From an uncultured Alphaproteobacteria bacterium (GTDB taxonomy: Bacteria; Pseudomonadota; Alphaproteobacteria; HIMB59; GCA-002718135), in assembly GCA_902540265.1 (NCBI GenBank), contig CACBLW010000001.1:130687-173751 (forward strand): 43,065 nucleotides of DNA, given 5' to 3'. How positions within the stretch are numbered: the stretch's first letter is position 1; each line of letters starts with the position of its first letter. This document shows, piece after piece, positions 1 to 43,065 of this stretch. The notes beneath the pieces were generated by a model. The model searched no databases, was not told the DNA's origin, and saw nothing but the letters and a program-made list of their open reading frames with translations. The translations under genes were made by a program, and so were the position numbers.

Positions 1-758
1 TTTTCTCTTTCTTCGGGCCAATTAAGAATTGATAAATTGCCAATTTCATCTTCAACGAGTGCTGTGCAACTTTCAATCCAGTCACCATCATTACAATAGA
101 GAACACCATTTAATTCCTTTATTTCTGGTCTATGTATATGCCCGCACACAACAACATCGGCATTTTCTCTTCTAGCTCTGTCAGATACAGCAAACTCAAA
201 GTTACTAATAAAGTTTGTTGCATGCTTAGTTTTCTTTTTTAAATATTGAGACAGTGACCAATAAGACAAGCCCATCTTTCGTCGAATAAAATTGAATACA
301 TTATTTAACTTTAGTAAATATTCATAAAGTGCTGATCCCACTTTGGCTAACCACCTCGCATTAATTATCACAGCATCAAATTCATCTCCGTGTGTAATCA
401 GTACTTTCCTTCCATCAGCTAATTGATGCGTATCTTCATTTTTTATTGAAATTTCTCCAAAGGAAAAATTTGTAAAATCTTTTAATACTTCATCATGATT
501 TCCTGGGATAAGCACTACCCTAGTTCCATTTTTCGCTTTCTTTAAAACTTTTTGAACCACGTCGTTATGTTCTTGTGGCCAATACATTTTCTTACGCATG
601 CGCCATCCATCAACAATATCGCCTACTAAAAATAAATATTCCGAATCTGTTTCTTCTAAGAATTCTAAAAGCATTTTGCTTTTACAACCACTGGTTCCTA
701 GATGGGTATCCGAAATCCAAATTGTGCGGTAAAATTTTTTATTACTTTCAAATTTCAT
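1..758 (-). CDS. LpxH-like UDP-2,3-diacylglucosamine diphosphatase family metallophosphoesterase (partial)
   Basis: Calcineurin-like metallophosphoesterase, read from the reverse complement and running off the left edge, so its C-terminus is missing (about 252 codons seen). Metal-binding motifs appear in family order: SDTHLG near residue 16, GDIVDGW near 47, GNHDE near 80, THGDEFD near 116 and GHIHRPE near 200. Relatives are the UDP-2,3-diacylglucosamine diphosphatases of lipid A synthesis and related alphaproteobacterial phosphoesterases; the GDxVDGW form is typical of the latter, so the exact substrate is uncertain. The start is ATG at 758-756; an in-frame TAA lies at 764-762, leaving only a TTG at 761 as alternative. 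It is transcribed divergently from the SET-domain gene across a short AT-rich gap. Confidence 0.82.
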   Translation of the reverse strand, partial: MKFESNKKFYRTIWISDTHLGTSGCKSKMLLEFLEETDSEYLFLVGDIVDGWRMRKKMYWPQEHNDVVQKVLKKAKNGTRVVLIPGNHDEVLKDFTNFSFGEISIKNEDTHQLADGRKVLITHGDEFDAVIINARWLAKVGSALYEYLLKLNNVFNFIRRKMGLSYWSLSQYLKKKTKHATNFISNFEFAVSDRARRENADVVVCGHIHRPEIKELNGVLYCNDGDWIESCTALVEDEIGNLSILNWPEERE

Positions 759-795
759 CAATTAAAGATTTTTCTTATACATAAAAGTATCATTT

Positions 796-801
796 TATAA
801 T
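796..801 (+). promoter_or_regulatory. Candidate -10 element for the SET gene-phoR unit
   Basis: A perfect TATAAT lies in the divergent gap between the metallophosphoesterase and the SET gene. The matching -35 region (near 772-777, TTCTTA) is poor. Transcription would begin near 808, which fits translation of the SET protein from ATG 844 better than from ATG 817. In DNA this AT-rich a -10 match alone is weak evidence. Confidence 0.35.
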
Positions 802-843
802 ACAATTTATTATTATATGTGTGTATTGTATAAAAATAACAGT

Positions 844-1344
844 ATGACGCAGAAAATTTGGTTTAAAAAAAAATCACCCCTTCACGGTTCTGGATTATTT
901 GCAAAAACTAATATTAAAAAAGGCCAGAAAGTAATCCAATATATTGGTGATAAAGTTACTAAAAGAGAGGGTGACAAAAGAGCAGATAAACAAATCCGCA
1001 AAGCAAAAAAAGATAAAAATAACGGCATGGTCTATGTTTTTGAACTAAACAAGCGATACGACATAGACGGTGATGTTGATTATAACTTTGCAAAATTTAT
1101 TAATCACTCATGTAATCCGAATTGTGAAGTAGACATCATAGATAATGAGATTTGGATTTCTTCTATTAAACGAATAAAAAAAGGAGACGAACTTTTCTAT
1201 AACTATGGTTATCCTTTTGATACAGATTTTGTGGATCACATTTGTAAGTGTGGTTCTAGAAATTGTGTAGGTTATATTTTAAGTGACAATGATTGGCCAA
1301 AATTAAAAAAATATGAAAAAAAAACTAAGACTAAGTCTAAGTAA
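844..1344 (+). CDS. SET domain protein-lysine methyltransferase
   Basis: Small (166 aa) SET-domain protein expected to transfer a methyl group from S-adenosylmethionine to protein lysine. Visible signatures: the N-terminal GSGLFA turn near residues 15-20, the SAM-binding NHSC motif at 87-90, the active-site tyrosine motif YNYG at 119-122, and a post-SET cysteine cluster CKC...C at 134-141 that with the NHSC cysteine would bind zinc. The C-terminus is lysine-rich. ATG 844 is chosen because the SET fold starts right after it; an upstream in-frame ATG at 817 would add nine unconvincing residues. The last 32 bases overlap the phoR start in another frame, so the two are probably co-transcribed and translationally coupled. 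The target protein is unknown; a link to phosphate control is suggested only by position. Confidence 0.8.
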   Translation: MTQKIWFKKKSPLHGSGLFAKTNIKKGQKVIQYIGDKVTKREGDKRADKQIRKAKKDKNNGMVYVFELNKRYDIDGDVDYNFAKFINHSCNPNCEVDIIDNEIWISSIKRIKKGDELFYNYGYPFDTDFVDHICKCGSRNCVGYILSDNDWPKLKKYEKKTKTKSK

Positions 1345-2365
1345 GATACCTTCGATTATTATTGCAATTGATACAAATAAGGAAATAATTTTTTACAATA
1401 ATGCAGCTAAACAAAAATTTTTATTTATAGATGAAGGAAGAGATCTCAATAATATTATTAGATCAACAGAGTTAAATACTTTTATTGATAAAGCCTTTGG
1501 GGAGAAAGAAGATTTTAGGTTTGAATTCACTCCATCTAATTTTAGTGATATGTATTTTATTGCTGACTTAATATTTGTTGAAAAAGATTATGAAGAATTA
1601 TTAATATCACTAAACGATCAAAGTCTTCTTAAAAACTACGAACAAATGCGAACAGATTTTGTGGCTAATGTAAGTCATGAATTGAGAACTCCTCTTTCCT
1701 CAATTCTAGGCTATGTTGAAACAATTAAAAATTCACTCAATGAAGATAAGAACAAAGACAAAACGGTTGGTAAATTTTTAGACACAATGGAAGATCAGGC
1801 TTGGCGTATGACTAGATTAGTCGAAGATTTATTATTACTAAGTAAATATGAGACTGAAGATAAGCCGATAGAATTTCAAGAAGCGAATATAAGGCAATTA
1901 ATTGATGGCGTAGTAGATAATTTACAAAACAAGTTAATGGCAAAAAAAATTGAAGTTCAAATCAAGGATGATTTTGATAAGTCTACAATATCAGCAAACA
2001 AAGATGCTTTGATCCAAGTTTTTTTAAATCTAACTGATAATGCAATCAAATATAGCAAAGAAAATTCTACTATTGAAATTGAGCTTGAGAGTGTAATTGA
2101 TGACAATACCACCTTTTGCCAAATAAGTTTTATAGATAAGGGAGAAGGCATATCGAAAGAGCATTTAACTAGACTTACTGAAAGATTTTATAGAGTAGAT
2201 AAAAATAGATCTCGAAATCAAGGCGGTACGGGTTTGGGTTTATCTATTGTTAAACATATAACTAATAGGCATAATGGTAAATTATCGATAAAAAGCAAGG
2301 TGGATAAGGGTTCAACATTTACTATTTCTTTACCAGTATTTCAGCAAACTGTAATAAATCCTTAA
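1313..2365 (+). CDS. phoR: PhoR phosphate-regulon sensor histidine kinase, without membrane segment
   Basis: Histidine kinase of the PhoR family, partner of PhoB, which lies at the far end of this cluster. Residues 11-100 look like a PAS domain. The HisKA dimerisation and phosphoacceptor box has His122 in SHELRTPL; the HATPase domain has an N box (NLTDNAIKYS, Asn243), the DKGEGIS box near 275 and GGTGLGL at 304-310. At 350 aa it lacks the N-terminal transmembrane helices most PhoR proteins carry; the sequence begins directly at the PAS domain and no hydrophobic helix is visible. It would therefore have to contact PhoU or the Pst transporter from the cytosol. It starts inside the SET gene and ends shortly before pstS. 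Kinase identity is certain; the name PhoR rests on family resemblance plus the pst-phoU-phoB context. Confidence 0.87.
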   Translation: MKKKLRLSLSKIPSIIIAIDTNKEIIFYNNAAKQKFLFIDEGRDLNNIIRSTELNTFIDKAFGEKEDFRFEFTPSNFSDMYFIADLIFVEKDYEELLISLNDQSLLKNYEQMRTDFVANVSHELRTPLSSILGYVETIKNSLNEDKNKDKTVGKFLDTMEDQAWRMTRLVEDLLLLSKYETEDKPIEFQEANIRQLIDGVVDNLQNKLMAKKIEVQIKDDFDKSTISANKDALIQVFLNLTDNAIKYSKENSTIEIELESVIDDNTTFCQISFIDKGEGISKEHLTRLTERFYRVDKNRSRNQGGTGLGLSIVKHITNRHNGKLSIKSKVDKGSTFTISLPVFQQTVINP

Positions 2366-2366
2366 T
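2349..2366 (+). promoter_or_regulatory. Weak candidate Pho box upstream of pstS
   Basis: The end of phoR holds CTGTAAT, a 4-base AAAT spacer, then CCTTAAT, which fits the 7+4+7 layout of PhoB direct repeats. The first half-site is close to CTGTCAT and the second is poor. A single further CTGTA half-site occurs at 2374-2378, but not in helical phase with the first. pstS would be expected to carry a Pho box, which is the main reason to list this one. Confidence 0.3.
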
Positions 2367-2407
2367 ATATATTCTGTAGGACAACCTTATTTTAAATGAG
2401 GCTTAAT

Positions 2408-3403
2408 ATGAAAAATGTAATCAAATTAATTGCTGTCCTTGCTTTATTTGGAACTACTTCAGTTTCAGCAAGAGACTATATTTCAATTGTAGGATCTTCT
2501 ACAGTTTATCCTTTCGCTACTTTAGTTGCTGAAAAAATGGCATCTCAAGGAATGAAAGCACCCGTAATTGAATCAACTGGTTCTGGTGGAGGACACAAAT
2601 TATTTTGTGCAGGTGTTGGAGTTGAACATCCAGATATCACTAACTCTTCAAGAGCACAAAAAGATAAAGAATTCAAACTTTGTCAAGATGGTGGTGTAAC
2701 CGATATCATCGAAGTTAGAGTTGGTAATGATGGTATAGCTTTTGCATACGCTGCAGATTATGAATGGAAATATACTAACGGTGCTACAATGAAAGGTGGC
2801 ATTGATTTAAGTAAAGAAGAAATCTGGCAGGCAATGGCTAGAGATAATGCAAATGCTCCAACAACTTGGTATGAAATAGATAAAAGATTACCAAAAGTTG
2901 AAATTTCTATCATGGCACCTCCTCCAACTTCTGGAACAAGAGATGCATTTGACTCACTTGTAATGAAAAAGGGTTGTGTTAAAGATATGTTAGTTGCTGA
3001 CGGTGATTGTCAAGCGTATCGTGAAGATGGCCATGTTATTGAAGGTGGTGAAAATGATGAACTGTATGTTGAGCATATAACTAAAGAACAAGGTGCATTC
3101 GGTATCTTTGGTTATAGTTTTGTATCTAATAATTCTGATAAAGTTAAAGCGTCAATGATTAACGGTGTTGAAATCTCTATGGAAGGTATCCAAGATTATT
3201 CATATCCAATAGCAAGACCTTTATTCTTCTACATTAAAAAAGCACACATTGGTGTTATTCCTGGTTTAATGGATTATGTTAATGAGTTTGTAAGTGAAGA
3301 AGCAACAGAAGGTTACTTACTAGATGCTGGACTTGTTCAACTAAGTCCTGCGGATAGAGCAGCTGTTCTTGATGCTATTTCTAATCAAACAAATTATAAA
3401 TAA
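2408..3403 (+). CDS. pstS: PstS periplasmic phosphate-binding protein
   Basis: Substrate-binding protein of the high-affinity phosphate ABC transporter, exported to the periplasm to deliver phosphate to PstCA. The mature protein opens with a phosphate-binding loop of the form VGSSTVYPF; ESTGSGGG and the TSGTRDAF segment supply further phosphate ligands. The signal peptide is clear: a basic start, a hydrophobic core and cleavage after SVSA. The start is placed at ATG 2408, which has a GAGG ribosome site at 2398-2401 with 6-base spacing; an in-frame ATG at 2396 lacks such a site and would add four residues before the signal. It is the first pst gene and is separated from pstC by a strong terminator hairpin, which favours excess PstS over membrane components. 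Confidence 0.93.
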   Translation: MKNVIKLIAVLALFGTTSVSARDYISIVGSSTVYPFATLVAEKMASQGMKAPVIESTGSGGGHKLFCAGVGVEHPDITNSSRAQKDKEFKLCQDGGVTDIIEVRVGNDGIAFAYAADYEWKYTNGATMKGGIDLSKEEIWQAMARDNANAPTTWYEIDKRLPKVEISIMAPPPTSGTRDAFDSLVMKKGCVKDMLVADGDCQAYREDGHVIEGGENDELYVEHITKEQGAFGIFGYSFVSNNSDKVKASMINGVEISMEGIQDYSYPIARPLFFYIKKAHIGVIPGLMDYVNEFVSEEATEGYLLDAGLVQLSPADRAAVLDAISNQTNYK

Positions 3404-3425
3404 AAATCTTAAATTTTTATAAAAT

Positions 3426-3451
3426 GGGGGCATACAAGCCCCCTTTTTTTT
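3426..3451 (+). terminator. Intrinsic terminator or attenuator between pstS and pstC
   Basis: Perfect GC-rich stem GGGGGC (3426-3431) and GCCCCC (3438-3443) with a 6-base loop, followed directly by eight T. In this AT-rich window such a stem stands out. Partial termination here would give more pstS than pstCAB mRNA, as expected for a binding protein needed in excess. pstC begins only about 15 bases after the T run. Confidence 0.88.
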
Positions 3452-3466
3452 AATACTAAGTTATAA

Positions 3467-4840
3467 ATGTTTTTTTGGTCTTTAGTTTTAATTGCAGTCG
3501 GAATTTTCTCATCCTTTATATACGGAAGATCAAGAATTAAATTAAACTCTAAAAAACAAGGTACGAAAAGCAAATCTCTTCCCAATTATTACGCACAATA
3601 CGTTTTAATGTGGTGTTTGTTTCCTGCACTAATTGTTTATTTTTCATGGGCTATTTTTCAAGAACAGATTATTCAAAACATAGTTATTAGTAACTTTGAA
3701 TATATTGAGGGCGCAGTTTACAACGAAGGATTATTGTTAGCAGAGATTAGAAATGTTGCTAATAACCCTTCTTTTGCTGATGGTAAATCTATAGAAATAA
3801 TTAATGCTGCAGCTCATTATTCTTCCTTAAGACAAATAAGTCAAATATCTTTTTATACCTCAATAATCATTATAATGTTACTTGGAGCCTTATACGCTTC
3901 ACAAAAATTAAAACCAGAATTTCATGCTCAACATACAATTGAAAAATATATTCAATATATACTTATATTTTGTTCATCTGTTGCTATTTTCACTACAATA
4001 GGAATAGTTTTTTCACTAATATTTGAAAGCCTTCGCTTTTTTGCAGAAGTATCAATCTTCGAATTTTTATTTAGTACTGAGTGGTATCCTTTTATTCCAA
4101 TTAGAGAAGGTCAAACAGCTGCAGAGGGATCCTTTGGTGCAGTACCAATATTTGCTGGAACATTTTTAGTAATGGTAGTAGCCATGTGTGTTGCGGCACC
4201 TCTTGGATTATTAACAGCAATTTATTTAGCAGAATACGCAAGTCAAAGAGTTAGAAAAATAGTTAAACCTCTTCTCGAAATTTTGGCAGGGATACCAACA
4301 ATAGTTTACGGGTTCTTTGCTTTTGTTAGTGTTGCACCTTTCGTTAAAGCATTTGGACAATCAATTGGAATTGATGCTTCACCAACAAGCGCTCTTGCAG
4401 CCGGCATGGTAATGGGGGTTATGATTATTCCTTTTATTTCTTCTTTATCTGATGATGTAATAAACTCTGTTCCACAAAGTCTAAGGGAAGCATCTCTTGG
4501 TATTGGCGCTAATAAAGCAGAAACTATTAAAAAAGTAATTTTACCAGCAGCTTTACCTGGAATTGTAGGAGCATTTTTATTAGCAATATCCAGAGCGATA
4601 GGGGAGACTATGATTGTTGTAGTTGCAGCAGGCACAGCCCCCAATCTTACGGGCAATCCTTTTGAAAACGTAACAACAGTTACAGTTCAAATTGTTGTGG
4701 CCTTAATAGGTGATCAAGAATTTGATAACCCAAGAACATTATCAGCATTTGCTTTAGGATTAGTTTTATTTGTTATTACATTATTTCTTAACATTATAGC
4801 TCTACAAATAGTAAAGAGATACAGGGAGCGTTATGAATAA
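3467..4840 (+). CDS. pstC: PstC phosphate ABC transporter permease
   Basis: Inner-membrane permease subunit that pairs with PstA to form the phosphate channel. Length is 457 aa. A hydrophobic N-terminal segment and two further helices (near residues 45-65 and 130-145) precede the typical permease domain, which starts near residue 165. The cytoplasmic EAA loop that contacts the PstB ATPase is visible as SLREASLGIGANKAETIKK near 345-365, and SRAIGETM follows. The gene overlaps pstA by 8 bases, implying translational coupling. The N-terminal extension containing a probable periplasmic loop (about residues 66-130) is larger than in the E. coli protein but is known in alphaproteobacterial PstC. 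Confidence 0.93.
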   Translation: MFFWSLVLIAVGIFSSFIYGRSRIKLNSKKQGTKSKSLPNYYAQYVLMWCLFPALIVYFSWAIFQEQIIQNIVISNFEYIEGAVYNEGLLLAEIRNVANNPSFADGKSIEIINAAAHYSSLRQISQISFYTSIIIIMLLGALYASQKLKPEFHAQHTIEKYIQYILIFCSSVAIFTTIGIVFSLIFESLRFFAEVSIFEFLFSTEWYPFIPIREGQTAAEGSFGAVPIFAGTFLVMVVAMCVAAPLGLLTAIYLAEYASQRVRKIVKPLLEILAGIPTIVYGFFAFVSVAPFVKAFGQSIGIDASPTSALAAGMVMGVMIIPFISSLSDDVINSVPQSLREASLGIGANKAETIKKVILPAALPGIVGAFLLAISRAIGETMIVVVAAGTAPNLTGNPFENVTTVTVQIVVALIGDQEFDNPRTLSAFALGLVLFVITLFLNIIALQIVKRYRERYE

Positions 4841-6113
4841 TTCTATTGCTAAAGAAAAAATTGTTTCTTTGAGAAAAAAGAGAAGCTTAGAAGATATGCG
4901 ATTTAAGTATTACGGCTTTACAGCTATGTGTTTATCTTTAGCAGTTTTAGTTTTTCTTTTGTATACAATATTTTCTAAAGGATACACTGCTTTTCAAAAA
5001 ACAATTGTTCTCCTAGAAGTTGATTATAATCAAGAGGTTTTAAAACTAACACCTGACTCTTCAGATGAAGATATGGAAAAAGGAAAATTTTTTAGAGTTA
5101 AAAAACAGGCTATTGAAAATTTTTTCCCTGATCTCTCAAAATCAGATATTAAATTAGTAAAAAAATTATTTTCTATAAATGTAGATAAGGAAATTAAAGA
5201 CTACTTCTTAGATAATCCTGAAGTTATTAATACTAAGCAACAAATTTGGGTAACCGCCCATAGTGATGTGGATCAACTATTAAAAGGTAATTCAAGAAGG
5301 GATGTGCCAGAAGATAGAAGAAAATTAAATGATATTCAATTAAGTTATGTTGATCAATTAGTTGAAGAAAATAGAGTTAAACAAGTTTTTAATAATTTCT
5401 TTTTTACTAAAGCAGATTCAAGGCATCCTGAAATTGCTGGTGTAGCTGGTTCATTTATGGGATCATTATTTACTCTTTTTACTGTTTTTATTTTATCTTT
5501 TCCAATTGCTATAGGAGCGTCTGTTTATCTTGAGGAATTTGCTCCAAAAAATAGAATAACTGAATTAATAGAAGTAAATATTTCAAATCTAGCAGCAGTC
5601 CCATCAATAGTTTTTGGACTACTTGGGTTGGGGGTATTGCTTAATGTTTTTGGTCTTCCAAGGAGTACACCGTTAGTTGGAGGGTCCGTATTAGCCTTAA
5701 TGACGTTACCAACCATTATCATTGCCTGTCGAGCTTCATTGAAAGCTGTTCCTCCTTCAATTAAAGAAGGAGCACTTGCAGTTGGAGCAACAAAAACACA
5801 AGCGGTATTTCATCATGTCGTACCCCTTGCACTACCAGGGACTTTAACAGGGACTATTATTGGATTAGCACAAGCATTAGGAGAAACAGCACCACTAATA
5901 ATGATTGGCATGATTGCATTTATTCCTAATATTCCAACTGGTTTAACAGAACCTTCAGCAGCACTACCTGTTCAAATATATCTTTGGGTGGAAAGTGCAG
6001 AAAGAGGTTTTCAAGAAAAATCAGCCGCAGCAATAATGGTAATTTTAATATTTTTGTTTATGATGAATGCCATTGCAGTGTTCTTAAGAAATAGATTTGA
6101 AAGGAAGTGGTAA
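4833..6113 (+). CDS. pstA: PstA phosphate ABC transporter permease
   Basis: Second permease of the phosphate transporter (426 aa). A first membrane helix (about residues 29-47) is followed by a long hydrophilic, probably periplasmic region to about residue 195, matching the DUF3333-type extension of alphaproteobacterial PstA. The permease core follows, with an EAA loop beginning SIKEGALAVGATKTQAVFHH near 308-330, then ALGETAPL. The start overlaps the pstC end by 8 bases and pstB begins 3 bases after the stop, so pstC-pstA-pstB form one unit. No anomalies in the core. Confidence 0.93.
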   Translation: MNNSIAKEKIVSLRKKRSLEDMRFKYYGFTAMCLSLAVLVFLLYTIFSKGYTAFQKTIVLLEVDYNQEVLKLTPDSSDEDMEKGKFFRVKKQAIENFFPDLSKSDIKLVKKLFSINVDKEIKDYFLDNPEVINTKQQIWVTAHSDVDQLLKGNSRRDVPEDRRKLNDIQLSYVDQLVEENRVKQVFNNFFFTKADSRHPEIAGVAGSFMGSLFTLFTVFILSFPIAIGASVYLEEFAPKNRITELIEVNISNLAAVPSIVFGLLGLGVLLNVFGLPRSTPLVGGSVLALMTLPTIIIACRASLKAVPPSIKEGALAVGATKTQAVFHHVVPLALPGTLTGTIIGLAQALGETAPLIMIGMIAFIPNIPTGLTEPSAALPVQIYLWVESAERGFQEKSAAAIMVILIFLFMMNAIAVFLRNRFERKW

Positions 6114-6116
6114 AAC

Positions 6117-6878
6117 ATGAGTAACTCTAAAATATTGGCAAATGGTGTAGATGTATATTATGGATCCAAACAAGCTCTTTTTGGAATCTCAATGGATATC
6201 AAGGAGAAAGAAGTTACGGCATTAATCGGTCCTTCAGGATGTGGTAAATCAACTTTCTTAAGATGTATAAACAGAATGAATGATTTAATTGAAATATGTA
6301 AAGTATCGGGATCAATAAAAGTAGATAACGAAGAAATTATTAGTGAAAAAACCGATGTTGTAAGTCTAAGATCTAAAATTGGAATGGTATTTCAAAAACC
6401 AAATCCTTTTCCTAAATCTATTTTTGATAATGTTGCTTATGGCCCAACTATACATGGTTTAGTTGACTCAAAAAATGAATTAGAAGAAATTGTACATTCA
6501 TCATTAAAAAAGGCAGGTCTATTTGATGAAGTAAAAGATCGATTAAATGAACCTGGAACAAGTTTATCAGGCGGTCAACAACAACGATTATGTATTGCAA
6601 GAGCAATTGCTGTTAATCCTGAAATAATCCTAATGGATGAACCTTGCTCTGCTTTAGATCCAATAGCAACTGCTATTATAGAAGAATTAATTGATGAGTT
6701 AAGATTAAACTATACAATTATTATAGTAACTCATTCTATGCAACAGGCAGCCAGGGTTTCGCAGAAAACATGTTTCTTCCATTTAGGAGAATTAATAGAA
6801 ACGGGTGAGACAAACAAAATTTTTACAAATCCTGATAATACAAAAACACAGGATTACATTACAGGGAGATTTGGTTGA
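6117..6878 (+). CDS. pstB: PstB phosphate ABC transporter ATPase
   Basis: Cytosolic ATPase that drives phosphate import through PstCA; 253 aa, the normal length. Walker A is GPSGCGKST near residues 38-46, the Q loop is VFQKPNPF near 91, the ABC signature LSGGQQQR is near 145, Walker B is IILMDEP near 166, and the switch histidine is in IVTHSM near 200. The [19 protein letters not shown] context is characteristic of PstB. The stop overlaps the phoU start (TGATG). The signature-region wording is slightly divergent ([12 protein letters not shown]) but all catalytic positions are present. Confidence 0.95.
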
Positions 6879-7588
6879 TGAAACAAGAAGGACATATTGT
6901 AAAATCATATGATGAAGAAATTAGAGACATTAAAAATAATATTGTTGATATGGGCAGTTTAGTTGAAAATCAACTAAAAGACTCACTTCAATGTTTAAAG
7001 GATAAAGATACAGAATTTGCAGAAAAAATTATAGAAAACGATGATGTAATTGATAAAGCATATAATACTCTTGATCAAAGCTTAGTTGAAATACTTGGCA
7101 AAAGACAACCTATGGCTGCAGACTTACGAACAATTTTTTCAGCAATTAAAATCAATAAAGATCTAGAAAGAATAGGAGATCATGCAACAAATATTGCCAA
7201 AAGAGTAGCAGTAGCAGAAATAGTTTTGCCAGAAAAACCTTCGAGAGATATTATTAATATGGGTGCACAAGTAAATATAATGATTAGTGAAGTAATAAAA
7301 GCTTTTTTAGAATTTTCAGATCAAGCCGCAAAAAAAGTTTGGTTAATGGATAGACAAATTGATGAAGAATATCTTGGAATATTAAGACAACTATTAACCT
7401 ACATGATGGAAGAACCAAAAAGAATCACAGCATGTACAAGTCTTTTATATATGGTTAAAGACCTAGAGCGAATTGGTGATTATGTACAAAATATAGCTGA
7501 AGATATTTATTATGCAGTTTCTGGTGAGCCCCTATTTGATGGTAATCCAGACCCAACCTGGGAAGCAATTCTTCCAAAGAAAAAATAA
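6878..7588 (+). CDS. phoU: PhoU phosphate signalling and transport regulator
   Basis: Helical adaptor that links PstB activity to PhoR and represses the Pho regulon when phosphate is ample. It has two repeats of the PhoU three-helix bundle; the metal-binding signatures are visible as DLERIGDHATNIA near residue 85 and DLERIGDYVQNIAE near 190. The start is ATG 6878, sharing one base with the pstB stop and preceded by a GGGAGA ribosome site at 6864-6869; a TTG at 6875 is also in frame but offers nothing extra. Because PhoR here has no membrane anchor, PhoU is the natural candidate for tying the kinase to the transporter. Confidence 0.93.
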   Translation: MKQEGHIVKSYDEEIRDIKNNIVDMGSLVENQLKDSLQCLKDKDTEFAEKIIENDDVIDKAYNTLDQSLVEILGKRQPMAADLRTIFSAIKINKDLERIGDHATNIAKRVAVAEIVLPEKPSRDIINMGAQVNIMISEVIKAFLEFSDQAAKKVWLMDRQIDEEYLGILRQLLTYMMEEPKRITACTSLLYMVKDLERIGDYVQNIAEDIYYAVSGEPLFDGNPDPTWEAILPKKK

Positions 7589-7589
7589 A

Positions 7590-7607
7590 TTGTAATAGAA
7601 TTGTAAC
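7590..7607 (+). promoter_or_regulatory. Pho box upstream of phoB
   Basis: Direct repeat TTGTAAT, 4-base AGAA spacer, TTGTAAC: the 7+4+7 arrangement of PhoB-binding sites, with half-sites close to the consensus CTGTCAT/C. It fills the short gap between phoU and phoB, starting 1 base after the phoU stop and ending 22 bases before the phoB start. It suggests that PhoB controls its own gene separately from the pst transcript. Confidence 0.6.
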
Positions 7608-7629
7608 AAAAATTTAATAGTAGAGATTC

Positions 7630-8313
7630 ATGAAACTAAAAATGCTTATCGTCGAAGATGAAGAAGCATTACTAGATCTTCTTAAATTTAATTTTAATAA
7701 AGAAGGATATAAAATAGATACTGCAACGGACGGTGAAACTGCTTTAGAAAAAATATTGTATAAACCACCTGACATAATTATTCTTGATTGGATGTTACCT
7801 AAACTATCAGGAATTGAACTTTGTAGAAGAATTAGAAAAAATAAAGAACATAAGAATATTCCTATCATAATGTTAACAGCAAAAGGCGAAGAAGAAGATA
7901 AACTTCGTGGCTTAGAAACTGGAGCAGATGATTACATAACAAAACCTTTTTCGGTTAACGAATTAGTGGCAAGAGTAAAAGCTGTTCTTCGACGAATTAG
8001 ACCAATGTTTGTAGATGAAGTTTTAACTTATAAAGGAATAGTAATTGACCTTGTATCTCACTCAGCATCACGAGATGGAGAAACTCTTCATCTTGGTCCA
8101 ACAGAATTTAATTTATTAGCTTTCTTCATGGAAAATATTGGTCGTGTCTTTAGCCGTGAACAATTACTTAATCATGTTTGGAAAAATGATGCCTATGTAG
8201 AACCTCGAACAGTTGATGTTCATATAAGAAGACTGCGAAAGGCTATTAATAATGACGTAAAAGAAGATTTTATAAGAACCGTGAGATCAGCAGGATATTG
8301 TTTTGGCTCGTAA
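7630..8313 (+). CDS. phoB: PhoB phosphate-regulon response regulator
   Basis: OmpR/PhoB-type transcription factor, 227 aa. The receiver domain has acidic residues near 9-11, phosphoacceptor Asp53 (ILDWMLP) and the conserved lysine in TKPF near 103. The C-terminal winged helix (about 130-227) ends in TVDVHIRRLRKAI and RSAGYCF, matching PhoB recognition and wing elements. It closes the phoR-pst-phoU-phoB cluster and would be phosphorylated by PhoR under phosphate starvation to switch on pst genes through Pho boxes. The Pho box just upstream points to autoregulation. Confidence 0.93.
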   Translation: MKLKMLIVEDEEALLDLLKFNFNKEGYKIDTATDGETALEKILYKPPDIIILDWMLPKLSGIELCRRIRKNKEHKNIPIIMLTAKGEEEDKLRGLETGADDYITKPFSVNELVARVKAVLRRIRPMFVDEVLTYKGIVIDLVSHSASRDGETLHLGPTEFNLLAFFMENIGRVFSREQLLNHVWKNDAYVEPRTVDVHIRRLRKAINNDVKEDFIRTVRSAGYCFGS

Positions 8314-8367
8314 TTAAGCCATAAATTTCACTTATACAAATCACTTACCAAACTATAAAACCACCAT

Positions 8368-9915
8368 ATGAAGAGTCTTTTTAGATCATTCTTTACTGTC
8401 AGCTTTTATACATTTTTAAGTCGAGTATTAGGTTTTATTCGAGACATATTAATAGCAAGATATCTTGGATCGACAGTCATTGCTGATGCATTCTTCGTAG
8501 CATTTCGTATTCCTAATTTCTTTCGCCGTGTCCTAGCAGAAGGAGCATACAGTGCTGCATTAATCCCTGTTTTCTCTGGTGTTGTTCTTAATCCAAAAGA
8601 TGAACGTGAGGCTTCTGATTTTGTTGAAAACACAACCTCAATGTTACTATTTGCTACGGTCGTTTTAACGATCATTTTCTTCTTTGGGATGCCTTATATC
8701 ATTCAAGTTTTAGCACCAGGTTTTACTGATAATAAAGAAGCCTACGAACTTGCTGTGCATTTTGGAAAAATAATTTTCCCCTATATTATTTTTATTTCCT
8801 TAGCTGCTCACTTTGCCTCAATTAATAATGTTCATGAACGTTTTGCGGCTGGTGCATTTGCTCCTGCCATTTTGAATATAAGTTTTATTCTGTCATTATA
8901 CTTTTTAACACCTTTTGTAACTACTGCAGGTCACGCATTATCGTACGGTGTATTAATAGGAGGAGTTTTACAATTTTTATATTTATACAGAGCGGTTTTA
9001 AACTTTTATCGACCACGTATTATCCTTCCAGTTTTAAACGAAAAGTTAAAAAAGTTTTTCAAATTATTTTTACCAGGTGTTGTTGGCTCAGGTGTTATTC
9101 AATTAAATATTGTCATTGGAACTATTATAGCTTCTTTTTTACCCGTTGGTGCAATCAGTCATATTTATTATGCGGATCGTCTTAACCAATTACCACTTGC
9201 GATATTTGGAATAGCACTTGGGATTGTTCTTTTACCAAGTTTATCAAAAGCAATTAAACAATCAGATCAAGAAACAACAAATAATATTCAAAATAGATCT
9301 ATTGAATTTTCGTTATTAATTTCTTTACCATCAGCCATAGGATTATTTATTTTAGCGGAACCCATTATACAAATTTTATTTGAACGAGGTGCATTTGTAG
9401 CAGAAGATACTTTTTATACTGCTAAAGTATTAAGTTACTTTGCCTTAGGTTTACCTGCTTACATTATAATTAAAGTTTTAGTTTCTTGTTTCTTTGCAAG
9501 AGAAGATACTAAAACACCACTATACATATCGATTGTCAGTGTGATTACTAACGTTGTCTTATCGCTTCTTTTAATTGGATCAATGAGAGAAATGGGCATT
9601 GCTGTTGCAACAGCAATTAGTGCATGGGTAAATGCATTATTACTATACCTCTTTTTAGCTATTAGGAATCATATGAAATTTGATGATCTATTAGTAAAGA
9701 ATTCCATTAAAATTTTACTAAGTTCATTTCTATTATTTTTAGGAATCTACGTATTAAATGGACTATTCTTTACAAATATTAGTGGTAATTCAGTGTTATT
9801 AAACTCGGCACTTTTACTTCTGATGATCTTTTTAGCTATAATTATTTATTTTGGATTAGTAATTGTGTTAAAAGTCCTATCGGTAAATCAGTTAAGAGAA
9901 TATTTAAAAAAATAA
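8368..9915 (+). CDS. murJ: MurJ lipid II flippase
   Basis: Polytopic membrane protein of the MurJ/MviN family (515 aa) that flips lipid-linked peptidoglycan precursor to the outer face of the inner membrane. The N-terminus carries the family signature: [10 protein letters not shown] near residue 18, then [16 protein letters not shown] and [13 protein letters not shown], with arginines known to be needed for lipid II handling. About 14 hydrophobic helices follow. It starts 54 bases after phoB and sits 1 base before trpS. A murJ-trpS-nfu order is familiar in alphaproteobacteria. No irregularities seen. Confidence 0.93.
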
Positions 9916-9916
9916 T

Positions 9917-10924
9917 ATGGAAAAACCATCAAAAAGAATTTTATCTGGCGTTCAACCATCTGGTGATCTTCATTTAGGAAATTATCTTGGTGCAATTAAG
10001 AATTTTGTTTCTCTTCAAAAAGAATACGAATGTTTTTTTTGTGTTGTTGATTTACATGCCATTACCGTTTGGCAAGATCCAAAAGTTTTAGCAAATAAAA
10101 CACGTGAAGTAACTGCTGCCTTTATTGCATCAGGGATTGATCCAAACCAAAATAATATTTTTGTTCAATCACAAGTACCTCAACATGCACAGCTTGGATG
10201 GTTATTCAATTGTGTTGCTCGAATGGGATGGTTAAATCGGATGACGCAATTTAAAGATAAGGCTGGTAAAAATAGTGAGAATGTATCTGTTGGTTTATTT
10301 TCTTATCCAACGTTAATGGCAGCAGATATATTAATTTATTTGGCAACGCACGTTCCTGTAGGTGATGATCAAAAACAACATTTGGAATTAACAAGAGATA
10401 TAGCACAAAAATTTAATAATGATTTTAAGACAGATTTTTTTCCTATTCCTGAACCGTTAATTTTAGGGGAGGCTACAAGGGTTATGAGTCTGCGTGATGG
10501 GTCAAAAAAAATGAGTAAATCAGATCCTTCTGATTATTCGAGAATAATGTTAACTGATACAGCTGAAAATATTACACAAAAGATTAAAAAAGCAAAAACA
10601 GATCCTGAACCACTACCTCAAGATAAAACTGATTTAGAAAAAAGACCAGAAGCAGAAAACCTAATCTCGATATTCGCTTCTTTGCAAGATACAACCATTG
10701 AAAGTGTTATTAAAGATTATGCAGGGAAAGAATTTTCTACCTTTAAAAAAGATTTGGCAGATTTATCTGTATCTAAATTAGAGCCAATTACGAGTGAAAT
10801 GAATAAACTTATGAATGATGTTTCTTACATCGATTCTATTTTAAAACAGGGTCAAGATAATGCTATTGCAGTAGCAGAACCAGTTTTACAGAAAACAAAA
10901 GAAATTATTGGCTTTTTAACATAA
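9917..10924 (+). CDS. trpS: Tryptophanyl-tRNA synthetase
   Basis: Class I aminoacyl-tRNA synthetase charging tRNA-Trp; 335 aa, normal for the bacterial enzyme. The HIGH-type motif appears as GDLHLGN near residue 17 after GVQPS, the [14 protein letters not shown] region near 150 lines the active site, and the KMSKS loop (KKMSKSDPS) lies near 195. It follows murJ by 1 base, so the two are very likely co-transcribed. A 74-base gap separates it from nfu and may hold the next promoter. Confidence 0.95.
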
Positions 10925-10998
10925 AAAATTCCCCAAAATTTGTATTTTTTCACAGAATATTCATACTAAAGACATATTAATAACTATATATAAGCCAT

Positions 10999-11562
10999 AT
11001 GTTTATACAAACAGAACAAACGCCTAATCCTCAAACTTTAAAGTTTTTACCAGGCAAAGTTGTTATGGATGATGGGACAGCTTTCTTTCAAAATATAGGA
11101 GAGGCAGCTAACTCACCATTTGCAAAACGATTATTTGACGTAGAAGGAGTGGAGGGAGTATTTTTTGGCAGTGATTTTATTACTATTACAAAAGGACAAT
11201 CCTTAAATTGGCAAGTTATGAAGCCATTAATATTAGGCTCGATCATGGATCATTATAATTCAGGCGAAGAAACAATTACCGCTGTTAAGAAAAGTGATGA
11301 CTCTTTAAAAGTTGATGAAGAAAATGATACCGATATTGTTAAACAAATTAAAGAGCTTCTTGATACAAGAGTAAGACCCGCAGTAGCGATGGATGGTGGT
11401 GACATTATATATGATAGTTTTAAGGACGGCGTCGTCTATCTTCATATGCAAGGTGCATGTTCAGGATGCCCTAGTTCGACAGCTACACTTAAAATGGGAA
11501 TAGAAAATATGCTTAAGCATTATGTTCCTGAGGTACAAGAAGTTAGACCTATTGATGCATAA
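10999..11562 (+). CDS. Nfu-type iron-sulfur cluster scaffold
   Basis: Fe-S carrier with two domains: an N-terminal Nfu_N domain (residues 1-87, opening FIQTEQTPNPQTLKF) and a C-terminal NifU-like domain (about 112-187) with cluster-binding CSGC at 154-157. Two such proteins form a bridging [4Fe-4S] cluster and hand it to client enzymes; MiaB, encoded downstream, is a plausible client. Length 187 aa is normal for alphaproteobacterial and mitochondrial Nfu. Its 3' end overlaps the start of the glucosaminidase gene. Confidence 0.92.
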   Translation: MFIQTEQTPNPQTLKFLPGKVVMDDGTAFFQNIGEAANSPFAKRLFDVEGVEGVFFGSDFITITKGQSLNWQVMKPLILGSIMDHYNSGEETITAVKKSDDSLKVDEENDTDIVKQIKELLDTRVRPAVAMDGGDIIYDSFKDGVVYLHMQGACSGCPSSTATLKMGIENMLKHYVPEVQEVRPIDA

Positions 11563-12544
11563 AATTTTTTTATATCCATTTGTGGTTATTGGTTTAGCAA
11601 TTACAATTCCAACTATTGCCTTTGAAGAAAAACCTTCATCATTGGATATTAAATATAAATTAAATGCTGAACTAGATGAGCTTGTTTTAAATTATTGTAA
11701 GACTTATGATTCATATACTATCAACAAACTTTATTCAGAAAAAGATATCTTAAAAAATGATATTCTAAATAAACTAAAGAAAAAGAAATTTTTAGTTAAT
11801 GTTAAAAGTAAACCTTTAAATCCAAAGTCATATTCAGGTATTGAAAATAATGAAAGAGTTAATCTTGTCACAAATTTATCCGAAACAGACTTTCTGCATT
11901 TAAATGAACAAAAACAACAATTTGTTAAAACAGTTCTACCCTTAATAATAAATGAGAACCAAAAAATCTTATCAAACAGAAATGATCTAATCATTTTACG
12001 TGCTAAGCTTACTGAAAACAATTCACTAAATAATTATGAACTAAATAAATTAAGCAAAATTTCTAAAAAATATAAAATAGAATTTGATAATGAACATAAA
12101 ATGGAAATTATTGATAAACTTCTTTTAAGAGTCGAAATAATTCCAAATTCTATTGTTTTAGCTCAAGCTGCAATCGAAAGTGGTTGGGGATCGTCTAGAT
12201 TTGCGCAGGAATATAATGCATTATTTGGTGAATACACATATGACAATTCCAAAGGAGTTGTTCCACTGGAAAGAGAAAACGGTGATACTCATTTAATCAA
12301 AGCATTTAATTCTTATAATAATAGTGTTACCTCATACTTCAATAATATTAATTCTCATTATGCATATGAAGATTTTCGTGAAATTCGAAATATAATGAGA
12401 GAAAGAAATAATTTCTCAAATGTTAACCTACTTGTTGAAAGATTATCTACTTATGCAGAAGATGAAAACTATATTAGAACAATTAAACAAGTAATTAAAA
12501 CTAATAACTTTAGTATTTTTGATCAAAAAATTATTTCTTATTAA
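11555..12544 (+). CDS. Bax-like glucosaminidase (peptidoglycan hydrolase)
   Basis: Probable exported N-acetylglucosaminidase of the Bax/FlgJ type. The catalytic domain is C-terminal: LAQAAIESGWGSSRFA holds the expected catalytic glutamate, followed by NALFGEYTY and a segment around AFNSYNNSVTSYFNNI that closes the fold. About 150 mostly charged residues separate this from the signal peptide. The start is placed at ATG 11555, overlapping the nfu stop by 8 bases, because it gives a clean signal sequence (MHKIFLYPFVVIGLAIT...); an in-frame ATG at 11522 would put eleven charged residues in front. It faces a polysaccharide deacetylase gene tail to tail with no space between the stops. Confidence 0.75.
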   Translation: MHKIFLYPFVVIGLAITIPTIAFEEKPSSLDIKYKLNAELDELVLNYCKTYDSYTINKLYSEKDILKNDILNKLKKKKFLVNVKSKPLNPKSYSGIENNERVNLVTNLSETDFLHLNEQKQQFVKTVLPLIINENQKILSNRNDLIILRAKLTENNSLNNYELNKLSKISKKYKIEFDNEHKMEIIDKLLLRVEIIPNSIVLAQAAIESGWGSSRFAQEYNALFGEYTYDNSKGVVPLERENGDTHLIKAFNSYNNSVTSYFNNINSHYAYEDFREIRNIMRERNNFSNVNLLVERLSTYAEDENYIRTIKQVIKTNNFSIFDQKIISY

Positions 12545-13573
12545 TTAAAAATAGAATTGGTGCCCAAACCATCTCCAATTTCCATCACTATCTTTAACAG
12601 TACAATTCATTCTTGATCTTCCAGGAGACAATTCTCTAGCGAGTCTTATCTCAATCCTTTCATTAAATTTATATATTTCCCTATCAACTTGACCTTTACT
12701 ATCAAATACAAAACAATCTAGAGATTGGGCCTTCTTATCATCAAGAAGAGAAAAACCAATGAATGGTGGGTTTTGCTTAATTGTTGGATTTTGAGGTATA
12801 AAATCATAAACTCCTAAACCCTTCGATGATGCAGCAAACTTAACTCTATCTATTTCACCATATCTTTCGTTTAAGGAAAACCTTGGCAGGTAATACATAT
12901 TTGAAGTTTCATTAATTATTCCAGAATGCTGACCAAATGCAACTTTAAACTTATATTCTTTTACTAATTCAATAATTTCATCTGTTGTCTCACCATAAGG
13001 AAATGCAAATAAAGTTGGTATTTCTCCAAGCTCTTTTAAAAAAATTTTATTAGATGTTTCTATTTCATTTCTTACTTCTTCAATACTAATATCTGGCATA
13101 TGAGCATGGGTATGTGAGTGTGCCCCAATTACCACACCCTCTTCTTTAAGTTTTCTTATTTGATCCCAATTAATGTATTTTTGATTATTTGAAATTGTTC
13201 CTGTTGTTACAAATAAGGTTACGGGAATATTGTTTCTTTTAAATAAAGGCCATCCAACTTCTAAAAAAGACTTATCAGCATCATCCACACTTATACCAAT
13301 AGTATTTTCTGGGAGATCTCCGTCATTAAGAATCGTATCAATTATAAAATCCAATGATTTAATTATATATTTTTCTTTAGTTAGTTCTTCAATGTGACTG
13401 TTAAGTTGATCAATTGTAACACTAGTTGAAGGATATTTTGAAACTCCAAATTTATGATACATAAATACTGTAGCTGAATTTTTTACCTCATTTGCAAAAG
13501 TTCCACTTACTAATAAAAAAGCTAAAGAAATACTTTTTAAAAATAGTAATAGAATGTAATTATGTAATTTCAT
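12545..13573 (-). CDS. Exported polysaccharide deacetylase (NodB/CE4 family)
   Basis: Metal-dependent deacetylase of carbohydrate esterase family 4 with an N-terminal signal peptide (hydrophobic to about residue 24, cleavage near TFAN). Motif 1 is the Asp pair in ISVDDAD (97-98), motif 2 is the metal-binding HSHTH at 152-156, and motif 3 is FAFPYGE near 190. The C-terminal 90 residues, ending in WRWFGHQFYF, form a small domain I do not recognise. The substrate could be peptidoglycan or an exopolysaccharide; the glucosaminidase facing it suggests a wall sugar, but this is inference. Its ATG abuts the tsaB ATG with no base between (CATATG). Confidence 0.82.
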   Translation of the reverse strand: MKLHNYILLLFLKSISLAFLLVSGTFANEVKNSATVFMYHKFGVSKYPSTSVTIDQLNSHIEELTKEKYIIKSLDFIIDTILNDGDLPENTIGISVDDADKSFLEVGWPLFKRNNIPVTLFVTTGTISNNQKYINWDQIRKLKEEGVVIGAHSHTHAHMPDISIEEVRNEIETSNKIFLKELGEIPTLFAFPYGETTDEIIELVKEYKFKVAFGQHSGIINETSNMYYLPRFSLNERYGEIDRVKFAASSKGLGVYDFIPQNPTIKQNPPFIGFSLLDDKKAQSLDCFVFDSKGQVDREIYKFNERIEIRLARELSPGRSRMNCTVKDSDGNWRWFGHQFYF

Positions 13574-14185
13574 ATGTTATTGTTTCTAGATGTTATATCA
13601 CCATTACCAGAGTTTTGTGTAATTGATGACAATAAAGTAATATTACAGGAGAAAATTATTCAAAACGAAACAGATAGGTTGAGTGATAATATAATTCAAT
13701 CTTATATAGCAATAGATAAACGTTTAAATTTAACACAAAATCTTAAAAAAATTTCCACAACAATTGGTCCTGGGTCTTATACAAGTTTAAGAGTCGGTTC
13801 AGCATTTGTATCTGGTCTCATGATATCTCGTAAAATCCCTTATTATCCATTATCTATAGATGACATTTTAAACTTTAATTCAAAAAAATATTACAAAAAA
13901 AATCTAGGAGTTTTTATAACATCATCTAATGATCAGAAATTTTTATGTTATAAAAATAAAGATAACGTAATGGAATACAATAAAATTGAAAATAATAAAT
14001 CCTCAATTCCAAAACATATTGAGCTAATTCTTTTTAATAAGACTGAAATTAATGAAAATAATAAATTACAACAAATTCAGTTTTCTTTCTTTGAAGAATT
14101 TTACAAAAATTATAATAATTTAAACTTTAAAAAAAATGTTATCATTAATCCAATTTATATATCAAATAATCAATTGCTAAATTGA
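13574..14185 (+). CDS. tsaB: TsaB, tRNA t6A biosynthesis partner protein
   Basis: Scaffold paralogue of TsaD needed to make threonylcarbamoyl-adenosine at position 37 of ANN-decoding tRNAs. Visible hallmarks are the N-terminal FLDVIS strand (usually LAIDTS) and the conserved GPGSYTSLRVG turn near residues 62-72. At 203 aa it is shorter and more divergent than typical TsaB, with a lysine/asparagine-rich C-terminal half. Identity is supported by position: tsaB-rimI-miaB is a common alphaproteobacterial order. The stop overlaps the TTG start of rimI. The start codon touches that of the divergent deacetylase gene, so there is no room for a conventional leader. Confidence 0.8.
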   Translation: MLLFLDVISPLPEFCVIDDNKVILQEKIIQNETDRLSDNIIQSYIAIDKRLNLTQNLKKISTTIGPGSYTSLRVGSAFVSGLMISRKIPYYPLSIDDILNFNSKKYYKKNLGVFITSSNDQKFLCYKNKDNVMEYNKIENNKSSIPKHIELILFNKTEINENNKLQQIQFSFFEEFYKNYNNLNFKKNVIINPIYISNNQLLN

Positions 14186-14661
14186 ACAATATTAGTCTAA
14201 TAAATAAAGAGAAGCTAACTTCTATCATTAAGTTTATTGATGATAATAGTGATGAATATAGTTATTTTAAAAAGATAGGCTGGAATCTAAAAAATATTGA
14301 AAGTCAATTTAACAAAGTTAATAATTACTCTCTTGGATATTTTAAGGCTAATAACCTAGTAGGACTTTTAATTGGCGATGCAATAAAAAGTGATACAGAT
14401 TACGACTTAGAATTACATATTTTATTTGTATCAAAAGATCAAAGAAGAAAACAAATTGCGACAAAATTATTGAATTATGTTGAAACAAATATAATTAAAT
14501 TTTCACAGATTTTCATTGAAGTTGCTGAAGATAATTTAGATGCAATAAGTTTTTATAAAAAAAACAACTTTGTTTTTTTAAATTTTAGACATAATTATTA
14601 TAGATATAATGATAAAAATGTTCATGCTAAATGCTTTATAAAAAAAATCAATCATGAATGA
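14182..14661 (+). CDS. rimI: RimI-like GNAT N-acetyltransferase
   Basis: GNAT-fold acetyltransferase, 159 aa. The acetyl-CoA loop is visible as LFVSKDQRRKQIATKLL near residue 82, followed by IFIEVAEDNLDAISFYKKNNF, the RimI-like segment that ends in a conserved YYR near 142. In E. coli RimI acetylates ribosomal protein S18, but substrates of RimI homologues vary. The start is a TTG overlapping the tsaB stop (TTGA), so expression probably depends on coupling to tsaB; no in-frame ATG is nearby. It overlaps miaB by 8 bases. Confidence 0.78.
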   Translation: MNNISLINKEKLTSIIKFIDDNSDEYSYFKKIGWNLKNIESQFNKVNNYSLGYFKANNLVGLLIGDAIKSDTDYDLELHILFVSKDQRRKQIATKLLNYVETNIIKFSQIFIEVAEDNLDAISFYKKNNFVFLNFRHNYYRYNDKNVHAKCFIKKINHE

Positions 14662-15955
14662 TAAGTATATTTATATAAAATCATACGGTTGTCAGATGAA
14701 TGTATACGACAGTAACCGTATTAAAGATTTATTTTCAAATAAAGGATATAAAGTCACTGATGATATTTCAAAGGCAGATTTAACTATATTGAACACCTGT
14801 CATATTAGAGAAAAGGCGGTTGAGAAAGTTTACTCTGATATTGGTAGGGTTAAAAAAATTAAAGATCAAAAACAGAATATGAAATTAGTAGTTGCTGGTT
14901 GTGTAGCTCAAGCAGAGGGTCTTGAGATAAAAAAAAGATCTCCATCAGTTGATTATGTTGTAGGACCACAATCTTATCACAAACTTCCTGACATGATCAA
15001 TAGAGTAGACGAAGTAGAAAATAGTGAATTTTTACAAAATGAAAAATTTAAAAACTTAATTTTTAAATCTTCAAATTTATCATCTGAATTTTTATCTATT
15101 CAAGAAGGATGTGACAAATTCTGTTCTTTTTGCGTAGTGCCATACACCAGGGGACCAGAATTTTCTAGACCAGTTAATGATATTGTAGAGGAGACAAAAA
15201 AATATGTTTCAAATGGAATTAAAGAAATAATTTTACTAGGTCAAAATGTTAATGCCTATCATGGCATTGCCTCTGATGGAAAATCAAAAGATCTAGCTTA
15301 TTTGATAAATAAAATAGGTGAAATTGAAGAAATTAAGAGGATTAGATATATGACATCTCATCCTATAGATATGAAAGATTCTTTAATTAAAGCTCATGCC
15401 GATAATACTAAACTAATGCCATTTCTTCATCTACCTATTCAATCTGGCTCCGATAAAATTTTAAAAAAAATGAACAGAAAACATACAGTTGATGATTATT
15501 TAAAAATTGTAGAAAAAATAAGAAATGTCCGTCCAGATATTGCTCTTTCATCCGATTTCATTGTTGGCTTTCCAGAAGAAACAGATAAAGATTTTGAAGA
15601 TACAATGAAATTTATTGAAAAAGTTAATTTTGTTATTGCTTACTCATTTATTTATAGTCCGAGACCAGGAACACCTGCTCAAAATAAAGATAATATTAGT
15701 ATATTAGATAAAAAAGCGCGTTTGAGTGCGTTACAATCTTTGCTTACGCAACAACAAATAAATTTTAATAAGTCATTTATAAATAAAGGCATGGAAGTAT
15801 TATTTGAAAAAATTGGAAGACATAAAGACCAATTTATAGGCCGTACAATTTATAATCAAAGTACATTTGTTAATTCTAAAGAAAATTTATTAAATCAAAT
15901 TATGAATGTTAAAATCATAAACTCAACTAATTTTGCTCTTGAATGTCAGATATAG
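14654..15955 (+). CDS. miaB: MiaB tRNA-2-methylthio-N6-dimethylallyladenosine synthase
   Basis: Radical-SAM methylthiotransferase modifying A37 of tRNAs reading UNN codons. The N-terminal UPF0004 domain carries cysteines in SYGCQMN, LNTCHIRE and VAGCVAQ (the auxiliary Fe-S cluster); the radical-SAM CxxxCxxC is CDKFCSFC near residues 156-163; a C-terminal TRAM domain follows from about 365. Length 433 aa is normal. The start overlaps rimI and the end overlaps phoH by 13 bases. Together with tsaB two gene products act at tRNA position 37, and the Nfu scaffold upstream could supply its clusters. Confidence 0.94.
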   Translation: MNDKYIYIKSYGCQMNVYDSNRIKDLFSNKGYKVTDDISKADLTILNTCHIREKAVEKVYSDIGRVKKIKDQKQNMKLVVAGCVAQAEGLEIKKRSPSVDYVVGPQSYHKLPDMINRVDEVENSEFLQNEKFKNLIFKSSNLSSEFLSIQEGCDKFCSFCVVPYTRGPEFSRPVNDIVEETKKYVSNGIKEIILLGQNVNAYHGIASDGKSKDLAYLINKIGEIEEIKRIRYMTSHPIDMKDSLIKAHADNTKLMPFLHLPIQSGSDKILKKMNRKHTVDDYLKIVEKIRNVRPDIALSSDFIVGFPEETDKDFEDTMKFIEKVNFVIAYSFIYSPRPGTPAQNKDNISILDKKARLSALQSLLTQQQINFNKSFINKGMEVLFEKIGRHKDQFIGRTIYNQSTFVNSKENLLNQIMNVKIINSTNFALECQI

Positions 15956-16902
15956 TAAGTAAGAACGAAAATCTAGAATTGGAATTAGATGATAATACAA
16001 TTCTAAGTAATTTATTTGGAATTAATGATAGAAATTTATCTCTTATAGAGCAGATTAATCAAGTTAAAATTCAATATCGTGGAAATAAAATTAAAATTTC
16101 AGGTAATAAAAAGTCAATTTTTGAAACTAAGAAAACTATTCTCAATTTATTTAAAGAAGCACAAAATGGTGCTGAAATAGATGAGGATAGAATAAGAGAT
16201 AATAAAAGCTTAATATCGATGAATTTAAAAACAGACAAACAGATGGATTTATTTATTCAAACTAAAAAAAGAAAAATTATACCAAGAACTGAAATACAAA
16301 ATAAATATCTTCAACTACTAAATACTAAAAATATTACATTTGCTATTGGTCCAGCTGGAACTGGAAAAACTTATTTGGCTGTTGCGAAAGCAGTTTCAGC
16401 CCTTCAAGATGGGAAAGTAAATAAAATTATTCTATCAAGACCAGCAGTTGAGGCCGGTGAAAAGTTAGGTTTTTTACCAGGAGACTTAAAAGAGAAAGTA
16501 GATCCTTTTTTGAGACCAATTTACGATGCTTTATATTCAATGTTACCTTATGAACAAGTAGAAAAAAAGTTGCTTAACAACACAATAGAAATAGCTCCTA
16601 TTGCTTTTATGAGAGGCAGAACCCTTGAAGATTGTTTTATAATTTTAGATGAAGCTCAAAATACAACAAAAACACAAATGAAAATGTTTTTAACAAGATT
16701 AGGTAAAAATAGTCAAATGGTAGTTGTAGGAGATATTACCCAAATTGATCTTGTAAGTGAAAAAGACTCAGGCCTTAAAGATGCATTAAAAAAGTTAAAC
16801 AAAGTTGATGATATAGGTTTTATTGAATTATCAGAAAAAGATGTTGTACGACATGATTTAGTCAAAAAAATTATTAATGCATATGAAAAAAATAAAAGTT
16901 GA
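15943..16902 (+). CDS. phoH: PhoH-like (YbeZ) P-loop ATPase
   Basis: PhoH/YbeZ family NTPase, 319 aa. A short KH-like N-terminal region (about 20-75) precedes the P-loop domain, with Walker A GPAGTGKTYLA near residue 132 and a Walker B-like FIILDEAQN near 233. Family members are proposed RNA helicases that work with YbeY, encoded immediately downstream and overlapping by 26 bases. Despite the name it has no shown link to the pst genes here. The ybeZ-ybeY-ybeX-lnt order matches E. coli and many other proteobacteria. Confidence 0.9.
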   Translation: MSDIVSKNENLELELDDNTILSNLFGINDRNLSLIEQINQVKIQYRGNKIKISGNKKSIFETKKTILNLFKEAQNGAEIDEDRIRDNKSLISMNLKTDKQMDLFIQTKKRKIIPRTEIQNKYLQLLNTKNITFAIGPAGTGKTYLAVAKAVSALQDGKVNKIILSRPAVEAGEKLGFLPGDLKEKVDPFLRPIYDALYSMLPYEQVEKKLLNNTIEIAPIAFMRGRTLEDCFIILDEAQNTTKTQMKMFLTRLGKNSQMVVVGDITQIDLVSEKDSGLKDALKKLNKVDDIGFIELSEKDVVRHDLVKKIINAYEKNKS

Positions 16903-17356
16903 TTTTTTTTCTGAATCAAAAAAATGGCCAAGGCGAATACCTAAAATTAAGACTATTACAAAAAAAACTATAAATAAAATGAGCTCCTATTTTAAAAGAG
17001 ATCATAAATTTGAACTGAATATAATTTTAACAGATAAATCAAAAATGATAAAACTTAATAAAACCTATAAAAATAAACGAACAGATACTGATGTTCTTAC
17101 TTTTATTACGAAGAACTCAAATAAAAATGTTGGAAAAATTTTATATTGTGATATTTTTTTCTCAATTGATACTATTGAAAAATATATACGTAGGAATAAA
17201 ATTAGCATATATGATCATTTTAACCATCTATTAATCCATAGTTTATTGCATATTAACGGATATAATCATAAAAAAAATTTAGAATTTAAAAAAATGAAAA
17301 GAGAGGAGATAAAAATTTTAGGATTGTTTGGAATTAACAATCCTTACAAAATTTAA
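16877..17356 (+). CDS. ybeY: YbeY endoribonuclease / rRNA maturation factor
   Basis: Zinc-dependent RNase of the YbeY family involved in 16S rRNA 3' end maturation and ribosome quality control. The zinc motif is HSLLHINGYNH with His121, His125 and His131, followed by a glutamate-containing helix. Against the usual HGxLHLxGYDH the glycine is serine and the aspartate is asparagine, but all three zinc histidines remain. The conserved arginine and TDVLTF segment near 68-76 is present. Length is 159 aa with ATG 16877; ATG 16883 is equally possible. It overlaps phoH by 26 bases, and its stop shares a base with the next start. Confidence 0.88.
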   Translation: MHMKKIKVDFFSESKKWPRRIPKIKTITKKTINKMSSYFKRDHKFELNIILTDKSKMIKLNKTYKNKRTDTDVLTFITKNSNKNVGKILYCDIFFSIDTIEKYIRRNKISIYDHFNHLLIHSLLHINGYNHKKNLEFKKMKREEIKILGLFGINNPYKI

Positions 17357-18204
17357 TGAACACAAATAACGCTGATAAATCATCGAGTTGGAAAAATTGG
17401 ATAATTAAAAAATTATTATCTAATGATTCAACAAAAGAAGATATTTTAAATTTTATAGCTAATGATGAAGATAATAAAAACATTGATGATCTAAATGATA
17501 ATAATGAGAAAAATCTAATTAAAAACATCGTAAATTTGAATGAAAAAAGTGTTGAAGATTTAATGATACCTAGAAGTGAAATAGTAGCCTTAGATCATGA
17601 TAAATCTTACAACGAAATTTTAGAAGTTATTAAGGAAGAGGGACACTCTAGAATTCCAGTATTTAAAAAAAATATTGATAATGTAATTGGCTTTTTTCAC
17701 ATTAAAGATTTTATTAAATCTTCACAGGATACATTTCAGATGAGTGAAATTATAAGAGATGTACTATATGTTGCTCCCAAATCCCCGATTTTAGATTTAC
17801 TGAAAACCATGAGATCATCTAGGATTCATATAGGGCTAGTTGTTGATGGAGTTGGAGGTGTTGATGGATTGGTGACGATTGAAGATTTAGTTGAAGAAAT
17901 TGTTGGTGAAATTGAAGATGAACATGACGCAGAAGATGATGAAGAATTAGTTTATAAAAAATCAGATAATTCAATAACTGTAGATGCTAGTTATAGAGTG
18001 GAAGATTTGGAAGAATTTTTTTCAATTAATATTCCCAGGAATGAAGATGATGAAACTTCTTCTGTAGGTGGTCTTGTATATGAAAAAATAAATAGGATAC
18101 CAAAAAATAATGAAGTAATTGTTTTTAATGATGAACTTAGGATCAAGATTGTTAAATCAAACAATAGAAAAATTGAAATTGTTGAAGTAAATAAAAATAA
18201 TTGA
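17356..18204 (+). CDS. CorC/YbeX-like CBS domain protein
   Basis: Soluble protein of the CorC/TlyC/HlyC family, 282 aa. It begins with an acidic segment (about 1-55), then two CBS domains (about 68-185; the motifs MIPRSEIVALD and DGVGGVDGLVTIEDLVEEIVGEI are visible) and a C-terminal CorC_HlyC domain (about 200-278). E. coli YbeX (CorC) has been linked to Mg/Co efflux and to ribosome-related stress. No membrane helices are seen, so this is the short CorC form. It lies in the conserved ybeZ-ybeY-ybeX-lnt series; the start overlaps the ybeY stop and the end overlaps lnt. Confidence 0.87.
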   Translation: MNTNNADKSSSWKNWIIKKLLSNDSTKEDILNFIANDEDNKNIDDLNDNNEKNLIKNIVNLNEKSVEDLMIPRSEIVALDHDKSYNEILEVIKEEGHSRIPVFKKNIDNVIGFFHIKDFIKSSQDTFQMSEIIRDVLYVAPKSPILDLLKTMRSSRIHIGLVVDGVGGVDGLVTIEDLVEEIVGEIEDEHDAEDDEELVYKKSDNSITVDASYRVEDLEEFFSINIPRNEDDETSSVGGLVYEKINRIPKNNEVIVFNDELRIKIVKSNNRKIEIVEVNKNN

Positions 18205-19652
18205 GTATTTTAATTTATTTTATCTTAGGACTTTTAACCTCACTTTTATTTCCTCCATATTTTTTTTTACCATTAGGATTTATTATTTTTCCATTCCTTT
18301 GTTTTTTATTAGAATCAGATAAAGAAAATTACAGTGATAAAAATATTTTTAATAAATTCTCAATATTTGGGTTTGGTTTTTTTATTAGTTATTTATTTTG
18401 GATCAAAAATCCTTTTTTTGTTTTTGAAGAAACTAAAATTTTTTTTCTAGTTTTTTTATTACTGATAATATTCTTATCTGTAATTTTAGGTTTAATCTTT
18501 ACAATAATTTATAAATTAGGAAAAAAAATTCCAATAATCATTCTTATCCCAGTTATGTTCACATCTAGTGAATATATAATATCAATATTTTTTTACGGAT
18601 TTCCTTGGTTCACATTTTCGTTATTACTTTCTAGTAATGAATATTTACTATTTTCACTAAAATCATTTGGAACATTATTTTCAAGTTATTTAATTATTCA
18701 GATATTTTGCATACCTTTTATTTTTTTAACTAAAGAAAAATTTAAACAAGAATTGAAATATCTAACACTGTTTATTTCTTTGCCAATTATTAGTTTATTA
18801 ATTGCAAATTTTAACCTAGAAAAAAATAATTCTAAAATTAAAACAATTAATATGGAAATTTTCCAATTAAATTTTAAAAATAATGACCAATATTTGACAC
18901 CTGAAAAAAAACTTCAAAGAATAATTAAACATATAGATGAAAGTACCGCAGAATTGCTTATCTTTGGTGAAAATAATTTTCCTTATCTTTTAGATGATCT
19001 TGAACTAAAAATCATAAAAGATTCTTTAAAAGAAAATCAAACAATAATTATTGGAGCTACAAGATATGAAAATAGTAAATATTATAATAGTTTAATAAAT
19101 ATTAATTTAGTAAATGTAACTTACTTTGATAAAAAAATACTTGTTCCCTTTGGAGAGTTTCTACCATTAAGAGATTCACTTACCTTTTTAGAAAGTATTG
19201 TGGGTCAAAATGATTATTCAGAAGGTAAAGTTGAAAGAATAATTAATCTATCTGATAATATAAGTTTTATTCCTGTAATTTGTTATGAAATTGTTTTTTA
19301 TTGGAGGCTTTTAAATAAATTTAATAATACAGGCAATTTTATTGTAAATATTACAAATGATTTTTGGTTTGGTGATTATCTCGGTCCTTATCAACATTTC
19401 TATCTCACTAAAATTAGAGCTGCAGAGTTTAATAAGCCAATTATTCGTGTTTCTAATAATGGAATATCTGCTGTGATAGATAATAATGGTGCTTTATTAA
19501 ATAAAACTGAATTTAACAAAACTGACAATTTTAAACACAAATTATTATTCAAAGAAAATAATAATTTTGTATATTTTCATTCAATATTTAAAATTTATCT
19601 CTTTATTATTTTTACACTTACTACTTTCTATTATTTAAGAAAAAATGATTAG
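18201..19652 (+). CDS. lnt: Apolipoprotein N-acyltransferase
   Basis: Inner-membrane enzyme adding the third acyl chain to lipoproteins. Residues 1-215 contain about six hydrophobic helices; from about 220 the nitrilase-like periplasmic domain carries the catalytic triad: Glu in FGENNFP, Lys in KKILVPFGEFLPLR, Cys in VICYEIV. A final hydrophobic helix near 460-478 anchors the C-terminus. Length 483 aa is slightly short. The start is TTG overlapping the corC stop (TTGA), and the end overlaps trmB by 8 bases. The N-terminal half is unusually phenylalanine- and isoleucine-rich, as expected for this base composition. Confidence 0.92.
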   Translation: MSILIYFILGLLTSLLFPPYFFLPLGFIIFPFLCFLLESDKENYSDKNIFNKFSIFGFGFFISYLFWIKNPFFVFEETKIFFLVFLLLIIFLSVILGLIFTIIYKLGKKIPIIILIPVMFTSSEYIISIFFYGFPWFTFSLLLSSNEYLLFSLKSFGTLFSSYLIIQIFCIPFIFLTKEKFKQELKYLTLFISLPIISLLIANFNLEKNNSKIKTINMEIFQLNFKNNDQYLTPEKKLQRIIKHIDESTAELLIFGENNFPYLLDDLELKIIKDSLKENQTIIIGATRYENSKYYNSLININLVNVTYFDKKILVPFGEFLPLRDSLTFLESIVGQNDYSEGKVERIINLSDNISFIPVICYEIVFYWRLLNKFNNTGNFIVNITNDFWFGDYLGPYQHFYLTKIRAAEFNKPIIRVSNNGISAVIDNNGALLNKTEFNKTDNFKHKLLFKENNNFVYFHSIFKIYLFIIFTLTTFYYLRKND

Positions 19653-20301
19653 TAATAATTATAGTAATCGCTTATTTGGAAGAACAAGAGGAAGAAGCAA
19701 TAAAAAAATTGATTTAAAAAAATATCATCAAACAGTCGACAAATACAAGTTTCAAAATTGTGATAAAAAAATAAATTATATTTTAGATATTGGCACTGGA
19801 TATGGCGAAACTAGTATATTTCTTGCAAATCAATTTTTAGATAAAGTTATTATATCTTGTGAAAAATACATTGATGGAAATATAATTTTACTTAAAAATA
19901 TTGAAAAGAATAAAATAAAAAATATTCTATTACATAACGGAAATGTATATGATGTTTTAGAGAGTATACATAGAGAATGTTTTGACCTTGTATGGATATT
20001 TTTTCCTGACCCATGGCCAAAAAATAGACACGCAAAGCGTAGATTGGTAACTAGTGATTTTTTAATAAAACTTCATAATACTTTAAAAGAGAATAGCGAG
20101 ATCCATATAGCTACAGATTCAACAATATATGTAAGATTTATTTTAAACTCAATTTATAATTGTAAGGATTATTTTGTCTGGTTGAACCAGTCCAAAATGA
20201 ATCTGCATATAAAAGATTATTTCGATATTGAGACAAAATATTATAAAAAAGCAATTAATTCTCAAAGAAAACCATCTTTATTCATTTTGAGAAAATTATA
20301 G
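19645..20301 (+). CDS. trmB: tRNA (guanine-N7-)-methyltransferase
   Basis: SAM-dependent methyltransferase that makes m7G46 in the tRNA variable loop; 218 aa. The SAM site is DIGTGYGETSIFLA near residue 50 and the family signature FFPDPWPKNRHAKRRL near 118. The N-terminal RLFGRTRGRS stretch is typical of alphaproteobacterial TrmB. It overlaps lnt by 8 bases; in many alphaproteobacteria metK and a small regulator lie between lnt and trmB, and here they are absent. A hairpin with a T run follows in the gap before nusA. Confidence 0.93.
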   Translation: MISNNYSNRLFGRTRGRSNKKIDLKKYHQTVDKYKFQNCDKKINYILDIGTGYGETSIFLANQFLDKVIISCEKYIDGNIILLKNIEKNKIKNILLHNGNVYDVLESIHRECFDLVWIFFPDPWPKNRHAKRRLVTSDFLIKLHNTLKENSEIHIATDSTIYVRFILNSIYNCKDYFVWLNQSKMNLHIKDYFDIETKYYKKAINSQRKPSLFILRKL

Positions 20302-20303
20302 GC

Positions 20304-20331
20304 TTGAAATTCTGCAAAATATTAATATACG
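20304..20331 (+). promoter_or_regulatory. Candidate nusA promoter
   Basis: TTGAAA (20304-20309) and TATACG (20326-20331) with a 16-base spacer resemble a sigma-70 promoter (five and four matches of six). It lies immediately after the trmB stop. Transcription would begin near 20338, just before the hairpin at 20342, so that hairpin would form the 5' end of the nusA message rather than end it. Confidence 0.35.
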
Positions 20332-20341
20332 CAGTATTAAT

Positions 20342-20367
20342 AAGGTGGGTTATCCCACCTTTTTTTT
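20342..20367 (+). terminator. Terminator-like hairpin directly upstream of nusA
   Basis: Perfect 8-bp stem AAGGTGGG (20342-20349) and CCCACCTT (20354-20361) with a TTAT loop, running into a T tract that ends at 20367. The nusA ATG is only 6 bases further on. It looks like the terminator of the tsaB-trmB operon, yet leaves no room for a promoter after it. It could instead be an attenuator or a 5' stabilising stem for nusA. Confidence 0.8.
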
Positions 20368-20373
20368 ATAACT

Positions 20374-21912
20374 ATGGCTAAAAAAAAATTTAATGTAATT
20401 AGAGAAGAGATGCTTCAAGTTGCATCTAATGTAGCGCAAGAAAAAAATATTGATCAAGATTCAGTTTTTTCTGCAATGGAACAAGCATTAGAAAAAGCTG
20501 CAAGAGTAAAATATGGCCAAGAGATAGATATAAGAATATCAATTGATAGAAGCACAGGAGATATTAAACTTAATTCTTATTTGGAAGTTGTGGAAAATAT
20601 TGAAGAAGAGTTTCAATCTAGGCAAATTCTTTTAGAAGAAGCAAAAAAAACCAATCCCGATATCGGTTTAGGAGAGTTCATTATCAAAGAACTTCCACCT
20701 ATTGAACTAGGAAGAGTTGCAGCACAAAATGCTAAAGGAGTAATAATTCAAAAAGTTAGAGAAGCTGATAAATCTAATCAATATGAAGAATATAAAGATA
20801 AAGTTGGTGAAATAGCAGTCGGTATAGTTAAAAGAACTGAATTTGGAAATTTAATTATAGATTTAGGTAAGAGCGAAGCAATAATTAAAAGAGAAGAACT
20901 TATTCCAAGAGAAACATTTAAAAATGGAGATAGAGTTAGAGCTTATATTTATGAAGTAAAGAATGATGTAAAAGGCTACCAAGTTTTCTTATCAAGAACG
21001 CATCCTCAATTTTTATCAAAACTATTTTTTCAAGAAGTACCAGAAATATACGAAGGGGTTATTACTGTTAAAAGTGTTGCAAGAGATCCTGGTTCAAGAG
21101 CTAAGATTAGTGTTTTTACAGAAGACTCTACTATAGATCCAGTAGGGGCTTGTGTTGGAATGAGAGGTTCAAGAGTACAGGCTGTTGTAAATGAATTGCA
21201 AGGAGAGAAAATTGATATTGTTACATGGTCAGATAATCAAGCTACTTTTTTGGCAAATGCTCTTGCTCCAGCAGAAGTTAGTAAGATTTTCTTGTATGAA
21301 GAAAAAAATAAAGTTGAAGTTGTAATACCTGATGATCAATTAAGTTTAGCAATTGGAAGAAAAGGTCAAAATGTAAAATTAGCTTCTAACTTAACTAGTT
21401 TAGAAATAGATATATTAACTGAAGATGAAGAATCAGAAAGAAGGCAGCAAGAATTTAAAGAAAAAAGTATTTTATTAGCTGAGACACTTGATGTTGAAGA
21501 CGTTATAGCTCAACTACTTGTTACTGATGGTTATACAACCGTTGAGTCTATTGCTACTGAAACATTAGAAAATTTAGAAAAAATAGAAGGTTTTGATACT
21601 ACTTTAGCCCAAGAAATAATTGATAGATCAAAAGGCTATGTAAAGGATAAAGAAGAGTCGGACAAAAAACTCATAGATGAAAATATTACTGATGAAAATT
21701 TAAAAAATTTGAAGGGTATGAATAACAGTATTTTAGCAAAATTAGCAAAATCAAATATTCTCAATGTTAATGATTTTGCTGATTTAGCTACATTCGAACT
21801 TATAGACAAAGAAGAGGGTATCTTAAGAGAATTAGATATTGATGAAGAAATAGCTAACAATATGATAATGGAAGCAAGAAGTTTCTGGTCTGAAGAACAA
21901 AATAAGGATTAA
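20374..21912 (+). CDS. nusA: Transcription termination/antitermination factor NusA
   Basis: RNA polymerase-associated elongation and termination factor (512 aa). The N-terminal polymerase-binding domain (about 1-125) is followed by an S1 domain (about 130-205), KH1 with GMRGSRVQAV near 268, KH2 with AIGRKGQNVKLA near 328, and two C-terminal helix-hairpin-helix acidic repeats to the end (about 365-505). All domains of a proteobacterial NusA are present. The usual upstream partner rimP is missing, and the start follows a terminator-like hairpin by 6 bases without a clear ribosome site. infB follows after 2 bases. Confidence 0.95.
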   Translation: MAKKKFNVIREEMLQVASNVAQEKNIDQDSVFSAMEQALEKAARVKYGQEIDIRISIDRSTGDIKLNSYLEVVENIEEEFQSRQILLEEAKKTNPDIGLGEFIIKELPPIELGRVAAQNAKGVIIQKVREADKSNQYEEYKDKVGEIAVGIVKRTEFGNLIIDLGKSEAIIKREELIPRETFKNGDRVRAYIYEVKNDVKGYQVFLSRTHPQFLSKLFFQEVPEIYEGVITVKSVARDPGSRAKISVFTEDSTIDPVGACVGMRGSRVQAVVNELQGEKIDIVTWSDNQATFLANALAPAEVSKIFLYEEKNKVEVVIPDDQLSLAIGRKGQNVKLASNLTSLEIDILTEDEESERRQQEFKEKSILLAETLDVEDVIAQLLVTDGYTTVESIATETLENLEKIEGFDTTLAQEIIDRSKGYVKDKEESDKKLIDENITDENLKNLKGMNNSILAKLAKSNILNVNDFADLATFELIDKEEGILRELDIDEEIANNMIMEARSFWSEEQNKD

Positions 21913-21914
21913 AA

Positions 21915-22298
21915 TTGGATAAGGAAAAAGGTAATAAAAAAAAGCCATTAAAACTATCTTCATCAGGAAGACTTCAAATAAGAAAAAATCTTGGCCCAGC
22001 AGGTGATAAAGCGAGAACTAGCGGTAGTAAAAAAACAATACAAATTGTTTTTAAAAATAAAAATAATCAACAGAAAAGTTCATCTACAACCCAATCTAAT
22101 TTCAGAGGATCATCTAGCCTAAGAACACCTAGGCCAGGAATTAATTCATCACCACAACCAAACTTCTCCTCACCAAATAAATCTAGAAACTTCGATAATA
22201 AAAATAAAAAAACTACAGATAAAAAAACCCAACAAAAAAATCAACTCTTAGACCAATTGAAGATGATTTTAGTAAATCTGATGCTAAAAAAATACTAG
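21915..22298 (+). CDS. infB: infB 5' portion: translation initiation factor IF2 N-terminal region (frame-shifted from the rest)
   Basis: First part of IF2. Residues 8-24 (KKKPLKLSSSGRLQIRK) resemble the alphaproteobacterial IF2 N-terminal element, followed by a low-complexity Ser/Asn/Lys/Pro linker. The start is TTG 21915 with an AGGA site at 21905-21908, 2 bases after the nusA stop. This frame stops at 22296-22298, but its last 15-20 codons look non-native, while the -1 frame from 22223 onward reads smoothly into IF2. The whole gene, 21915-24154, is 2240 bases, not a multiple of three; one extra A would give a 746-aa IF2. It is therefore not an independent gene. Causes could be a real frameshift rescued by slippage, or a homopolymer error. 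Confidence 0.8.
   Translation: MDKEKGNKKKPLKLSSSGRLQIRKNLGPAGDKARTSGSKKTIQIVFKNKNNQQKSSSTTQSNFRGSSSLRTPRPGINSSPQPNFSSPNKSRNFDNKNKKTTDKKTQQKNQLLDQLKMILVNLMLKKY
22221..22241 (+). other. infB: A-run frameshift site inside infB
   Basis: Two runs of seven A, at 22221-22227 and 22234-22240, lie exactly where the two infB reading frames overlap (both are open from 22223 to 22295). A -1 slip on A AAA AAT (22235-22241) joins the frames as ...QQ-KK-STLRPIEDD..., as does one added A in either run. Such runs are prone to ribosomal or polymerase slippage and also to sequencing errors. Confidence 0.6.
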
Positions 22299-22438
22299 AA
22301 CAGGAAGAACAAGAATTTGATAAATTTCCAAGTTTAGCTAAAATAAAAAGAGCTAGAGAAAAAGAAAGACTAAAATCAGCAACTGACGAAGATGATGCTA
22401 AAATCTCAAGAGAAGTTTCTATTCCTGATTTTATTACT

Positions 22439-24154
22439 GTGCAAGATTTAGCTAACAGAATGGCTGAGAAAACAGCAGATGTAGTTAAAGCCCTAATGAA
22501 AATGGGTGTTATGGCAAATGCTACTCAATCATTGGAATCTGATACAGCTCAACTAGTTGCAGAAGAATTGGGCCACAAAGTAACAGTAGTTAAAGATGAT
22601 GATGTTTTAAATGACATTAAAGATTTTGAAGACCCAGATGGAAGTCTTATTCAAAGAGCTCCTGTAGTAACGATCATGGGTCATGTTGACCATGGTAAAA
22701 CCTCTTTACTTGATGCATTCAGAAAAAGTAATGTAGTGTCTGGTGAGGCAGGAGGAATTACACAGCATATTGGTGCTTATCAAATTAATAATAATAATAA
22801 AAAAATTACATTTATTGATACACCTGGTCATGCAGCTTTCTCAAATATGAGAGCTAGAGGATCTAAAACTACTGATATCGTTATACTTGTTGTGGCAGCA
22901 GATGATGGAATAAAACCTCAGACAATTGAATCAATTGCACACGCTAAAACTGCTGAAGTCCCTATTATTGTTGCTATTAATAAAATTGATTTACCAGGAG
23001 CTGATCCTGATAAAGTTAGAAACGAATTATTAAGTCATGAAGTTATTGTTGAAAAACTAAGTGGTGAAGTTTTAGATATCGAAGTATCTGCAACTGAAGG
23101 AACTAATTTAGATAAACTTGAAGAAGCTATTCATTTACAGGCAGATCTTCTTAATCTTAAAGCAAACCCTCACAGAAAGGCTAGGGGGTCAGTTATTGAG
23201 TCAAAACTAGAAAAAGGAAGAGGTTCAGTTGCTACAGTTTTAGTACAAAAAGGAACTTTGAAAGTTAGTGATATTTTTGTATCAGGTTCAGAGTGGGGTA
23301 AAGTTAAAGCTTTGATTGATGACAAGGGTAAAAATATCAAGCAAGCTGAACCATCTGTACCTGTTGAAGTTCTAGGATTTGATTCTAATCCATTAGCTGG
23401 CGATGATTTTATTGTGGTTGAAAATGAAAGTATTGCAAGAAAAATTGCAGAATTTAGATCAAGCAAACTACAAATTCAAAAAAATACAGTTGCTAAATCT
23501 AATGTTGAAGAGATGTTTGCTCAAATTAATAAAGGTGAAGCAACAAGCCTTCCTGTGGTAATTAAAACTGATGTTCAAGGTTCTGCTGAAGCTATTGAAA
23601 ATTCAATAACCAAACTTTCTACTGATGAAGTTAAAGTAAATGTTATCTATAAAGGAGTAGGTGCAATTACTGAAAGCGATGTTACTTTAGCTAGCTCTGG
23701 AAAAGGTTTTATCGTTGGATTTAATGTTAGAGCACTACCTCACGCAAGAGATATAGCAAAAAGAGATGGAGTAGATATAAAATATTATTCAATTATTTAT
23801 GAGCTTATTGATGATGTAAAAAATCTCTTAACTGGTTTACTAAAACCTGATATTTCTGAAAATATTACTGGAAATGTAGAAATAAGAGAAGTATTTAATA
23901 TTTCCAAAGTTGGAAATATTGCAGGGTGTATGGTTAAGGATGGGCTTATTTCTAGAAAATCACAGATTAGAATTCTAAGAGACAACATAGTTATTCATAA
24001 AGGACAAATTAGTAGTCTTAAAAGATTCAAAGAAGAAGTATCTGAGGTTAAGTCTGGTTTTGAGTGTGGTGTAATGCTTGATAACTATAGTGATATTAAA
24101 GTGGGTGATATTATTGAAACATTTGAAGAAGTTTCTACTAGTAGAAAGTTATAA
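22439..24154 (+). CDS. infB: infB main portion: translation initiation factor IF2 core
   Basis: GTPase that brings initiator tRNA to the ribosome. The open frame really begins at 22223; GTG 22439 is only the first start-like codon in it and falls inside the IF2_N domain (DFITVQDLANRMAEKT), so it is probably not a true start. Downstream are the G domain with G1 GHVDHGKTS, G3 DTPGHAAF and G4 NKID, followed by domain II, domain III and the C-terminal fMet-tRNA-binding domain, ending EEVSTSRKL. Everything from the G domain on is intact. Translation from an internal start, as with the shorter IF2 forms of E. coli, would still give a usable core. The ylxR gene usual between nusA and infB is absent. 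Confidence 0.92.
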   Translation: MQDLANRMAEKTADVVKALMKMGVMANATQSLESDTAQLVAEELGHKVTVVKDDDVLNDIKDFEDPDGSLIQRAPVVTIMGHVDHGKTSLLDAFRKSNVVSGEAGGITQHIGAYQINNNNKKITFIDTPGHAAFSNMRARGSKTTDIVILVVAADDGIKPQTIESIAHAKTAEVPIIVAINKIDLPGADPDKVRNELLSHEVIVEKLSGEVLDIEVSATEGTNLDKLEEAIHLQADLLNLKANPHRKARGSVIESKLEKGRGSVATVLVQKGTLKVSDIFVSGSEWGKVKALIDDKGKNIKQAEPSVPVEVLGFDSNPLAGDDFIVVENESIARKIAEFRSSKLQIQKNTVAKSNVEEMFAQINKGEATSLPVVIKTDVQGSAEAIENSITKLSTDEVKVNVIYKGVGAITESDVTLASSGKGFIVGFNVRALPHARDIAKRDGVDIKYYSIIYELIDDVKNLLTGLLKPDISENITGNVEIREVFNISKVGNIAGCMVKDGLISRKSQIRILRDNIVIHKGQISSLKRFKEEVSEVKSGFECGVMLDNYSDIKVGDIIETFEEVSTSRKL

Positions 24155-24167
24155 TGTTTTTTTTACA

Positions 24168-24533
24168 ATGGATACACAGAGGCAAATTAGATTTGGTGAA
24201 CTAATAAGATCAATATTAAGTGATTGTTTACTAAAAGAAGATTTTTTTGACAAAAATATTAACTCTTCATCCATTACAATATCATTTGTTAGAATGTCCA
24301 AGGATTTAAAGATAGCAAATGTATATTTTATGCCTCTTGGTGGTAAAGACAAATCACAAATTTTAGAAGTTTTAAAAGATAGAAAATATATTTTTCAAAA
24401 ATTTCTATCAAAAGCAAAAATAAATTCAAAATTTACACCAAAGCTCTCTTTTTATTTAGATGATACATTTGACGAGGCAGAAAAAATTGAAAATCTATTA
24501 TTAAACAAAAATGTCCTTAGAGATATTAAGTAA
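24168..24533 (+). CDS. rbfA: Ribosome-binding factor A
   Basis: Small KH-fold protein (121 aa) assisting 30S maturation. The N-terminus RQIRFGELIRSILSDCL is the typical RbfA opening, and the central strand with RMSKDLKIANVYFMPLGG and the later LSFYLDDTFDEAEKIENLL match the family. ATG 24168 is chosen because the conserved region begins immediately after it; the open frame extends upstream into infB from 24078 but that part is the infB shadow. It begins 13 bases after infB and its stop shares one base with the truB ATG (TAATG). Confidence 0.9.
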   Translation: MDTQRQIRFGELIRSILSDCLLKEDFFDKNINSSSITISFVRMSKDLKIANVYFMPLGGKDKSQILEVLKDRKYIFQKFLSKAKINSKFTPKLSFYLDDTFDEAEKIENLLLNKNVLRDIK

Positions 24534-25438
24534 TGATTTCAAAACAAGGTTGGATAAATTTATATAAACCCAAAGATATTACATCTTTTAAAGCCATTAA
24601 TTCTATCAAAAAAAAATTTTCAATCAAAAAAATTGGTCATGCAGGTACTTTAGACCCCATGGCAGAAGGTGTTTTACCAATTGCTATAGGAAAAGCAACA
24701 AAACTAATTCCATATATTAGTACTATGAATAAAGAATATGAGTTTGTAGTAACATGGGGAGCTCAAACCACAACAGATGATGCTGAGGGTAAAATTTTAT
24801 TTGAATCAAATTACAGACCTAAAAGAAAAGAAATAGAAAAAAAAATAATTAAGTATATTGGTTATGTAAATCAGATACCTCCAAAAGTTTCGGCAGTTAA
24901 AATTAATGGCAAAAGAGCTTATAAATTATTTAGAGAAAATAAAAAATTTACAATTCAACCAAAAAAAGTTTTTATCGAAGATTTGTATATTACTGACCAT
25001 AGTATAAACAAAACATCATTTAAAATTTTATGTGGTCAGGGCTTTTATGTCAGAAGCCTAGCTCGTGATTTAGCCATTGATCTTAAAACATATGGTCACA
25101 TTTCCTCATTGAAAAGGACAAAAGTAGGTAAATTCAGTGAAAAAAATTCGATTTTACTGGACGATCTTATAAAAATAGGACAAACGCACGAAGAAATTAA
25201 TTGTATCTCCACTACAATTTCTATGCTGGACGACATCTTGGCTTATGAAATTGAAGAAAAATTAGATATTGAAAATTTATCTTTTGGAAGATCTATTAAA
25301 ATTGATGAGAGAAAAATTATAAATTTTTCGTCAATAAACTTAGATAAAAAAAATATTTTTTTATTTAGGAAAGGAGACATTGTCTCAATAGGCAAATTAG
25401 ATGGTAATTTGTTTAAACCAAATAAAATATTAATATAG
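24533..25438 (+). CDS. truB: tRNA pseudouridine(55) synthase
   Basis: Enzyme converting U55 of the tRNA T-loop to pseudouridine. The catalytic aspartate is in [14 protein letters not shown] near residue 42; GWINLYKP at the start, [16 protein letters not shown] near 118 and [14 protein letters not shown] near 165 are the other TruB motifs. Length 301 aa is normal, with a C-terminal PUA-like region. It is tightly coupled to rbfA (1-base overlap) and 8 bases ahead of rpsO, in the classic infB-rbfA-truB-rpsO-pnp order. Confidence 0.94.
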
Positions 25439-25446
25439 GAGAACCG

Positions 25447-25716
25447 ATGTCGATAACAAAAGATAATAAAAAAAATCTTATTAATGAATTTTCTAAAAAT
25501 GAAAATGATACTGGATCAGCAGGTGTTCAGATAGCAGTTTTAACAGAAAGAATAAAAAATTTAACTGAACATTTTAAGACTCACAATAAAGATAATCATT
25601 CAAAAAGAGGACTAGTATTATTAGTTAATAAAAGAAAAAAATTATTAAACTACTTATCTAAAAAAAATAAATCTGAATATTCAGATTTAATAAAAAAATT
25701 AAATATTAGAGGTTAA
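25447..25716 (+). CDS. rpsO: 30S ribosomal protein S15
   Basis: S15, 89 aa, which binds 16S rRNA h20-h22 and nucleates the central domain. The family pattern [20 protein letters not shown] near residues 22-42, [20 protein letters not shown] near 50-70, and the short C-terminal helix are intact. A GGAGAA ribosome site precedes the ATG. It lies between truB and pnp, as in most proteobacteria; the 22-base gap to pnp leaves no room for the processing hairpins known from the E. coli rpsO-pnp spacer. Confidence 0.96.
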
Positions 25717-25738
25717 AAAAAGAGGAAAAATAAAAATT

Positions 25739-27832
25739 ATGTTTGATGTTAAAAATGTTGAAATTGAATGGGCTGGAAGAAAACTTAAATTAGAAACAGG
25801 AAAAATAGCAAGACAAGCTGACTCAACAGTTATAGCCACTTATGGTGGTACGACAGTTATGTGTAATGTAGTTGCTGCAAAAGAAGCAAATCCTGATATG
25901 GATTTTTTCCCCTTAACAGTAAATTATCAAGAAAAATATTATTCTGTAGGAAAAATACCTGGTGGTTTTTTTAAAAGAGAGGCTAGACCAACTGAAAAAG
26001 AAACATTAGTTTCTCGATTAATTGATAGGCCAGTTAGACCTCTATTTCATAAAGATTTTAAAAATGAGACTCAAGTTACTTGTACTGTATTATCACACGA
26101 TCAAGAAAATGACTCAGATGTTGTAGCAATGGTAGCTGCAAGTGCTGCATTAACTTTATCTGGTTTGCCATTTTTAGGCCCACTCGGAGCAATTAAGATT
26201 GGTTTTATAGACAATGAGTTTGTTGTTAACCCAAGTAAGAGTCAATTATCAAATTCTAAATTAGAATTAGTATTAGCTGGGACTAAGGAAGGCGTACTAA
26301 TGATCGAGTCTGAAGCTCACGAGCTTTCAGAAAAACAAATGCTAGATGCAGTAGTTCTTGGTCAGGAAAATTATAAAACAGTGATTGAAGCAATAATTTC
26401 CTTAGCTAAAAAAGCTGCAAAAGAACCTTGGGATCTTAAAGAAAAAGATGAAGAAATTAAAAGTTTACCATCTAAGATCAACAAAGACTTTGGTAAAGAG
26501 TTTATAGATGCTTATAAAATAACTGAAAAACAAAAAAGATCAGAAAAATTATCCTCACTAAGAAACGAAATTTCTGAAAAATTTGTAAGTGAAACACTCT
26601 CACCAGTATTAGTTTCAGACGCAATAAAAAATGTTGAAAAAGACATAGTTAGAGGAGAATTAATTAATACCGGTAATAGAATTGATGGAAGAGATACTAA
26701 AACAGTTCGTCCAATTGTTTGTGAAACTGGTGTTTTAGAAAGAACTCATGGGTCCGCATTATTTACAAGAGGAGAAACACAAGCTCTTGTAGTTTCAACT
26801 TTAGGAACAGGACAGGACGAGCAAAGAATAGATGCAATTGATGGTGAATATACAGAGAATTTTATGTTGCATTACAATTTTCCACCTTACTCTGTCGGAG
26901 AAGTTGGAAGAATAGGTTCTACTAGTAGAAGAGAAATAGGACATGGAAAATTAGCCTGGAGAGCTATTCACCCAATGTTACCCTCTAAAGAAAAGTTTCC
27001 TTACACTTATAGAGTTGTATCTGAAATTACAGAATCTAATGGTTCTAGCTCTATGGCAACTGTCTGTGGTACCTCTATGTCTTTAATGGATGCAGGAGTG
27101 CCTTTAGAAAGACCAGTAGCAGGTATAGCAATGGGTTTAATTAAAGAGAATGATAAATATGTAATATTATCAGACATACTTGGTGATGAAGACCATCTTG
27201 GTGATATGGATTTTAAAGTTGCTGGAACTTCTGAAGGAATAACATCACTACAAATGGATATTAAAATAACTAGTATTACAGCTGAAATTATGGAAGAAGC
27301 ATTAGCGCAAGCTAAAGATGGACGATTCCATATACTTGGTGAAATGGCTAAAGCAATTGATAAACCTAATCAATCGATTTCCCAATACGCACCAACAATA
27401 ACTAACCTACAAATAAACAAAGATAAAATTAGAGAAGTTATTGGTAAAGGAGGAGCAGTTATTAGAGAAATATCTGAAACAACTGGAGCTAAAATTGAAA
27501 TTAATGATGAAGGTTTGGTGAGTATTGCAGCAGTAGATCAAAAATCTGGAAATGATGCATTAGAATGGATAAAAGGTATTGTCGAAGAGCCAGAGATTGG
27601 AAAAATTTATGACGGTAAAGTTATTAAGATAATGGACTTTGGTGCTTTTGTTAATTTCATGGGATCAACAGATGGACTTGTTCATATTAGTCAATTAAAA
27701 AATGAAAGAGTAGAGAAAGTTGAAGATGTTATTAGTGAAGGAGATATGGTTAAAGTAAAAGTACTTGATATCGACTCAAGAGGAAAGATAAAACTTTCTA
27801 TGAAAGCAGTTGACGCAGAAGAAAACGCTTAA
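25739..27832 (+). CDS. pnp: Polynucleotide phosphorylase
   Basis: 3'-5' exoribonuclease of the RNA degradosome, 697 aa. Two RNase PH domains (about 10-230 and 315-545; [10 protein letters not shown] opens the second, and the [18 protein letters not shown] active-site segment is near 480-497) are separated by a helical linker. The C-terminal KH domain carries [12 protein letters not shown] near 566 and the S1 domain runs from about 620 to the end. Complete and canonical. A GAGGA site precedes the ATG. The glycerophosphodiesterase gene begins within its last codons. Confidence 0.96.
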
Positions 27833-28565
27833 ATTACCCAAACTAATTGGGCACAGAGGTGTAAAAGATCTGTGTCCAGAAAACACTTTAGAGTCTATCT
27901 TAAAGGCATTCGATTTAGGTTTAAGTTTTGTAGAAATAGACGTTAAGATCTCTAAAGACAGAGTTCCAATATTATTACATGATGACACACTTGATAGAAC
28001 TACTAATGGAAGTGGGCTTGCAATTGATTATGATTATGAGAACATAAAAAAACTTGATGCGGGAAAATTTTTTTATAAAGAAAATACAAATATTTTTATT
28101 CCAAAGTTAGAAGATATTCTTGATTTGTGTACTAACAATAATGGTAATTTAAATATCGAATTAAAACCCAATAAAAATTTTGAAAAAGAAAATGTTTACC
28201 AAATATATAAAATTACAAAAAATATTAATCAGATGGATATTTTTTTCTCCTCATTTGATATGATTTCTATTTTAGAAATTTCAAAACTTTACCCTCAATC
28301 TATACGTAGTTTTTTATTAGATGATTTTAAAGAATATAATATTGATGATTTGATTAGCATATCAATTAATCATGATTTTAAAATTTGTGGATTAAATATA
28401 GATCTTGTTACTGCTGATATTATAAAAAAAATTAAAGAATCCAATATGGTAATAACTGTTTATTCAGATAAAAATATAAATTTATCTAGCGCCAAAGATA
28501 TTTTCTCCATAGGTGTTGATAGTATTTTTGTTGATAATCCTTTAGATTTATTGGAAAAACTTTAG
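27810..28565 (+). CDS. Glycerophosphodiester phosphodiesterase family protein
   Basis: GDPD-type TIM-barrel hydrolase cleaving deacylated phospholipids to glycerol-3-phosphate and an alcohol. Catalytic and metal-binding motifs: [16 protein letters not shown] near residues 14-29, EIDVKISKD near 42-50, [13 protein letters not shown] near 57-69, and a LNIELKP segment near 113. 251 aa, no signal peptide, so cytosolic. The best start is TTG 27810, inside pnp (23-base overlap); no in-frame ATG precedes the catalytic GHRG. Its stop interleaves with the fabI stop on the other strand (4-base tail-to-tail overlap). Confidence 0.88.
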
Positions 28566-29335
28566 AACTTATTGGGCATTCCAATAATATTGTAACCACA
28601 GTCAACATAATGTACTTCACCAGTAACTGCAGAAGATAAATCACTAACAAAATATAAAGCTGATTTTCCAATTTCATCTAGTTTTGCATTTCTTTTTAAT
28701 GCTGAATGTTCTTCTGTAAATTTAAACACTTCCCTAGCATTATTTATTGCTGCACCAGCAATTGTTCTCATAGGTCCTGCTGAGATTGCATTAACACGAA
28801 TATTTTTTATGCCTAAATCCACACTCAAGTATTTTACACTTGTTTCTAAAGCGGCTTTTGCAATTCCCATTAAATTGTAATTTGGTATTACTTTATTTGA
28901 GCCGTAAAAAGTAAGGGTGAGAATACTCCCTCCATCATTCATTATAGGTTCAAAATTTCTTGCAAGACTTGTTAAAGAAAAACATGATATTTCCAAACAA
29001 TTAATAAAATTATCCTTCGTAGTATCAACATATCTACCATTTAACTCTGACTTATCTGCAAATGCAACAGCATGAATTATAAAATCAATTGTGCCCCATT
29101 CTTTTTTTATAATTTCTACAGATTTCTTTATTGAGTCATTATTATTAAAATCACATTCTATTAATATTTTTGAATTAATTTCTTCAGAAAGTGGTTTCAC
29201 CCTCTTCAATAATATTTCATTTTGATAACCAATGGCTATTTCAGCACCATTTTCAGCTAGTTGTTTTGCTATTCCCCATGCAATTGAATGATTATTTGCA
29301 ATACCAAATACTAAACCTTTTTTATTTTTAAGCAT
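28562..29335 (-). CDS. fabI: Enoyl-[acyl-carrier-protein] reductase (NADH)
   Basis: Last step of each fatty acid elongation round, the target of triclosan in sensitive bacteria. SDR-fold protein of 257 aa with the FabI-type cofactor site [16 protein letters not shown] near residues 11-26 and the catalytic Tyr-x6-Lys in [12 protein letters not shown] near 154-165. [12 protein letters not shown] near 190 is the substrate-loop signature. It overlaps fabB upstream by 8 bases, making fabA-fabB-fabI one transcript. Confidence 0.94.
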
Positions 29336-30545
29336 GATATTTTGAAAATACTAATGTTGCATTTGTACCGCCAAAACCAAAACTATTCGACATTACATGC
29401 TCAATTTCAACTTCATTTTCCGTTTTTAAAAGAATATTACAATCTTTGGCGCTATCATCGAGATTTTCAATATTAGCAGAACCACTTATAAAATTATTTT
29501 TCATCATCAATAAACTATAAATTGCTTCATGCACACCAGTTGCCCCTAAAGAATGACCAGTCAAAGATTTTGTTGAGCTCATTTTAGGAATATTTGTACC
29601 AAAAACATTTTTGATTGCTTCTAATTCTTTTACATCTCCTATTGGAGTGCTTGTTCCATGTGTATTTATATAATCAATCTTACCATTAATATTTTTTAAT
29701 GCTTGCTTCATGCATCTTTCTGCTCCTTCTCCAGAAGGCTGTACCATATCGTATCCATCTGATGTTGCTCCATATCCTGTTATTTCACCATATATTTTAG
29801 CACCTCTAGCTTTTGCATGCTCTAATTCTTCAAGTACTAAAGTTCCACCCCCACCAGCAATTACAAATCCATCTCTATCTGCATCATATGCCCTTGAAGA
29901 CTTGTTTGGAGTAGAGTTATATTTAGATGATAAAGCACCCATTGCATCAAATAAAATTGATAAAGTCCAATGGAGCTCTTCACCTCCTCCAGCAAAAACA
30001 ATATTTTGTTTTCCCATCTGAATTAGTTCGTACGCATTACCAATACAATGTGAACTTGTAGAACATGCTGAAGTAATTGAATAGTTAACTCCTTTAATTT
30101 TAAAAGGAGTCGCAAGAGTTGCAGAATTTGTACTAGACATTGCTCTTGGCACCATAAATGGTCCAATTTTTTTTGAACCCGAACTTTTCCCAATTTCAGA
30201 AGATTTAAATAAATTTTGAGTAGATGGACCACCTGAACCAACAATTATACCAGTCATTTCATTTGAAATATCACTATCCTCCAGCCCTGAGTCGTCTATA
30301 GCATCTTTCATCGCAATATAGTTGTATGCAGCTCCATCACCCATAAACCTTAGTAATCTTCTATCAATTTCGTTACTAATATCTATATTTGGTTTACCGT
30401 GTACAAGACTTCTAAAAGAAAACTCCTCATACTCTTCTGCACTTGTTATCCCAGATTTCAAATTTTTAAGACTGTCTATAACATCCGATTGATTATTACC
30501 AATACATGATACTATACCTAAACCTGTTACTACTACTCTATTCAT
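29328..30545 (-). CDS. fabB: 3-oxoacyl-[acyl-carrier-protein] synthase I
   Basis: Condensing enzyme FabB, needed with FabA to make unsaturated fatty acids; 405 aa. The catalytic cysteine lies in [14 protein letters not shown] near residue 160; the two histidines are in [11 protein letters not shown] near 297 and TGHSLGATG near 331. The N-terminal [15 protein letters not shown] is canonical. It starts 3 bases downstream of the fabA stop. Pairing with fabA favours FabB over FabF. Confidence 0.94.
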
Positions 30546-30548
30546 TAC

Positions 30549-31055
30549 TTATTTCTCAGGTGAAAATAAACCGACTTTCATATCTTTAGCTTCATAAATT
30601 GTTTCACCATCAGCTTTTAAAACACCATCTCCAACTCCTAAAATCAATTTTCTTAGTATAAGTCTTTTAAGAGATATATGATAAGTTACTTTTTTGACTT
30701 TTTGTAATACCTGACCAGTAAACTTAACTTCACCAACTCCTAAAGCTCTGCCCTTTCCTGGTTGACCAAGCCATCCTAAATAAAAACCGAGTAATTGCCA
30801 CATAGCATCTAAACCTAAACAACCCGGCATTACTGGATCATCTTTAAAATGACATTCAAAAAACCATAAGTCTTCTTTAATATCTAATTCCGCAATAACC
30901 TCACCTTTAGCGAATACTCCTCCATTCTCATTTATTGAAGTAATTCTGTCAAACATTAACATAGGAGGCATTGGAAGTTGTGCATTCCCTTTTCCAAAAA
31001 GAACACCTTTTGCACAATCAATTAATTGATCGTAGGTAAATGAATTTTGTTTCAT
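30549..31055 (-). CDS. fabA: 3-hydroxydecanoyl-ACP dehydratase/isomerase
   Basis: Bifunctional dehydratase/isomerase that introduces the cis double bond of anaerobic unsaturated fatty acid synthesis; 168 aa. The active-site histidine is in [17 protein letters not shown] near residues 69-85, which also contains the catalytic aspartate (GLDAMWQL). The C-terminal [15 protein letters not shown] is family-typical. First gene of fabA-fabB-fabI. In many alphaproteobacteria the iron regulator gene irr sits just upstream; here the neighbour is a ThiF/MoeB-type gene after a 39-base gap. Confidence 0.95.
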
Positions 31056-31094
31056 AATTTTAATTAAACTTTTTTTATATATTTATCAATTAAC

Positions 31095-31847
31095 TTAAAC
31101 TGATTTTAAATAACAATCATGTTTACTTTTAATAACAATATTATCAATGCTTAATTTTTTTCCATCAGAAATTGTCATTATATTAGTTTCATCCTTTAAA
31201 TTTAAATAGAAATTAATTATTTTTTGAGCAGTAATCAAACCTGCTAACCCTGCAGAAATACCTGAAATACCCACTACATCACATCTGGGAAGATCAACTT
31301 CATCTTTATTAGGAAAGATACAATTTAAACATAGATGATTATTTTTATCTGAATTATTGAAAAGAATTATTTGTAAATCGTGTCTTAATGCAGAGGAGTA
31401 TAAAAAATTTATTGAGTTTTTAAGACAATATTCATTTAATAATTTAGAACTTACCCAATCATCAGTTGCATCAACAATTATAGAACATTCTTTTAAAGAA
31501 TTTAAATTTAAAGAATTAATATTTTCGTCAATAGTATGAATTTTACATTCAGTATTGATTAACTGTAATTTATTTTTTGCTATATCAACCTTTTTTCTTC
31601 CAATATCATTTAAATTAAACAAAATTTGTCTATTAAGATTACTTTTTTCAACAATGTCTCCATCTACTATTAACAATTCTTTTATTCCAGAGTTGACTAA
31701 ATATTGACTTAAAGGACATCCTATACCTCCCATACCCACAATACCAATTTTTATATTTGATAATTTTTTTAGGTTCTCTTCAGAAAATTCTTTTAAAATA
31801 AATAATCTGCTGAAAATTTTATATTCTTCTTCAGAGTAATTATTCAT
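31095..31847 (-). CDS. ThiF/MoeB/HesA family adenylyltransferase
   Basis: E1-like enzyme that adenylates the C-terminal glycine of a small sulfur carrier such as ThiS or MoaD. The ATP site is GMGGIGCPLSQYL near residue 37, then VDGDIVEKSNLNRQILF with the conserved Asn-Arg-Gln, DATDDW near 125, and the cysteine loop LPRCDVVG near 189. One zinc CxxC (CLNC) is present; of the second pair only the first cysteine remains (CYLK near the C-terminus), so zinc binding may be weakened. 250 aa. The partner carrier gene is not in the window, so I cannot choose between thiamine and molybdopterin roles. It lies 4 bases downstream of coaBC. Confidence 0.82.
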   Translation of the reverse strand: MNNYSEEEYKIFSRLFILKEFSEENLKKLSNIKIGIVGMGGIGCPLSQYLVNSGIKELLIVDGDIVEKSNLNRQILFNLNDIGRKKVDIAKNKLQLINTECKIHTIDENINSLNLNSLKECSIIVDATDDWVSSKLLNEYCLKNSINFLYSSALRHDLQIILFNNSDKNNHLCLNCIFPNKDEVDLPRCDVVGISGISAGLAGLITAQKIINFYLNLKDETNIMTISDGKKLSIDNIVIKSKHDCYLKSV

Positions 31848-31851
31848 AATT

Positions 31852-33021
31852 CTATATAGAATTATAAATTTGTTTTATAATTTGCTTTGCACAATTTACC
31901 TTTGTCATTTTCTTAAATTTTTTTATCTGGTTTTTTGTAATTATTGATATTCGATTATAATCTGAACCAAAAACTTTATTTTTACTATCGATTTTATTGT
32001 AGACCATCATATCGCAATTTTTATCAACTAATTTTTTTTTGGCATTATCAACGCCCCCCGTTTCTGCGGCAAAACCAACTAAAAATTTAGGCCTTTTAGT
32101 TTTGCTTTTTCCAATTTTTTCTAAAATATCAATATTCTTATAAAGATTAATATTTAATTTTTCATTTTTTTTAATCTTGGATTTATTTATTTTTTTATTT
32201 TTGAAATCAGATACTGCAGCAGTAAAAATTCCAATATCAATTTTAGAAATTTTTCTAATTTTTTGATACATTTCGTTTGCTGTTTTTATTTCAATAAATT
32301 TCAAATTTGGCGGAGGATCTAAATTTGTCGGTCCAGATATCAAGGTCACATTCGCTCCATATAAAACTAATTGTGAAGCAATTTCATAGCCTTGTTTCCC
32401 AGAAGATTGATTTGAAATAAACCTAATTGGATCAATCATTTCAATTGTTGGTCCTGCAGTTACCAGGCATTTTTTATTTTTTAACAAATTAACATTTTCT
32501 AGTCTGTTTAAAATTCTATTTACTATATTTTTTGATTTATCAATTCTGCCTAAACCAAATTCTCCACATTTTAGATTTCCTACTGTAGGGCCAATAAACT
32601 CATGACCACTATCTTTTAATAATCTCACATTTTTTTGATTAATTTTATTATGCCACATAAAACTATTCATTGCGGGGACAAACAAAATTTTTTTATTTGA
32701 AGCAAGTAACGTATTAGAAGCTAAATTATCTCCATATCCATTTGCAAACTTTGCAATAGAATTAGCTGTAGTTGGGCATACAACTATTATGTCACTATCT
32801 CTTGATAAATTAATATGAAGCATCTTATTTTTTTTCTCATCTTCATCAGTAAATATTCTATCTTTAAGTAATTTTTTTATATCTGATATTTTTACGTACT
32901 TTTTCGCTTCTTTAGTTAGTATGCAGCTAATATTAACTTCTTTATTATTAAGTAAAGTAATAATTTCTTTACATCTAGACGCTGCTATAGATCCAGTTAT
33001 TATTAATAAAATTTTATTCAT
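31852..33021 (-). CDS. coaBC: CoaBC phosphopantothenoylcysteine decarboxylase/synthetase
   Basis: Bifunctional coenzyme A biosynthesis enzyme, 389 aa. The N-terminal flavoprotein CoaC domain (about 1-180) shows the active-site His in LHINLSRDSD, PAMN near 117 and the flexible-flap cysteine in LKCGEFGLGR near 153. The C-terminal CoaB domain starts near 185 (CLVTAGPTIEMIDPIRFISN), with SSGKQGYEIA and later FAAETGG. All catalytic elements are present. The ATG overlaps the ubiE stop by 1 base. The ubiB gene that often sits between ubiE and coaBC is missing. Confidence 0.93.
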   Translation of the reverse strand: MNKILLIITGSIAASRCKEIITLLNNKEVNISCILTKEAKKYVKISDIKKLLKDRIFTDEDEKKNKMLHINLSRDSDIIVVCPTTANSIAKFANGYGDNLASNTLLASNKKILFVPAMNSFMWHNKINQKNVRLLKDSGHEFIGPTVGNLKCGEFGLGRIDKSKNIVNRILNRLENVNLLKNKKCLVTAGPTIEMIDPIRFISNQSSGKQGYEIASQLVLYGANVTLISGPTNLDPPPNLKFIEIKTANEMYQKIRKISKIDIGIFTAAVSDFKNKKINKSKIKKNEKLNINLYKNIDILEKIGKSKTKRPKFLVGFAAETGGVDNAKKKLVDKNCDMMVYNKIDSKNKVFGSDYNRISIITKNQIKKFKKMTKVNCAKQIIKQIYNSI

Positions 33022-33752
33022 TATATTTTATAGCCAGTATGTATTGCTACAATTCCATTAAATAAATTAATAGTCTCAACTTTTGTAAATCCGCAATCAC
33101 GAAGATTTTTGCTAAGCTCTTCTTGTGATGGAAATAAATCAATGCTTTCACTTAAATACTCATAAGCATTTTTATCTTTGGCTATTATCTCCCCTAAAAG
33201 AGGTAAAATTCTTGATTTATAAATTTTATATGAACTTGATATCAAAGATGATTTAGGTGTACTAAATTCTAAGCAACAATATTTACCACCAGGTTTAAGA
33301 ACTCTGTAAGCTTCTTTTATAGATAATAAATACTCTGTCACATTCCTTAAGCAAAAAGAAATGGTATATTTGTCAAAAAAATTATTTTCAAAATTTAACC
33401 TTTCAGCATTGCCAATAAAATATTTTATATTTTTTTCTTTTTTTAATCTTTTTCTTCCTTCTAATAACATTTCTTCATTTAGATCTAAAAGATAAAGACT
33501 GGTTGGCAAATTTTCTTTCAAAATTTCACTGGCAATATCACCAGAGCCAGAACCAACATCCAAGATTATTTCATTTTCTTTTAGATCCACTGTCTCTACA
33601 AATCTTTTTTTCCATAATCGATGCATACCTAAACTCATTAAATCATTCATTATATCGTAGCTAGGAGCTACACTTGAAAATACATTCTGAACAAGTTTAG
33701 TCTTTTGTTTTGAATTTACTTTTGTATAACCAAAATTATAATCTTTGTTCAT
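33021..33752 (-). CDS. ubiE: UbiE C-methyltransferase (ubiquinone/menaquinone biosynthesis)
   Basis: SAM-dependent methyltransferase of the 2-methoxy-6-polyprenyl-1,4-benzoquinol step; 243 aa. Signatures: VQNVFSSVAPSYDIMNDLMS near residues 22-41, the SAM site LDVGSGSGDIA near 65, and RVLKPGGKYCCLEFSTP near 145. First gene of the minus-strand run ubiE-coaBC-moeB-like. Its ATG lies 1 base from the divergent mutM ATG. Ubiquinone supply fits the quinone-sensing RegB kinase further along the window. Confidence 0.93.
   Translation of the reverse strand: MNKDYNFGYTKVNSKQKTKLVQNVFSSVAPSYDIMNDLMSLGMHRLWKKRFVETVDLKENEIILDVGSGSGDIASEILKENLPTSLYLLDLNEEMLLEGRKRLKKEKNIKYFIGNAERLNFENNFFDKYTISFCLRNVTEYLLSIKEAYRVLKPGGKYCCLEFSTPKSSLISSSYKIYKSRILPLLGEIIAKDKNAYEYLSESIDLFPSQEELSKNLRDCGFTKVETINLFNGIVAIHTGYKI
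33715..33742 (+). promoter_or_regulatory. Candidate mutM promoter inside the ubiE 5' end
   Basis: TTTACT (33715-33720) and a perfect TATAAT (33737-33742) with a 16-base spacer. Transcription would start near 33749, leaving a leader of about five bases before the mutM ATG. This fits the lack of any intergenic space between ubiE and mutM, but the -35 box is only a moderate match. Confidence 0.45.
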
Positions 33753-33753
33753 T

Positions 33754-34572
33754 ATGCCAGAATTACCTGAAGTTGAGACTACAGTTAAAGGACTTACTGT
33801 AATATTGAATCAAAAAATATCTAATGTTAAAATTCATACACCAAAACTTCGTTTTAAAATTCCTAATAATATAATTAATATACTACGTAACTCCAAGATA
33901 TCCAACCTAAGACGTATAGCAAAATTTATTATTATAGATTTAGATACAGATTATTCTCTAGTAATACATCTAGGTATGTCAGGAAGATTAAAAACTGTCA
34001 ATAAAAGCTACAAAAGAATAAAACATGATCATTTTGTAATGTACTTTTTAAGTAAGAGGATACTCGTTTATCATGATCCAAGGAGATTTGGATTCATAGA
34101 TATAGTAGAAACAAAAAATCTACGAAAAAAAAAGTATATATTGAATTTGGGTGTAGATGCACTGAGTCCAGAACTTAGTGCACAAATGATTTTTGAAAAA
34201 ATTTCAAAGTCTGAGGTTCCAATAAAGCAGATTTTACTCAATCAAAAACTAATTGCTGGTATAGGTAATATTTACGCATCAGAAATTCTGTTTGATTCTA
34301 AAATTTCACCACTTACTTTAGGTAAAGATTTAGAAATTAGTCTCATTATGAAACTAATTAAGTCTACCAGAAAAATTTTAAAGAAGGCAGTTAAATATGG
34401 GGGTTCAAGTATAAGAGATTTTAGGTCCACTGATGGAACATTAGGAAATTTTCAGTCCGATTTTAAGGTTTATAATAAAGAAGGAAAAAAAATACGTGGT
34501 GATGAGGTTAGAAAGATCATTCAATATGGAAGATCTACATTTTATTGCCCAAAACTTCAAAATAATAAGTAA
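33754..34572 (+). CDS. mutM: Formamidopyrimidine-DNA glycosylase without zinc-finger cysteines
   Basis: Base-excision repair glycosylase/AP lyase removing 8-oxoguanine and formamidopyrimidines; 272 aa. ATG 33754 must be the start because the enzyme needs the N-terminal proline nucleophile of MPELPEVE. Other expected sites: the catalytic lysine in RRIAKFI near 57, LGMSGRL near 74, HDPRRFGF near 108, NQKLIAGIGNIYASE (helix-two-turn-helix) near 167. The C-terminal finger keeps GRSTFYCPK, including its DNA-contacting arginine, but the first CxxC is replaced (KKIRGDEV) and the last cysteine is leucine, leaving one of four zinc ligands. It is probably a zincless finger like those of some Nei/NEIL1 proteins. 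Starts 1 base from ubiE, divergent. Confidence 0.92.
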   Translation: MPELPEVETTVKGLTVILNQKISNVKIHTPKLRFKIPNNIINILRNSKISNLRRIAKFIIIDLDTDYSLVIHLGMSGRLKTVNKSYKRIKHDHFVMYFLSKRILVYHDPRRFGFIDIVETKNLRKKKYILNLGVDALSPELSAQMIFEKISKSEVPIKQILLNQKLIAGIGNIYASEILFDSKISPLTLGKDLEISLIMKLIKSTRKILKKAVKYGGSSIRDFRSTDGTLGNFQSDFKVYNKEGKKIRGDEVRKIIQYGRSTFYCPKLQNNK

Positions 34573-34590
34573 ATCTATATTAAATATTAA

Positions 34591-34618
34591 TTGACTTAAT
34601 TTATTTTGAATTTATAGC
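34591..34618 (+). promoter_or_regulatory. Candidate rpsT promoter giving a leaderless message
   Basis: TTGACT (34591-34596) and TATAGC (34613-34618) with a 16-base spacer, matching the sigma-70 consensus at five and four of six positions. The start site would fall at about 34624-34626, on the rpsT ATG itself (34625). The gap shows no clear ribosome-binding site. Confidence 0.45.
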
Positions 34619-34624
34619 ACGTAT

Positions 34625-34885
34625 ATGGCTAACCACGTTTCGGCAAAAAAAAGATCAAGACAGAACAAAACTAGAAATACTATTAATTCTCAATACCTAT
34701 CTAAGTTTAGAAACGCTCTAAATAAATTTAAGACATCAGTTGAAGCAAAAAATGAGCAAGAAATTCAAAAATCCTTTAGCAATGTCAACTCAATAATGGC
34801 TAAAGCATCAAAAAAAGGTATTTTTAAAAAAGAATACATATCCAGAAAGTTATCCTCCTTATCAAAACAAATTTCAAAAAAATAA
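34625..34885 (+). CDS. rpsT: 30S ribosomal protein S20
   Basis: S20, 86 aa, a three-helix protein binding the 5' and 3' minor domains of 16S rRNA. The N-terminus MANHVSAKKRSRQNKTRNT is diagnostic, and the C-terminal KGIFKKEYISRKLSSLSKQI helix is typical. In alphaproteobacteria rpsT commonly lies next to dnaA and mutM, as here. The start has no visible Shine-Dalgarno sequence and coincides with the predicted transcription start. Confidence 0.95.
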   Translation: MANHVSAKKRSRQNKTRNTINSQYLSKFRNALNKFKTSVEAKNEQEIQKSFSNVNSIMAKASKKGIFKKEYISRKLSSLSKQISKK

Positions 34886-34964
34886 TTTTTTTTTAATTTT
34901 TTTCACTTTTCTTCTTGCTAAAAATACTTAAAGAGTATTGATTAAGAAATTAATTTGGTGATTA

Positions 34965-34997
34965 AATTTTACGACTTTAGATTTTTTGCGTAAAATT
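34965..34997 (+). promoter_or_regulatory. Inverted repeat overlapping a candidate dnaA promoter
   Basis: A perfect 9-bp inverted repeat, AATTTTACG (34965-34973) and CGTAAAATT (34989-34997), with a 15-base spacer. The arms contain a possible -35 (TTTACG, 34968-34973) and -10 (TAAAAT, 34991-34996) with a 17-base spacer. This is the longest non-coding gap in the window (34886-35030) and must carry the dnaA control region. No cluster of DnaA boxes is seen in it. Confidence 0.35.
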
Positions 34998-35030
34998 AAT
35001 TAAGTTATAAAATCGTCATGTTGGGGGAAA

Positions 35031-36425
35031 ATGGATAATACATCTACTATATTTGACGAAAGTAAATGGTTATCCTTTAAAAAAAATCTTAGAAAAAATG
35101 CTGGTGAATCTGCTTTTAATAATTGGCTAAAGCACTTGCAGTATGTTTCATTAGAGGAAACTACAATTACCTTTTCGGTTCCTACTAAATTTTTAAGAGA
35201 TTGGATTGTAAACAATTATTCAGATAAAATAAAAAGTGAAGCGAAAAATCATGTTGAAAAGGTTGATACAATAAAATTTGTAGTAAAGCCATCTGGGGGT
35301 AGAATAGTTCCTGGCACAACACGAACTATTAAAAGTAATGATAATCATTGGAAATCCTCAATGGATTTAAGATTTAATCAATCTTCAACATATCCTAATG
35401 AATTTGGCGCTCCATTAGATCCTAGATTTACATTTGAAAATTTTGTCGTTGGAAAGCCTAATGAATTAGCTTTTGCTGCTTCCCAAAGAGTCTCTGAAGC
35501 AAACAAGATTACATTTAATCCACTTTTTTTATGTGGTGGTGTTGGTTTAGGTAAAACACATTTAATGCACGCAATAGGGTGGAAAATAAAACAACAACAA
35601 CCTGAAAGGAAAGTTATTTATCTTTCTGCTGAAAAATTTATGTATCAATTTGTAAGAGCACTTAGATATAAAGATACATCTGCATTTAAGGAACAGTTTA
35701 GATCCATTGATGTACTTATGATTGATGATGTGCAATTTATTAGTGGAAAAGATAATACTCAAGAGGAATTCTTTCATACTTTCAACGCTTTAATTGAACA
35801 AAATAAACAAATAGTAATATCAGCAGACAAAACGCCAACTGACCTTGATGGTGTTCAAGAAAGATTAAAATCTAGATTAGGCTGTGGTCTAGTAGCTGAT
35901 ATTCACCCAACAACATACGAACTTAGACTTGGTATATTAATAGAAAAAGCGCATAAGAGAGGTGTTGAAATACCTCCAAAAGTTTTAGAATTCATATCTC
36001 ATAGAATAATTTCAAATGTAAGAGAAATGGAAGGTGCACTAAACAGACTAGTTGCTCATGCAACATTAGTAGGAACAGCTATTACAGTTGAAACTGCTCA
36101 ATTAGTACTCCAAGACTTATTAAAATCTTCTAATAAAAAAATAACAATAGAAGAGATTCAAAGGAAAGTAGCAGAACACTTCAATATTAGAATTACAGAC
36201 ATGCATTCACCAAGAAGATCACGATCTGTTGCAAGACCTAGACAGATTGCAATGTACTTAGCAAAATCTATAACATCAAGATCATTACCTGAGATTGGAA
36301 GGAAATTTGGTGGAAGAGATCACACTACTGTGATGCATGCTGTTAAAAAAATTGAAGAACTTAAGTTATCTGATGTTAATTTTAATGAAGATTTGGAATT
36401 GTTAAAAAGACTTATAGATTCTTAA
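35031..36425 (+). CDS. dnaA: Chromosomal replication initiator protein DnaA
   Basis: AAA+ initiator that unwinds the origin; 464 aa. Domain I (1-85), a short linker, then the ATPase with Walker A GGVGLGKTHLMHAIG near residue 167 and Walker B VLMIDDVQFI near 228. Sensor 2 lies near MEGALNRL, and the DNA-binding domain IV ends in the signature GRDHTTVMHAVKKIEE near 428-443. ATG 35031 follows a GGGGG run only 3 bases away. First gene of dnaA-dnaN-recF-gyrB. The 145-base region before it lacks DnaA boxes, so the origin is probably elsewhere. Confidence 0.95.
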   Translation: MDNTSTIFDESKWLSFKKNLRKNAGESAFNNWLKHLQYVSLEETTITFSVPTKFLRDWIVNNYSDKIKSEAKNHVEKVDTIKFVVKPSGGRIVPGTTRTIKSNDNHWKSSMDLRFNQSSTYPNEFGAPLDPRFTFENFVVGKPNELAFAASQRVSEANKITFNPLFLCGGVGLGKTHLMHAIGWKIKQQQPERKVIYLSAEKFMYQFVRALRYKDTSAFKEQFRSIDVLMIDDVQFISGKDNTQEEFFHTFNALIEQNKQIVISADKTPTDLDGVQERLKSRLGCGLVADIHPTTYELRLGILIEKAHKRGVEIPPKVLEFISHRIISNVREMEGALNRLVAHATLVGTAITVETAQLVLQDLLKSSNKKITIEEIQRKVAEHFNIRITDMHSPRRSRSVARPRQIAMYLAKSITSRSLPEIGRKFGGRDHTTVMHAVKKIEELKLSDVNFNEDLELLKRLIDS

Positions 36426-36448
36426 TTTTTTTTATCATATGCTTAATT

Positions 36449-37564
36449 ATGAAATTTAAAATATTTCGTTCTAATTTTTTTAAAACCTTATCTCATCTAC
36501 AGGGAATAGTTGATAAAAAAAATTCATTACCAATACTTTCCAATATATTAATTGAGGCTACAGATAATGCATTAACACTATCATCAACGGATATGGATAT
36601 TTCAATAATTGAAAAAATTGATTGTAATGTATTAGAAGAAGGATCCACCACAATTAATTCACAGATTTTATATGATATAGTTAGAAAAATTGATGATAAT
36701 AGTGAAATAGAAATTATTTCAAATGATGGAAAGTTGTTAACTTTAAGAGCAGATGGCTCAAGATTTTCCTTAGCTTGTTTACCTAAAGAAGATTACCCAA
36801 TAATTGATCAAGATAATTCGGGAAATACAATCAAAATAAACTCAAAAATTATTTTTAAATTAATTGATAAAACTAAGTTTGCTATATCAAATGAAGAAAC
36901 AAGATATTTTTTAAATGGCTTATATTTTAATATAACTAAAGATCAAAGTAATAGCATTCTTACTCTTGTGGGTACTGATGGTCACCGATTAGCAAAATTT
37001 AGTCATAATATAGAAGATAATATTGATCAAGTATCAGGTGTGATAATTCCAAAAAAAACCATCTTCGAATTATGTAAATTATTATCAGAGATAGATAAGG
37101 ATGTTTATATATCTATTAGTTCAACCAAAATTGTATTTACTATAGAAAATATAATGTTCATTTCAAAGTTAATAGATGGAAGTTTTCCAGATTATAAAAG
37201 AGTTATTCCGAAAGATAATTCAAATATTTTAAAAATAAATAGAGAGATATTATTATCAGCTGTAGATAGAGTAAGTACTATAGCTAATGAAAAATCACCA
37301 GTAGTTAAATTTAAATTACTACAAAATATTCTTAATTTAAATACTATAAATAATGAAAGCAGTACAGCCTCAGAGGATTTAAAAATAAATTACAATGGTG
37401 ATGAAATTGAAATTGGCTTTAACTCAAAATATATTATGGACATAGTTAATAATCTTGAAGATGAAGAAATTTCAATTAATTTGAAAGATAATACATCTCC
37501 AATTATAGCACTTGAAAATTCAAATAGTAATTTAGTATACGTTTTAATGCCAATGAGAGTCTAA
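36449..37564 (+). CDS. dnaN: DNA polymerase III sliding clamp (beta subunit)
   Basis: Ring-forming processivity clamp, 371 aa, normal length. Three clamp domains; recognisable parts are QGIVDKKNSLPILSNILIEA near residues 15-35, LACLPKEDYP in domain 1, YFLNGLYF and GTDGHRLA in domain 2, DGSFPDYKRVIP near 240, and the C-terminal VLMPMRV that lines the partner-binding pocket. It follows dnaA by 23 bases and precedes recF by 3. Confidence 0.95.
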   Translation: MKFKIFRSNFFKTLSHLQGIVDKKNSLPILSNILIEATDNALTLSSTDMDISIIEKIDCNVLEEGSTTINSQILYDIVRKIDDNSEIEIISNDGKLLTLRADGSRFSLACLPKEDYPIIDQDNSGNTIKINSKIIFKLIDKTKFAISNEETRYFLNGLYFNITKDQSNSILTLVGTDGHRLAKFSHNIEDNIDQVSGVIIPKKTIFELCKLLSEIDKDVYISISSTKIVFTIENIMFISKLIDGSFPDYKRVIPKDNSNILKINREILLSAVDRVSTIANEKSPVVKFKLLQNILNLNTINNESSTASEDLKINYNGDEIEIGFNSKYIMDIVNNLEDEEISINLKDNTSPIIALENSNSNLVYVLMPMRV

Positions 37565-37567
37565 AAT

Positions 37568-41112
<3,545 letters not shown>

Positions 41113-41117
41113 ATTTA

Positions 41118-42347
41118 ATGAATACAATTTTACTAGGTAATTTAATAAAAATTAGATGGATTGCTATATTCGGACAAATTTTAGCTATATTTTTTGTTAC
41201 TTACGTAATTAATATACAAATTCCTTTGTATGAAACATTATCAATAATTCTACTTTCAGTAATTATTAATTTCTATTCATATTTTGAAGAAAGAAAAAAT
41301 AAAACAATTAGCAATATTAAAGCATTTTTATTTTTACTTTTTGATACATTACAATTGGGGTTTTTACTATTTTTAACAGGTGGTATAATTAATCCATTCT
41401 CAATATTAATTTTAGCGCCAGTAATCACATCAGCATCATATCTTCCCGCTTTGATGACAGTAATTTTATCGACAATATCAATAATTATTATTTTCTTATT
41501 AAACTTTTATTTTATTCCTCTTGATCTAGGACAGCAATTTTATTTGCCAGACATATATAGTTTTGGATTGGTTTCATCATTAATTATAACTGTAATTTTT
41601 ATAGCAATTTACGCATACCTTTTTGCTAGTTCATCAAGAAAGATATCAAATGCTTTATCAGTTTCAAAATTACAAATTTTAAATCAAAAAAAAATTACTG
41701 AAGTTGGTTCACTGAGTGCAGCTACTGCACATGAACTGGGCACTCCACTAAATACTATATTTTTAATTATAAATGATTTACTTAAAGAAAAAAAGTTAAC
41801 TGAGGATAAAAATATTGTTAAAGATATAATGTTATTAAAATCTCAAGCCGAACGGTGTAAAGAAATTTTACAACGTCTTTCAAAAAATCCTTTAAAAATT
41901 AAAGATAAATTTCTTAATAAAATTAAGCTTACCGATCTAATTAAAATAAATTTTGAAAAATTTAATAAAGGTAAATTTTTAAACTTGAAACAAACACTTG
42001 TTACTGATGAGCCTGAAATTATTTATAAAGATGAAATAATGTATGCTTTGGGAAATATTATTCAGAATGCAATATTTCATTCCAAATCTATTGTCTCAGT
42101 AAATATCATTTATTCTGATTTAAAAGTAAAAATTATTATTACTGATGATGGAAATGGATTTTCAAAAGAGATAATAGATAAGTTAGGTGAACCTTATATC
42201 TCTAAAAACACTGAAGGTATGGGGCTGGGTATATTTATATCAAAAAATTTGATAGAAAATATGGGAGGAAAACTCTCTTTTTATAACTCAATTGATGAAA
42301 ATGCTGTTGTTGAAATTGTATTTGATAACTCTATCTTAAACATATGA
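41118..42347 (+). CDS. regB: RegB/PrrB/ActS redox-sensing histidine kinase
   Basis: Membrane sensor kinase of the alphaproteobacterial RegB-RegA global redox system; 409 aa. About six hydrophobic helices fill residues 1-172. Between helices lies GGIINPF (near 88-94), the proposed quinone-binding motif. The H box is TAHELGTPLNT (His near 207), and the redox-active cysteine region is retained as AERCKEILQRLSKNP near 250. The HATPase domain ends in GMGLGIFISKNLIE. The gene overlaps regA by 4 bases. The kinase is expected to respond to the state of the ubiquinone pool. Confidence 0.9.
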   Translation: MNTILLGNLIKIRWIAIFGQILAIFFVTYVINIQIPLYETLSIILLSVIINFYSYFEERKNKTISNIKAFLFLLFDTLQLGFLLFLTGGIINPFSILILAPVITSASYLPALMTVILSTISIIIIFLLNFYFIPLDLGQQFYLPDIYSFGLVSSLIITVIFIAIYAYLFASSSRKISNALSVSKLQILNQKKITEVGSLSAATAHELGTPLNTIFLIINDLLKEKKLTEDKNIVKDIMLLKSQAERCKEILQRLSKNPLKIKDKFLNKIKLTDLIKINFEKFNKGKFLNLKQTLVTDEPEIIYKDEIMYALGNIIQNAIFHSKSIVSVNIIYSDLKVKIIITDDGNGFSKEIIDKLGEPYISKNTEGMGLGIFISKNLIENMGGKLSFYNSIDENAVVEIVFDNSILNI

Positions 42348-42871
42348 GTATGAAACTTTTAATTGTAGATGATGATTTACCTTTTAGGGAGAGATTATCC
42401 AGATCAATGGAAAAAAAAGGCTTTGATGTAATATCTTCCCCAGGATTTAAAGATTCTTTAACTAAAGTATCTAAAAATAACTTTGACTATGCCGTTGTGG
42501 ATATGCGATTAGAGGATGGTTCAGGGTTAGAACTAGTAAAAGAACTTCAGAAAATTAGTCCTCAAACTAAATCACTCTTACTAACTGGTTATGGAAACAT
42601 TGCAACAGCAGTAGCTGCAATTAAATCAGGAGCGATCGACTATCTACCAAAACCAGCAGAAATTGATCAAATTTATGATGCGCTTACTAATTCAAAGGAA
42701 GTACTACCGCCACCACCTGAAAATCCAATGACAGCAGATCGAATTAGGTGGGAACACATTCAAAGAGTGTTTATACAGTGTAATAGAAATGTATCTGAAA
42801 CTGCTAGAAGATTAAGAATGCATAGACGCACGTTACAAAGAATACTGAATAAACATGCCCCAAGAGAATAG
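42344..42871 (+). CDS. regA: RegA/PrrA/ActR response regulator
   Basis: Partner regulator of RegB, 175 aa. Receiver domain with acidic residues at 9-11, phosphoacceptor Asp53 (VVDMRLEDGSG) and lysine in LPKPAE near 105; then the four-proline linker PPPPENP typical of RegA, and a Fis-type helix-turn-helix NVSETARRLRMHRRTLQRIL at the C-terminus. Its targets in relatives include respiration and carbon and nitrogen metabolism genes. The start overlaps regB (ATGA), and the next gene starts within its last 17 bases. Confidence 0.93.
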   Translation: MSMKLLIVDDDLPFRERLSRSMEKKGFDVISSPGFKDSLTKVSKNNFDYAVVDMRLEDGSGLELVKELQKISPQTKSLLLTGYGNIATAVAAIKSGAIDYLPKPAEIDQIYDALTNSKEVLPPPPENPMTADRIRWEHIQRVFIQCNRNVSETARRLRMHRRTLQRILNKHAPRE

Positions 42872-43065
42872 TAAAACTTTATCCATAGTAATACCTGTTT
42901 TTAATGAAGTTAACTTTCTTAAAGAACTCTTTGAAGAAATAAAAAAATTTTTTAATAATAAAAATACTGAAATTATTGTAGTTGATGACGGCTCAACTGA
43001 TGGCTCTTCTAATTTACTAGTAGAATTAAAAGAAAACAATAATTATAATTTTTCATTTAAAATAA
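42855..43065 (+). CDS. Family 2 glycosyltransferase (partial, 5' end)
   Basis: Reading from ATG 42855, which lies inside the regA 3' end in another frame, gives TLSIVIPVFNEVNFLKELFEE near residues 8-28 and IIVVDDGSTDGSSNLL near 39-54. These are the nucleotide-sugar binding strand and metal-binding Asp pair of GT-A family 2 glycosyltransferases, of the kind that transfer sugars to polyprenyl phosphate. About 70 residues are present before the window ends, so the substrate cannot be judged. The 17-base overlap suggests translational coupling to regA. Confidence 0.85.
   Translation, partial: MPQENSKTLSIVIPVFNEVNFLKELFEEIKKFFNNKNTEIIVVDDGSTDGSSNLLVELKENNNYNFSFKI

Follow-up and report, generated by a model that had tools for sequence, protein, structure and literature searches.

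A probable one-base homopolymer error behind the split infB frame of an uncultured alphaproteobacterium

Background

The homopolymer indels of SCGC/GORG-Tropics assemblies are a described parallel to the case reported here. In both, a single assembly carries a one-base change in an A or T run that its relatives do not share, with similar changes close by, and essential genes are broken that relatives keep intact; in the stretch of DNA analysed here, however, the error is inferred from sequence comparison and not demonstrated. A benchmark of the SCGC workflow gave an average of 3.0 indels per 100 kb, according to the part of that paper used here (PMC11247762), and a further benchmark, from which we likewise draw on a part, found the fewest indels in the low-GC Prochlorococcus (PMC5519541).

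A second parallel is found in the endosymbionts Buchnera and Blochmannia, where poly(A) frameshifts are rescued by transcriptional slippage (Tamas 2008 and Wernegreen 2010, as cited in the portion of PMC3017870 used here). The same portion counts, in one Blochmannia genome, eight genes that carry homopolymer frameshifts and are possibly rescued in this way; some of the frameshifts are conserved between species, while four occur in one species only, so that privacy alone does not exclude rescue (PMC3017870). The likeness lies in an AT-rich genome and an A-run indel in an otherwise conserved essential gene. The known cases are endosymbionts, whereas the named relatives of the present organism are marine plankton and the present case is known from DNA alone.

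Programmed -1 frameshifting of the dnaX type makes use of an A-rich slippery heptamer, a stimulatory structure and an upstream Shine-Dalgarno-like element. IF2, the product of infB, has in E. coli isoforms that are made from internal starts, and the N-terminal region of the E. coli protein is dispensable.

The split infB gene

The window (the whole stretch of 43,065 nucleotides that was analysed) carries infB on the forward strand, starting with a TTG at 21915, directly after the nusA stop at 21912, and spanning 2240 bases. The 5' part (21915–22298, + strand), which corresponds to the variable, lysine-rich N-terminal region, is read in frame 1 for 127 aa and ends at a premature stop (22296–22298). 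The core (22223–24154, + strand) is read in the -1 frame for 643 aa to a stop at 24154, and shows Pfam matches to IF2_N, the GTP-binding domain (GTPase), EF-G D2 and IF-2. The IF2_N, GTPase and IF-2 domains, together with the neighbouring nusA, rbfA, truB, rpsO and pnp, identify the product as IF2. Two A7 runs lie at the join (22221–22227 and 22234–22240, both + strand), and a slippery heptamer, A AAA AAT, occupies 22235–22241 in the correct register for a -1 shift. An earlier note on this DNA had described the split, its coordinates, the lengths of the A7 runs and the register of the heptamer, and all of these were confirmed on rereading the window sequence. As a feature of the sequence as given, the break is certain. 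When a second copy of infB was sought in the window's own genome (G000; 1,405,864 bases in 45 contigs, 77.67% complete), just one IF-2 family match was obtained.

infB in related genomes

Within the genus, infB was matched in 84 of 102 genomes, of which 74 have a full-length, continuous gene, eight a partial one and two a broken one. All eight partial genes reach contig ends (G071, G057, G093, G082, G062, G021, G067 and G059). The two broken copies are those of G000 and G020, and they break at different places; G000 alone is broken at the site in the window, where G020 is intact. The break in G020 (locus L112, 1260–3513) is independent and lies at another homopolymer, near residue 510, where an A run is one base longer than at the corresponding place in the window. 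As controls, nusA was matched in 79 of the 102 genomes (75 essentially full length, four cut at contig ends) and pnp in 81 (78 essentially full length, three cut at contig ends), with no break seen in either gene. At the end of contig C12 of G021, a fragment of infB (L184, residues 496–689) lies beside pnp in the opposite orientation, without the genes that stand between infB and pnp in the window; this looks like a chimeric join.

A locus search yielded 80 loci. Of these, 71 are close sisters, many of which belong to the same genomes as the G-numbered handles. The sister loci match essentially end to end in one frame in 68 cases and partially in three, and none is split. Isolate names beginning with AG- or AH-, which we take to denote single-cell genomes from the SCGC centre, are carried by 69 of the 71, many of them labelled MAG; the remaining two are SAG-MED31 and MarineAlpha5_Bin3. 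Most of the named relatives are marine single-cell assemblies, including Pelagibacteraceae and Pelagibacterales records, and they presumably passed through the SCGC workflow. Judging from these relatives, the 45 contigs and the 77.67% completeness, G000 is presumably also of single-cell origin and a product of the same workflow.

The A run at the site of the break was scored in 56 distinct local sequences, a set that excludes the window's own sequence and includes the locus of G020. Eight A residues are present in 47 of them, seven following CC in five, and other lengths in four, and every one of the 56 keeps the frame there. The pattern scan missed 39 loci, some of them distant. An alternative pattern, applied to 21 loci (some from the 39), matched 11 and left 10, among them L039 of G084, the sequence closest to the window in the tract described below, which was then aligned and carries A8. 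The earlier note had named both A7 runs and placed the join at the correct one, the second (22234–22240), which is A8 in most relatives; this one-base difference breaks the infB frame. The first (22221–22227) is the same length in most of the relatives read, where it is in frame, and is not the cause. Among the relatives scored, the difference is private to G000, one base within a homopolymer of a single assembly.

Since the N-terminal part of infB and the core differ in their closest relative, the region was scanned for mosaicism. A tract of ~1 kb (~21,650–22,650), covering the end of nusA and the N-terminal part of infB, is closest to G084, while its flanks are mostly closest to G098. From the sequence comparison, this tract looks like the product of homologous recombination. 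The closest relative of the tract has A8, so nothing suggests that the deletion arrived with the tract. A plasmid search found nothing.

Other homopolymer changes in the genome

A second private change lies 1.9 kb from the infB site, in the spacer between infB and rbfA, where a T8 run (24157–24164, + strand) is T7 in all four comparable relatives. On contig C2 of the same genome (83369–84045, locus L178) there are three homopolymer runs within ~680 bp that are each longer by one base. Two of them, private to G000, break rplQ, and the third breaks a nearby gene located 3' of a crcB-like gene. The rplQ gene was identified as that of ribosomal protein L17 from a family match of the copy in G023, and it is unbroken in the other 83 of the 84 genomes with a match, among which the copy in G064 is cut at a contig end. 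The nearby broken gene reads, by eye, like a pseudouridine synthase, and its neighbour appears crcB-like. In addition to the spacer T8, G000 therefore has further homopolymer indels in conserved genes, two of them in rplQ and one in the gene nearby.

Broken genes were sought in 593,751 bases of G000 against stretches of G098 and G023, in the parts that were comparable (247 genes with G098 as query and 221 with G023, the two sets overlapping). The breaks in G000 judged genuine are those in infB, in rplQ and in the gene 3' of the crcB-like gene on C2. In the reverse scans, which covered 248 genes in G098 and 222 in G023, each genome yielded a single candidate, a 5' extension of the rbfA ORF (window 24078–24533), which was judged from the window sequence and domain matches to be no genuine split. 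Scanning G023 and G098 against each other (233 genes each way) gave none in one direction and one in the other, an ORF of G023 that enters the gene at window 817–1344 from upstream; this was not regarded as a genuine split, and neither was an extension, by 16 residues, of one diverged gene whose likely start lies downstream of the indel. In G023, an open frame upstream of the gene at 817–1344 runs into that gene, and within window 575–1344, upstream of the same gene, G000 and G022 have the same one-base gap when compared with G023, G016 and G019.

Listings of gaps were too noisy in diverged genes, and comparisons of run length were used instead. Private run-length changes, each supported by at least two relatives, number 3 of 1795 in G000, 2 of 1734 in G098 and 1 of 1795 in G023. 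These counts are similar and alone do not set G000 apart; what does set it apart is its broken conserved genes. One private run (C1:71619) falls past a stop codon. From 11 run-length differences in G000, six confident sites were kept. Those at C1 25141, 34522, 91409, 100713 and 168249 were dropped because, with a single relative, the changed side is undecidable. Each of the three C2 sites likewise has a single relative behind it in the run comparison (two of them were additionally read in further rplQ loci); they were retained because they break frames that are open in relatives. Random placement over the 593,751 bases produced clustering as tight as that of the six chosen sites in 9 of 200,000 trials, and in 86 of 200,000 when placements were confined to C1 and C2; for all 11 differences the corresponding figures are 726 and 5308 of 200,000, so that the test, which was set up after the sites had been seen, weakens when no site is dropped.

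Explanations for the split

The single-cell assembly's consensus is probably wrong by one homopolymer base, and this would account for the split in infB. Whole-genome amplification or thin coverage would have led to the loss of one A from a run of eight, and the cell would very probably carry a continuous infB that makes ordinary IF2; sequencing reads would then be expected to show A8. The earlier note had listed such an error as an alternative to its main reading, and it has now become the best-supported explanation, backed by the private one-base difference, the intact relatives and the further private homopolymer changes that lie close together in G000. A rate of 3.0 per 100 kb would predict some 5 to 6 indels in 84 copies of a 2.24-kb gene, while two broken copies were observed; as Prochlorococcus had the fewest indels in the part of PMC5519541 drawn on here, the rate of 3.0 may be an overestimate for the present genomes. 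A base-level assembly error is probably the most economical reading, and a recent private mutation the one to consider otherwise.

Such a mutation would be a real and very recent one-base deletion, in a cell that either obtains IF2 through low-level slippage of RNA polymerase or the ribosome on the A7 run, or is already failing. These genes are rich in homopolymer runs (in G023, infB contains ten A runs of at least six), the Blochmannia genes provide a precedent, and counts of synonymous and non-synonymous differences indicate purifying constraint on both parts of infB, with dN relative to G023 of 0.016 for the N-terminal part and 0.011 for the core. Constraint is, however, equally expected if the frame is intact in the cell and the sequence is wrong. 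No relative scored has the deletion, and one cell would have to rescue rplQ twice, at different sites. The run itself is only A7, compared with the tracts of nine or more counted in the part of PMC3017870 used here. Taken as a whole, a genuine deletion appears unlikely. Slippage rescue as in endosymbionts was the main reading of the earlier note, and it finds no support in the short run or in the marine relatives; the continuous frame of close relatives at the same site is an outcome that the note had itself set against it.

The earlier note also raised the alternative that the core is translated from an internal start, which would give a short IF2. The first in-frame ATG, GTG or TTG downstream is a GTG at 22439, and the longest ORF with a conventional start within the core (22439–24154, + strand; 571 aa) is intact from this codon. 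With the N-terminal region being dispensable in E. coli, a start here or at the next ATG can be envisaged, but the GTG is five residues inside IF2_N (residues 68–119 of the core protein, P0002), and initiation would cut into that domain. Among 102 matching loci, redundant ones included, 88 have GTT as this codon and five have GTG, two of which are G000's own. No sequence resembling a ribosome-binding site was seen by eye in the ~15 bases upstream, and the N-terminal part of infB is still under constraint, all of which makes an internal start very unlikely.

Programmed -1 frameshifting at A AAA AAT, producing two forms of IF2, is the least credible of these explanations and close to negligible: the heptamer is A-rich and in the right register, as in dnaX, but none of the relatives scored needs the shift, the two-frame arrangement is not conserved, inspection by eye showed no Shine-Dalgarno-like stimulator upstream, and two 100-nt stretches around the A run and beyond it showed no downstream stimulatory structure, folding no better than shuffled sequences (z 0.23 and -0.56, in a model that leaves out pseudoknots). 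Programmed frameshifting was accordingly rejected on the folding of these two stretches and of the corresponding stretch of one relative, and a literature search found, in the portions of the sources it returned, nothing on SAR11 frameshifts or on recoding of infB. Old pseudogenisation of the N-terminal part was rejected, as both parts are still constrained.

Implications

When one essential gene appears split in a genome from a single cell, a comparison with relatives should precede any appeal to recoding. It is most unlikely that this is a SAR11-type strain truly frameshifted in infB and, at two sites, in rplQ, and living by frequent slippage of polymerase or ribosome on A and T runs. If this were so, it would be surprising that a free-living bacterium of the ocean tolerates broken infB and rplQ frames, and such a strain would be a free-living counterpart of the slippage case known from endosymbionts.
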